A stretch of DNA of 64,000 nucleotides. Origin: Halisarca cf. caerulea. Taxonomy: Eukaryota > Porifera > Demospongiae > Chondrillida > Halisarcidae. The notes under the pieces were generated by a model. It had not been told where the DNA came from and made no database searches. It was given only the letters and a program-made list of their open reading frames with translations. The stretch covers positions 1,039,401-1,103,400 of the forward strand of contig CAUJGJ010000040.1 in NCBI GenBank assembly GCA_963170055.1, given 5' to 3'. Shown piece by piece: positions 1 to 64,000 of the stretch; the stretch's first letter is position 1, and each line of letters opens with the position of its first letter. The translations under genes and the position numbers were made by a program.

Positions 1-228
1 TAGATCGTATCAATAACTCACATTTGGTACTATAAAACCGTCTTAGCCTTGTTCCCTCATGCAGCACCCAGCGCAAAACTAAAATTCTAAAGAACTTTAA
101 AGTTTAAAGTATCAGTGATGACAAAAAAACATTACTAAACACGGATTCGGCATTTGTATATGCCCAAATAACAACGCGGATCACGAGATAATGCTTGACA
201 AATATTTTATAGACGCCAAAATATAATA

Positions 229-404
229 CAGTAAAACTTGGATAGTAAGTACCCTCAAGGGAAGGAAAAATAGGTACTCACTATCAGAGGTACTTACTAT
301 CCAGGGTGCTTTCAATGGTATTGCATGAGGTAGGGACAGAGCAATGAGTACTTACTATCCAGGAGTACATACTAACCCAGGTACTTACTAACAGAGTTTG
401 ACTG
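229..404. mobile_element. Small TA-flanked MITE (pogo/Tc1-like termini)
   Basis: The ends are near-perfect inverted repeats of about 25 bp, CAGTAAAACTTGGATAGTAAG on the left and the reverse complement of a CAGTCAAACTCTGTTAGTAAG-like end on the right. TA dinucleotides flank both sides (227-228, 405-406). Several inner copies of GTACTTACTATCCAG occur. The matching repeat copy at 24 kb lacks this block, so it is a clean insertion polymorphism between paralogous repeats. It has no coding capacity. Confidence 0.7.
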
Positions 405-469
405 TATTTCATCACTATGCAAACTGAGAAACGCTATCATAACAAATGTGGACATGTCCCGCATGCGAG

Positions 470-800
470 TAACAGTACTGGTGGGAATGCGGTGAGTAGC
501 AGATGCTGGTGGGAATGGGGTGAGTAGCAGATGCTGGTGGGAATGGGGTGAGTAGCAGATGTTGGTGGGAATGGGGGGTGGGGGGGTAACAGTGCTGGTG
601 GGAATGCACAAGTGTGTTATGTCTGAATGGTAAATGGAGTGTGTAGCAGATGCTGGTGGGAATGGGGTGGGTAGCAGTGCTGGTGGGAATGCACAAGTGT
701 GTTATGTCTGAATGCTAAATGGTGTGTGTAGCAGATACTGGTGGGAATGGGGTGGGTAGCAGTGCTGGTGGGAATGGAGTGAGTAGCAGTGCTGGTTGGA
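470..800. repeat. G-rich minisatellite, unit GGTGGGAATGGGGTGAGTAGCAGTGCT
   Basis: About nine imperfect units of roughly 27-30 bp are present. Two are interrupted by a longer spacer reading ACAAGTGTGTTATGTCTGAATG. The same unit and spacer recur at 35440-35760. Open frames across it (His/Ser/Pro rich) are artefacts of the repeat. Confidence 0.9.
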
Positions 801-1137
801 ATACACAAGTGTGTTATGTCTGAATGCTTAAAAGACGACATAATAATATATACATCTTCACACAAGGGAATGTTCATAATGCATTTGTTGCTCAATCTTG
901 GTGATGACATTTACATTATATAGTATGTATATGGGAAAGATTTTTGTGGAACATGTTATTGCGAAAAGTGCCACTTGTTTTGAATCGTAAAAACTTTTCT
1001 ACGTGAAACTTTTGGTCTGATTTTGCAGCTTAGCATTTCGATAAATCTTATTACAGCATAAAACTGTAGCGAAAGCAGACAATGTCATATATTATTGCTG
1101 TGAGTTTAAAATATGCAGTATTTGTTGCGCCTTTTAA

Positions 1138-1195
1138 GTGGCAGCCATTTTTTTCGTTGCCGAAAAGCGTTATAATGAGCCTGTGCAAAACCCTC
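1138..1195. repeat. Solo terminus of TIR family A
   Basis: The segment contains GCAGCCATTTTTTTCG and ends in CGTTATAATGAGCCTGTG. It matches the complete-element ends at 16300-16350 (inverted) and 41041-41099, and another solo end at 23925-23970. No partner terminus was found nearby, so the element here is truncated. Confidence 0.55.
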
Positions 1196-2757
1196 AGAAT
1201 CGAAAAATGAACCTTCATGCGTTGTTCCATTCGTTTTATGTCCGGCAGTTTGTGGTCGGACGGGTGTATTTCTTTTGGATAACCTTGGACATAAAAGTCG
1301 TGGAACGGAGCAGCGATTTTCATTTTTTGATTTAGTAAGTTTATACTTTGTTCTACATTTTCAACCTATTTTTGTGTGCAAAACCCCCGATTTCTACGAC
1401 CGGAATTTGCCATCTTTGTGTTTCACATAGGCCTGACGAAAGGTCCACAAAGACAATCTTAAAGTTACTTTATAAGCCTCTAGCCTGCTCAGGTACAAAT
1501 TAGATATGTTCTTGATCTTGTATAAGCATATTTCAGAACTGTATATCTTGTTACGCCGAAAATCAGGGGGGTTGTAATAGTGCTTCGATAACGTCCGCCA
1601 TTTTGTTGATATGTCCAAATCGGACATAACCTACCTGAGTAGGGGCTGCCTGTGGCAGCCCCTAAAAACAAAATTGCGTAGTATTTTCTTCATTTCTTCG
1701 TACTGGTTTGCTGTATATCCACGAAACTATTTCTGTTGTGTAGCTTGTTATATGTGCTTTCGTCTGATGCTAAACATAGAATTACAACTATTGGTTAAAC
1801 AGAATAACAGGCGTTCTCCTTAGAGCTTTTAAATTGGAAAGAATGGCTGGTAGGATTCATAGGTATGAAGCTGTCGACCTATTACGCGTAAAGAAGGTTT
1901 GTCATATTATTATCTATAACTTCCATGATGGGGATTTTCGTAGGCCAAGTAGGTTTTTAGATAATGAACAAAAACGACAATTTGACACCACAAGCACTCA
2001 TGATTTTACCTGAAACTTTCGAAGGAGGTAAGTAATTGAAATCCCCAACATGTAAAGCCTTTATTACTGCGATTACTAACAAGAAATCTAAAAAAACAAA
2101 CGCCGATCAGTCGTATGTCACATCCTACCGGCCTTTAAACATCTAACTAAACTGGAAGTGCTTCGTCGCCATTTTGTCACTTGACAAGCGCGTGACATAA
2201 GAGAAGATTACGCATAAATTTTAAATGACGTCACACATTGGCTGCGCACCTTAATGCTATTAGTCACGTGAAGTTCACATGCGGAAGCCCGAGAAGTGCG
2301 CAAATTCCTTCTATTAGACACCTGCGCAGGATTCTCGAGGATTTAGAACATGTTCCATATGCAAACGTCAGCTCCAAAAGGAATGATGATGAAGAAAGCA
2401 AGTGAGGAGGATCCTGCATGTCTCCAATGAGACCTTGTCCTCCACCTCGTGCTTGTGTATACCCTTGTATTCCCCAAGTTAGTTAGTACATACACAACAC
2501 ATATATACTGGTGATATGTCATTATTATGTTTCTTCTTTTCCCCATGTAGGAAACAGTAAGCAAACTGCAGCTGCACTAGGCCTGCTAAACTGTATTCAC
2601 TAACAGTTCATTATTTACTGTTTTAATAATTATAATATAATTGTATAGTTATGTACATATAATTATATGCATCAAATATTTATCACTTTAATTTTTAATA
2701 ATTATAATGAAACATGTCACATTACTGCTACAGTATGAATTAAACATAATACAATAA
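1196..2757. other. No gene recognised
   Basis: No convincing coding region. A short perfect palindrome, GGGGCTGCC-TGT-GGCAGCCCC, lies at about 1643-1664 and resembles ones near 5373 and 8909. Next to it, GGACATAACCTACCTG (1629-1644) resembles the end of the element at 53027-53899. Short frames here show no family signal. Confidence 0.5.
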
Positions 2758-3808
2758 TTAACCCTCGTACCCTCACTGTACATTAGCGCGTGACCGGAAG
2801 TATTGTCAAGGGGGTGAAGTTTGTGTTCGATTTGCGTCTAATAAGGAATTTTGCTGCATTTGTTCCTCATCTCCATGATAGAGTATTGAATAAGGTATCT
2901 GGTAGTCCAAGTTTGGTGTCGATACGATCTACCAGTCTCGAGTTTTGATACCCGAAGAAGAAAATGGCCGCCGCAAACCCTCTTCCGTGAACTTCAAGAA
3001 TATTTATCTAAAGAACAGAATCATATTGCTTCCAAGACGTTATAGTTACTTCAATACTAACTATAAGCTTATTGTTTGATAGACAGTATAGGATGACAAA
3101 ACTAAGGATGAAGCCACAAAACTACGTATTTCATGTACGTGTAAAAGTAATCCATTACGGTCCACGTAGGAATCTCTATACAACTCTGCATTGGTAATTG
3201 TGCACCCGCCCGTGCTTATAGGTGCACCTATTTACTGTCAAGACCATTTTGGCGCAGAACACTTCAGTTGTCGTACCTTATAAAAAAGAAATGCCAAAGC
3301 GAACAACACGAGCAATTCCAACACTGCAATCGACATCCTTACGTGGGATTGCAGTCTCTAACAACTGATATTTGCACTTCAAAACATGTTTTTTCTCGTT
3401 CTTGGATGTAAGGAAAGCCAAAACTTTCATTAGAAGTGAAATCTTTCCACGACGACGAAAAAGCCATTCCAAACGACGCCATTTTCCCTATCATATCCGT
3501 AAGGGATACGGAAACTTTTACGGGGATAAGCGGGATATTGTCGTAGATTCGTGAGCATAATTTATACGGGCTACACCTATCGTTATGGCTGTATAATTGT
3601 AGGAAACTCCTCTATCGATCGCTAAACCTATCCTTTGGCTAACTTTTGGTACCTGAAGCGAGTTTCTAGCACATTCCTGCGGTTAGATAAATATTAATAA
3701 TAATAATAATAATAACTATACACTTACGATTAGCTACAGATACAAAATTAATACAGATACAGCTAAATAATAATAATAATATGTAACGTATGAGGGTACG
3801 AGGGTTAA
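2758..3808. mobile_element. Non-autonomous TTAA-flanked TIR element
   Basis: TTAA target duplications at 2758-2761 and 3805-3808 enclose inverted ends CCCTCGTACCCTCA and TGAGGGTACGAGGG. TTAA duplication is the mark of piggyBac-type (also Kolobok) elements. The 1.04-kb interior carries no transposase I can recognise and includes ATA/AAT trinucleotide runs at about 3690-3780. Confidence 0.7.
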
Positions 3809-3959
3809 AATATAATTCAATAGTCAACGTACTACAAATGCACACAAACATTCATCATATTAAAGTTGGAATCTTCATTTCAATGCACCTTCACTTCCTG
3901 TGTTACTAATTCCTGTGAAGGAAAACAAAATTTAGTGAAAGTAGGTACATGTACCCTAA

Positions 3960-4405
3960 ACACTATTCATATGCACACATGTTTTCACATCATGCACACA
4001 CATATACACACATTACATATTCAGTACAAGAACCAACGGACACATGCTAAAATTGCATAGACAAACATACACACGTACTGATACACACACAATGAAAAAC
4101 AAATTTACAGAGGTATATCTACACACATTATTATACACACAACTAGCACTAACCATGTGCACAAACGTGAATTTACAAGGGAATATGTACACACATCATA
4201 CATATACCTCACACATAGGTATACACACACCATACACACCCACACACCCACACCCACACCCACAAATACACACACACACACACACAAGCACTCAACTATA
4301 CATCACACACATCAAAATTAATCATACAAAACACAATCTCACCAATTGCCTTTATGATTTAGTTTATATTCTGAACATGAAAAGAAAGAATAATAAACAA
4401 TGAGA

Positions 4406-4450
<45 letters not shown>
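3960..4450. repeat. (CA)n-rich region with pure (CA)~20 tract
   Basis: Interspersed CACACA text grades into a pure dinucleotide tract at about 4408-4448. Thr/His-rich open frames across it are low-complexity artefacts. Confidence 0.9.
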
Positions 4451-4789
4451 AACATGCTCAAATATACACACAGACACAAGCAAACATAAAGGCAAGTGAA
4501 CATATCCAAGAAAATACATACAGAAATTCTTACATATACGTTCGAAAACGGTTAGCTAAAAAAATAGAGCTTTCAGCAATCATCTTACCTATTTCTGAAG
4601 CTTTCGTGAAGCTTCTCTTTCCCTCGAAATTCTTCTGCGATAACGCGTTGCAAAGTTTCGAAGTTTTTTCTTCTATCCTTGGACGTTTTCGTTCTAAAGT
4701 ATACGTCAACTCTCTGTGCCATGCTAGACGAGGCCTGAACAAACACAAAAACACAAAATCATATCCAAGAAAAGCTAAAGAAATTCTTT

Positions 4790-5320
4790 TACTAAAGTCC
4801 AACTCGTACTAAACCGCACCAAACCACTTTAAATACACATTTAGACACTCCAAAATGGTTGAACAAGGAAACAAAGCTTTCAGCAGTCATCTCACCTGTT
4901 CCCCAAGCTTTCTTTGACCTTTTCTTGGCTTTCATAGGCTTCCGCGGTAACGTAACATAAGATTCTTTGGTTTAGCTCTCCATCAGTGGACGTTTTCGTC
5001 GTAAATACTAAGTCCAAGTTCTCTTTCGTATTAGAGGAGGCGTCAGAAGAGCTTTTGTCAGTTTTTGAGTCCTTCCAAAGTTTTTTTGAACGAAGAGAAC
5101 ATCTTTAGACTTGTTCACGTACCCATACAACTTGAAGGCCCACGGAAATTCTTGGAGCGACTTGAAACTTTGTAAATAACTCTCAAACTAACTCCTTATG
5201 GCTAGAAGATTGTTTGCTGACGAAAACAGGAGCAAAGACACAAAGTTCACTGAAATATTACAGCGATACCGACTACCGCCTAAAAGTCAGCCATGTTGTT
5301 GACATATATATATATATATA
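4790..5320. repeat. Repeat module A, copy 1
   Basis: It aligns along its length with 6292-6815, sharing words such as CACTCC.AAATGGTT, AAATACTAAGTCCA, AACTTGAAGGCCCACG and GAAAACAGGAGCAAAGACACAA. It ends in a (TA)n run. With the piggyBac-like module that follows, it forms the first half of an A-B-A-B tandem arrangement. Confidence 0.7.
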
Positions 5321-5372
5321 TTATATATTGACATCCGGACGTTCCGGACACTTCCGGTGAAAGTAAAAACAA

Positions 5373-6297
5373 TATAGGGGCCGCCAAAGGCGGCCCCAAA
5401 AAACAATTATACCAAAAGATAGTCTAGAGTTACAGTATAATATCGTGCAAAGTTTATACCCATAGCAAGTGTTCTTACTGTATAAAAGAACTGTAGAATC
5501 TGGCTATCTAACGCACTTGTTCACAGTAAAACGCTAGTATACTGCATATTTTACGATAGATTACTGAGTTGTGCAATAATAAAATGGCTACAGTTTGTTG
5601 ACTGCAATCGAAAATGTACAATTTCAGATAAAGGACAGTTTATTCTAGTACACATCAGGTATAGATAGAGAGAACAAGAGGTATCACTGTGACATGTGAG
5701 CAGTTGATGTGAAACACTCACCTTTGTCTTCTTCGTTGACATTTTCGAATTTTCTGAGGTTTGCAACTTTGCCTTTGAGGAAATATTCGCCAAAACGACA
5801 TGTGATTGCATCAGGACTACTGGTATGCCTCTAACTTCTGTTTAGATGTCATTGTTCACCAGTTTGTTCTCTGACACATTGTATACCTTGTCGAAACCCC
5901 ATATTTAGCTTCTTTTTTTAAAATGCCATATCGTCTATTCTGTAGACATTCTTAGTCTTTCAAATGACATATATTTCTTAGTTGGGCATGTTCGAATCTT
6001 GATTTGGTACAAAGCGGCTAAATTTGGGGGTACATGTGGTGAATATTATCGCTGTCACAATCAAACTATATGGGTGGCACAATTTTCTGCTGAATTTGAT
6101 TAAAATTGCCTCATACGAAAATTCAGCGACATATACCTAACCATTGATGCTTTTGGCTAGACACCTGAGCGTTTTTCCCTTACAAAAAGTGTACAAATCA
6201 AAGAATAACACTTCTAAAAGTTTGCGCCAATATATTGGCTCAAGGGCGTTAAGGGTCTAATGATGACAAAAGAACATGGCCGTTAAAAGGTTATATT
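5373..6297. mobile_element. piggyBac-derived non-autonomous module B, copy 1
   Basis: The right end reads GGGCGTTAAGGGTCTAATGA...CCGTTAAAAGGTTAT and matches the right ends at 8540-8607 and 59550-59613. The interior (TTCACAGTAAAACGCTAGTATACT, AATAATAAAATGGCTAC) also matches the non-coding side of the decayed piggyBac at 54.9 kb. The left TTAA end is missing and a GGGGCCGCC palindrome lies there instead. No transposase coding remains. Confidence 0.6.
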
Positions 6298-6815
6298 ACT
6301 AATGTCCAACTTGTACCAAACTGGACCAATTAAACCACTTTCAATACATATTCAAACACTCCGAAATGGTTAATCAAAGAAACAAAGCTTTTAGCCTTCA
6401 TTTCACCTGTTCCCAGAGCTTTCTTTGACATTTTCTTGACTTTCATGGACTTCCACGGTAACACAAGAGAAGATCTTTGGTTAGCCACCCATCCGTGGAC
6501 GTTTTCATCCTAAATACTAAGTCCACGTTCTCTTCTGTATTATAGGAGGCATCAGAAAAGCTTTTGTCAGTTTTCAAGTCGTTCCAAAACTTTTTTGAAT
6601 GAAGAGAACATGTTTAGATTTTGTTTACCCTTTACAACTTGAAGGCCCACGAAAATTCTTGGAGAGACTTGAAACTTGGTAGATAACTCTCAAACCAGCT
6701 CCTTATGGCTAGGAGATTCTTTGCTTACGAAAACAGGAGCAAAGACACAAGTTCAATGAAACATTACATCGATACCAAATAACACCTAAAAGTCTGTCAT
6801 GTTGTTGACACACAC
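6292..6815. repeat. Repeat module A, copy 2
   Basis: Second copy of the module at 4790-5320, diverged by scattered substitutions and small indels. It ends in a (CA)n tract where copy 1 has (TA)n. Confidence 0.7.
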
Positions 6816-6939
6816 ACACACACACACTTATATAATATATATATGTACTTTTGTTGTACGATGCTGCAAACATCAAAGCAAAAAAGTGTGCAGTATCAAA
6901 CAAGCACCTAGTGTTATGATAACAATTACCTTTTGTCAA

Positions 6940-8607
6940 TTAACCCCTTAACGCCCGTAAGCCACTTTATTGGCTCTACAAGGCCTCACCCCTTAAGACC
7001 CGTGATGCGCGAACATTGCGTGATGGAAAAAAAAATTAATACCGAAAGATAGCCTATCATATCAGTATGATACCGTGCAAAATTTATACCCATAGCAAGG
7101 GTGCCCGCAGGAATTTTCAACATGGTATGCTAATTCTGAAACATTGCACAACTTAACGAAAACATGTAGTTTTCCATACGTATACATACATGACGTCGGG
7201 ACGTATATACAATTATATGCATTTCACATTTAGGGCCTTCCTAAAAACAATGAGTAATTATGAATGGATGTGAATAAGTAATGCACACTATCACAGGGTG
7301 GATGTAATTGTTATACTGAGTTGGACATGCATAAGACTTATATACTTAGATAGTGTAAATAGTAAATCTTCAGTGATATGGACTGCATCACAGGCTGTTT
7401 CTTCCTGGCTTGGCTGCAGAACCGGTGTACTGTCATCAGAGTGCATAAGAGGCTTAAAGTAGCTGTATAAGCTCATCATTACCATTCAAAACGAAAACCT
7501 GCAACGCGTGGTGATTGCGCAATAACAAAATAGATTGCACAATGACAAAATGGCCTATTTTGTGACGGTCATGATCATGAACAGAAAATCATGTTTGTGT
7601 GAACGAAATTCTTGTTAAATGGAAACAAGCATCAATATTTTAGTAATAACACTATTTTTAGTGTTCTGCATACAGAATATTATTCCCAAGCTATATTTTC
7701 AGCAGTTAAGTCCCAATACTATGGAACTCAGTTGAAAAAATGGTATGCAATAGTATACCTTGCGTATACGCTAGGGGCGCCCTTGCATAGCAAGCGTCCT
7801 TACTTTATAAAAGAGCAGTAGAAATTGGGTATCTAACGCGCTTGTTCACAGTAGAACGCTAGTATACTGGTTATTTTACAATGTTTTACTAAGTTTCGCA
7901 ATAATAAAATGTCTATCGTTTGTTAGGTGCACTAGAAAATGCATATTTTTAGACGGACAGGTTTTTCTAGTACCCATCAAGCACATAGAGGGAGTACAAG
8001 TGGTATGACTTCAAAATCTGAGCAGTTGATGCGAAAACTTCGTCTCTGTCTTCTTCGTCGACATTTTCAGTTCGTTTCAAGCTTGTAGCTTTGCGAGGGA
8101 ACATTCGCCAGGATGGCATACAATTGGATCAGAAAGACTACTGGTGTGCTTCTATTTTCTGTTTAGATATCATTGTTAACCAGTTTGCATTCTGATGCAT
8201 TGCATGCCTTGCCTAAACCCCTGTATTTACCTTTCTTTCTTGTTGAAACACCATTACCTCTATTCTTTAGACATGTTTAGTCTTACAAGTGACTTATGTT
8301 ACTTATTGTACCTTGAATAGGTACAAAGCAGCGAGATTTGGGTGTAAATGTGGTGTAATTTGCCGTCGTCACAATCAAAATGTACGGGAGTAGCAATTTA
8401 CTGCCAAATTCGTCTGAATTTGCCTCATGTATAAATTTGGAGATGTAAACCTAACCAACGATGATTCTGGCTAGATACCTGAACGTTTTTCATTTACAAA
8501 ACAATCAATTCAAGGAAAAAGCACCACTAAAAGTTTGTACCAATATATTGTCTTACGGGCGTTAAGGGTCTAACGACGACAAAATAACGCGGGTGTTAAA
8601 AGGTTAA
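6940..8607. mobile_element. piggyBac-type non-autonomous element (module B, copy 2)
   Basis: TTAA at 6940-6943 and 8604-8607 bounds inverted ends CCCCTTAACGCCCGTAAG and CTTACGGGCGTTAAGGG...GTTAAAAGG. The text matches module B copy 1 except for a foreign 690-bp block at 7096-7785. Shared termini and interior link it to the decayed piggyBac at 54.8-59.6 kb, which is probably a relative of its mobilising source. No coding capacity. Confidence 0.75.
7096..7785. mobile_element. Nested hAT-like TIR insertion
   Basis: It interrupts module B copy 2. The uninterrupted site is visible at about 5460 (CCCATAGCAAGTG). The ends CAAGGGTGCCCGC and GGGGCGCCCTTG are inverted repeats and the flanks share CATAG (7091-7095, 7786-7790). 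If the boundary is moved by 3 bp, the duplication is the 8-bp CATAGCAA expected of hAT. No transposase is recognised inside. Confidence 0.65.
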
Positions 8608-8696
8608 GACAATTCGCACGCCATACAAAAGTGTAGCGCAGCTAACCAAAACACCTCACACAGCCTAATAGGAAAAACAAGTTAAGCGCCCACAAC

Positions 8697-8826
8697 AAGT
8701 AAGTTATTGTACGGCCAACTACGCATTGGCCCTTTATTGCACTCACCCCTCAGGCGCTTCGCACCCTCGGGAACTCGAGCAATAAATACGCCAATGCACA
8801 GTTGGCCATACAATAACTATTACATA
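8697..8826. repeat. Fold-back hairpin element
   Basis: Two arms of about 62 bp are inverted copies (GTTATTGTACGGCCAACTACG... against ...AGTTGGCCATACAATAAC), meeting around TCGCACCCTCGGG. It looks like a small fold-back MITE. A (TA)n tract follows at about 8823-8870. Confidence 0.7.
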
Positions 8827-8827
8827 T

Positions 8828-8876
<49 letters not shown>

Positions 8877-8939
8877 TCCGGACACTTCCTGTGGAAGTAA
8901 AAACAATATGGGGGCTGCCTTAGGCTGGCCAAAAACATG

Positions 8940-10275
8940 ATCTGGCACCATATTATATCCAAAAACATACACAGGAGTACTGCCCCCGGAAAAAGGATTA
9001 TGCTAAGACTAAGAGGGGTCCCACCTCAAATTATCAGACATAAAAATCACTCCGAACAAAGCACAAGTCACCAAGACACCAGGATTTAATTAATGCATAC
9101 CTTCCATTACAATACTATTAAGCCATGCAAATATACCTCCACATAAGATACAGTCAGGTACATGTGAACAGGGTGTTAAGTTATTCATTATGCCCACCTC
9201 CACATTCCAACTGTCCATATTAGGATGTCAGCAGGAAGTGGGAGGATGTACTTTGAAGAACATAACACAGAACACAACAAAGCTACCTGAGGAAGTAGTA
9301 CAATAGAAGTGTTAGCCAAGTCCATTTCAGTGTACAGGAACATTGACTGAGTGTAATTCTCTACATTTGTACAACAAATAACCTCTGCCTACCTGTCTTG
9401 TAAGTGAAATATGTAAACTTTTTAGTTTGGGAAGTTTGTGAATTGCACCACAAAGAAATGTTACTGATTTTGCTTATAGTATGAATCAATTGTTTTTATG
9501 ATTTGTGTAATATCTACAGCTACCAATATTCTTCATCCCAGCAGCTTTCCAGTAGAAAAAATCGTGAATGTGTTCAAGTTCTGAGTGACTCTGAAGCCTC
9601 TACATTCCGGCCCATTACTGTCTGGACTGGTTGTTCTGAATCAGACATTTAACAGGTTTGTTTAGTACAATTACCATTTTTTGAAACAGTTTACATCACT
9701 GGGGTCCCAGCTATGGCATAAGTGTTACAAAAATAAACGTTAAAATGGTTATGGATGTAGTAACAAGTAGTCAATTTGTCTAAAAACACTGAAACAAGAT
9801 AATGTAGTTTGTTACTCTGAGCATAGGGATAGACATGGATAACCTTAGTTTTTTAGTGGACTGAGACCATTTCACTAAATCCTGTTTGACACAATATGCC
9901 CATCTAGCCCTGTGTATGCCTAGCCCTATTCACAGCTATCCCTTTGCTTATCCACCATTGTGTAGCAAACAACCCTACGTTGTTCCAGTGTTTGTTTATG
10001 AATTGATTACTCATTCCCACCCCTCTTCCCCTCTTTGATTTTTGAATGTTTTTACATGGTTTTTCATCCATGAGCATTTTGGTTGAATGAGATCATTCAC
10101 AGTAGCTACTGACCTAAAAGCCTATTGATCTTTCGCACTCTTCAGTGAGTGCTATTGATGCATGCAAGCGGGGCATGTCCAGGTTTGTTTTGATAGTGTA
10201 TGCCCCTCAGTGTGCATAGTGATGTTATTCTTTGGCACTAAAAAGACTATTAGTTACACAGTTATCTCGTGATTT
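8940..10275. other. No gene recognised
   Basis: AT-rich DNA without coding signal, TIR pair or tandem repeat that I can support. Confidence 0.5.
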
Positions 10276-10695
10276 CACTGTAAAAAAATGGGGTGTTGGG
10301 GTAACACCTCTAGGGGTGTTGGGATTAATGTTTAGATTCAGCACCCCTTGGGGTGTTACAAAAGGTGCTACGGCAACACTCCTCATATAAGGGGTGCTGA
10401 TGCTACCCCAAAATGGGTGTTGTCCTTATTTGGGAATATTGTCACTCGCATACACTTTTAAATTAATTGTCTCAATTCAACCAATCATTAAATTTAGCAA
10501 TGTAATAAATAAAGTTACACATCTTTAAGAGAAGAGAGATGATTGAGAACAGGTGGTGCAAGATGGAGAAATATAGAAAAAGATTGGTCATAAAAATAAA
10601 AAGGGATGATAGGTTGAAACAAATAAAAGATACTAAAATACACGTACAATAGTTAGCAGTCAGTGTCCACTCTTTTCTTGATGAAGTGGCTTACG

Positions 10696-11201
10696 TCAAC
10701 CAACACATTGTTCAACAAAAAGTTCCCCCAGCACAGCAGATATAAGGCTCATTTGACCAAGCTGCCACAACTGATCTTCCAAATCATCATCTGATTCAGT
10801 CTGTTGGAGCAAGCAAACAACATGTAAGCATACATTTGCATGCATTACATTGTATGACAAACATACACATCACTGTACATGTGTACACTCCTTTACAGGC
10901 TGCAATAAGTCAAACAATAAATACAAACCTTAGCATCAAACGAAAGACTGCTGGCCTTTGTTTTTTGTACAGCTTGAGAAACTGCACCATATTCAGGTCT
11001 GCAGAGACGATGTACATAGCTCACTTAATGAGTATTAGGATACATGTGAACAGATAGCAATTGCAGCATGCCATCACATGGATCACAGACATGTTACACT
11101 CATCACCTTTCAATTTGTCTGCCAATGTTTCCAACTTTTTCTCCTGTTTGCTCTGAGTACATGTGGTGAAATTTCTCCATTTTACAGCCCACACAAGAAT
11201 G
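10696..11201 (-). CDS. 3' end of an unrecognised three-exon gene
   Basis: Three exons on the minus strand fit together in phase. The first, 11201-11107, follows an acceptor ending TTGACAG and ends at a GTGATG donor. The second, 10998-10929, follows CTCTGCAG and ends at a GTTTGT donor. The terminal exon, 10800-10696, follows CCAACAG and ends in TGA. The 88-residue product ends with an acidic patch (ESDDDLEDQ) and a hydrophobic helix (MSLISAVLGELFVEQ). The alternative frame across the same exons stops early. Upstream, 11486-11286 has another plausible frame (VEWHQYIGSWFWTF) that I could not join. No family is recognised; it may be the element's own gene or captured host sequence. Confidence 0.4.
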
Positions 11202-12361
11202 CTGTCAATGGTGCCATCAACCTCAACTGCAACACGTTTGCCGGGCTTCCTGTACAGCGGAGGGATACACATACGTACATAGGACTCAAGTATAGGAGCA
11301 GTAACAAACAAATAAGGAACCATTTTGCCAGTTTTCATTGGTGTATTTCAGTAAGAAAGTCCAAAACCATGATCCAATGTACTGGTGCCATTCAACTTCG
11401 CCCTGGGTGGGATATCTTGTATCGTGAACGTGATAATAGCTCCCATTTTGAAGGTTTACCGAATAGAAGCACAATACGTGCACCACGGGCTAAAAGTGAA
11501 GTCAACTGATTGAGTTTCTACTGATGTCAAAGCGAGTTAACTCACTTGCTGGGCTTGAATTTCTCCTTTGGACCCCGTACAAAGCCCGAATAGACAGGCT
11601 GTCCCCAAACATTGGAAGGATTCCTTTCGCTCTTCGTGCGTAAACTGCAAGTCCGAGTCCAATTCCAGTTACATCCCGTTCTTTTGGCGAACAATTGCTG
11701 GATTCTCTCCTACTTCCTTGGATATAACGGTAAAAGGTTCGTTACAGCTAAACTTTGCAATATCCACAGCGATTTACTCATGTGCTCTCTCCTCTCCTCG
11801 ATCCACCCCCAATAAAGTCGCATGCAAACGATTCAAAGTGCACGCTTCGTAGGACGCAATAATGACCAACAATGATGTCATACAGGTTTAGGTGCATATG
11901 ATCAGTTTAGGATCTCCCCATGCAGCACTATGATATGGCTAGCATGTACAATGCAAAATTACTTCAATTTATATATCAAAGTATTTAAAAAAAAAGTTTA
12001 CAAAATGGTAAATTAAATAAGAGATGTTCATATTAACAACATACATACAAAGGAGAGAGTTATGATTCAAGACAGTCACAAAGAGTCACAAAGAAAAGGA
12101 AAACTGTTATAAGCTGTAGAGGAGGATGACTTCCAAATCATATATTGATTTATCCGATCTGCCCATCCTTTTAATGGTCCAATATGAGGATTGCCCACTT
12201 GATGGACTGAAGAGTGTTCAAGTGGTACCTGCAAGGATGCCAGAGAGCATTAAGAAAACTTTACACATTCCAGAATCATGTTTATTCTATGCACAACCTT
12301 CCAAATGTAGAAACAAACAATTCCACATTTGTATATACAACCATCTTTCCTGGCACACGGT

Positions 12362-12640
12362 AATAGTACACAATCGTTCTTCCCTCCCTCCCCCCCCCCC
12401 CCCCCCCCAGTAGTACACAACTGGTCTTCCCTACAGTAGTACACAATTGTTTTTCCCCCAGTGACTGTAATACACAATCATTCTCCCCCCCCCAGTACAG
12501 TAGTACACAATCGCTCTTCCCCCCCAGTAGTACACAATCGTTCTTCTCCCCAGTAGTACACAATCGTTCTTCTTCCCAGTAGTACACAATCGTTCTTCTC
12601 CCCAGTAGTACACAATCATTCTTAACCACAGTAAACTTGA
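12362..12640. repeat. Minisatellite, unit CAGTAGTACACAATCGTTCTTCYYCC
   Basis: About nine units of 25-32 bp, beginning with a poly-C run of roughly 20 at 12390-12408. Unit spacing varies through pyrimidine-tract length. Tyr/Val/Leu-rich frames on the minus strand are translation of the repeat. Confidence 0.85.
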
Positions 12641-12704
12641 TAACAGACGTGCAGCTGAAAACAAAAGGGTGAAACAGTGGCGGTACAAAACTCACGTGTA
12701 ATAC

Positions 12705-12840
12705 TCCGCACAGCGTCTCCTACGAACTGTATGAAAACCGTCTCCTACGGGCCTGCATGGTAATCGTCTCCTACGGGCGTCTCAGTGTTATGGGCTTGGA
12801 AATCGTCTACTACGCGCCTGGAAACCGTCAGCTACAACAT
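12705..12840. repeat. Short degenerate tandem repeat (ACCGTCTCCTACGGGCCTG)
   Basis: Four to five diverged units of about 28-35 bp share CGTCTCCTACGGGC. They lie just beyond the main minisatellite within the same element. Confidence 0.6.
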
Positions 12841-13195
12841 CTTTTCGTCTGTTTCATGTCCTCTTCCCACCTGAGTATTCCAAAATGTAAGATATTCGTC
12901 AAACAAGCACAAAAGCAAAGCCTAAGAACGGTCATCTCTTTGACCACGAGGCTTCACTAGATTTAGTCAGGAAAACTTAGTATAACCTGTTAGTAAACTG
13001 GTTTCCCAAATCAGTGTGGCAAAATGAAGCTCAGAAAGTGTGCTACAGTAGCACCCCAAGCCAATACGGGTGTTGCGCCAACACTCGAGAGGGGTTAACA
13101 GCGCCTGGTGTGTTATCAGTGCACCTTTGGCATTTTGACCGCGGGTGTTATTATAAGTTGAGGGTGTTATCATAACATCCCATTTTTTACAGTTT

Positions 13196-14280
13196 TGGGC
13201 TGCTATTCTGGTTTATACAAATGCTGTATGTGTGTAGTGATGTTTTCTGTTATCACTGTGGCTCTGTCACATGCTGGTATGTGACCCCAACTTGAGTATT
13301 CAGTTTTCTGCTGGGTCCCGGGTATTCAGTTTTCTGTTGGGTCCAAAAAGAGGGTACAATTTAGTAATGGTTTTATAATGCCAACTGTAAATTATTTGCT
13401 CCTTTCCTGAGTTATAGGCACTTGAAATGTGCTTGTTGATGCCTGTTTTTACCAATTTCAGCTTCCCAGAGTATAATCCAACATGGTAAAGTTAGCAAAT
13501 ACTTCACTATGGCAATTTATGGATAAAATAACCTACAAAGCCCCATTCAGCACCCTGAACCTTTGCATTTTGCATAAGGATTGGGAAACACTTCCAAGCT
13601 GAGTCAGCATTGGCTTAAGACATTGTTCATAAGTCTGCCTATTAGCAAACACTTTATTTGATACAATGAAGTGTATGACATGTAGTAAGTGCAGACATGA
13701 CCCACATGCTTCAATATTTGTCAAGTCCATTGGGCACCTAACCTGTGCAATGCTATATATATGTGTTTCTCTGTACATACCATACCTTTAATAGAAAACA
13801 CAAACTGTTATATAGCTCAAGGTACTGTGTAACTTGTCACTGCATTATTGTGTGAAATATGCTAACGTACGAGTACATGCTGGCCTGAAGGCTACTCTGC
13901 CCATATTTTATATGGAAGATTGCATCTGTCAAGCAAACTCCTTGTTACATATGTTTGTAGTATGCATACCGTTTGCCTTCTCAAATTCCCATGTTTAATC
14001 AATTTTAGTAACTTGGTATGGAAGTTAATTAAAGGCGACCCACCAGAATAGCATCTGACTCTGTACTCATATCTTTATGCTGTACTTCTTGCAAAAGTGC
14101 AACAGTTGTTAACAGGTGCTACCGTTCACTCGCGAGTATGTCGCGTGTGCTTACTGTCAACCTTGTGGTCATCGCGAGGCCTAGCGAGGCCTCACGGTAT
14201 TATACACACACTCCATACTGTTCCCTTCATATGAGTAAAGGTTACACAACCATAAAATGTCGTCGAGCTGGAAAACGCTA
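13196..14280. other. No gene recognised
   Basis: No coding signal or TIR pair found. A short local duplication of TATTCAGTTTTCTG(C/T)TGGGTCC sits at about 13298-13343. Confidence 0.5.
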
Positions 14281-14510
14281 TACTGCTGTGCGAATGGCCC
14301 TAGGTTTTTCATCTTCGAAGCGTATAATATTATGTTCATATTCGTTGTTTTCGGCTATCCGGGCGTGACATATTCTAAAATTTAAAGTTCAGCCGAAGAA
14401 TAAGTGCAGTTTAGCGTAGGTGTTAGCAAGTCGGAATTGCTCCATTCTCGCTGAACGTGTTAGTTTATTCTTGTCGATCTGAAGTGAAGTTCTCTATCTA
14501 CTAATTCGAG

Positions 14511-14918
14511 ATGCCCAAGCAACTGTCAGCTTACAGTAGGAAGCAGATAATCTCTCTCAGCAAACAAGGCAAGAGCGCGGTGGAAGTAGTTGCGATCCTG
14601 AGAGAAGAAGGCGTAGCAACGACAGCCAAGACTGTGAGGAAGTGGACACACTGCTGGAATTCCAGTCTTGGACTTGAAGATCACCATAGAAGTGGAAGAA
14701 AGTTGAGGATAACTGGCGAAATACCTTCTTTTGTAGAGGAGCAGCTGATTAAAGATGACGAGATATCATCGAAGGAGTTAGCATATCTTGTGCATAAACA
14801 ATTTGATACAAAGGTTTCTCCTTTAGCCTTTGGAATTCATATGAGGAATAAACTGCAATGGACTGCTGTGAAAACACGCTTTGGACCGATGATATCTGAA
14901 AAGAACAAGGAGAGCTAG
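14511..14918 (+). pseudogene. Truncated Tc1/mariner-family transposase (HTH region only)
   Basis: The 135-residue frame starts MPKQLSAYSRKQII and shows two helix-turn-helix segments (about residues 5-50 and 65-115), joined by a GLEDHHRSGRKLR linker of the GRPR type. This is the paired DNA-binding region of Tc1/mariner transposases, which bind the element's inverted ends. The last recognisable residues are TRFGPMISEKNKE, where the DDE catalytic domain should begin. The frame then stops, and sequence from another element follows. Full-length relatives have roughly 330-350 residues, so about 200 catalytic residues are missing and it cannot be an active transposase. A DNA-binding-only product could act as a repressor, but that is speculation. 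Confidence 0.8.
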
Positions 14919-15129
14919 AGTTATCATCCGAATCACTGTCTCCGTGAAGGAATGCAAGCACTTCTTCAGTCGTATAGAACCTTCCGATGTTGTCTTCCTG
15001 CGAAGCCATTTCCTGAAATAAACGGAGTTATGCGCGATTTGTGCCATACGCACCCTTTTTCCGATAATTATTCTCAAAGACTTGTAACGGTATTTACGTA
15101 TGCGTATAGGGCACGGGTCAGAGGGTTAA
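14919..15129 (-). pseudogene. piggyBac 5' fragment (terminus plus N-terminal codons)
   Basis: Reading the minus strand from 15009, MASQEDNIGRFYTTEEVLAF...DSDSDDN resembles the acidic N-terminus of the piggyBac-like transposases in this window. The terminus GAGGGTTAA (TTAA 15126-15129) lies upstream of it. The frame is cut at the junction with the Tc1/mariner fragment at about 14918, so only some 30 residues survive. This suggests insertion of a piggyBac into the Tc1 gene followed by a deletion that removed the bodies of both. Confidence 0.55.
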
Positions 15130-15777
15130 AACCCTTCGTAGGCCAATTTCTTTCAAGAACTTCGAAATTTTAAATGAAAATGTATGGCTACGCAACACCA
15201 GTATCATTTTAAGATTATTCTAATTATTATTATTATTATTATTATTATCGTCGTTTTTTTGAACTGAGCTACAGGTGGTCACGAAGGGTCCAGAGGTCTC
15301 ATCTTTCGCCAGTGAGCTCTGATTGTTAGCGCAAAGTGCCTTTTGTAGGTTTTGAAGCAACTTCTAAAGCGAGAAAAAATTTAATAGCCAAATCCCATAC
15401 ATTCGCCGGATCAGCAAAATGGCTACGTGAGACTAGACTTACGCATACGTGCAATGTCTGTACTTTGATGATCGTCGACTTCCACGCTCGTTTTGTTCAA
15501 GCATTTGTTTCTAGATGGGTACATTGATATTAGTCAGGTAACTGCATAGATTTCTATTTTCTTCTTACAAGATTTGACTGTGTTCCTTCTCAACTGCAGT
15601 GGAAACCTATTCAAGCAACCGTTTCGCTATAAAAGGAAAAAACGCACAAACAAGGGTGTATAAAAAGCATTTAAAAATTGTAAAAAGATGTAGGATTGAC
15701 ACAGGATCGTGCAAAAAGCCGTTATCAAAAAAGGATCCTCCAAAAACACTTGGAACAAGGGTAAGTTGCAAAACCAG

Positions 15778-15850
15778 TACAGGGCTAGGTGGGCAAAGGG
15801 CAAGACAGGCATAGGGCTAGACGAGCATAGGGCTACACATACATGAGGCT
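15778..15850. repeat. Short degenerate tandem repeat (AGGGCTAGACRGGCAT)
   Basis: About four imperfect units of 15-18 bp. Confidence 0.5.
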
Positions 15851-16299
15851 AGACAGAGTTTATTGGACTGAGTGCACACTGTGCAAAGTCCTACATCCCG
15901 CAGCACATATGCACTGTATAATGTGCTACAGATGCGGGATGTGACTCAACATAGCACTTTCAGTTCTTTGTAGGGTGGGGTAATACCATTACTTGAGTGC
16001 ATTAGGTCACTGTGTGTGTGCGTGTGATCATCAGTGAGCATTTGCTCTCCATAACAACATTACCTTTGTCTCCATCTACTGTTTTGGATGGGGCAGAGCC
16101 TATAGGGCTAGGTATCTATGGTATGGTATCTATAATATTATACGCTTCGAAGTATACATGAAGAACCTAGGGCCATTCGCACAGCAGTATAGTGTATCTA
16201 TGGGACCCTTTTCATGCAGAAATTGCTATATAGCGAAGTACTCATTAACTTTTCCATGTTGGGTATTTCACCATTCGTCTTGGAAGCTGACACAGGGGC

Positions 16300-17621
16300 C
16301 ACAGGCTCATTATAGCGCTTTTCGACTGGAGAAGAAAATGGCCGCCGCTCGAAATGGTAATATATACATCGAATTTTATAGCTCAAACAACAATGTACGT
16401 CGATTTTTACAACTGTTTAGTGTTTTAATGTTATTTATCGAAACAATAAACTACAATACAGGCCCATGTGTCATACGCAGAAGTATAAAAATGATTTTGA
16501 AAAAAGTACACTTTTTCTCTAAACGTCAATTTGGGGACGTGTAGACGGCCTCCCAAAGAGATGAAACTGGCATGAGATGAAAGAGTAAAGTTCATTTAAG
16601 ATATGGATGGTGAGCGGAGAACATATAACTCCAACTGAAATAGTTATAAGGAAAAATGTACTTGTAGCGGGTAAAAATGGCTAAAAATGACAATTAAAAT
16701 GGTAATATCTTAGGCTAACCTGCTTATATAATCCCCGCTCAGCGAAAACAAGTAGACAAAAGTATTTTAAATCGTTGGATTCTTTTGTTGTTCAGAAAAA
16801 GTCCCGGGTACACGTCCCCAAAACACGATATATTTGCAGGACGGTTCCAATCCGCCATTTTAGGATGACGTAAGGTGTGCGTCATCAGTATTGGGCATTT
16901 AAATTCGTATGGTACATTGGAAATTAGCACCCTACAATGTTATCGACTACGTGAACAATCGATCTGGTCGGCAATTTGTTGTGCGGAAAGTTCTATTTTT
17001 CATTAAATGGTTCCAACAAGTATCGGTGAGTTCTTATGCATATATTCTTGTCATTGATAGTCATATCTGCGGCGAAAGTGGCATAGTTGACGACTAAGAC
17101 TCAGAGACAGTGGCACTGGCTTGCGTGCGAAATCAATGAATCGATTAGTACAAAGTCAGAAAGTAGACTGAGCCTGCTAACATTTTGCCGATTTTAGCTA
17201 GTGTTTCATTCGTGATCTAGGATATCCTGGATAGTATAGTGCAGTTATCTGTCACAGCACCTTCTTACATTGATTCGGCATTCTGCAACGATTATTCGAG
17301 GTGGGAAGGTCGCCGGATACCTGGCCCTTTTTGATGGTACTAGTGTAGCTTGAACATTGCGACTAAACATTGATGTGCTTTTATAAATACCTAAACAAAA
17401 CTTATTAAGGCACAAAACGGCTTTTTGCCTTTTCAAAGTCGATAAGATTCGAAAGATTCTGCTATCGCTAAACCACTGTAAGCGCCCGCCGCTGATGACA
17501 TATTACAACGTTTACCTTCTGTTGGTAATGATGTATAGGTAAAATGTGACAAATTCCACAAATTCCATAACTTTGTCGCCTGTAATCCCCAACTTCCAAA
17601 AAGCGCTATAATGCCCCTGTG
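16300..17621. mobile_element. TIR family A element, copy 1
   Basis: Inverted ends CACAGGCTCATTATAGCGCT (left) and AGCGCTATAATGCCCCTGTG (right) bound 1.32 kb. The interior aligns in opposite orientation with the copy at 40118-41099, sharing for example GACAAAGTTATGGAATTT, CAATTTGGGGACGTG and AATGGCGGATTGGAACCGTC. No transposase. GGCATTATAGCG repeats beyond the right end. A TA duplication is clear only in copy 2. Confidence 0.7.
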
Positions 17622-18045
17622 GCATTATAGCGTATTTCAGAATGTGAGGATTTTAGGTGACAAAGTATTGGAATGTAGAGAATTTGTCACATTTTTCATA
17701 CACGTCATGACTACCTCTATAAAAAACGTGACATGTGTCATCACAAGTTGCAAAATCTTTGTAGCGGGAAATGTTTGCATATTGTGGGAGTTACGATTCA
17801 AACTTTGCACCGCCAGATCCGTCATTTGAAAGCTTTTAAAAGATGGATATGGTGATTAAAAGTATCAAACACCACATATGGACAATTTGCGTACATAAAT
17901 GTTGCAATCAGAACCATTCGTGCAAAGGTATTCACCCATAATCTTCGAAATTGCACTAACGTATCCAAGCAATATCAAAATCATATGATAATATCAAGAG
18001 TTGCTCTATTAATAGTGACGGTGAGAGGATTTTACAATATAATAA
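17622..18045. other. No gene recognised
   Basis: Short spacer between two TIR elements with no coding or structural signal that I can support. Confidence 0.5.
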
Positions 18046-18433
18046 TATGTGACCGTCTATAGGAAAATGGGGTCACTTTGCGGTTTTGGTCAATACTCGA
18101 TTTACACATCATCTTGAAGCGTATTCTGTTTGTGTCACGAACGCTCACTGAGATATGACGTTTTGTTTATCAGCCACATGCAGTGGTCATGTGTGAGAAA
18201 CGGGCAGTTTTGTACTAACTTCCGGTAATCAGTGATGACTCTGTAGTATGCTAAAATCGCACCGTAAATCAAGATGGCGTCACTGCATAAGGTTAAAAAT
18301 CACCCTCGCTCTCAAAAACTACCGAGCGAATTCAATTCAAACTTTGTACAGTCATAGATCGAATGTATGGCTATCAAATTTTGAAATAAAAGAAAATCTT
18401 AATGAAATGAATTTTTGCACATTTTGCGCTTAC

Positions 18434-19292
18434 TTAACCCTTTTCGATTCGTCGTCCACTATAGTGGATGCACATGTTCACGTTTGTGCATACATAATTA
18501 CCATATGCGTTCGTGTTCGTCATCCACTTTAGTGGCTCGTCGTTATTGTGGCTTGTTTCGGGCACGAAATGGAGCAAAACTTTCTTTTCGAAAGCTTTTT
18601 GTGACTTTCTAACCTTCCTTGCTTATTAGTGACCCTTTTAGCCCATCTTCATGGAAAGGTATATGTGTACGGCAGGCTTTACAAAGGTGTACTGTGTGTT
18701 ATAGCAATTAGACGAACCTCGCAAGGATTTGCGACTAAAATTGTCTAAGGAATTGATGTCTGTCCATTCATCAAGGAAGTGTCTTGAGCGCAGAAGTGTA
18801 GACGGTGCTCCTTTCAAGTTTACGACGTGTTAAAAGGCACTTCCCTGACACTTTACGAAAATCTCTTCATTGCCGGGGTATGCGCCGCACCGAAGATCCG
18901 GAATGTACCAGCTACTGCTGCAAGGACCTCTGTTCTTCTACGCCTATTCCTCTTTGCGTTATTCCTTGTTTTAAGCTGTATCGAACTAAGAACTGATAGG
19001 ATTTGGTAACGAGATACCACGGCCGCCATTGTATTTACTGTAAAATATCGTATAGCACTGTATAACTTTGTAAATTAGAAGACTTTTGCCTATTGTAGCC
19101 CTTTTGTACATGTACATTAGCCATTGAAACTTTGTGTATTGTGTATTCTTACTACAAGTAGTACATCTACCAAGTTAGAAGAATATCGCTTAAACTTTTA
19201 TAATTCGAACTTTAGGCCTTACGATCCACTAAAGTGGACGGTGAACGCGAGCGACCTACAGGCGCGCGAACTCGAGAACAAAAAAGGGTTAA
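18434..19292 (+). mobile_element. Internally deleted piggyBac (family of the intact copy at 56 kb)
   Basis: TTAA at 18434-18437 and 19289-19292 bounds CCCTTTTCGATTCG and AAAAAAGGG ends. Subterminal palindromes TCCACTNTAGTGGA lie at 18455-18468, 18523-18536 (last base changed) and 19225-19238, the same layout as in the copies at 55.9 and 60.5 kb. Only the last codons of the transposase remain. Confidence 0.85.
18829..18996 (+). pseudogene. piggyBac transposase C-terminal Cys-rich remnant
   Basis: The frame keeps the final ~55 residues of the transposase: HFPDTLRKSLHC, then TSYCCKDLCSSTPIPLC and PCFKLYRTKN before TGA. They match the C-terminus of the intact protein ending at 58117 almost position for position. 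This is the zinc-binding C-terminal domain that in piggyBac proteins binds the element ends. The catalytic core and N-terminus are deleted. One cysteine of the first pair seems changed (HCRGM against HCRIC). No start codon in good context is visible, so expression is doubtful. Confidence 0.75.
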
Positions 19293-19635
19293 TAACCGCA
19301 AAGTGACCCCCTTTCTCATAGACGGTCACATATGCATAAAGATCAGTTAAAGGCACTGTAACTCACCCATAATCGTTCGCAAACAAGGATCGATTAATCA
19401 GTATCAAAGATTTAGTGTCTTCCTTTGGTGAGAAAAACTAAACAAAACGACGAAACTAACTTTGATATCGAAACTATAACAGTAACATAGCGAATTTTCA
19501 TGCATGCAACCATCTTGGAATGATACGCAACATCCTCAATGATGTCACACTAAAATGGCGGCTTTGAACTTGTCTCAAAAAGAATGTAGAATCCACACGT
19601 CTAGATGGCCCTTCTTTGTGACTTTACTTTACTCT

Positions 19636-22514
19636 TTAACCCCTTTCCGTTCGCGTTACGATTTTTCGCGTACCCCTTATCTTGCGCGGGCCTATATTTA
19701 GGCGTAATGGATAAATTGCTGAAGGAATCGACGAGAACGACCAAAATGGCTTTGTTTCTCGTACGAAACTGTTACCGTGGGCATAATTTGTTAATGGATA
19801 TAATGATTGTTCACTTTTTCGTACTTTTCGGCAGTCAATAGGGAACAAACAAGAAGAAACAAAGAAGATGTTTGTAAACAGGTAGTATCTCTTTGTTGTT
19901 TTGTCTTTTTGACGTTTCTTTGTTCCCTGTTGACTGGCGTTTTGTTACATTCGTCGTACTTTTAGTTAACAAAGACACACACGCTTTTGCGTCATTTTCA
20001 ATGCCTACAAAATAACCGATCTAGCTAGCGTTTTTCATTGTGACAGTCGTGGAAGTGCAGTGCGTTTAGTTTTGGCAATTGCAACAAGTTATTACCAAAA
20101 GCAAGGTTCTTGTTTGCCGAAATTTACTGGTGTCATCCATATCTCGCTCGCAAAGTAAGGCCAACATTGCAAGTATTTCCTTGAGCATGCTCAATGCACA
20201 TATTTATCATATAAATACAATTTCTACAATAGACACATGGCACGAAAACAAGTAATGTCTGTTGATGATGTGCTGCAACAATTTGATAAGGATGATACTG
20301 TTGACTGGGAAAACTCCGAGGATGAACACGACCTAGCAGACGACACTATCCTGCAGCTGGAACCCACTGATCACCTGACTTTAGCCCAAATCAACAACAC
20401 CCTAGATGAAGAGAGTGATGAGACAAATGTAGCACAAATCACAACTGGCAGTACACCCCTTCCTGAAGAAACAATCTCCACTCCTGCCACTGATACCACC
20501 CTTCCAGACACAATCTCCTTTACTCCTTGCACCCCACTTCTCAATACAACATTTTCTACCCCTCCAACACCTGCTCCTAGCACCACTCATTCCATCACAC
20601 CTGTACTTGCTCCCAGTACCCCCCCCCCCCCTCCAAGGACCACTCTTCCCACCATTTCAACTCCTGGTCCTAGTACACCATGTCCCACCCACATACCATC
20701 AGCTACATATACAACCAACAACACACCTTTTTCTCCTTTGGCATTCTCCGAACCAGTGGGCCCAAGAGTTCATTTGGATAGTTCAGCAACAGCACTTGAC
20801 GCATTCACACTACTCTTTGGAAAAGATACCTTCCAGCTGCTTGCTGACCAGACTAACCTATATGCTCTGCAAACACCACCGGGTGCAAGCTACAAATGGT
20901 ATGACACCAATCCACAAGAAATGCAATTGTTTATCGGTATGATCTTGGCCATGGGGATTCATCAACTCCCGCAATTGGAGGATTACTGGTCATCGCATCC
21001 ACTTCTGGGTGCCAATGGAATAGTTGCTGGGATGTCATATCGCCGATTCCGTGTCCTCTTGAGCTGTCTTCACCTTGTGGATAACACAACAGCATTACCA
21101 AGGGGTCAAGCTGGCTTTGACAAACTGCATAAGATTCGACCTCTTATAAACATCATTCAAGGAAATATGGAAGAGTGCTACAATCCGCATCAAGAAGTAG
21201 CGATAGATGAAGCAATGGTTGGCTTCAAGGGGCGGAGTTCAATCAAGCAATACATGCCCATGAAGCCAACCAAACGGGGTTTCAAGATATGGTGCTTATG
21301 CGATTCATCCAACGGATACACATATCGCTTCATGGTTTACACAGGTGCTAGTACGGAAAAGGAGAGTGGTGGTTTGGGGCCGGCAGTTGTTCTCAAGCTT
21401 GCCAATCCATTGCTAGACAAATCACATTTTCTCTATTATGATAATTATTTCTCAAGCGTTGATCTGGCGAAAACTCTTGTCTCGCAACACATACACCATA
21501 GCAACAACCAGAAGCAACAGGAAAAAGTGGCCACAAGAATTTAAAGATGTGAAGACCATGAGCAAGAGGCTCACACGCGGTGAACACTGTTCAAAAATTG
21601 TTGAAGACGGGAAGGTTGAGTGTCTGGTATGGAAGGATACAAAGGCTGTCATTTTGATCAATACCATATGCAATCCAACAACAACAACCACGGTGAAAAG
21701 GAAAGGAAAAGATGGTCAGACATCCCGCATTCCTTGCCCTGAGTCAGTGAAGCTCTACAACCAACATATGGGTGGTGTAGATCTAGCAGATGCCAGACGG
21801 AAAACATACAGCTGTAGTCGCCGTTCTAAAAAGTGGTGGCATAGGCTGTTCTATTACCTGGTAGATGTATCCGTCGTGAACGTTTACATCCTTCTGGCCG
21901 AGAGTCCTCACTGTGCGAAAAGAACCCAAAAGGAGTTCATCCTTGAACTGAGCGAGCAATTGCTGGCTGTGTTCAATTCGCGAAAGCGCCCACCCCATCC
22001 TTCTGGTAAGGCGCTTCCATCAACACAATATACGGGTCAGCACTTCCCCGAAAGGAGTAAGAAGAGCATCAGATGTCGCCTGTGCAGCCTCGAAGGAACC
22101 CGGAAAAAATAGTCATACGAATGCTCTTCTTGTAACCCTCAAGATCCGGTCCACTTGTGCATTGATCCTTGTTTTCGTCTTTGGCACACAAAACAGAAGA
22201 ATACTAACAGTACTACAGCCTAACTAACTCAAAAGAACTGCAATAAGCACATTCCATTATTAGTTACGCGTAGCCATTTTTTTCGCGTTTTATGTATATT
22301 GTCGTATAATTTCGAGCATTCTTGTATACGCAATGATGTTTTTGGCTCATATCTCTCATTATACACATGCTATACCTATAAAACTGTACAAATATGGACA
22401 GTAGCCGAAGATCTACAGAATGACGTATTCCAATTGAAAATCGGTTGAAGTTACGCAATCGTACAAGACAGCGACGAGAGCCTAAATATAGGCCCGTGCA
22501 AGATAAAGGGTTAA
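19636..22514 (+). mobile_element. piggyBac element, full length but decayed
   Basis: TTAA at 19636-19639 and 22511-22514 bounds ends starting CCCCTTTCCGTTCG and ending AAGATAAAGGG. Deeper inverted text, GGGCCTATATTTAGGC and GCCTAAATATAGGCCC, pairs across the element. The subterminal motif differs from the TCCACTTTAGTGGA of the other copies, so this is a separate piggyBac lineage. Confidence 0.85.
20237..22223 (+). pseudogene. piggyBac-like transposase with frameshift and premature stop
   Basis: The first frame (20237-21544) opens with an acidic region (VDWENSEDEHD) and a Pro/Thr-rich spacer, then the catalytic domain. Acidic residues sit in VAIDEAMVGFKG and YYDNYFSS. The frame is lost near 21480-21500. 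The domain continues in another frame (TIATTRSNRKK, then MGGVDLADARRK with the third acidic residue) to TAG at 22110. Past that stop, the Cys-rich C-terminus goes on in frame (SYECSSC, then VHLCIDPCFRLWHTKQ) to TAA at 22221. So one indel and one nonsense change separate it from a full protein of about 650 residues. Non-functional as it stands. Confidence 0.9.
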
Positions 22515-22664
22515 TTTGATACTAGTTTTGTCCCTATTAAAGCACTTCTAGACGTGCGGACATTGACTTTTACTGCAAAAATAGTATTTTTCCAGATTCT
22601 TATTTACTTATTTTTGCATACAATATGGGCTTGTTTTTTGGTTTAATGTTTCGACAATAAGCAT

Positions 22665-23440
22665 TAAAGTGTAAATCGTCCACACTAGCCAGAATTTGAA
22701 AAAATATTAATTCCAACGTTTCGGCAACACAGTTGCCTTCATCAGGGAATATCACAGGGTGAAAACTCAAAGCTTTTATCCAAAAGGGGGGGGGGTGATA
22801 TGTGGTGATTGTGTAAGGATAACATGCTAGATAAATGGGATGTACAATGGGATGATAACATGTATTTGTAAATAAATGGGATGTACAATGGGATGTCACA
22901 TGATGATGATGATGATGGTTTGTATGTTCTAAACAGATAACAAGAATTTATGGGTGAGTCTTAGCCAAGTAATGAGGTGTACTCCCTAGGTAGTGTGCCC
23001 TTTTCTCTGTTGATTGTGTTGTCATCCTTCTGTATGTGCCAGCTTTCCAGTAAGCATCTGGTTGTCACATGGGGATGTGCATCAATGATCTCTGCTGCGG
23101 CTGTATCAAAATGATGGCCCGTGTTCCACGCATGTTCGGCTAGAGCAGATGTGGCCAGGTCACCATTCCTGATGGCACGGCGGTGTTCTGTGATCCGTTG
23201 TTTTAAGGATCTCCCTGTCTGTCCAATGTACACCTTTGGGCACTCAGAACATGAGATCTTGTACACAATACCAGATCTCTGCTCAGTTGGCGTTTTATCC
23301 TTTGAGTGTACCAGTGTGTTGCGGATGATGTAGTGGGGTCGAAAGGCAACTTGGATGTCCAGGGGGGTGAGGATCCTGCGAACACATTCGGACAACCCCT
23401 TGATGTAGGGTAGTGTCACATCAAGGGGTTGTCCGAATGT
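22665..23440 (-). mobile_element. Penelope-like retroelement 3' part, minus copy
   Basis: This 5'-truncated copy on the minus strand holds the GIY-YIG region and the 3' untranslated segment. It ends near CGTCCACACTAGCC. It joins head-to-head, through a near-perfect palindrome at about 23375-23447, with a second partial copy on the plus strand. Inverted, truncated arrangements are typical of Penelope-like elements. Confidence 0.75.
22718..22745 (-). ncRNA. Hammerhead-ribozyme-like core, copy 1
   Basis: On the minus strand CTGATGA is followed by a GGCAA/TTGCC hairpin with a CTGTG loop and then GAAAC, the order of the hammerhead catalytic core. Penelope-like elements are known to carry hammerheads. 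One extra base sits between CTGATGA and the stem, and stems I and III are weak by eye. Treat as a candidate. Confidence 0.35.
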
Positions 23441-23464
23441 GTTCGCAGAAGGATGATAACACAA
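22961..23464 (-). pseudogene. Penelope-like protein C-terminus (RT thumb end plus GIY-YIG endonuclease)
   Basis: The frame reads VTLPYIKGLSECVRRIL (end of the reverse transcriptase part), FRPHYIIRNTLVHSKD, then GIVYKISC..CPKVYIGQTGRSLKQRITEHRRAI, which holds the GIY and YIG signature plus the conserved R and H of the endonuclease. It ends DNTINREKGTLPREYTSLLG before a stop. GIY-YIG nucleases of this family nick target DNA for retrotransposition. The palindromic junction truncates the reverse transcriptase body, so only about 150 residues of the usual ~700-800 are left. The first codons (MCYHPSAN) derive from the inverted partner and are not part of the protein. Confidence 0.85.
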
Positions 23465-23812
23465 TCAACAGAGAAAAGGGCACACTACCTAGGGAGTACA
23501 CCTCATTACTTGGCTAAGACTCACCCATAAATTCTTGTTATCTGTTTAGAACATACAAACCATCATCATCATCATCATGTGACATCCCATTTATTTACAA
23601 ATACATGTTATCATCCCATTGTACATCCCATTTATCTAGCATGTTATCCTTACACAATCACCACATATCACCCCCCCCCTTTTTGTATAAAAGCTTTGAG
23701 TTTTCACCCTGTGATATTCCCTGATGAAGGCAACTGTGTTGCCGAAACGTTGGAATTAATATTTTTTCAAATTCTGGCTAGTGTGGACGATTTAGGATTA
23801 ATTGATGGATAT
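23441..23812 (+). mobile_element. Penelope-like 3' part, plus copy (inverted partner)
   Basis: Plus-strand text from 23448 mirrors the minus copy, starting at the codons for DDNTINREKG and continuing through the 3' untranslated part, to about 23797. At 23440-23450 the CGCAG of the palindrome jumps straight to AAGGATGATAAC. Relative to the minus copy, the GIY-YIG region is missing from this one, with short microhomology at the joint. Confidence 0.7.
23721..23748 (+). ncRNA. Hammerhead-ribozyme-like core, copy 2
   Basis: Identical core to the minus-strand copy: CTGATGA, a GGCAA/TTGCC hairpin, GAAAC, at the equivalent place in the inverted partner. Same reservations apply. Confidence 0.35.
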
Positions 23813-23924
23813 ACCTAGCCACAAAGAACTATTTCAAGCATTAAAGTGTGTAAAAGATTTAAAATGAGCCAGAAATTATTTCTGCGAGTCAACATCCTGA
23901 TGTATTTGTCACCCCTTCAGGGCG

Positions 23925-23970
23925 GCAGCCATTTTTTTAGTCGTCTAAAATCTGCTATAATGAGCCTGTG
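23925..23970. repeat. Solo terminus of TIR family A
   Basis: GGCGGCAGCCATTTTTTTAG...GCTATAATGAGCCTGTG matches the family A ends at 1138-1195 and 41041-41099. No partner end is seen. Confidence 0.5.
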
Positions 23971-24003
23971 GAGATCAATGAAATCAGACCTCTAATGACA
24001 TGA

Positions 24004-24325
24004 TCTAAGCATCTATAACTTAGGACAAGTGCAAATAACTCACAGTTGGTACCATAAAAGCGTCACTGTCATGCATGTTCCCTCATTTATCACCCAGCAT
24101 GAAACTAAAATTGTGAAGAACAGCCTAGTTTGGTCACATGTCAGCATGTGACAGAATACTGGTGACAACAGAAACTAAACACGGATTAGGCATTCGTTTA
24201 TGCCCGAAAAAAAGTTTAAAATATAAGATAACTGTGCGACTTGTTTTATTGAGGCACCGAAAATTCACATTTTATCACTATGCAAACTGAGGAGTGCTAT
24301 CATAACAATTCTGGGCATGTCCGAT
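24004..24325. repeat. Left half of the split repeat
   Basis: Aligns with 1-460 apart from the MITE inserted there. The homology stops at about 24325, roughly 295 bp before the ankyrin exon. The right half resumes at about 35440, beyond the gene. Confidence 0.75.
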
Positions 24326-24619
24326 GTGCAATAGGTTGGTTATAGAGGATCAGATCTTGGGCGCAAGTGTTGTCCACTGTATTTGTGCATTTTTGACTAT
24401 GATGGTTTGCTGTGGAATGTTTGAACTGCGTGGGTTCACAAAAGTACCCTGAATTGTGTTCACCTGTTACATCTGGACATGCAGGAGTCTTGTTATTGGC
24501 CTCCAATTTACTATGATGATATTCTCCACTAATTGCTTTTGTAGATGTTAAAAGAAGCCTCACCTGCCTCACACACCAAATATTTGCTGTTAGTGTAATC
24601 CTTTTATCTCAATCTGCAG

Positions 24620-27600
24620 ATGTGTTTACTGGATTTATCAGACTAGCAACTTGACCTATGATAAATACCTATGGCTCTTAATGAACATGGCTGAAACATT
24701 TTCAAGCATCATAGACAACTGTACTCCATTTCACATTGCTACAGGTAGAAGTGAAACACAAGCAGCATTGGAACTGATTGCACATGGAGCAGACAATGCT
24801 GTTGTAGCTGGTAGATTTGGCACACCTCTGCACCAGGCAGCTATTAGGGGTCATCTCACAACATTAAGAGCCCTCCTAGAACATGGTTGCCCACTTGACA
24901 CACTCAGCACCGAGGGTCGCACTGTACTCCATCATGCTGCTTCAGGTGGTAATGTTGATGTTATCAAGGAACTCATTGATAGAGGTTGTGATGTTAATGC
25001 TACTGATGAAGACAACTGTACTCCACTTCACTATGCTGCAGCTTGCATTAAAACAGAAGCAGCATTGGAACTGATTAGACATGGAGCAGACAATGCTGTT
25101 GTAGCTGGTAGATTTGGCACACCTCTGCACCAGGCAGCTATTAGGGGTCATCTCACAACATTAAGAGCCCTCCTAGAACATGGTTGCCCACTTGACACAC
25201 TCAGCACCGAGGGTCGCACTGTACTCCATCATGCTGCTGAAGGTGGTAATGTTGATGTTATCAAGGAACTCATTGATAGAGGTTGTGATGTTAATGCTAC
25301 TGATGAAGACAACTGGATTCCACTTCACAGTGCTGCAGCTAAAGGGAAAACAGAAGCAGCATTGGAACTGATTAGACATGAAGCAGACAATGCTGTTGTA
25401 GCTGGTAGATTTGGCACACCTCTACACCAGGCAGCTATTGGGGGTCATCTCACAACATTAAGAGCCCTCCTAGAACATGGTTGCCCACTTGACACACTCA
25501 GCACCGAGGGTACCACTGTACTCCATCATGCTGCTTCAGGTGGTAATGTTGATGTTATCAAGGAACTCATTGATAGAGGTTGTGATGTTAATGCTACTGA
25601 TGAAGACAACTGGATTCCACTTCACAGTGCTGCAGCTGAAGGTAAAACAGAAGCAGCATTGGAACTGATTGCACATGGAGCAGACAATGCTGTTGTAGCT
25701 GGTAGATTTGGCACACCTCTACACCAGGCAGCTATTGGGGGTCATCTCACAACATTAAGAGCCCTCCTAGAACATGGTTGCCCACTTGACACACTCAGCA
25801 CCGAGGGTTGGACTGTACTCCATCATGCTGCTTCAGGTGGTAATGTTGATGTTATCAAGGAACTCATTGATAGAGGTTGTGATGTTAATGCTACTGATGA
25901 AGACAACTGGACTCCACTTCACAGTGCTGCAGCTGAAGGTAAAAGAGAAGCAGCATTGGAACTGATTAGACATGGAGCAGACAATGCTGTTGTAGCTGGT
26001 AGATTTGACACACCTTCACACCAGGCAGCTATTAGGGGTCATTTCACAACATTAAGAGCCCTCCTAGAACATGGTTGCCCACTTGACACACTCAGCACCG
26101 AGGGTCGCACTGTACTCCATCATGCTGCTGAAGGTGGTAATGTTGATGTTATCAAGGAACGCATTTATAGAGGTTGTGATGTTAATGCTACTGATGAAGA
26201 CAACTGGACTCCACTTCACAGTGCTGCAGCTAAAGGGAAAACAGAAGCAGCATTGGAACTGATTAGACATGGAGCTGACAATGCTGTTGTAGCTGGTAGA
26301 TTTGGCACACCTCTACACCAGGCAGCTATTGGGGGTCATCTCACAACATTAAGAGCCCTCCTAGAACATGGTTGCCCACTTGACACACTCAGCACCAAAG
26401 GTCGCACTGTACTCCATCATGCTGCTTCAGGTGGTAATGATGATGTTATCAAGGAACTCATTGATAGAGGTTGTGATGTTAATGCTACTGATGAAGACAA
26501 CTGGACTCCACTTCACAGTGCTGCAGCTCACGGTAAAACAGAAGCAGCATTGGAACTGATTGCACATGGAACAGACAATGCTGTTGTAGCTGGTAGATTT
26601 GGCACACCTCTGCACCAGGCAGCTATTAGGGGTCATCTCACAACATTAAGAGCCCTCCTAGAACATGGTTGCCCACTTGACACACTCAGCACCAAGGGTC
26701 GCACTGTACTCCATCATGCTGCTTCAGGTGGTAATGTTGATGTTATCAAGGAACTCATTGATAGAGGTTGTGATGTTAATGCTACTGATAAAGACAACTG
26801 GATTCCACTTCACAGTGCTGCAGCTAAAGGGAAAACAGAAGCAGCATTGGAACTGATTAGACATGAAGCAGACAATGCTGTTGTAGCTGGTAGATTTGGC
26901 ACACCTCTACACCAGGCAGCTATTGGGGGTCATCTCACAACATTAAGAGCCCTCCTAGAACATGGTTGCCCACTTGACACACTCAGCACCGAGGGTACCA
27001 CTGTACTCCATCATGCTGCTTCAGGTGGTAATGTTGATGTTATCAAGGAACTCATTGATAGAGGTTGTGATGTTAATGCTACTGATGAAGACAACTGGAT
27101 TCCACTTCACTATGCTGCAGCTTGCGGTAAAACAGAAGCAGCATTGGAACTGATTAGACATGGAGCAGACAATGCTGTTGTAGCTGGTAGATTTGGCACA
27201 CCTCTGCACCAGGCAGCTATTAGGGGTCATCTCACAACATTAAGAGCCCTCCTAGAACATGGTTGCCCACTTGACACACTCAGCACCAAGGGTCGCACTG
27301 TACTCCATCATGCTGCTGAAGGTGGTAATGTTGATGTTATCAAGGAACTCATTGATAGAGGTTGTGATGTTAATGCTACTGATGAAGACAACTGGATTCC
27401 ACTTCACAGTGCTGCAGCTAAAGGGAAAACAGAAGCAGCATTGGAACTGATTAGACATGAAGCAGACAATGCTGTTGTAGCTGGTAGATTTGGCACACCT
27501 CTACACCAGGCAGCTATTGGGGGTCATCTCACAACATTAAGAGCCCTCCTAGAACATGGTTGCCCACTTGACACACTCAGCACCGAGGGTACCACTGTAC

Positions 27601-30600
27601 TCCATCATGCTGCTTCAGGTGGTAATGTTGATGTTATCAAGGAACTCATTGATAGAGGTTGTGATGTTAATGCTACTGATGAAGACAACTGGATTCCACT
27701 TCACTATGCTGCAGCTTGCGGTAAAACAGAAGCAGCATTGGAACTGATTAGACATGGAGCAGACAATGCTGTTGTAGCTGGTAGATTTGGCACACCTCTG
27801 CACCAGGCAGCTATTAGGGGTCATCTCACAACATTAAGAGCCCTCCTAGAACATGGTTGCCCACTTGACACACTCAGCACCAAGGGTCGCACTGTACTCC
27901 ATCATGCTGCTTCAGGTGGTAATGTTGATGTTATCAAGGAACTCATTGATAGAGGTTGTGATGTTAATGCTACTGATAAAGACAACTGGATTCCACTTCA
28001 CAGTGCTGCAGCTAAAGGGAAAACAGAAGCAGCATTGGAACTGATTAGACATGAAGCAGACAATGCTGTTGTAGCTGGTAGATTTGGCACACCTCTACAC
28101 CAGGTAGCTATTGGGGGTCATCTCACAACATTAAGAGCCCTCCTAGAACATGGTTGCCCACTTGACACACTCAGCACCGAGGGTACCACTGTACTCCATC
28201 ATGCTGCTTCAGGTGGTAATGTTGATGTTATCAAGGAACTCATTGATAGAGGTTGTGATGTTAATGCTACTGATGAAGACAACTGGATTCCACTTCACTA
28301 TGCTGCAGCTTGCGGTAAAACAGAAGCAGCATTGGAACTGATTAGACATGGAGCAGACAATGCTGTTGTAGCTGGTAGATTTGGCACACCTCTACACCAG
28401 GCAGCTATTGGGGGTCATCTCACAACATTAAGAGCCCTCCTAGAACATGGTTGCCCACTTGACACACTCAGCACCAAGGGTCGCACTGTACTCCATCATG
28501 CTGCTTCAGGTGGTAATATTGATGTTATCAAGGAACTCATTGATAGAGGTTGTGATGTTAATGCTACTGATGAAGACAACTTGACTCCACTTCACAGTGC
28601 TGCAGCTCACGGTAAAACAGAAGCAGCATTGGAACTGATTGCACATGGAACAGACAATGCTGTTGTAGCTGGTAGATTTGGCACACCTCTGCACCAGGCA
28701 GCTATTGGGGGTCATCTCACAACATTAAGAGCCCTCCTAGAACATGGTTGCCCACTTGACACACTCAGCACCAAGGGTCGCACTGTACTCCATCATGCTG
28801 CTGAAGGTGGTAATGTTGATGTTATCAAGGAACTCATTGATAGAGGTTGTGATGTTAATGCTACTGATGAAGACAACTGGATTCCACTTCACAGTGCTGC
28901 AGCTAAAGGGAAAACAGAAGCAGCATTGGAACTGATTAGACATGGAGCAGACAATGCTGTTGTAGCTGGTAGATTTGGCACACCTCTACACCAGGTAGCT
29001 ATTGGGGGTCATCTCACAACATTAAGAGCCCTCCTAGAACATGGTTGCCCACTTGACACACTCAGCACCGAGGGTACCACTGTACTCCATCATGCTGCTT
29101 CAGGTGGTAATGTTGATGTTATCAAGGAACTCATTGATAGAGGTTGTGATGTTAATGCTACTGATGAAGACAACTGGATTCCACTTCACTATGCTGCAGC
29201 TTGCGGTAAAACAGAAGCAGCATTGGAACTGATTAGACATGGAGCAGACAATGCTGTTGTAGCTGGTAAATTTGGCACACCTCTACACCAGGCAGCTATT
29301 GGGGGTCATCTCACAACATTAAGAGCCCTCCTAGAACATGGTTGCCCACTTGACACACTCAGCACCAAGGGTCGCACTGTACTCCATCATGCTGCTTCAG
29401 GTGGTAATATTGATGTTATCAAGGAACTCATTGATAGAGGTTGTGATGTTAATGCTACTGATGAAGACAACTTGACTCCACTTCACAGTGCTGCAGCTCA
29501 CGGTAAAACAGAAGCAGCATTGGAACTGATTGCACATGGAACAGACAATGCTGTTGTAGCTGGTAGATTTGGCACACCTCTGCACCAGGCAGCTATTAGG
29601 GGTCATCTCACAACATTAAGAGCCCTCCTAGAACATGGTTGCCCACTTGACACACTCAGCACCAAGGGTCGCACTGTACTCCATCATGCTGCTGAAGGTG
29701 GTAATGTTGATGTTATCAAGGAACTCATTGATAGAGGTTGTGATGTTAATGCTACTGATGAAGACAACTGGATTCCACTTCACAGTGCTGCAGCTAAAGG
29801 GAAAACAGAAGCAGCATTGGAACTGATTAGACATGGAGCAGACAATGCTGTTGTAGCTGGTAGATTTGGCACACCTCTACACCAGGCAGCTATTGGGGGT
29901 CATCTCACAACATTAAGAGCCCTCCTAGAACATGGTTGCCCACTTGACACACTCAGCACCGAGGGTACCACTGTACTCCATCATGCTGCTTCAGGTGGTA
30001 ATGTTGATGTTATCAAGGAACTCATTGATAGAGGTTGTGATGTTAATGCTACTGATGAAGACAACTGGATTCCACTTCACTATGCTGCAGCTTGCGGTAA
30101 AACAGAAGCAGCATTGGAACTGATTAGACATGGAGCAGACAATGCTGTTGTAGCTGGTAGATTTGGCACACCTCTACACCAGGCAGCTATTGGGGGTCAT
30201 CTCACAACATTAAGAGCCCTCCTAGAACATGGTTGCCCACTTGACACACTCAGCACCAAGGGTCGCACTGTACTCCATCATGCTGCTTCAGGTGGTAATA
30301 TTGATGTTATCAAGGAACTCATTGATAGAGGTTGTGATGTTAATGCTACTGATGAAGACAACTTGACTCCACTTCACAGTGCTGCAGCTCACGGTAAAAC
30401 AGAAGCAGCATTGGAACTGATTGCACATGGAACAGACAATGCTGTTGTAGCTGGTAGATTTGGCACACCTCTGCACCAGGCAGCTATTGGGGGTCATCTC
30501 ACAACATTAAGAGCCCTCCTAGAACATGGTTGCCCACTTGACACACTCAGCACCAAGGGTCGCACTGTACTCCATCATGCTGCTGAAGGTGGTAATGTTG

Positions 30601-33600
30601 ATGTTATCAAGGAACTCATTGATAGAGGTTGTGATGTTAATGCTACTGATGAAGACAACTGGATTCCACTTCACAGTGCTGCAGCTAAAGGGAAAACAGA
30701 AGCAGCATTGGAACTGATTAGACATGGAGCAGACAATGCTGTTGTAGCTGGTAGATTTGGCACACCTCTACACCAGGTAGCTATTGGGGGTCATCTCACA
30801 ACATTAAGAGCCCTCCTAGAACATGGTTGCCCACTTGACACACTCAGCACCGAGGGTACCACTGTACTCCATCATGCTGCTTCAGGTGGTAATGTTGATG
30901 TTATCAAGGAACTCATTGATAGAGGTTGTGATGTTAATGCTACTGATGAAGACAACTGGATTCCACTTCACTATGCTGCAGCTTGCGGTAAAACAGAAGC
31001 AGCATTGGAACTGATTAGACATGGAGCAGACAATGCTGTTGTAGCTGGTAAATTTGGCACACCTCTACACCAGGCAGCTATTGGGGGTCATCTCACAACA
31101 TTAAGAGCCCTCCTAGAACATGGTTGCCCACTTGACACACTCAGCACCAAGGGTCGCACTGTACTCCATCATGCTGCTTCAGGTGGTAATATTGATGTTA
31201 TCAAGGAACTCATTGATAGAGGTTGTGATGTTAATGCTACTGATGAAGACAACTTGACTCCACTTCACAGTGCTGCAGCTCACGGTAAAACAGAAGCAGC
31301 ATTGGAACTGATTGCACATGGAACAGACAATGCTGTTGTAGCTGGTAGATTTGGCACACCTCTGCACCAGGCAGCTATTAGGGGTCATCTCACAACATTA
31401 AGAGCCCTCCTAGAACATGGTTGCCCACTTGACACACTCAGCACCAAGGGTCGCACTGTACTCCATCATGCTGCTGAAGGTGGTAATGTTGATGTTATCA
31501 AGGAACTCATTGATAGAGGTTGTGATGTTAATGCTACTGATGAAGACAACTGGATTCCACTTCACAGTGCTGCAGCTAAAGGGAAAACAGAAGCAGCATT
31601 GGAACTGATTAGACATGGAGCAGACAATGCTGTTGTAGCTGGTAGATTTGGCACACCTCTACACCAGGCAGCTATTGGGGGTCATCTCACAACATTAAGA
31701 GCCCTCCTAGAACATGGTTGCCCACTTGACACACTCAGCACCGAGGGTACCACTGTACTCCATCATGCTGCTTCAGGTGGTAATGTTGATGTTATCAAGG
31801 AACTCATTGATAGAGGTTGTGATGTTAATGCTACTGATGAAGACAACTGGATTCCACTTCACTATGCTGCAGCTTGCGGTAAAACAGAAGCAGCATTGGA
31901 ACTGATTAGACATGGAGCAGACAATGCTGTTGTAGCTGGTAGATTTGGCACACCTCTACACCAGGCAGCTATTGGGGGTCATCTCACAACATTAAGAGCC
32001 CTCCTAGAACATGGTTGCCCACTTGACACACTCAGCACCAAGGGTCGCACTGTACTCCATCATGCTGCTTCAGGTGGTAATATTGATGTTATCAAGGAAC
32101 TCATTGATAGAGGTTGTGATGTTAATGCTACTGATGAAGACAACTTGACTCCACTTCACAGTGCTGCAGCTCACGGTAAAACAGAAGCAGCATTGGAACT
32201 GATTGCACATGGAACAGACAATGCTGTTGTAGCTGGTAGATTTGGCACACCTCTGCACCAGGCAGCTATTGGGGGTCATCTCACAACATTAAGAGCCCTC
32301 CTAGAACATGGTTGCCCACTTGACACACTCAGCACCAAGGGTCGCACTGTACTCCATCATGCTGCTGAAGGTGGTAATGTTGATGTTATCAAGGAACTCA
32401 TTGATAGAGGTTGTGATGTTAATGCTACTGATGAAGACAACTGGATTCCACTTCACAGTGCTGCAGCTAAAGGGAAAACAGAAGCAGCATTGGAACTGAT
32501 TAGACATGGAGCAGACAATGCCGTAGTAGCTAATTACTATGGCACACCTCTACACCAGGCAGTTTGTACTAATCAAGTGTCCACAGTGCAAGCATTATTA
32601 AGATGTGGATGTTCCATTGATGCAGTTACAGCTGGCACTGGATTCATAAATAGACCAGGGATAGGCAGTATTAAAGTAGTCAAGGATATTGTAAATTGGA
32701 GTTCATTACATGATGCAGCATATGAAGGAGCAACTGAAGCAGGATTAGAGTTGATTGAAAATGATACTAACTTACGCATTGTTGCTGGCTTAGATGGCAC
32801 ACCATTTCAACAAGCTTGTTTGTATGGTAGAATGGATTTGATAAAGTCTATTCTTACACAAGATTGCAGTGTGATTAATGTACTTAACAGTATAAATGGA
32901 ACTCCCCTTCATGCTGCAGCTCAAGGTAATTATCCTGAGGTTATTAAACGTCTCTTAGATCACAATGTACCAATCAATGCTGTTGACATGTATGGTCTCA
33001 CACCACTTCACTATGCTGCTGCAATAGGAGGATGGGAGGCTTATTGCATCCTAGTTGAGAATGGTGCAGATGTTCATTATGAAGCACCAGGTTTTGGGAC
33101 TCCTTTATACTTGGCTCATGTAATGGGAAATGAGAAAATTACTGCACACTGTCAGTTGGAATCACAGCAATTCATTGAGGAGTACTCTTGCATTAGTTTC
33201 ATAGGAGTTACAAGTATAGAGTACTCCATTGTGTGGAATCTTTCACAAGATACTAACAGTACACACTTTGACCAAGCTATAGACTTGCTGAGGAGAAATT
33301 TATCATCTGTCAATATTCATAATTTGATATATCTTGGAGCATTATTTGGTAGCTACAAGATACTTGATTCAATAGAGTGCATTCTGAGGGATGACCATGC
33401 AGCAAAGAAGTCTTTTGTGTCCACCAAGTCAACCCTCACTGTTGACTGTGTCAGGTGGATATTTAAACTGTCAGATACAGACCTAATTGTTGCGAATGCA
33501 CTGACACATGGGAAGATTCTCAGTCCTTTTCACTTGAGTATGATATCACGGAAATACTATATTGAGAGAAGTCACCTTATACTACACTGGGCACCCCATC

Positions 33601-35009
33601 TATATTGTGACTTTGTTTCTAAACTGCTGTCCAAACCCTTCCTACGTCAGCATTATTGTGGATCTCAATCCAGCAATTGGTCCATTCATCCCATTCATTT
33701 AGCAGATCGCCTGCATCTGCCAGATATAGCTAGTGTACTTCACAAGGCTGGTTTAGGAGGAGTCTACCTACCTTTTGAAAGCAGTCATACAGTGGTACCA
33801 ACATTACCTGCTGTGATGGTCATGTTGAGGCAGATTCACAGTTCAGGTACAGTATCAGTAGCAGAAATCAGTGTGTGTTTGAAGCATCAATTAAGCATTT
33901 TAGGTACAAGTAATGAACATGATGATGAGGCTCTGTTTGAGCAGAAACCACAGAAAAGTCAAGTGATGAAGTACATTGTCCAGCAGACCAAACACAGCTA
34001 CACTTGTAATGATCATGAAAATATTTACTACTCACTCGATATGACTGACCCAATAAACTTGGGTGAACTGTGTACACTGAAGCAATTGCTCTTCTATTGG
34101 TTGGAGAATGGTACTAGACCAACATGGACACAACTCCTGGATGTCCTCGATGCGTATGAAACAGCTAAGACAATGAGAGCCATTAGAAAGTCTATATCTG
34201 ACAGCCTACACAGAACTAACCCGAGATCCATATCATCATTGACTGAAACAATTAGGCCACCTGCTCCTTACCCCTTACCTGATAATCAATTAATTCTTGC
34301 ACATTCACCACTCATTAGACATTCCATGAAACCTGTCCCAAGTACCTTGGAGGTACAATACCCAATAACACTACAAAGTGCTCCTACTGACAAGGAACTC
34401 ATAGATATAGTTCTCCCAACGGTTCACACTGAATGGTACAATTTCGGATTGTACCTTGGAGTTAAGCCTCATGTTCTTGATGGGATTCGTAAGAACAACA
34501 GAGCACAAGTTGTGGATTGTTGTACTGAAGTTGTGAGACATTGGACATGCTACATTCACAATGCTGGACAGAAGAGGAGAAGCTGGAACAATGTAGTGAT
34601 TTCTGCCATCAAGGCTGTTGGATGTCACCAAGTGCGTGACATCCTCACGAAGTTCAACTTTAAAGAAAGTGATTTGTTGTATGATGACTTTCCTAAGCCA
34701 AGTCTCATCTCATATGAAAGTATTCCTGAACTTGTTCATTTGGTCGAGTATGTTATACCGCAGATTGTAGGTAACTGGACGAGAATTATACTCTCACTGG
34801 GTGTACATAGTGGACATGTGCACAGTTTACGGCAAAATTTCCACGATGACTTTGATTCCTGCAGAGAAGCATTCAACCAGCTGTTGTCAGGAAGAGGTGT
34901 AGCAGGTGTCCACACTCCAATCACATGGCACTGTATATTTGATGCTATCACTGAACATGTTGGTCCACGTATTACAGACAAGATTAAAAAGTCTGTGAGT
35001 AACCAGTAG
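24620..35009 (+). CDS. Giant ankyrin-repeat protein with C-terminal Death-like domains
   Basis: An uninterrupted frame of about 3,450 codons. The first methionines are ATG at 24681 and 24687 (AACATGG, good context). The frame is also open back to a polypyrimidine-CAG acceptor ending at 24619, just after an in-frame TAG at 24591, so this may be a terminal exon of a longer gene. Residues ~10-2625 are about 79 ankyrin repeats in 26 near-identical 99-residue blocks of three (TPLHQAA, TVLHHAA, IPLHSAA types). About six degenerate repeats follow to ~2830, then a unique region. The C-terminus has two Death-fold-like segments (~3243-3340, with LGVKPHVLDGIRKNN; ~3355-3450, with LGVHSGHVHSLRQNF), and possibly the tail of a third near 3130-3175 (FYWLENGTRPTWTQLLDVL). 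Ankyrin-Death proteins act as cytoplasmic adaptors in innate immune or apoptotic signalling; ligand and partners here are unknown. No polyadenylation AATAAA was seen close downstream. Confidence 0.9.
24796..32518 (+). repeat. 297-bp tandem array with 891-bp and 1,782-bp higher-order periods
   Basis: Twenty-six units of 297 bp (three ankyrin repeats each) run without a frame break. From about 27.8 kb, unit types recur every three units (891 bp). Minor variants (AIGGH/AIRGH, QAA/QVA, GRF/GKF) alternate in step to give an exact-looking 1,782-bp period over two cycles, 28744-30525 and 30526-32307. The array ends where AVVANYYGTPLH begins. Confidence 0.9.
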
Positions 35010-35409
35010 TGCTTCATGTAAAAGTCACATCACAAGAAAATATCATGTGTGATGACAATATGCATCTTCACAGCTTTCCACTATATATAATTCATCGCAA
35101 CAAGATAAACAAGATGAAAATACCTTTTCTGTTAGTATAGCTCTGATGTATGCCATGTTGTTCTGTACTTTACATTTCAAAAATACACATGCATGTTTAT
35201 GTGTACATTTAGTGATAGACATGTACTGTTTTTATCTGGATATGTACATTTAGCAATAGACATGTTATACATTAACTTCTTGCCTTTATGGTACTGTTTT
35301 TTATCTGGATATCTGGTGTGTAAGATTTGGATAATAATATTTTTATGCATGGTGTAGGCATGGAAAATGTTACATTTTATTACATGCAGTCAAATATTAT
35401 GGAGTGCTT

Positions 35410-35890
35410 GAACAAGAGAATGGATTGAGGGTAAATAATAGTAAGGTGGGAATGGGGTAAGTGCTGGTTGGAATGGAGTGAGTAACATTGCTTTGGGGAA
35501 CAGGGTGAGAAGCAGCAGTACTGGTGGGAATGAGTACCAGTGCTGGTGAGAATGGTGATGAATCATAGCTGTACTGTTGGGAATGGGTGTGTAGCAGTAT
35601 TGGTGGGAATTGGGTGAGTAATAACCGTGTGCTGGTGGGAATGGGGTGAGTAGCAATACTGGTGGGAATGGGGTGAGTAGCAGTGCTGGTGGGAATGGGG
35701 TGAGTAGTGCTGGTGGGAATGGGGTGAGTACCAGTACTGGTGGGAATGCACAAGGGTGTTATGTCTGTATGCCAAAAAGACAACATTATACATCTTCACA
35801 AAAGGGAATGTTCATAATGCACCTGTATAGCTCAATTTTGGTGATGACATTTACATTAGTATAATATGGGAAAGATGTTTGTGGAACATG
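35410..35890. repeat. Right half of the split repeat with minisatellite
   Basis: The minisatellite (35440-35760) has the same GGTGGGAATGGGGTGAGTAGCAGT unit as 470-800. It is followed by the same unique tail (TGTTATGTCTG, GGGAATGTTCATAATGCA, GATGACATTTACATTA, GTGGAACATGTTA). Homology ends at about 35895. Confidence 0.8.
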
Positions 35891-35899
35891 TTACTACAG

Positions 35900-36682
35900 G
35901 TGACTCAAGCTGGAAGAGCAGCTCTGTTTGACAGGAAAATTTCATAAAAAGGCAGTCGTAGAAAACTTGGTTTTCAGCTTTGGAACTGTCACATGTTACG
36001 AAATGACCAAACCCTCAAAATAGAATCTTTGAGTACTATGCATTGCCCTTTCAGTGTATTTTCAACATCTTGCAACTAGGAACCTTGTATTTGGGCAGAG
36101 TGCCAGCGCCCAATATTCGATTTAGGAATTTTATAATATGTTCTTTCGTTTGTACCTACTTTCATGTCCAAATTGCAGAGGTCTTTGAAATCATATGTTG
36201 TAGTATAAGGCTTCTGATAAACTGAATGAAAATCAGTCCCTCTCTGAACATTTGAGTTTTGCACATTATCACACTGTTTGTTCACTTTATCAGTAATCCA
36301 TACCTTACAATAAGTGATTTCAAGAGCATTATTGAGTATTAGCTGTCAAAACCATGCATGGGATACATAACCTAACTGTTCATAATGATTATCACCAAAC
36401 CTAACATACACTTCCCAATGCATTTCTGACAAGCATTCGCCATTTCCCTTATGTGGACAATATGTACATCACATTGGGTCATTCTTTGGTCGTGCAGGTG
36501 ACACAGGACACACATGATCAACTCAACACACGCAATGCCTGGCTATAAGGTGTTGCAATATAATCGGTCACATTACATTCCTTATCACAACGGAAATGTG
36601 ATGTGCACACACCCTACTTGTATATGTATGTGTTTGTATGTACTTCTGGCATTCATTTCTAAGAATACCATCAAGAAATACA
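35900..36682. other. No gene recognised
   Basis: AT-rich sequence between the ankyrin locus and the next element. No coding, tandem or inverted structure found. Confidence 0.5.
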
Positions 36683-38524
36683 CAAGTGAGTTATGTGCAT
36701 TTTGCACATAAAACAAAATGGGGGCTGATAAATGTCACCGTAAATACACCCCATTTTTTTCTTTTCTGTTATATACGTTGTGTGAGCCAAACGAAGGTAC
36801 TGTACGATACTTTTACATTATAATTGTAGATTTCTGCACTCAAAACATTCTCAAAGATCTTATTCAGGGAATAAATCGGCAGATTCAAAAGTATATGAAA
36901 ACAACTTCTTTCCAAAAGGCGGTCTACTTAACGGCTGCACTGGGAAATGATTTCTACTTCGAAGGGTTCCTAAGAAAGGTAACTAACTTTTCACCGTTAT
37001 GTGCACGTTTTTATATAGTTTTCGAGAAGACACAAATACAAAAACACATGCACATAAAATGAACGGAACAATGCATCAATTAGCCATACGGTGAAAACTT
37101 AGTATTGCCTTTTGTCAACAACCTTGTAAAGTTTCAGAGCTACAAAGCACCGCTGAGTAGACCGCCTTTTGCAAAGAAAATTGGTCCTCGAACTTTTCTC
37201 ATCTTCCACCTAAGTCACGCCAATGTTAGGTGACTTCGTTCACGATGTTGCAATACATTCTACTTCAAAGGGTTCCTACGAATAGTAGCTAACTTTTTCA
37301 ACACAGCATTACTCCATCGTACTTACAACAATTGCTGATCAATATGCAGGTAGGTTATGTGTACATTGAACTTAAGAGGGGCGTTTCTGTGGTAATAAGG
37401 AATGTGATTACGTTGTTACGTCTTTGCGAGCCAGATCATGCGCGATTTGTGTGACCAAAGGATGACCAGTTGTGACGCGTTGGTGAATGCTCCTCTAAAA
37501 ACGGATCCGAACCACTGCTAGTGCTGAATGACAGTTAGGTTTTGTGTATTTATTGTGAATTGTCGGGTTAGATATCCTCTGCATGGTTTTGTAGGAGTGA
37601 ATGCCCTTGAATGAACTGAGTGAACTGTACGTTGATATGGTGTGTACTAATAACTCAAATGTTTACAAATAGACTGAAATGTTTACAAATAGACTGTGTG
37701 CTAGGCTTATCAGTATCAGTACCTTACAACAAGTGATCCCAAGGGCATTCTTGGGGCATTATTTCGTACAAAACCACGCAGGGGGTACTATCCAAATGCT
37801 TTGAATGGCAATAATAGTTGCCTGTTGAATCGTTGGAGTCAAGGACAAGATACAGCTGCTATAAAAATTGAAAGATGAATACACACATGTACTTTAAGCC
37901 AACTTGCAGCTTCCGTAAACGTGCCCTATTCGTGACGTAATGTAACGTATGCGCCAAAGTCATCTGACATGTGAATAAGAGAAGGCTATTTGCAGGAGCT
38001 GAATTTCTTCTCAAAACACGCCGATGAAAACGACCCACTGGAGCTTCAAGAATTTACAAGCTTGTTAACAAAGGGTAAGACTAACTTTTCACCGTAGTGC
38101 CTCTTAAAAGCTTTTTATTTTCGTTTTATGTGCACATGTTTGTGAAATATTTTCCTGAAAAGACCAGAAAAACTTGCAAATCTTCGGAATGAAGTGGAGT
38201 TTCTTAAGGTGCTATGGTGAAAATTTAGCTACTGTTCCAAAAAACTCTTCGCCGTAAATAACTTGTCTCTACAGAATCTTTAAATACGGCGCATTTTGGG
38301 GTGAAGTAAAAATCGTATACTTCAAATCAGTTCAAATTTCCCCTTCAATGTGCTCTTTAGAAATTAACAAAGTGGACAAATAGAGAGTTAAAGAGGTCAA
38401 ATAGAGTCTTTTACCTTTGCCTTTCCATATTATTCACTGCAAAAGAAGAAAAAGAGGGTGTAATTGTGACCAACTTTAGAGCGGCCACTTTTAAAATTCC
38501 CTCAAGGTGCACATAACTCACCTG
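36683..38524. mobile_element. TIR family C element, copy 1
   Basis: Inverted ends CAAGTGAGTTATGTGCA and TGCACATAACTCACCTG are each followed inward by matching text near the ACACCC/GGGTGT motif. The interior has recurring segments (TAACTAACTTTTCACCGT, CCTTTTGTCAACAACCTTG) that align with the copy at 53027-53899. Small frames inside carry no family signal. No transposase. Confidence 0.55.
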
Positions 38525-39218
38525 CTTATAAACTGTGAAGACAATACATGCATCATTCCCAATCCATATATCCATGTATTTCTATTTCACTGTAATTATG
38601 AAATGGTCTTATATCGGATTGATGAATAAAAATGAAAATCACTCAAGAATTGTGAATTTATTGCACAGTGGAAACAGACTTCCTCATACATAAGTGGAGG
38701 TCAAACAGAGGGAATATTTCAACATTTTGTGGAAAGTCCCTTTAGACAGAGAGTTCAGAATCGTACTTTGCTGAAATACAAACACTCAATGAAATAGACA
38801 ACATGCTATACTTGCAATATTCCAAGTTATAATCATTCTGAATCAATTATGTCTATAGAAGACATTAAATAACCCTGTTCTTCCCTTTTCGATCACTTGT
38901 TGGTTTACACCGATGTGCGCACAAGGGTAACCACTTGTGGATAATTTTTTTATTCCACTATGTTATCAACACTGATGCACACACAAGGGGACCACTTCTG
39001 TATTACTTTTTTATTCCACTGTGTGTATTGTGTATTACTGTGTGTATTACTGTGTGTATTGACAACACTACTATAGTCATTACAGCAAACAATGCAGTGT
39101 GAGGCTGCTCTGTATCCTTCTGTAGATAACTTGTACCACCCAGGCAAGTACTGGAATAAGAGTATAGTGAAGCACAAACCACATGGATGTTGACACACTC
39201 ACAGTCCTTCCTCCATTT
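38525..39218. other. No gene recognised
   Basis: Region downstream of the membrane-protein gene on the minus strand. It may contain that gene's 3' untranslated region. A short TGTGTATTACTG run occurs at about 39020-39060. Confidence 0.4.
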
Positions 39219-39362
39219 TTACTCAAATGCAGTATAAGTGTTATGCCAAATGCTAGTGATCCAAATCCCAGAAATAGTATATACAGTCACAAAGGCAAGT
39301 AACAGTATGTGATGAATTGCTTCTTTCAATGTGATCCTGTACTCCACTTCAGTAATGAAGGC

Positions 39363-40070
39363 TTAAGCAATTGTAAACGGGATAGACGTTATCGTGATAC
39401 ACGTAAACATTACACACCAGACTGTGAGAATTGTGAATCCATACAGAAGTGGATTGGTACCCACCAGTAGTACTTGGAAAGGTAGACATAATGATAATAA
39501 TATTATACTATAGTGGATGTCCCATAGTGATACAACTCTGATAAATCTCTTCAGTGTATTGTTGTGTCCACAAATGATAGCACACTTCATTGGTGTAGAG
39601 ATTGGGAGTGTAAAATGCTTGCTGTACATGATGGACACCATTCCTGAGGTGAGCAGGACATATCCTACTCCAATCCCAGCAGTTTCACACACTGGAGTTG
39701 TGTAGTATGCAGTTCTGTATGGGTAACATGTGACTACCAAGATCTTGATCGTCGTGTACATGTTGAAAATGTGGCTTAAACATGAAACAGCCCAATAGTG
39801 TGCAACTACATGTTTGTTTCTACTCTCTTGGAGAATATTAATCATTTGTCTTCCATTGGTGTATTGTAAGAATGGCATCAAGAGATATAGAGTTGGTAAG
39901 AGACGAAGAAATCCTACTTCACTTCTGAATACAATTGATGAATCTTGCTGTGGCATTCTGAAGTTTAGTCTAACATCACGACTGTGTACACCATCACCTG
40001 TCAAATCCATTGTACAGAATTCCAGATGCACTTTTTTCTTCGTATTCTCTTTGCAAGCTGCATGATATAA
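39363..40070 (-). CDS. Multi-pass membrane protein, distal exon
   Basis: The exon begins after an acceptor ending TAATTTCAG at 40071 and reads LYHAACKENTKKKVHLEF onward in phase 0, matching the phase-0 donor of the upstream exon at 51160. Its 235 residues hold about five hydrophobic segments: LRLLPTLYLLMPFLQY, HIFNMYTTIKILVVTCY, IGVGYVLLTSGMVSIMY, YSIILLSLCLPFQVLLVG and YGFTILTVWCVMFTC. The frame meets TAA at 39363 but then stays open in the same frame for 47 more codons (to TAA at 39219). That extension includes one more hydrophobic stretch (HHILLLAFVTVYTISGIW). The first stop may be a nonsense change, or the tail may be untranslated. Joined to the upstream exon, the product has about 410 residues. 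I do not recognise the family. Confidence 0.6.
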   Translation of the reverse strand, partial: LYHAACKENTKKKVHLEFCTMDLTGDGVHSRDVRLNFRMPQQDSSIVFRSEVGFLRLLPTLYLLMPFLQYTNGRQMINILQESRNKHVVAHYWAVSCLSHIFNMYTTIKILVVTCYPYRTAYYTTPVCETAGIGVGYVLLTSGMVSIMYSKHFTLPISTPMKCAIICGHNNTLKRFIRVVSLWDIHYSIILLSLCLPFQVLLVGTNPLLYGFTILTVWCVMFTCITITSIPFTIA

Positions 40071-40117
40071 CTGAAATTATCTGCATTTTGTAGAGAAGTG
40101 CACAGGAAAGCTTCTTA

Positions 40118-41099
40118 CACAGGGGCATTATAGTGCTTTTTGGAAGTTGGGGATTGCAGGCGACAAAGTTATGGAATTTCTGGTATTTGTCACATTTTAC
40201 CTATACGTCATCACCAACAGGAGGTAAACGTTGTAATACGTCATCAGTAGCTGGCGCTTACAGTGACTGTTCTGACTTTGTACTAATGATTGATTTCGCC
40301 CGCAAGCCTGTGCCACTGTCTCTGAGTCTTAGGCATCAAGTATGCCACTTTCGCCACAGATATAACTATCATGACAAGAATATAAGCATAAGAACTCACC
40401 AATACTCATTGGAACCATATAATCAAAAATCGAACTTTCCTCACAACAAAATGCTGACCAGATCGCTTGTTCACGTAGTCGATAACATTGCAGGGCGCTT
40501 ATATTCCAATGTACCATGCAATTTTAATGCCCAATACTAATGACGCACACCTCACATCATCCTAAAATGGCGGATTGGAACCGTCCTGCAAATATATTGT
40601 GTTTTGGGGACGTGTACCGGGAACTTTTCCTAAACAACGAAAGTATCCAATGATTTAAAATACTTTCCTACTTGTTTTCACTTTAATTGTCAGATATTAC
40701 TATTTTAATTGTAACTTTTAGCCATTTTTCACCTGCTAAAAGTACATTTTTCATTATAACTATTTTAGTTGGAGTTATATATTCTCCGTTCAGCATCCAT
40801 ATCTTAAATGAACATCATTCTTTTGTCTCATGCCAGTTTCATCTCTTTGGGAGACCGTCTACACGTCCCCAAATTGACGTTTATATAAAAAGTGTACCTT
40901 ATTCAAAATCGTTTTTATACTTCTGCGTATGACACATGGACCTGTTTTGTAGTTTGTGTTGATAAATAACATTAAAGTCTAAACAGTTATAAAAATCAAC
41001 GTACATTGTTGTTTGAGCTGTAAAATTCGATGTATATATTGCCACTTCAAGCGGCGGCCATTTTCTTCCCCAGTCGAGAAGCACACTAATGAGCCTGTG
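40118..41099. mobile_element. TIR family A element, copy 2
   Basis: Ends CACAGGGGCATTATAGTGC and CACACTAATGAGCCTGTG are inverted, with TA on each side (40116-40117, 41100-41101), suggesting a Tc1/mariner-type duplication. The 982-bp interior aligns in inverse orientation with 16300-17621. No transposase. It lies inside the 11-kb intron of the membrane-protein gene. Confidence 0.75.
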
Positions 41100-41302
41100 T
41101 AGAATTATCCCTTCAAGTTGATAGAAAACAAATCTTGTCAAAGAGAAAGAAAAAATTGATTAAGGCCTGAAAATATGCAGGTTTACAATACAGTCAAACT
41201 ACATTAACATGATGGCCAAGGAATTCATTGTATAAGTATTTCATGTAAACAGTACTACATTATGTGCTAGGATCTGCAATTGGATTTGGCCAGCATTTGA
41301 TG

Positions 41303-41789
41303 TTAACCGATTATACGCCAATTATGCCATATGGCGTAATGCAGGTTATGGCCAAATACGCCATATGGCATAAGAAAAAATGGCAACCGTAAGAGTTGTT
41401 GTAACTCCGCTTAGGAAAGCCATATTGCCTTCTAACTAGCATCGAAGATAGCCTGGACAACGCTTGCCTAAATGATATGCAACAATTGCACAAAGGGCGA
41501 AAATCGACCGTAAACGAACGGAAAGTCTTCGAAGCAACTTTGGCGCTCGTGTTACACGTTCTTGTAGAGTATCTTCTAAGTTCTAAGCTGCTGCTTAGTT
41601 TTTCGTGCTGCTGCTTAACCGGAGAGAAAACTATCGTTGCTTATTTCAAGCTTGTGCCATAATTTTTGCTCTCGTTTAGACGTCCTCGCTTCCTTCACCG
41701 TGGGTAGGCTTTTCGCATCTATTTAGTGAATATTAATTCGGCCATTAGGCGTGCGCATGACGTAATAAAAATGGCGTATAATCGGTTAA
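41303..41789. mobile_element. TTAA-flanked MITE
   Basis: TTAA at 41303-41306 and 41786-41789 encloses perfect 14-bp inverted ends CCGATTATACGCCA and TGGCGTATAATCGG. The 479-bp interior near the left end repeats CCATATGGCGTAA. No coding capacity. Confidence 0.8.
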
Positions 41790-42522
41790 AACACATTTCA
41801 TGTTAAGCAGTTAAGTGTTAACAAGGTTTTCAAGTATGTAACTTTACATGTAGTCAGTGGGTCACACTGAACTCCACACCTGGATTGAAGTTGTAGTTAT
41901 GAAATTACAATGTAAACATTATTATGAAATTAAAGGCAGGTCAGCCACCATTTGCAGCAGCTATGAATATAATTATCAGGCCATGAATATAATTATAGTG
42001 CATTTATTAATGTACTTGATTATCATCATACCATTTGTGACGCTTTATTCTGGTATGAAACTCAGTGTTATCATCAAAAGTACGGTGAATGATCGTATGT
42101 ATGGATTTCCAGAAAATTTGTTCTTCCACTGCGCCATGACACCTAAACTATGCCCAAATTGGCGATTTAGCACCTGCAGTAATGCAAAATAGTTGATTTT
42201 CTGTTAAACTGAGGAGATTCCAAAATTCCATACATATGATCTCAAATACAAGGGTAAGCTACAATTTTGTGTCCAAACACACTTGTTACATTGCAATTTG
42301 ACTTGATAAAGCGACAACAAAAAATAGCTTTGTTTCTGCTTCATTGTATGAATTTTTTCATATATTTTTGGCCTACACAGGTTAAGATAAATTAGAGTAG
42401 TGGCACTAATATCATTAAGTAGCATCGATATAACAGCTCAATTTTTTATGGAAATTGTGTGGGCAGACCAACCCTCAACCTAAATAGTGTACTTAGAGGC
42501 TAAATATTATTGATATGCTACA
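41790..42522. other. No gene recognised
   Basis: Native intron sequence of the membrane-protein gene by position. No coding or repeat structure found. Confidence 0.5.
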
Positions 42523-42882
42523 CATAAATCGGATCAACTAGTGCAGTAGATCCATGCTATTTACGGGCTTCTGGATGACGTCACATGATGTCATGACATG
42601 TGACGTTGTTCTTTAGGGTCTCCCCGATGACGTCACATACCTGGCGGATTCGGTGCCGTTTTCTAGCGTCTAAAATAAGGATTTCTCCTAAACGCTTCGA
42701 AATTTCGATTTTATTCTCGCATGCTCTTTCATCCTGGGACTACTTAACGACTGGGGGGTTGCTTCCTTGGCACAGGAGAAGTTTTTGCAGGATATCCTTC
42801 TCACTTGTCAGTGTTGGAATCATCAAGATCATCAAAATCAAAAAAGGCTACATGGGTGTATATATGTCAGAAGCTAATAGAG

Positions 42883-43886
42883 TTAAGGAGGAGGAGGGAA
42901 CATAGCTGCCATATGTTGGCAGATGTTATCAAATGCTTCATCGGGATTGGTACCATATCGCTCCCTCCACATAAATTCGTCCAAGTATTCGGGTATCTTG
43001 TCGCCAAGCACACCTTTCATTGTCTTTATTTTGTACTTCACACGGTTCCAGTATGATTCAATGTTTTGAGTGTGCACTCCTGTCTGAAGATCGACAAAAT
43101 GCAGCGAGTGGTTGACGGTGGAGTGGGAGGAAACATTTGGAAGTGTCTGGACCTTCAATGGAGATAAGACATGCATGCAACTTGGTACAAGTGTATACAT
43201 GCCTTGAAATTATCAAATGTACTACCTGAGTGTAAGCTCTCCATTGATCTGACCATATTTCAGTTCCTGGAGCAACATGCTGTTGGATAATTGGCAGCAA
43301 TGTGTTTGCTGTACGGTCAGGTACCACTTCCATGAATCCCAACGATGGAGTGCAGGATGTGTCCACCATTCCAAAAACCCATGCATCTACACTAGCTGTC
43401 CTCCCTCTTCCATTCTGTACAGATGTGATGGATTAAACTGCAATCATAGAATTGCAACAACACATTTAGTCATCTTTATACCTTTGGCTGGTGTCTGAAG
43501 AGTGACTCATCGATGTGGACAATCTTGTTTGGGCCACCTAGGATAATTTGGTTTTGCAGCAACTTCAATGAACACACATTGCGCAACCACTGGTAAATGT
43601 TGCCAGCAGAGCTCTCTGCAATCTTGGCCTGTGTTGCTGCCTTGGTGACAGGGAAGCTGATGGACCAAAACCAAATCATCATTAGCCATGTCTGTAGACA
43701 TAATTTTGAGTTGTGGAAAAAACTTTCCTGTCCGTTAACGGATCCTCCACGTACAGAAGAAAAAGTGCGGCAACTGGGACATCTCCATTTATAACCATCG
43801 GCAACATCGTTCTTTACTGTTAAGACCATCATTGTCCCAGGTGCACATCTGTGGCACTGTTTTGTCGGTGATATTATTCCCTTCCT
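42883..43886 (-). CDS. Merlin transposase (DDE, IS1016/IS1595-like)
   Basis: Three minus-strand exons join in phase 0: 43886-43482 (donor GTATAA), 43414-43226 (acceptor CTGTACAG, donor GTAGTA) and 43152-42883 (acceptor TTGAAG). The product of about 285 residues starts with a zinc ribbon (CHRC, then WRCPSC...SVRGGS). The catalytic acidic residues follow in order: VHIDESLF, then WSDQWRAY, then HTQNIESYW, with WVFGMVD in between and TVNHSLHFVD before the last. This is the DDE layout of the family, whose enzymes cut and paste the element. No stop or frameshift lies in the assembled exons. The true N-terminus is unresolved, because the frame opens after TAA just before RKGIISPTKQCHRC and a further 5' exon is likely. 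It ends FPPPP at TAA. Confidence 0.85.
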
Positions 43887-45429
43887 TTAGAACCATTCGA
43901 TTATCCCCTTCTTTTCCCCAAATATTACCGGACCAATATCCATCAAAGCCATTGTATTCTACATCAAATTTTTTATAATTACTATTTGTCAATCATGTTT
44001 TTGTGTGGTTGCAGATTACTAACCTCAATTTCACCACTTGTGATAAGCAGTCTAGTTTATTCTGACAATCACCTGAGAGTGGTATAATGGCCATATGCAT
44101 GATATGTGTTAAATTTGTTGACATTGTGTCCATGAGATTTACACACAGTGTATCTTAACTTTGGAATCCTTGAAATCGCGCTCAGAATCTCAAAACTCCC
44201 GCCATATAGCTACGTAATCATTTGCAATTAGGATATCATACGTATTAATGGTCTGATAATGAGGCTGATTTTCTGCTTTTCAGTGGCAGAGAATACATTA
44301 ACGCAAGCGACCAGACCACATTATTTTGAAGGCGCCTTCAGGGAATCAAATTAAGCGATGTTTTCGTTCACACGACGGCGTACATGACAGCGTGTACTTA
44401 TCAAACTTTCCAGGCTGAGCATACAAAGCTATAACTACACGTGCTGCTGTACCTGGTAGGGGTCGCAATAAAAATAATGGACACTTTTGGAATCTCTCGA
44501 AATTTGGTAGGCAGATAGAATCTAAATAAAAGAATATAATGCCGCTTTTCGTTTATCGATTGATCGTTATGTCGCCGAGTTATACACAAAAATTCACCGT
44601 TTTGAGGACGCGCGAGAAAGAAGACCACACTTACGAAGGTCGAAGTAGAACGAATCATTCCCAAAGTTTGTGTGTTGAATACCACTATGTTAATCTACAA
44701 TGTGCCACAGAGAGAAGATTTCAAAGGACACTGTTAGCAAAGTAACCCAGCAAATATCCGACAAGACTCTCTAGCACGACTCGCGCGGAGCCCTACTCCT
44801 CAGTCAAACTTGACACACAACAAACCCTCACGCTGCATCATAGCCTACTATGTCTCACCTTGACACAGGACAAGAAGTGGAAAGATTACTCTCCTAAAAC
44901 CACCTGGTTGACAGTGACTTTCGGCGGGACCGTATGTACTGATTTTAAGCATACAATTTTTAGGTATTATAACATAGAAATAGCGAATACACATTTAAGC
45001 AAAGACAGTCACGATATATATGAGGACTGAATAATATGCTAAAACAATAGCAACTTGTCTATGGTATTTAGGATCATTGCAGATCTACTTTAATCACGTG
45101 ACTGGAGTGTGAACAAGGGGACAGGAAAATGGTGGCAAGAAGGACAGAAATTCATATTAACAAACTGTTAAAACCCAACAGAGGTTTGTGAAGATAGTCT
45201 GCATGATTTATGTAAATATTTTTTTTTCATACTAATCATTTATATCATAGAAGTAACTAGTTGACCTGTGGTAACTGAGTCAGCCTCCTGCCAGTGGCAG
45301 AACAGTATCGGATATGGCAGGGGAGGCATGCACAGATGTACAAACTTGGGGAGTTGAATCATAAACTCCATGCAATGCTAATGTTCAATGACAGATATCA
45401 GGTGCTGAGCTCTGCATACTGCAATATAA

Positions 45430-48400
45430 TTACTGTTGGATCACTGTTGGATTCAGTTTCAAATCTCCTAGAGCCCAGTCCACTTCTAACGCAAAATGAC
45501 ATGGCTCTTCCTCATTTTCATACAGAACGGTGTATTTTCCATTTGACGCATCAAAATCTAATACTCTTCCTGTAAACCATATGTATTCTTGCTTTCTTTC
45601 ACAAAAAACTTGTGGCTTATACTTCTTCCTACTAGTGAGCTACTTTTCATGCCACCATGTTCGGAATCCACAGGATTCTTGTCCATGATGTCTTTAAAAG
45701 TTTGAAGTAACTCATTTACAGGTATTGGTTTCCCTTTCTTTGTGAAAAACATTTGAAGGTTCTGTTGGTAGAGAATCTTCCGTAGTTTGAGCTGTGCTTT
45801 TAGCACCTCTTTTATCTTCCCATTTCTTTGCTTCTGATTAAGCATGACATCACTTTCAATAGATTTGATAATTTTGTCCATTTGTTGTATGCTATTGATC
45901 ACAAGTATATCTTTCATATCTTCTGCTTTTCTTCGTTTCAGGTTCTGTTTCTCTATATCCTTCTTCATGATGCTCTGACGTAATTCATTTCTCTTCAAAG
46001 CTTCTTGATTGTCTAACCGCCTCACTTCTTTCCTTTGAGAAGCAGCCATTTTAATTGCAGTGTTTTGCTTTTCTGCTGGAATTGTATCAAGCCATTCAAC
46101 TGTTTTGTTTTTTTCGCTTCAATAATGTTTCGCTTGGTTAGTTGGCTAGCGCTTGGCATGGAAGTTTGAAGCCAGTCATTAAGCCCAAGGATGGACTCAC
46201 ACACATCATTGCTCGGCTCAATTTCCCCAAGTATTTTGGCAACATTAGGTGGTGGGTCCCAGTATTTACCTCCTGGCAGTTGGTCTTTAGCATAGCTTTT
46301 CAATTTGTTCCGCATTGACCTGGCACCCTTTGAAATTTTTTCCAATGTCATTTCAAAGAGGACATCTGAATCTTTTTGTAACAGATGTGAGTATACAGCA
46401 ATGTTCTCTGGTTTGTGCCGGTGGTTCAGTTTTCCATCATCATACAACGCAGGCTCAGACCCAAACACTTGCACACATTCATCAAAAACTACACAAGGAT
46501 TTTCTTCAATATTCTCTAGAAATCCATCCAGTTCTAAGTAGTGTATACTCATGTCTTTAACACTTTTGTTCAATTCCCTGGACTTTGCTAAACAAGTGAG
46601 GTCTGCATATACGTGAAGGAACATCAATCCGTCTGCCTTTAAGCCTGCAATTACTGACAGACTATGAAGTTTAACATATACTTCGTTCTCTAATTTGTTT
46701 TTCCTAAAAACTTCCAAAAAGCTCAAGGCTGCCTCTTGTAAGAAAAGGATTTTGGCAGCATTGTGTGCAGTAACAAAGTACCTGCTTCCAACCTGCCTTG
46801 CAAGATGTACCTTTTTACATAGCTCATAGTAGTCCTTCCGGCTTGCCTCAGTTTCAAGATTGGCTTGCACTTCTAAAAAGTCTGGGAAAGTTGTCACCCC
46901 ATGGCCACATTCATTTGTTCCCTTGCTTCCAAACAACTTACAAAATTCATGTACAGTAATGTCTGTCTCAAAACGTTGTCTGCATCCACTGTTGGTCTCA
47001 ACATTATCGCTGCCCTGCATAAATGCATGGCGCAGATTTATACCAAGATGCATAGCACAGAATGTGCTAACAATTTCTGCTCCCTCTTTAGTTGATGTAT
47101 CTCCAAATTCTATTGTATCTTCTTCCTTGAGCTCTTGTGCTATCCTGTTGAACTTCTTTTGTGTAGCGGCAGAATCAGATGTCAAAGCCCCAACAATTGA
47201 CCAATTTATAGAGTTAGCATTTTTCATTCCTAAATCATTCGCTACTTTTCGCAGTCTTTGCAGCTCTTTGGAAATATTCTTGGCTATGTCCTCAGCTGCG
47301 CCACTGCTGACTTCATTAACTGCAAGAACCAATCCATTTGCAGATGCTGCTGCTATTTTACGCTGAGACAGTGTGGTCCCATCTGTATTCAAATGTATCA
47401 TTTGACTATTGCATAATGCTGATGCTTTGTGAATATCACATAGTGTTTTCATTTCTTCTCTCCGCATATAATTTGCAGTGGATGCCTTGGGGAGATTCAG
47501 TTTAGATGGATCACTAATAGGTGCCAAGTGTTCTACAACATTCTTTACGGTTGATTCTACTTTGCCGGGAGGTATGCCTGATGTTAATAGCTTGTAGTAT
47601 AATTTTCGGACTGTGGCATTGTATGACTTTCCTTGCTTTGTTTTTGTCAGTGGATGTGGACTCATATTGAATTTCTCATTTTTGTGGGGTGATTTGTCTT
47701 GACAATATTGGAACGACTCATCATGTGATGTGATATGTGCACATGGTGTTTCTATATCATACTGATATTGTCTAATATTTGTTGTAGTTCATTTTCATAC
47801 TTGCATAGTTCCATTTGTAAAACCTCATTGTTTTTCTTCAATGCTGAAATTTGTTTTTCATACTTTTTCACAAGATTTTCCATTGCCAGAGCATGCCCCA
47901 AATCTAAATCATTGTATTCAATGACATCCTTTTTATCCTCATCCAATTTGCATCTACTCAATATACTCTTTGTGCTGCAATCCATGCACTGGCAGTTGTT
48001 ATCACTGCAGTGTATTGGTACATCACTATCGACTTCTGCAACAGATACTGTCGGAACATCACTTACTGCCAGTGGGCTGTTGTGTCTTCTGGTTAACTTG
48101 AATGCTTCATGTTTGTTGTCATTTGTGCTGATCTGTCGTTCTATATACCGGTATACATTGTCAGGCCTCATCTTCTTATCCAAAAAGGGATCTATTGCCA
48201 AATAAAATTTGCCCACTGCAGTTTTTGTAGCATTACGTGTGAAACACCACCGTTTCAAAAAGCTATGTAAATGCTTGTAGAAATTGATTGATGGCCTTTG
48301 TGTGAATGCCAGTACAGGGAAACATTTTTGTGCATTTGTAAATGCTGCCTTTAATGCTTCTTCATGAAACCCTTCTTTTACTACAGCTTCAGGTACTTTC

Positions 48401-49310
48401 AATGCTTCTGCACCTATATATATTGTCAATGTAAAAAAATAATGTATAATGCTGGTATATTCCTATTAGTATATATAAGTATGCACTATCTATATGCAGG
48501 CACATATATACTGACTATATAGTCTTAGAAATTATAGTGATATATGACAGCCTGGCAGTCATTTTAGAACCATCATTTTTTGTTCACTTCCCTCATTAAC
48601 AAGTATAATATTATATCCTTTGTTTTGATGCCAATGTCACTGTATACAGGTACATGTTGCTTATGCAGTATTTTCATAGCCAATGTGTGTGATGGAGTGG
48701 GTGGGTGGGTGTTTGTATCTCTATATATGCGTGTCTGCATGCTTCTGAGAGTGTGTGTGTGTCACGATATATGTGTCTGTGTGTGTGTGTGTGCATGTGT
48801 GTGTGTCTGTGTGTATGTGCGTGTATGAAACATGTGCACAACCTACCTGTTACACTTCTAATTCTAGGTACCCATTCTTTTTGTAAATATTCATGTTTTG
48901 TGGTCATACTTCCAAAACAAGTCCTTTCACTTTTAATAGGGGCTGCAATACGCTGTGCAGCTTCAAGTAGTCTGCTTGGCCTTGATGGAAGTATGGCAGA
49001 TGGGTATTCCTCCTTAAGTAGCTCATATAGTACATTTGCAACATGCTGGCCACTCTTATAAGCTTGGTGTTCTGCCAATTCCAGTATCCGAATGACATCA
49101 CTGTATGTTGGTGATCCTGTATTATGTATAATATGCCGGATTATTTACAGGACTCATGCCATTCTGTTTGTATTGCTATTTGATTAATACTACTTTTAAC
49201 TTACCTTTATCTACTTGAGCATGCAAACGCCGAGTCTTCACTGGACCTGGATTTAGCTCAATCCCACTGATGAGTAGCAAAACCAAGGAGATTAGTAGTG
49301 CGGTTTTCAT
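45430..49310 (-). CDS. Large protein of the TAGGGGTC element, candidate transposase
   Basis: Exon 1 (ATG 49310 to 49205, donor GTAAGT) encodes a hydrophobic leader ending in a 2A-like motif. Exon 2 (49116-48847, donor GTAGGT) joins it with phases 1+2, and exon 3 (starting 48413) joins exon 2 the same way. Exon 3 holds HCSDNNCQCMDC and then a coiled coil. The frame changes near 47750, and a 547-codon stretch to 46022 follows, with IHLNTDGTT, GALTSDSAATQK, FCAMHLGINLR and NDVCESILG. This spacing of acidic residues recalls DDE/RNase-H-fold enzymes, but I infer that. After another frame change in an A-run near 46115 come a Lys-rich coiled coil and, past a third change near 45630, a Tudor-like end (IWFTGRVLDFD, GKYTVLYENE), stopping at 45430. 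The frame changes are either tiny introns or damage. About 1,080 residues in all. Confidence 0.65.
48690..48835. repeat. (GT)n-rich microsatellite in an intron
   Basis: GTGTGT runs, with a GTGGGTGGGTGG patch at about 48697-48711, lie just downstream of the exon 2 donor in the large gene. Confidence 0.9.
49242..49268 (-). other. 2A-like (StopGo) motif, SGIELNPGP
   Basis: The leader of the large protein ends LISGIELNPGP. Functional 2A peptides end D(V/I)ExNPGP, where the ribosome skips the last Gly-Pro bond. Here the Asp expected before I-E is absent and Gly takes its place, as if one codon were lost from SGDIELNPGP. With ATG at 49310, the motif ends at residue 23 after a hydrophobic core, like the combined signal-peptide/2A leaders reported in some invertebrate proteins. 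Confidence 0.6.
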
Positions 49311-49514
49311 TGTCTTCCAGCAGAGACCAATGCAAAGTTGTTTGCTGATCTTGGACTGAGTGTTGTGTTTAAAGAACACAGTTTGACAATTGAAAATTCC
49401 AATTTTGGCTCGCCAAGCAACCAGAGAGATCATTTCTGCATATTGGTGACACTATATTATCATCACATTTAATTGTATTGTATATTAGCCATCCGCTCAC
49501 CTATACGCCTAAGA

Positions 49515-50099
49515 TAGGGGTCACAATGAAAAATATCATTGCTGTCGGAAACATCCGAAAATAATGTTTTAGATGAAAGTCAGTACGGCGAATCTAATAG
49601 TGGTGACCGTTTTTCGATTGGTTGAAGTATGTCCAAGTTATGCGTAAAATCATATTTTGCTGCAACGCAGGTGGTTTAAGTAGAGCAACCTCCCCCAATT
49701 TTCTGCTATGGATAGCCAAGGGATGGATCATCCTTGCACAGCGTGAGGGTTTGTTTCGCGTATGTTTCGAGCTTGTAAGGACGTTTAGTGTGGAAATTTC
49801 GGAGACCCCCCTCCGACAAATGCAAGGATAACTGTCCGAAATACGTCTTTCCTAGTCGATCATGACAGTGGTGAGTATCTGCTACAATTTTGGATCCATT
49901 TCATTTAACTCCGCATTGGTGGAAAGTAGTTTTCTCGCGCGCGTTGCACCACAATTTTGATTAATTTTTATGCATAACTTGGTCATACTTCGACCAATCG
50001 AAAAACGGTTACCACCATTAGATTCGCCGTACTGAATTTCATCTAAAACAGTATTTTCGGATGATTCCGATGGCAATGAATTTTTCATTGTGACCCCTA
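49515..50099. mobile_element. MITE with TAGGGGTCACAA termini and 7-bp duplication
   Basis: Ends TAGGGGTCACAATGAAAAA are inverted over about 190 bp (49515-49680 against 49925-50099). The 7-bp duplication CCTAAGA lies at 49508-49514 and 50100-50106. The termini match the enclosing 6.4-kb element in the first 12 bases but differ further in, so it is a sister family, probably mobilised by a related enzyme. No coding. Confidence 0.85.
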
Positions 50100-51159
50100 C
50101 CTAAGAACGAGATCGATTCGAATTCTGCTTAATTATTCTTGATCAAATAACTCTGATTCAAAAATTATTACCCGCCAAACATCACGTGTTCGTGCATGCA
50201 CGTGACTTTAGAGTTGATGATGCTCAATTTTATACGTAGTCGTCGAAAGATTTTTTCCGAGGATGTTTCTAACGATATGACCTTGGATTGACAAGATAGA
50301 GGAATAAAAACTACTTTGAAACGCTATTTTACGTAATTATGAAGCTAAAGTAGCTTTCCGATTGGATTTTTCAGCTGCAACGAGTTAGGCGCTATCATCT
50401 AGGTGGTTCTAGGAGAGTAATCTTTCCAATTCTTGTCCTGTGTCAAGGTGAGACATAGTAGGCTATGATGCAGTGTGAGGGTTTGTTGTGTGTCAAATTT
50501 GACTGAGGAGTAAGGCTCCGCGCGAGTCGTTTTAGAGAATCTGTCGGATATTTGCTGGGTTACTTTGCGAACAGTGTCCGTTGAAATCTTCTTTCCGTGG
50601 CACACTGTAAATTAACATAGTGGTATTTAACACACAAGATTTGGGAATGATTCGTTCTGCTTCGACCTTTGTACGTGTGGTCTTCCTTCTCGCGCGTCCT
50701 CAAAACGGTGAATTTTTGTGTATAACTCGGCGAAATAACGATCGATCGAAAAACTAAAAGCGGCATTATATTCTTTTATTTAGACTCTACCTGCCTACCA
50801 AATTTCGAAAGATTCCAACAGTGTCGATTTTTTTGTTGCGACCCCTATACCTGGTTTATCGACCAAACCTGCGAACTTCATTGTAATCCCCAGTCATCAA
50901 AGTGGTCCCAGGATGAAAGAGCATGCAAGAATAAAATCGAAATTTCGAAGCGTTTAGGAGAAATCCTTATTTTAGACGCTAGAAAACGGCACCGAATCCG
51001 CCAGGTATGTGACGTCATTGGGGAGACCCTAAAGAACAACGTCACATGTCATGACATCATGTGACATCATCCAGAAGCCCGTAAATAGCGTGGATCTACT
51101 GCACTAGTTGATCCCATAAATCCAATAATAGCTAAAATGATTGTATTGAATGTGCTTAC

Positions 51160-51684
51160 CTGGCTGGATACATCTCCCAATTCACGATCAGTTGTGTATG
51201 GTGTTTTGATACAAGCTATTGGTGTTGGCAACACAAAGGGAGAAGTTTTGTTGAAGAGTAAGTAGTATGTCATTGTAGGTAAGTACACTCCAAATTCAAG
51301 ATATGACATTTTACTCTGAATGCTGTATATTGATGAAGTTGTCCACATGTGCCATTGTAATTTCTGATAAGTATAGTTCAGTGTTGGATAGGTTTTCCAT
51401 GGGTAGGTTCCCTGGGAGCACTCGGGAGGAAGCTGATCTGTGTAGTTGGTGAAGTAGGCCAAGATGAAACTGGCTGGTTTGGCTTGATTGACGGGATAGA
51501 AGGCCTTGAGGAGTTGTTGGTGATTGTCAGAGTAGACTTTGATGGAGTCCAGTACTTCCTGAGGATCATCACAATACTGCATAGTATTGCAAGTACCGTT
51601 GACCAAACTGAGTGAAAGTAGGAGTTCGAATACATGAAATATCGGTAAACTCTCTAGGTTCATGTCTACTGATGTTTGAAACAA
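51160..51684 (-). CDS. Membrane protein, proximal exon with signal peptide and ectodomain
   Basis: The frame starts at ATG 51684, with a second ATG at 51663 that would put the hydrophobic stretch (LPIFHVFELLLSLSLVNG) at the very N-terminus, as in a signal peptide. The mature part has several Cys (GTCNTMQYC, PPECSQ, ACIKTP) and N-glycosylation sequons (NGTC, NYTD, NYTY, NKTS), fitting an extracellular domain. The exon ends ...GDVSSQ at CAG|GTAAGC (donor at 51159). The reading past the donor (VSTFNTIILAIIGFMG) is intronic, though it could encode a membrane helix if unspliced. The intron to 40071 is 11.1 kb and holds the Merlin and two other elements. The distal exon adds about five membrane segments. 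Family not recognised. Confidence 0.6.
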
Positions 51685-51888
51685 GTGTAATAATGTGTGA
51701 AACTAGTTCTGGTGTATAGCTTTATACATTGTACATATAGGCAGTGATATATTATTCATTTTCAGTAGAAATTTTCCCCATTATGCATTGGCAGTGTTAC
51801 ATAATTCAGTTTCAGTAGACTTTTGTACATAGAACAACATATAAGAATGTATTGATGTGTCACATTCGGAAGAAATCTTGACATTCGC

Positions 51889-52769
51889 AGGTAGGATATG
51901 GTAGATTCGTGGTTGCAAAGGGTATCTTGTGGTTTTGACAGGTATGCAATTAAATCGTCACGCCCAATACAAATTATTACGTTCTTACCGTGTGACCATC
52001 TCGCTAATATTCAAGATTTGAATGGTTGCACCATCAATAGAAGCGATTCCGGCCGACCAAGTTAGCAAATGGATGGTAGTAAACTCTAAACTTGCAAATT
52101 TGCGAGCGATCGAGCTTCGAAAGTTCTGACTTGCCTTCGAAGTTATGATCGTATGTACTGCGTATAAATTATAGCCTCTCTACACTCGAGAACACGTGAT
52201 GAACATGTGACCAAGGCTAGAGAAGAACTCTTGTCCATAAGAAAGTTATGTCCAAAAACGCGGTCGAGCAAACTTTGGTCTGTATGTTTGAAACTACGTC
52301 AGATTATCCCTTAAAGACCGAACTTCAAATGCTGGTTATGGGAAGACTGTAGATCTTTCCATTCAGTTTATGTCAAGCCGTTTGCTGTTACTACCGTACT
52401 TTTAAAGCAGAAATCCGTAGACATAACATTGGAGGGATGGACTATCGCTCTCCCATAACCAGAAAAGTAAGATAAGGGTATGTTGAGTGTTATGAATTGA
52501 CTTGTGTGCTCAAACTCGGAGATTTTCTCGACTGCGTTTTTGAATCTTTATTATTTTTATATGGTGACGGAAAATCGGTCATACAGAAATTTCAGAACAT
52601 TGTTGGTTGCTTTATGTACATATGCATAACATATGAAGGTTATACTTTCTGTTTGTGTTGTTTCTTGGGGCGTAGCATCTACAAAAAGTTAAAACAAGGC
52701 CTTGAATTCGAGATGTTCGAAAGTGGCCGCCATTTTGTTTTATGGCAAAACTGGACATAATTTACCTGC
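51889..52769. mobile_element. Possible TIR element related to family C
   Basis: The left end GCAGGTAGGATATGG and the right end GGACATAATTTACCTGC are imperfect inverted repeats of the CAGGTAGGTTATG type seen at 53027 and 53899. The interior lacks coding. Boundaries are uncertain. Confidence 0.35.
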
Positions 52770-52879
52770 GTTCTGATTTCATGTAATCAGTCATAATATG
52801 AGGAAACCATATAGTATATCAATATCCTCGTTATAAGACACTCAATACTCACTTCCTCTAACCCTAGTGGTGGTAGTAA

Positions 52880-52898
52880 TCGGGGGGGGGGGGGGGTA
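52880..52898. repeat. Poly-G run
   Basis: A run of about 14 G (ATCGGGG...GGTAGGG), prone to replication and sequencing slippage. Confidence 0.8.
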
Positions 52899-53026
52899 GG
52901 GTAGTCTTATATGGAATTTAGTCCACCAAGTTGAGTGGTTGTGGACATCTGGTAAGCAGAGAAATTATTTATGCCGCTACAAGCTTATACGCCCACTTCA
53001 ATAGTAGGCCTAGACACAGGTGATTT

Positions 53027-53899
53027 ATGTGCACATAAAGCGAAATTTCAAAATGGCCGCCGCAAAGTTGGTCACAAATGCACCCCGTTTTCTTCTTTCG
53101 GAGTAGATAATTTGAAGAAACAAAGATAAAAGTAAGCTATTTGAACACTTTAACCCCTATTTCTTTACTTTGTTTACTTCGAACCAACGTATTGAAGGAG
53201 AAAATAGGGACTTATTTGATGTATATGATTTTAACTTCATCCCAAAACGCGGAATACTCAACGATTGTACGGAGGCAAGCTATGTACAGCGAAGAGTTCT
53301 TTGGAACGGTAGCTAACTTTTCACCGTAGGGCCTCAAGAAATTCAACTTCATTCCTGAGATGTGCAGGTTTTTCTGTTATTTTAGGAAAAATATTACACA
53401 AACACGTGCACATAAAACGAAAGAAACAAGCTTTTACGAGGCTCTATGGTGAAAAGTTAGTCTTACCCTTTGTTAACAAGCTTGTAAATTATCGAAGCTC
53501 CAGCGGGTGGTTTTCATCTCCGCGTTTTGAGAAGAAAACTAGTCGTCCAAAATACTCTTCTTCTAGCTACAGTCACACACGTCAGGTGACTGTTACTTGT
53601 AAACGTATAGTTGCGAAAGTATACGGACTTTCGTACGCAAAGCCTTTGTTCAAATTCGAAGCAAAATTGGGCAAAAAGGAACAAAACGCGTACAAAAATT
53701 CGAACAAGAGGAAGAATTGGAGATGTTTGAGACTTACATGTGCACAAATTCAATTTGGCTTGCTAAATGATCAAAGTGCATCGTGAATAGTCACGCAAAC
53801 TGCACCTGATCACGGCTCGATAATGAGATGCAAATTGATTACAATGTGTGAAGCCACAAAAACGCCCCTCAGCTGCTCGATGTGCACATAACCTACCTG
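53027..53899. mobile_element. TIR family C element, copy 2
   Basis: Inverted ends CAGGTGATTTATGTGCACAT and ATGTGCACATAACCTACCTG enclose 0.87 kb. Inner segments (TAGCTAACTTTTCACCGTAG, CCTTTGTTAACAAGCTTGTAA) align with the copy at 36683-38524. No coding. Confidence 0.65.
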
Positions 53900-53924
53900 C
53901 GGATGTCCCTCCTAATTTATCTAT

Positions 53925-54015
53925 CATATGTACATGTGTACACACATACACGTGCACACACACATGTGCACAAGCATCTACACACACGTGCAAAATACAC
54001 ACAGAGAGAGAGAAG
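53925..54015. repeat. CA-rich simple sequence
   Basis: ACACATACACGTGCACACACACATG-like text grading into GAGAGAGAG. Short frames through it are low-complexity. Confidence 0.8.
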
Positions 54016-54840
54016 TTTGTCCAGTCTGTTTCTCCACGATAACATGGAATTCATCAATTACAGTACACTTCATTAAAATCGTGATGCTAACCGAAATCCG
54101 TTTACAGGTATTAGCACATCTTCAGTGACAGAAAAGCAGTTGCAAAAGCGAAATAATCGCTTTGCTTTGCGATTTACGGTAAGCTGTAATCTGATAGCGT
54201 TTACCCAAATTCATCTTTCTTGGTTCACCCGTAGATACTGCAAAATCCTTGTCCTTTGTAATGAACATGCTGCAACGTGAATGTATACTTCTATCAAATT
54301 CCAAAGAAAGTCAAAGGAGTGACGCTTGTCAGCTAATTAACGAAGCAGCGAATTTCCATTTGCGTGACTTTATCTTCACAATGACTGACTTCAAATATAC
54401 CTCAAGGTACGTCTTGCCGTCATATCTAAATAAACTGTTACCTTCATCATAGATACTAAATGCCTTCATAAAGAAAAATATAAGTCTAAATGTAAACTGA
54501 AATGTGTTAATGCTTCGCACTTGGCGCTTAAATTAGCGCTAATCAATCACCAAACGCCAACAGATAGTAGAAACTCGCCAAACACTAAACATGACAGAAA
54601 GTGTCAAATTCGAACTGGAAAGCACTATTCTCGTCAGTTTTCTTATGAAGTGTACTGTATGTGTCCTTCAGGGTTTTCTGGCAAATATTCAAATAATTCA
54701 ATAGCTACTAAGGAGCTTTTACCATTGTTGAGCTTTGCTTCTATACTATCCCTACAGTCAGGATCTATAAGTTTTTTTCTTCTAGCAGTGGAATTCTAGC
54801 AGTAATCGATGCAAGTCTTACAGCGATCAACCTTATAGTT
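54016..54840. other. No gene recognised
   Basis: No coding signal. The left terminus of the decayed piggyBac should lie here, but I could not find its TTAACCCCTTAACGCC end. Confidence 0.45.
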
Positions 54841-55922
54841 TTCGTATAAATTGCTGTACAAAGTTGACATGGTAACACACGTGTACACAGAGAAACGCTA
54901 ATATACAAATTAGTTTACAATGTTATAGAAAGTGTTTGAATAAAATGGCTACTGCTCCATCCACTTTTCGGAATGCCCAGGGAGATTTCTAGCCGTATGA
55001 TACACTCGGAAGCATTTCGTTGGGCACAGTGGTATAGGATGTTCCTTGGAGCAGTCTGAGCAGCAATACTTCGTTCTCTTCCGAGTAGGACAGATGCGGC
55101 ACTGCTGTGGTTCGGGGATCATGTCTGGAAAGTGTCTTCCCAAAAGTTTCTCTGATGTGTGTACTCCTTCTTTTTCGGGAGGAAAAAGACAACATCAAGG
55201 CTTCAGAAAGAGAGATTATGTAATCTTTCAAGGTGAGCTGTTTTGTCCTGGCTCTTTCGGTGTACATTATGTAGCTGTTGACTACTGTGGTGTCTACCAA
55301 AAAGTAAAACAACCGAAGCCACCATTTCTTTGATTTTCAGCTACAAGAGTAAATCTTTTGCCTAGAGTCAAATAAATCTACCCCTCCCATGTGTGCGTTG
55401 TAGTGTTTGACGCTCTCTGGGAAAGAAACCTGTGCTCTAGAACCATCTTTGTTGCGTCGGGTAACGTTGGTATGTGTGCCAGGCTGTGCCACAGTATTTA
55501 TGAAGGCAACTGCCTTTTTATCCTTCCATATCAGGCATTCCACATTACTATCAAGCACCACTGATCTGTCATCCCCTCGATTCATTTGTTTGTTCAATGC
55601 TTTGGTGTCTTTCAATTCCTTAGGCCACCCCTTGTACATTACCCTTGCTGTCCCAATCATGTAAGTGCTCACTGAGAGTAAAAATTTTGCCAACAAAACT
55701 GATGAAAAGTAGTTGTCCATGTACACGTGATGACCTTTGTTGTACAGTGGCTGTGTCATTGATTTCACAACTTTTGCTGCCAATCCATCATCTGGACTGT
55801 CATGGGCAGAAGTTGATGCCTTACCAGCATAGATCTCTATGTTGTACTACAAGCCATTGCGGGAATTGCAAAGACACCAAGTTTTATAGCCTCGTTTTGT
55901 AGGTTTCATAGGCATGTACTGT

Positions 55923-58415
55923 TTAACCCTTTTCGGTTTATCGTCCACTTTAGTGGATGCGTATGTTCGCGTTTGCGCATATGGATAATTTATACGCGTT
56001 CACGTTCGTCATCCACTTTAGTGGATAGTCGTTATTGTGGCTTGTTTTGGCGCGATATCGAGCGAAATAACCTTCTGTTTCGCTTTTTTGTTATTCTCTT
56101 ACCTTGCTTTACTTAATGGTGACCGATTTAGACACTAGTTTTCTGAAAAGGTACGTGTACATGAGGTTATTTGGACGTAAACTGTATGTAGGCAATCTCT
56201 AGGCGTTTTTAGATATGTGCTAAGGGTTTTGTCTTCTGTAGATGTTCTTTCAGTGCGTACTAAAGCTTCTTTACAAAATTAGTCACCAACTAGCCAGCGA
56301 TTTTTGACTTTGTATTACTTCTAGCTGTTTTATTATTGCTAGCTAAGTAATACAAGGTTGCCCCCCAAAATCACTGCTACATTATTAGCATTTACACATA
56401 ACATGCACAAGTATAAGCATAACACAAACAGTAATGTCTACAGATGGCTCAAAGAATGGATGATTTGAGTGCATTAGGACTTATGATGGACCATGAGTCT
56501 GACTGGAATGATAGTGAAGACGATGTAGACTACCAGGATGAGAATGGCTTTGATGAACAGTATGAGCCACTAGATATTGCACAGCTTGATGATCACATTG
56601 AAGAAGTTAGTGGTTTTCAACAGGAAGAAAGCATTGATGATGACTCAATGGACATGGACAGCAGCACACCGGCAAATGTTGACTTTTCAGAGCCTGTTGG
56701 TCCTGCTCTACCACATCTCCCCAGTAGCGCAACACCATTAGATTTCTTCATGCTGATGGTTGGAGCTGATTTCTTTGAGTACCTGGCAACTGAGACCAAC
56801 AGATATGCTCAGCAGAATCCACCTCCTGCTTCCTACAAATGGCAAGATACAACTGCCAGTGAAATGATGCTCTTCATTGGCATGATTTATGCCATGGGCC
56901 TCAATGTGCAGCCACAACTTTTGGATTACTGGAAGAATGATCCTATCCTTGGTGCTCCCGGGATAGTACATGGCATGCCCATCCTGCGATTCAAGGCACT
57001 GCTGTCTGCGATCCACCTTAATGACAACACCACTGCTAAGGCAAGGGGTGAGCCAGGGTACGACAAGCTGCACAAGGTCAGGCCTTTCTTCAACAGGCTT
57101 CAAAAGAATTTCTTAAAGAAGTACCATCCGGGCAGGGAAAATTCCATCGATGAAGCTATGGTGGGATTCAAAGGGCGATCATCATTGAAGCAGTACATGC
57201 CGATGAAAACCACAAAACGGGGATACAAGGTGTGGTGCAGAAGTGATGCTAAAACGGGGTACATGTGCGATTTTCAAGTGTACTGTGGAGCAAGTGGACC
57301 ATCTGAGCACAGCTTGGGTACAAAAGTGGTATTGGATCTTGCTAAGCCACTGTTTGGCAAGGGATACCACCTTTATTTTGACAATTTTTTCAGTTCGGTC
57401 GACCTAGCAAACATCCTATTGACTCACAAGACTGGAATGATTGCAACAACCAGGGCTAATAGGAAGAAGTACCCAAAGCAGCTGCATAAAACAGTATTGG
57501 CACGTGGGGAGTCCAAACACCACAATGTTGGAGACGTGGATTGTTTTGTGTGGCAAGATAAGAAGCAAGTCCACTTTATAAACACCATCTCACAGCCACA
57601 GAGGATAACTATGGTCAGGCGCAAGAACAAAGATGGGAGCACAGTGGACATATCTTGTCCAGAATCTGTCCACCTATATAACCAATACATGGGTGGAGTG
57701 GACAATGCAGATGCAAAACGCAAAGTCTACAGTTGCTCCCGGCGGGCAAAGAAGTGGTGGCTGCGTCTACTTTACTTCGGTCTCGACGTTGCTCCAGTGA
57801 ATGCCCATATACTTCAGCAGCAGACACCAAATTGCCCAGCTATCACCCAGAAAGACTTTCGCCTGGAACTAGCCAAAGAACTGATGAGTTCGTTTTCAGC
57901 GAGGAAACTTCCAGGACGAAGGAGTACCGATGGCGGCCCTTCCAGGTTTACGGAACGCCATTTCCCTGATAATTTGGGTAAATCACTTCATTGTCGGATA
58001 TGTGCGGCTTCGAAGATCAGAAAACGCACCAGCTATTGTTACAAGGAATGCTGCCCATCCACACCTGTTCCTCTTTGTGTTGCGCCTTGTTTCAAGCTGT
58101 ACCACACCAAAAACTGATTCCGCGGTGTGGCAAGACATCGCGGTCGCCATTTTATTTCCTGTAAAATATCGTAAATGGATTGTATAACTCAGTAGATTAA
58201 AGGAAGTTTGACTTAACAGAACTATTTTGTACATGTTCCTTAGACGTTGAAACTTCGTGTACATTGTATTCTTATTATGACTGATATTATAGCTAAGTAT
58301 CAACATAATCGGGCAAACTTTAATAATTCGAACTTTAGTGGTTACGATCCACTAAAGTGGACGGTGAACGCGAGCGACCTATATTCGTGCAAACTCGAGA
58401 ACTAAAAAGGGTTAA
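55923..58415 (+). mobile_element. piggyBac element, apparently complete
   Basis: TTAA at 55923-55926 and 58412-58415 bounds ends CCCTTTTCGGTTTATCG and ACTAAAAAGGG. Palindromes TCCACTTTAGTGGA lie at 55944-55957 and 56012-56025, and TCCACTAAAGTGGA at 58348-58361. It sits in the coding frame of an older piggyBac. Dropping it with one TTAA restores that frame across CTTAAACAG, so the insertion postdates at least part of the host copy's coding life. Confidence 0.92.
56444..58117 (+). CDS. piggyBac-like transposase, intact 557-residue frame
   Basis: ATG at 56444 opens MAQRMDDLSALGLMMD, followed by an acidic N-terminus (DWNDSEDDVD) and the linker FSEPVGPALPHLPSSATPLDFF. The DDE_Tnp_1_7 catalytic domain shows acidic residues in NSIDEAMVGFKG, YFDNFFSSVDL and MGGVDNADAKRK, the DDD/D set used for hairpin-mediated TTAA transposition. 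The C-terminus is a zinc-binding Cys-rich domain (LHCRICAASK, SYCYKECC, VPLCVAPCFKLYHTKN) for binding the ends. There are no introns, stops or frameshifts, and the length matches active family members. With complete termini around it, this is the likeliest active transposase in the window. It could also mobilise the deleted copy at 18434-19292, which shares its palindromes. Confidence 0.93.
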   Translation: MAQRMDDLSALGLMMDHESDWNDSEDDVDYQDENGFDEQYEPLDIAQLDDHIEEVSGFQQEESIDDDSMDMDSSTPANVDFSEPVGPALPHLPSSATPLDFFMLMVGADFFEYLATETNRYAQQNPPPASYKWQDTTASEMMLFIGMIYAMGLNVQPQLLDYWKNDPILGAPGIVHGMPILRFKALLSAIHLNDNTTAKARGEPGYDKLHKVRPFFNRLQKNFLKKYHPGRENSIDEAMVGFKGRSSLKQYMPMKTTKRGYKVWCRSDAKTGYMCDFQVYCGASGPSEHSLGTKVVLDLAKPLFGKGYHLYFDNFFSSVDLANILLTHKTGMIATTRANRKKYPKQLHKTVLARGESKHHNVGDVDCFVWQDKKQVHFINTISQPQRITMVRRKNKDGSTVDISCPESVHLYNQYMGGVDNADAKRKVYSCSRRAKKWWLRLLYFGLDVAPVNAHILQQQTPNCPAITQKDFRLELAKELMSSFSARKLPGRRSTDGGPSRFTERHFPDNLGKSLHCRICAASKIRKRTSYCYKECCPSTPVPLCVAPCFKLYHTKN

Positions 58416-61013
58416 GAGTACTATGACCCTTGAACAATATCATGGCCTCATTAACCGATACTTGTTGGTGAGGTTGTAATGTGCCTGTGTATTTGCTCGC
58501 ACTTTCTCGAGCAGTGGCCGTACTTTTGTAAAGCTTATCAAATAGCGGAGAATCCCTAGCTGGCATTTTGTCATTGTCGTTTAGGTGTAGGTTGCTCAAT
58601 AATTCAAGAAACCTATTCCTCGACATACCACTGGTTATCCCCGGTACACCCAAAAGGGTATGCTGGCTCCAGTAGTCCCTTAGAGATAGTAAGCGGTGTA
58701 TACCCATGGCTAGAAGAATGCCAACAAATGACATCATCTCTCTGTCATTTGTTGTAGACCAATCCTCTTTGCCTTTCTGCAGGGCATACAGGTTTGTTTG
58801 CTCAGCGACATATGTGAAGGTGTCATTTCCCCATACAAGAAGGAAGAAATCGAGAGGCAAAGCTGTGGCATCTAAACTACTGTCAGGCCCTATACTTCCT
58901 CTTCAAAAGTACCTCCATAAGTGAAGGTTGCCTCAGGTTGCAACACTGGAGTTGGCACATACGGGCTAGATTGTGGGTGAGGCAGAAGCTGATCTCCTTC
59001 ATCAATATCACTCACCATAGTATTTGTACTGTTGCTGGCATATTCTTCCTCCATTGTCTCTGATTGAGCTTCTTCCAGTGGATCTTCCCTTACTGGCATC
59101 AGAAAGCTATCCATGTCACCCTCATGGTCATTGCCGAGCAAATCATCATCTGATTCCAGTCAGTCAGCATCATCAGAATCATAAACACATTCTGCAGCTT
59201 CTTTTGCTGATATCTTATTTGTCATTTTGCTTTTATTTTGTTGGTGTAAGCTAACATGGAATACATGAATACAATGATTGACTAATAAATAGATGTACTG
59301 CGTGATTTCAATGTTGAAATATATACGTAATATACGTTTGTTTTAGACATATATCGATACGGTGAGAAGTTCATGCATGCTTACTCGGCAAATCACCGTT
59401 AGAACGTGAAGAACTTTATATTTGACGAACTTTTCAAGGTAGCGCCGACTCAGCAAGGATTTCCAGAACTGCTGAGAAGTGAAAACAGAGCAATATGTTT
59501 GTAGAAAGGCTCGAAACGAGAGAGGAAAAGGTCTGCTGAAGTTCGCGCCAATATATTGGCTTACGGGCGTTAACGGTCTAGCGGTGACAAAAAAACACGG
59601 GCGTAAAGAGGTTATATTATTCTCATTATGAATTACGAAGTTTTGTGACCCTCCAGTAGAATCTAAAAGACTCAGATACAAAGTAGATATGCTTAGGCTG
59701 TGTTTACACGACAACGATTGTTAGCAAAACCGATTTCTGCAGTTAGCATCCGGAATAAAATATTTGCATTTACACGGATAGTACATTGCATGCAAAATTA
59801 TATCTGGATATTATCACCAAAAAAATAAAATGGCTGATGACGAAGGTTCAGTCGGTTCAGTCTTCTGTTAGAATCTAAATACCGTAAGGGTAGAAATTTT
59901 CACGGGTGGTTTATTTTCGCGTTTTTTGCGAGTCATTCCAAACCCGTGAATATTAATCCTAGGCACAAAGTGCAACAGGAGAGGGTTTAACACATGGCTC
60001 GATATGAGGTTAAGAACGACGTTGTTTAAGTAGTCGAGTCCCATTGGAAGCGATATCCCTTCTGAACCGGTCTATCGTCTTAAGCTTGTTCGAACGTTTC
60101 TTTAGAACCTACTTCCGAAGCAAGTTATTATAATTAGTTTAGATCAAGGAATTGGAATAAGAAAAGGCGAGTATGAGAAAGTATCGCAGACGAACAGTTA
60201 GAAATCAAGTGATTGGTTCAGTAGTGATCACGGGGTAGGTAGAACTCTTCCGGCGACGTAGGATTTTAAGGACAAGAACTCGTCGTAGTAACGATTACTG
60301 GTTTGTCCCTCACATTACAGCATTACCTGGCTGTAATCTAGCTCTACTTCTGAATAACTGTAAGTGTTGCATCCTCTAACTGTCGATTGAATAGAAGGTT
60401 CCCATAACTTCGATGCATGTTCTTCGAACCATAGATACTCGAGCGATTTTCTGCGCAGCCCCTGTTCCCACAAATGATATTCATGTGACTACCTTTGGCT
60501 GGGGATGCGAAATTTAACCTTATATCGTTCACCGTCCACTTTAGTGGATGCGCATGCTACCGTTCACGTGGACGCGAAAAACTTTGCGTTATCATTCGTC
60601 GTCCACTTTAGTGGATCGTGAGTTTAGTGGCTCTTTTTTTTGGCGCGCTATCGAGCGAATTGGTCTACTGAAACATTTTACGTGATCTTCAAAGCTTCTT
60701 GTACCCTTTGTATTTCTTTTAGAACCTCATTCCTCTTGAAGGTACGTATAAGTAGACTTTTTGCGCTTGTACTGTGCAGAAGTCGTGCACAAAGCCTTCG
60801 TGGCACGGATACATATGATCTGTATAGTTTGTCCTCATAAGTATCATGCAAGGTTATAGAACATCACTGCACACCTTCATTCGCGATTAGAATTGTAATA
60901 AATACAAAACAAAATACACAATACAGCATGAATGAATCAAAAGGATAGAAAATGGTGAAAATATAGAATACATAATACACAATCATGCATAATTATCATA
61001 ATACATACACATT

Positions 61014-61155
61014 GGCGTAGGAATGACTTGTCCTTTGGGGGGGGGCTCATTCAATATCATGTGCAGTTCATGTGTAGTATAATAGCTTGTTTAGTATATG
61101 ATCAGGCAAACATTGGGGGGGCTATAGCCCCTCCAGCCCCCATGGTTCCTACACC
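61014..61155. mobile_element. Small TIR insertion upstream of the transposase start
   Basis: The left end GGCGTAGGAA...GGGGGGGGGCTC and the right end GCTATAGCCCC...GGTTCCTACACC are inverted and G/C-run rich. It lies 10 bp before ATG 61166 and has no match in the 5' region of the intact copy. Duplication not clear. Confidence 0.45.
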
Positions 61156-61165
61156 TATGATACAG

Positions 61166-62850
61166 ATGGCACAAAGAATGAATGAATGCACTGCTTTGGA
61201 TCTTATGATGGATGAGAATGTGGACTGGAATGACAGTGAGGATGATGAGGAAAGCGGAAACGACACTTACAGTCAATTGCAAGATATTTCAGAACCCTTG
61301 GATGTAGCCCAGGTAGACAAAGATGATGGAGAAACTGATGACTTAGATGAAAGTGACCACAGTATCATAATGGACACCAGCAGTTCTCCATCCACACCCT
61401 CCACTACACTACCCACTTTCACTGAGCCTGTTGATCCTTCACTGCCGCATCTTGCAAGCACTGCAACACCACTAGAGTTCTTTTTACTGATGGTTGGTAG
61501 TGACTTTTTTAGCTACTTGGCAATGGAGAGCAATCATTATGCTCAGCAGAAGCTCCCTCAAGCATCATACAAGTGGTATGACACCACAGCTAATGAATTG
61601 ATGCTCATGATTGGCATGATCCTTGCGATGGGTATAAATAAATGTTCAACCGGAACTGGATGACTATTGGAAAACGATGCAATTGTCGGTGCTCCTGGAA
61701 TTACCCGTGGAATGCCCATTCTCCGTTTCAAAGCCCTACTTTTTGTCCTCCACCTCAATGACAATAGCACAGCACTGCCAAGGGGTCATGCGCAATTTGA
61801 CAAGCTGCATAAAGTAAGGCCCTTTCTGGACAGACTAAGGCTGAATTTCTTGAAGTATAACAATCCACACCGGGAGAATTCAATTGATGAAGCTATGGTG
61901 GGGTTCAAGGGACGCTCGTCTTTGAAACAGTACATGCCAATGAAACCAACAAAACGTGGATATAAAGTTTGGTGCAGGTGTGATGCCAAGAACGGTTATT
62001 TGTGTGACTTCCGTATCTACATCGGGGCCGAGGGAAACACTGTCAACAGTCGGGGGTCAAAGGTGGTGCTAGATCTTGCACAAGATCTCTTTGGCAAAGG
62101 ATACCACCTGTACTTTGATAACTTCTTCAGCTCCGTTGAGTTGGCAGAAGAGCTACTAATCCACCAGACTGGTATGATTGCCACCACTCAAGCCAACAGA
62201 CGACACTTTCCAAGGCAACTGAGGAAAGTTAGCCAAGAACGCGGGCAGGCCAAATCAGCAAAGGTGGGGAACGTGGAATGTTTTGCTTGGCAAGATAAGA
62301 AACAGGTAAACTTCCTCAACACCATCACTGACCCACATCAGAAGACCACAGTCAAGAGGAAGAAGAAAGACGGAAGCAGTGTCACTGTTGATTGCCCAGA
62401 AAGCGTGAAGCTGTACAATGCCAACATGGGAGGGGTGGACAATGCTGACACTAAGCGAAAGGTATACAGCTGCTCCAGGTGTTCCACAAAGTGGTGGATG
62501 CGCATATTTTACTTCGGCTTAGATGTGGCCGTCGTAAACGCGCACATCATCCAGCAAGACACTCCCAACTGCCCGAAAACGACGCAGAAAGAATTTAGGA
62601 TGGAACTGGTGAAGGAACTCCTATCTATGCATTCCGTACGCAAGATTTCTGGGAGCAGGTCCGTGGATGGTGGTCCTTCGCGCTACATCGAGCGACACTG
62701 GCCAATGAAGCTAGAGAAGTCGTTGCACTGCAGAATCTGCAGCCAAGCAAAGACGAGACGGCGCACCAGCTACGGGTGAAAGCAGTGCTGTTCAGCTGGG
62801 CCAGTTCAACTCTGTGTCATACCGTGCTTTAGGCTCTATCACACTAAAAC
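61166..62850 (+). pseudogene. piggyBac-like transposase with frameshifts and a premature stop
   Basis: ATG at 61166 reads MAQRMNECTALDLMMDEN, clearly parallel to the intact 56-kb protein. The frame is good through ELMLMIGMILAMGI. Two small indels at about 61635-61675 then displace it (VQPELDDYW lies in a third frame), and it resumes with NDAIVGAPGITRGMP. Catalytic residues are kept in NSIDEAMVGFKG, YFDNFFSSVEL and MGGVDNADTKRK. A TGA at 62777 falls within RTSYG*KQCC, after which the Cys-rich end continues in frame (VQLCVIPCFRLYHTK). Only three lesions, so a fairly young casualty. Confidence 0.9.
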
Positions 62851-64000
62851 AAATCCATGCACACGTGTATGCCAGCCATTTTGTTTTCCGCATAGTATCG
62901 TATATTATTTGTAAATCTCGGTAAAACACATGAACTCTTAGACGCTCTATTTCTTCTGTACAAGTTCATTGCACGCTAGAACTGTATTACATGTGTATTC
63001 CCTCTTTATTTAGTACACGAACCAAATAATAGATTAATCGCATAAACGTTAATATTTTGAATGTGAGGGCCTATGATCCACTAAAGTGGATGGCGAACGG
63101 GAGGGGTGTAGATAATTGCGCGCGCATGAATGAAAAAGGGTTAATACCCGCGAAAATTTCAAAATAAAGAAAATTTTCGGATTCGCAAAAATTTGAACCC
63201 TCAAAATTTTCTACCCATACGGTATATATGTAGACAAGATGCCGATGACGATAGATCACAATATCCACCCCATACGATGTGTATAATTTATTTCAAGAGG
63301 TATCTTGCAAAGAACTTTAGCTATATGGTCACCTCCATGTCCACTAAGTGCTAGAAATTTTCCTCAGTGGACGGATGACGATGCTGAGCTTCTCCTCAAC
63401 ATAGTGTTTGATCATATGATCGAGAAAATGTCAGAATACCTTGACTGAGGATCAATTAGAAATAAGTATGGCGATATTAGAGACCGCATCGCCAAACACC
63501 TGGCCAGAATTGCTGATATATAACAGCATAGGGAAAGGACTTCCCTCATCGTCCAGACGAGATAAAAAAAGGCAGTAGTTACTTCCAAATATCGCCAAGC
63601 AGGCTGGGAGAGAAAGTGGGCCGGTAAGAGTAGTAATGCTCTTAGTCTACTTCGATTTAACCGTCTTAGGCGTATCAAGCACCCTCTGGGGGTCAAAAAC
63701 GGGGCGAGGTACGCTAGTCTTTTCCTCTTACACAGAAAGTAGGCACTCTAGAGCAATATAGATTTGTAGGCATGCGAATAGATGCTAATCAAAGTCGACA
63801 AGAGAGCCAAGAGGCAGTGATGATACGACGATCCATCTTCTTTTACCATGGACAAACAACGAAACAGCTGTTTACACAACGATGAAACATTCCCAGATAC
63901 AAACTTTTCCGCTTTCTTTTGAGGATACGAATATTTACGGAAACAGGAAACAATTTCACCGTTGTCATGTAAACGAAAGGCCTAATCACAACAATTACCA

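Follow-up and report, generated by a model that had tools for sequence, protein, structure and literature searches.

What kind of element occupies positions 44457 to 50847 of the window (the whole stretch of 64,000 nucleotides that was analysed), and which enzyme moved it? Read directly, this segment is a DNA transposon with the duplication TACCTGG on both sides (Table 1). Its inverted repeats were found as arms of 293 and 156 nt with 92% identity, and an alignment over 463 bp agrees in 425 of 465 columns (91-92%). A gene-less element of 585 bp, with tips nearly the same as those of the large element, is nested within it. The sequence-only reading had described two elements, each with its own perfect 7-bp duplication (TACCTGG; CCTAAGA), and direct reading of both bears this out. 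It had also held that the first 12 terminal bases are shared; the sharing stands, extending over roughly the first 12-20 bases, but the identity does not, as one base differs within the first 12. In a motif scan the 12-mer TAGGGGTCRCAA was found with 0 mismatches at 44457, 49515, 50088-50099 (minus strand) and 50836-50847 (minus strand). When up to one mismatch is allowed there are still four matches, against 0.40 expected and a maximum of 3 in 100 shuffles. The window element is confirmed as a real DNA transposon of a recently mobile kind.

Table 1. Features of the large element, the nested element and the transposase gene, in window coordinates
Feature	Position	Strand	Basis
Target-site duplication TACCTGG, left of large element	44450..44456		Read directly
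Left terminal inverted repeat of large element, ~463 bp, begins TAGGGGTCGCAA	44457..44919	+	Direct reading and alignment
Right terminal inverted repeat of large element	50385..50847	-	Direct reading and alignment
Target-site duplication TACCTGG, right of large element	50848..50854		Read directly
Target-site duplication CCTAAGA, left of nested element	49508..49514		Read directly
Nested 585-bp non-autonomous element	49515..50099		Direct reading and genome copies
Target-site duplication CCTAAGA, right of nested element	50100..50106		Read directly
Exon 1, hydrophobic leader, 2A-like motif SGIELNPGP (codons 49242-49265)	49205..49310	-	Splice sites, phase, motif; leader conserved in relatives
Exon 2	48847..49116	-	Splice sites; homologous in L059, L060, L064, L066
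Exon 3, in four segments with three frame breaks; encodes coiled coil, catalytic core, helical linker and Tudor end	45430..48413	-	Frames, splice sites
588-residue open piece with catalytic core	46025..47788	-	Homologs, structure model, Hermes match
First Asp of D/D/E triad (NTDGTT)	47381..47383	-	Residue 136 of 588-residue piece
Second Asp of D/D/E triad (TSDSAATQ)	47174..47176	-	Residue 205 of 588-residue piece
Glu of D/D/E triad (NDVCESILG)	46196..46198	-	Residue 531 of 588-residue piece
Spindlin-type Tudor domain, crosses frame break, boundaries approximate	45433..45650	-	Sequence and structure matches

The sequence-only reading had proposed searching the genome with the terminal probe 44457-44905 and tabulating the flanking 7-mers, and both were done. 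Of the eight matches to the probe, two are the ends in the window, one is a long copy (L002) that lacks the outermost 16 bases, and five are diverged or partial sequences. L006-L008 appear to be related ends; the stretches read show no partner end for them. The small element has 158 first-look candidates in the genome, 40 of which were scored. Flanks were read for all 41 rows that span it end to end, the window copy included, and exact 7-bp duplications flank 38 of them; the other three have 8 bp (L012), 9 bp (L051) and a single mismatch (L055). As a control, the flanks of the first 30 small copies were mispaired; a common 7-mer turned up in 2 of 870 such pairings. All 38 target sites are distinct, with the weak consensus YMTWAKR. 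One small copy (L058) is inserted in another small copy with ATGCAGG duplicated, and when the insert and one repeat are subtracted from the outer length the empty site is again 585 bp. Together with the inverted repeats, the 38 of 41 small copies uphold the earlier proposal that these ends and 7-bp duplications mark a true transposon family.

Relatives with the gene are found in the same genome. Three near-identical 5.3-kb copies (L059, L060 and L063) are flanked by 7-bp duplications and carry a transposase frame free of breaks, and the inverted repeats of the L059/L060 pair are about 468 bp long with 97% identity. A more distant relative, L064, has an 8-bp duplication. In the stretches read, L061 has a right end only, L062 has no ends, and L065 and L066 have no end pair with a duplication. 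The window copy itself is decayed. Its gene, which the sequence-only reading had taken to be spliced and to encode a protein of about 1,000 residues, fits three exons; it is not a single open frame in the window, and exon 3 has three frame breaks.

The three motifs that the sequence-only reading had picked out as D/D/E-spaced, NTDGTT, TSDSAATQ and NDVCESILG, contain the three acidic positions of the core, conserved in 103, 103 and 99 of 103 aligned relatives, respectively; the four exceptions at the last position are three gaps and one Lys. The RNase-H fold, for which a check had been suggested, is supported by the structure models. In the predicted core a DDE RNase-H fold carries a large insertion that is entirely helical, the architecture of Hermes and the one by which hAT enzymes are recognised. 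For both predicted models the top structural match in Foldseek is Hermes, over about 338 residues that include parts of the helical insert, and the register is constant end to end. When Foldseek superposes whole chains, the models fit Hermes poorly (TM by query 0.19-0.24 and 0.28-0.34; rmsd 16-19). P-element, RAG and other transposase structures were not found among the structural matches listed.

The sequence comparisons give a different picture. None of 16 members matches a Pfam transposase family at E <= 1, while a hAT element used as positive control (L067) matches PF05699 at 1.8e-25. Compared as a profile with 49 sequences from a single hAT clade, the family gave E values of 0.09-0.21 over non-corresponding columns, inside the range of 0.013-0.43 obtained with five shuffles and a reversal. 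The BED zinc finger (PF02892) was found at E <= 1 neither in the 16 members nor in window exons 1 and 2, and among the PF05699 matches listed none was seen by eye within 10 kb of a listed family locus. The earlier statement that the protein does not look like hAT is therefore correct for its sequence, which has no Pfam or profile link, but not for its fold, with Hermes as top match for both models. Because the profile comparison with hAT is negative, we do not claim hAT membership. By eye the order of motifs in the hAT control resembles that of the family, an observation that we do not count as evidence. When pieces of the window gene were searched by sequence against Pfam, NCBIfam and PDB, all matches were below threshold. 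A profile search of PDB returned Spindlin, a Tudor domain from Arabidopsis and, for the N-terminal helix, coiled-coil noise. Homologs form at least 317 protein clusters in public sequence data. Only 5 of the best 120 carry any Pfam domain, and to our knowledge none of these domains is a transposase family. A scan of IMG/VR with query A2 for a virus-borne relative gave 12 pattern matches, of which 0 were confirmed.

At its C-terminus the protein has a Spindlin-type Tudor domain (E 5e-9 by sequence, with fold similarity too). This sharpens the Tudor-like end noted earlier to Spindlin repeat 2, on both sequence and structure matches. Tudor repeat 2 of Spindlin-1 is a reader of H3K4me3. The family has one Tudor repeat, whereas Spindlin has three. 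At the four positions that we take to be those of the Spindlin cage, the family aligns aromatic residues at three and mostly Cys at one. Because the invariant Trp of the family is one residue off Spindlin W151, we do not claim an intact methyl-lysine cage; the next residue (Phe/Tyr) is in register.

At the other end of the protein, three subfamilies have an N-terminal hydrophobic leader that ends in a 2A-type NPGP motif. In the window it is encoded by exons 1 and 2; the sequence-only reading had made no mention of this leader. Close to the beginning of the frame, a hydrophobic stretch followed by [DG]xExNPGP was seen in the window, L059, L060, L063, L064, L065 and L066, and no NPGP motif in the stretches read of L061 and L062. 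In L059 there is no in-frame Met among the 40 residues preceding the motif. In sea urchin NLR proteins, 2A-like signal sequences were shown to divide the products between the cytoplasm and the secretory path (PMC4981915). The likeness is an N-terminal hydrophobic stretch ending in NPGP; the family motifs are SGIELNPGP, GGIESNPGP and GGIEMNPGP, compared with D(V/I)ExNPGP in the sea urchin proteins, and here the leader is on a DNA transposase and ribosome skipping is putative. Among the papers listed we recognised none that describes a Spindlin/Tudor domain or a 2A leader on a transposase, a weak negative as the literature covered holds few subscription journals, preprints or Repbase Reports.

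The chances appear about even that the family is a deep hAT clade, comparable to hAT5, hAT6 or hAT7 and perhaps under a hAT name in Repbase, which gained the Tudor domain and a 7-bp stagger. Besides the Hermes match of both models, hAT and the family have in common the predicted RNase-H core, the large helical insert, similar D/D/E spacing and a CxxH after the second Asp. The ends of hAT elements follow the rule YARNG, which TAGGG fits. Groups published as hAT5, hAT6 and hAT7, with 5-, 6- and 7-bp duplications, show that duplication length is not strict within hAT; a 2015 Repbase paper uses as its worked example the extraction of hAT families annotated '7-bp TSD', and L064 here has 8 bp. The hAT7 elements of rust fungi are described as hAT by transposase similarity, clustering with fungal and plant hAT (Ac, Tam3), and many carry a TET/JBP gene (PMC12730594). 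By that description they resemble the family in 7-bp duplications and a hAT-like enzyme, by sequence in hAT7 and by predicted fold in the family. Against a hAT origin stand the missing sequence link, in a profile test that took in one hAT clade, and the lack of BED matches and of PF05699 near family loci within the scopes given above. Typical hAT elements are described with 8-bp duplications and inverted repeats of 10-25 bp (PMC3942097), whereas the family has mostly 7-bp duplications and repeats of about 465 bp, together with an added Tudor end and leader. The long inverted repeats, the absence of sequence-level convergence with hAT, the distinct domain set (NPGP leader, coiled coil, core, Tudor) and the numerous homologous clusters, with a Pfam domain in only 5 of the best 120, are what a separate superfamily would explain, having only the architecture of RNase-H core and helical insert in common with hAT. 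We regard this as quite possible, if short of an even chance; the length and constant register of the Hermes match, reaching into the helical insert, argue against it.

Duplication length is all that speaks for a Dada, P (Galileo-like) or KDZ (Kyakuja) element, and we consider this very improbable. The earlier view that 7-bp duplications are rare and known mainly from Dada was too strong, since they are also described for Galileo (P superfamily; PMC2775673), Kyakuja and fungal hAT7 (PMC12730594). Its judgement that the element is not Dada agrees with our data: Dada was rejected because the 38 insertion sites differ and hold no RNA gene, with 0 Rfam matches at gathering score in the 20 stretches scanned; no tRNA was found at positions 43900-51400 of the window. 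P/Galileo and KDZ were set aside, as THAP, P-type and KDZ Pfam models have no match at E <= 1 in the 16 members. Galileo, described as a P-type element with long inverted repeats and the target consensus GTAGTAC (PMC2775673), is alike in its repeats and 7-bp duplications and unlike in its target, and Kyakuja is described with CA..TG ends and no inverted repeats, whereas the family has TAGGG ends with long ones. It would also be most surprising if the transposase gene were a passenger between ends moved by another enzyme. Small elements without it do outnumber gene copies (158 candidates vs 49 match rows in the genome search), but the window, L059, L060, L063 and L064 all hold the gene between paired ends with a matching duplication, and the three near-identical copies sit at different sites.

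In all probability, then, the window element is a decayed member of a cut-and-paste lineage, and the transposase of this lineage combines a hAT/Hermes-type core with a Tudor end and a leader. Such a transposase most likely excises the element at its TAGGG-type ends, with catalysis presumably by the D/D/E triad, and would join the ends to target positions 7 bp apart, which would account for the duplications of 7 bp. Elements that lack the gene but have the same tips are presumably moved in trans. The Tudor end may recognise a methylated lysine, either H3K4me3, the mark read by Spindlin, or a different one, and may steer insertion. Ribosomes may skip at NPGP, so that part of the product would be free for the nucleus and part would enter the secretory path, which would cap the transposase dose. 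Against this account of a cut-and-paste lineage weigh the negative Pfam results, the hAT profile comparison no better than shuffles, the poor whole-chain superpositions, the long repeats and 7-bp duplications unlike typical hAT, the L061, L062, L065 and L066 loci that deviate as described, and the small element, which has only its tips in common with the large one and for which this transposase is a candidate mobiliser. We think it rather unlikely that the stronger proposal holds in full, that is, a separate superfamily, common in public data, with a hAT-shaped transposase, its own histone-mark reader that chooses sites and a ribosome-skipping signal peptide that limits dose.

If the cut-and-paste account is right, a large unnamed lineage is added to the hAT-like transposases, the 317 protein clusters being a lower bound. 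Given a cut-and-paste transposase that carries a chromatin-reader-like domain of its own, integration directed by such a domain could be tested in a simple enzyme, and a leader of the 2A type on a transposase would be an unusual dose limiter. One predicted fold with mostly 7-bp duplications, and 8 bp in one subfamily, opens the target-spacing rule to comparison, and experiments are made practical by the near-identical copies whose frames are unbroken.

The terminal 12-mer was found four times in the window against 0.40 expected, and the inverted repeats of the large element are about 463 bp long, with identity in 425 of 465 aligned columns. The large element would measure 5799 bp without the nested insertion and the 7 bp that this duplicated. 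With the small, gene-less element as query, a search of the 194-Mb assembly (454 contigs) found 158 first-look candidates, and 40 of them were scored. An exact 7-bp duplication is present in 38 of the 41 rows that span the full element, the window's own row included, and the other three have 8 bp (L012), 9 bp (L051) or a single mismatch (L055). In a control with mispaired flanks from the first 30 small copies, a common 7-mer occurred in 2 of 870 pairings. All 38 target sites differ from one another; when symmetrised they form a weak palindrome, YMTWAKR, with its maximum at the A/T centre (0.51 bit), and T and A are also preferred three bases outside these sites. A direct empty site is provided by L058 (G000:C40:180915-182291), in which one small element is nested in another and ATGCAGG is duplicated. 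Subtracting the inserted copy and a single repeat from the outer length leaves 585 bp; before insertion, therefore, ATGCAGG was present once in the target. Among the matches listed, the scored small copies are mostly 98-99% identical, and they therefore moved recently.

The 588-residue core of the window transposase gave 49 matches in the genome, 16 of which, the window aside and by hand count, sit in stop-free frames of 800-1004 residues and span most of the query. In the eight gene-bearing stretches that we read (L059-L066), paired ends with a duplication were found in four, three of 7 bp and one of 8 bp. L059 and L060 are elements of 5326 and 5331 bp that are 99.7% identical, each with the ends TAGGGTTGACAATG and one 978-residue frame, and their cores have 54-55% identity to that of the window. 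Their inverted repeats are about 468 bp long (97.4% identity, opposite ends of the two copies compared) and their target duplications are ATATAGC and ACCAAGG, respectively. A third copy of this type, L063, has the duplication TATAAGG, and the end sequence has 12 matches in the genome. L064 (1976-7480; 979-residue frame, core identity 51%, ends TAGGGGCGCCAACG), which represents a related subfamily, has the 8-bp duplication GCTACGGC, although the bases adjoining its ends permit other parses too. L065 is 97.6% identical to L064; in the sequence read around L065 and L066, no paired ends flanked by a duplication were found. In L061 (967 residues, 71% identity to the window core) only the right end was found within 8 kb. 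In L062 (G000:C195:986300-993800) the frame 1768-4779 (minus) is stop-free for 1004 residues with 39% identity to the window core, and inverted ends were not found in 7.5 kb. It is the most divergent full-length relative, possibly a domesticated copy.

Features of the two elements and of the transposase gene in the window
Feature	Position	Strand	Description	Basis
Large element	44457-50847		starts TAGGGGTCGCAA, finishes TTGCGACCCCTA	TACCTGG flanking both ends, read directly
Nested element	49515-50099		starts TAGGGGTCACAA, finishes TTGTGACCCCTA	CCTAAGA flanking both ends, read directly
2A/StopGo-like motif after hydrophobic leader	49242-49310	minus	start of transposase gene	
Exon 1	49310-49205	minus		splice signals and phase
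Exon 2	49116-48847	minus		splice signals and phase
Exon 3	48413-45430	minus		splice signals and phase

The three-exon model is supported by a search of eight loci, in which the leader and exon 2 aligned to L064 at E 1.7e-25 and to L059, L060 and L066 at E about 1e-19. Exon 3 of the window is made up of four segments in three different frames, and this copy therefore has three frame breaks, each of which may, base by base, be either decay or assembly error. In relatives such as P0002 (981 residues) exon 3 is uninterrupted and in a single frame. The second intron contains a TG-rich simple repeat (about 48690-48830), and similar repeats adjoin several related loci. Exon 1 reads MKTALLISLVLLLISGIELNPGP. 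The pattern [DG]xExNPGP occurs once in the six frames of the window and in none of 60 simulated windows, and in four sequences that were checked, hydropathy averages about 3.0 over the 10-12 residues preceding the motif. The motif reads GGIESNPGP in L059, L060, L063 and L066 and GGIEMNPGP in L064 and L065; NPGP was not found in the stretches read of L061 and L062, and L059 has no Met within the 40 residues preceding the motif. In sea urchin NLR proteins a comparable leader is described as doubling as signal sequence and recoding element (PMC4981915), a case reiterated in a 2026 StopGo paper, in whose main text a word search for 'transpos' found nothing (PMC12846837). A GxExNPGP motif of a duck picornavirus is reported as active (PMC6249498).

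No Pfam transposase family was matched at E <= 1 by any of 16 family members; in the same test the hAT control locus, L067, matched PF05699 (E 1.8e-25). A further Pfam scan agrees for the 25 of its 28 families that were listed. L067 came from a PF05699 search of the genome, and its relatives were gathered and 49 aligned for a profile comparison. The family profile against this one hAT clade gave E 0.09-0.21 in non-corresponding columns, and control comparisons (five shuffles and one reversal) gave E 0.013-0.43. This lack of a Pfam or profile link to hAT suggests a family that works like hAT but is not filed as hAT. The protein family is large: scoring 7999 candidates yielded 317 homologous clusters with E <= 0.001. 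A Pfam domain is present in 5 of the best 120 of these 317 clusters, and to our knowledge none of the five is a transposase domain. More boldly, the family may form a separate superfamily. The sequence-only reading had taken 7-bp duplications to be rare; as such they are not new, being described for Galileo (in PMC2775673) and for Kyakuja and hAT7 (in PMC12730594), and by 2015 Repbase had hAT entries annotated with them. In the literature searched we found no description of a transposase that ends in a Spindlin/Tudor domain or carries a 2A leader.

We infer that the three-exon transcript gives a leader-bearing product, part of which ribosome skipping would leave free for the nucleus. The D/D/E centre, as its predicted fold suggests, would cut at the element ends. 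The duplications show that the ends are joined at positions 7 bp apart. Through its Tudor end the complex may be held at nucleosomes that carry a mark, and gene-less elements with the same tips would presumably be mobilised in trans.

Among the older copies, L040 is diverged, with many stops. In L039, a second copy of the large element, a different repeat that has the palindrome TAGGGGCTGCCTGCGGCAGCCCCTA at its end is present twice (about 665-694 and 3598-3623); one of these insertions splits the Tudor end from the remaining gene and the other has taken the place of the left tip, which is lost. Core-like pieces at C369:4443084-4444735, C369:10356328-10356795 and C452:500224-500559 of the assembly lie in open frames of 3873, 2130 and 5131 residues, and may be either host-gene fusions or chance. 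Ordinary hAT elements are plentiful beside this lineage in the same genome, with 150 PF05699 matches scored.
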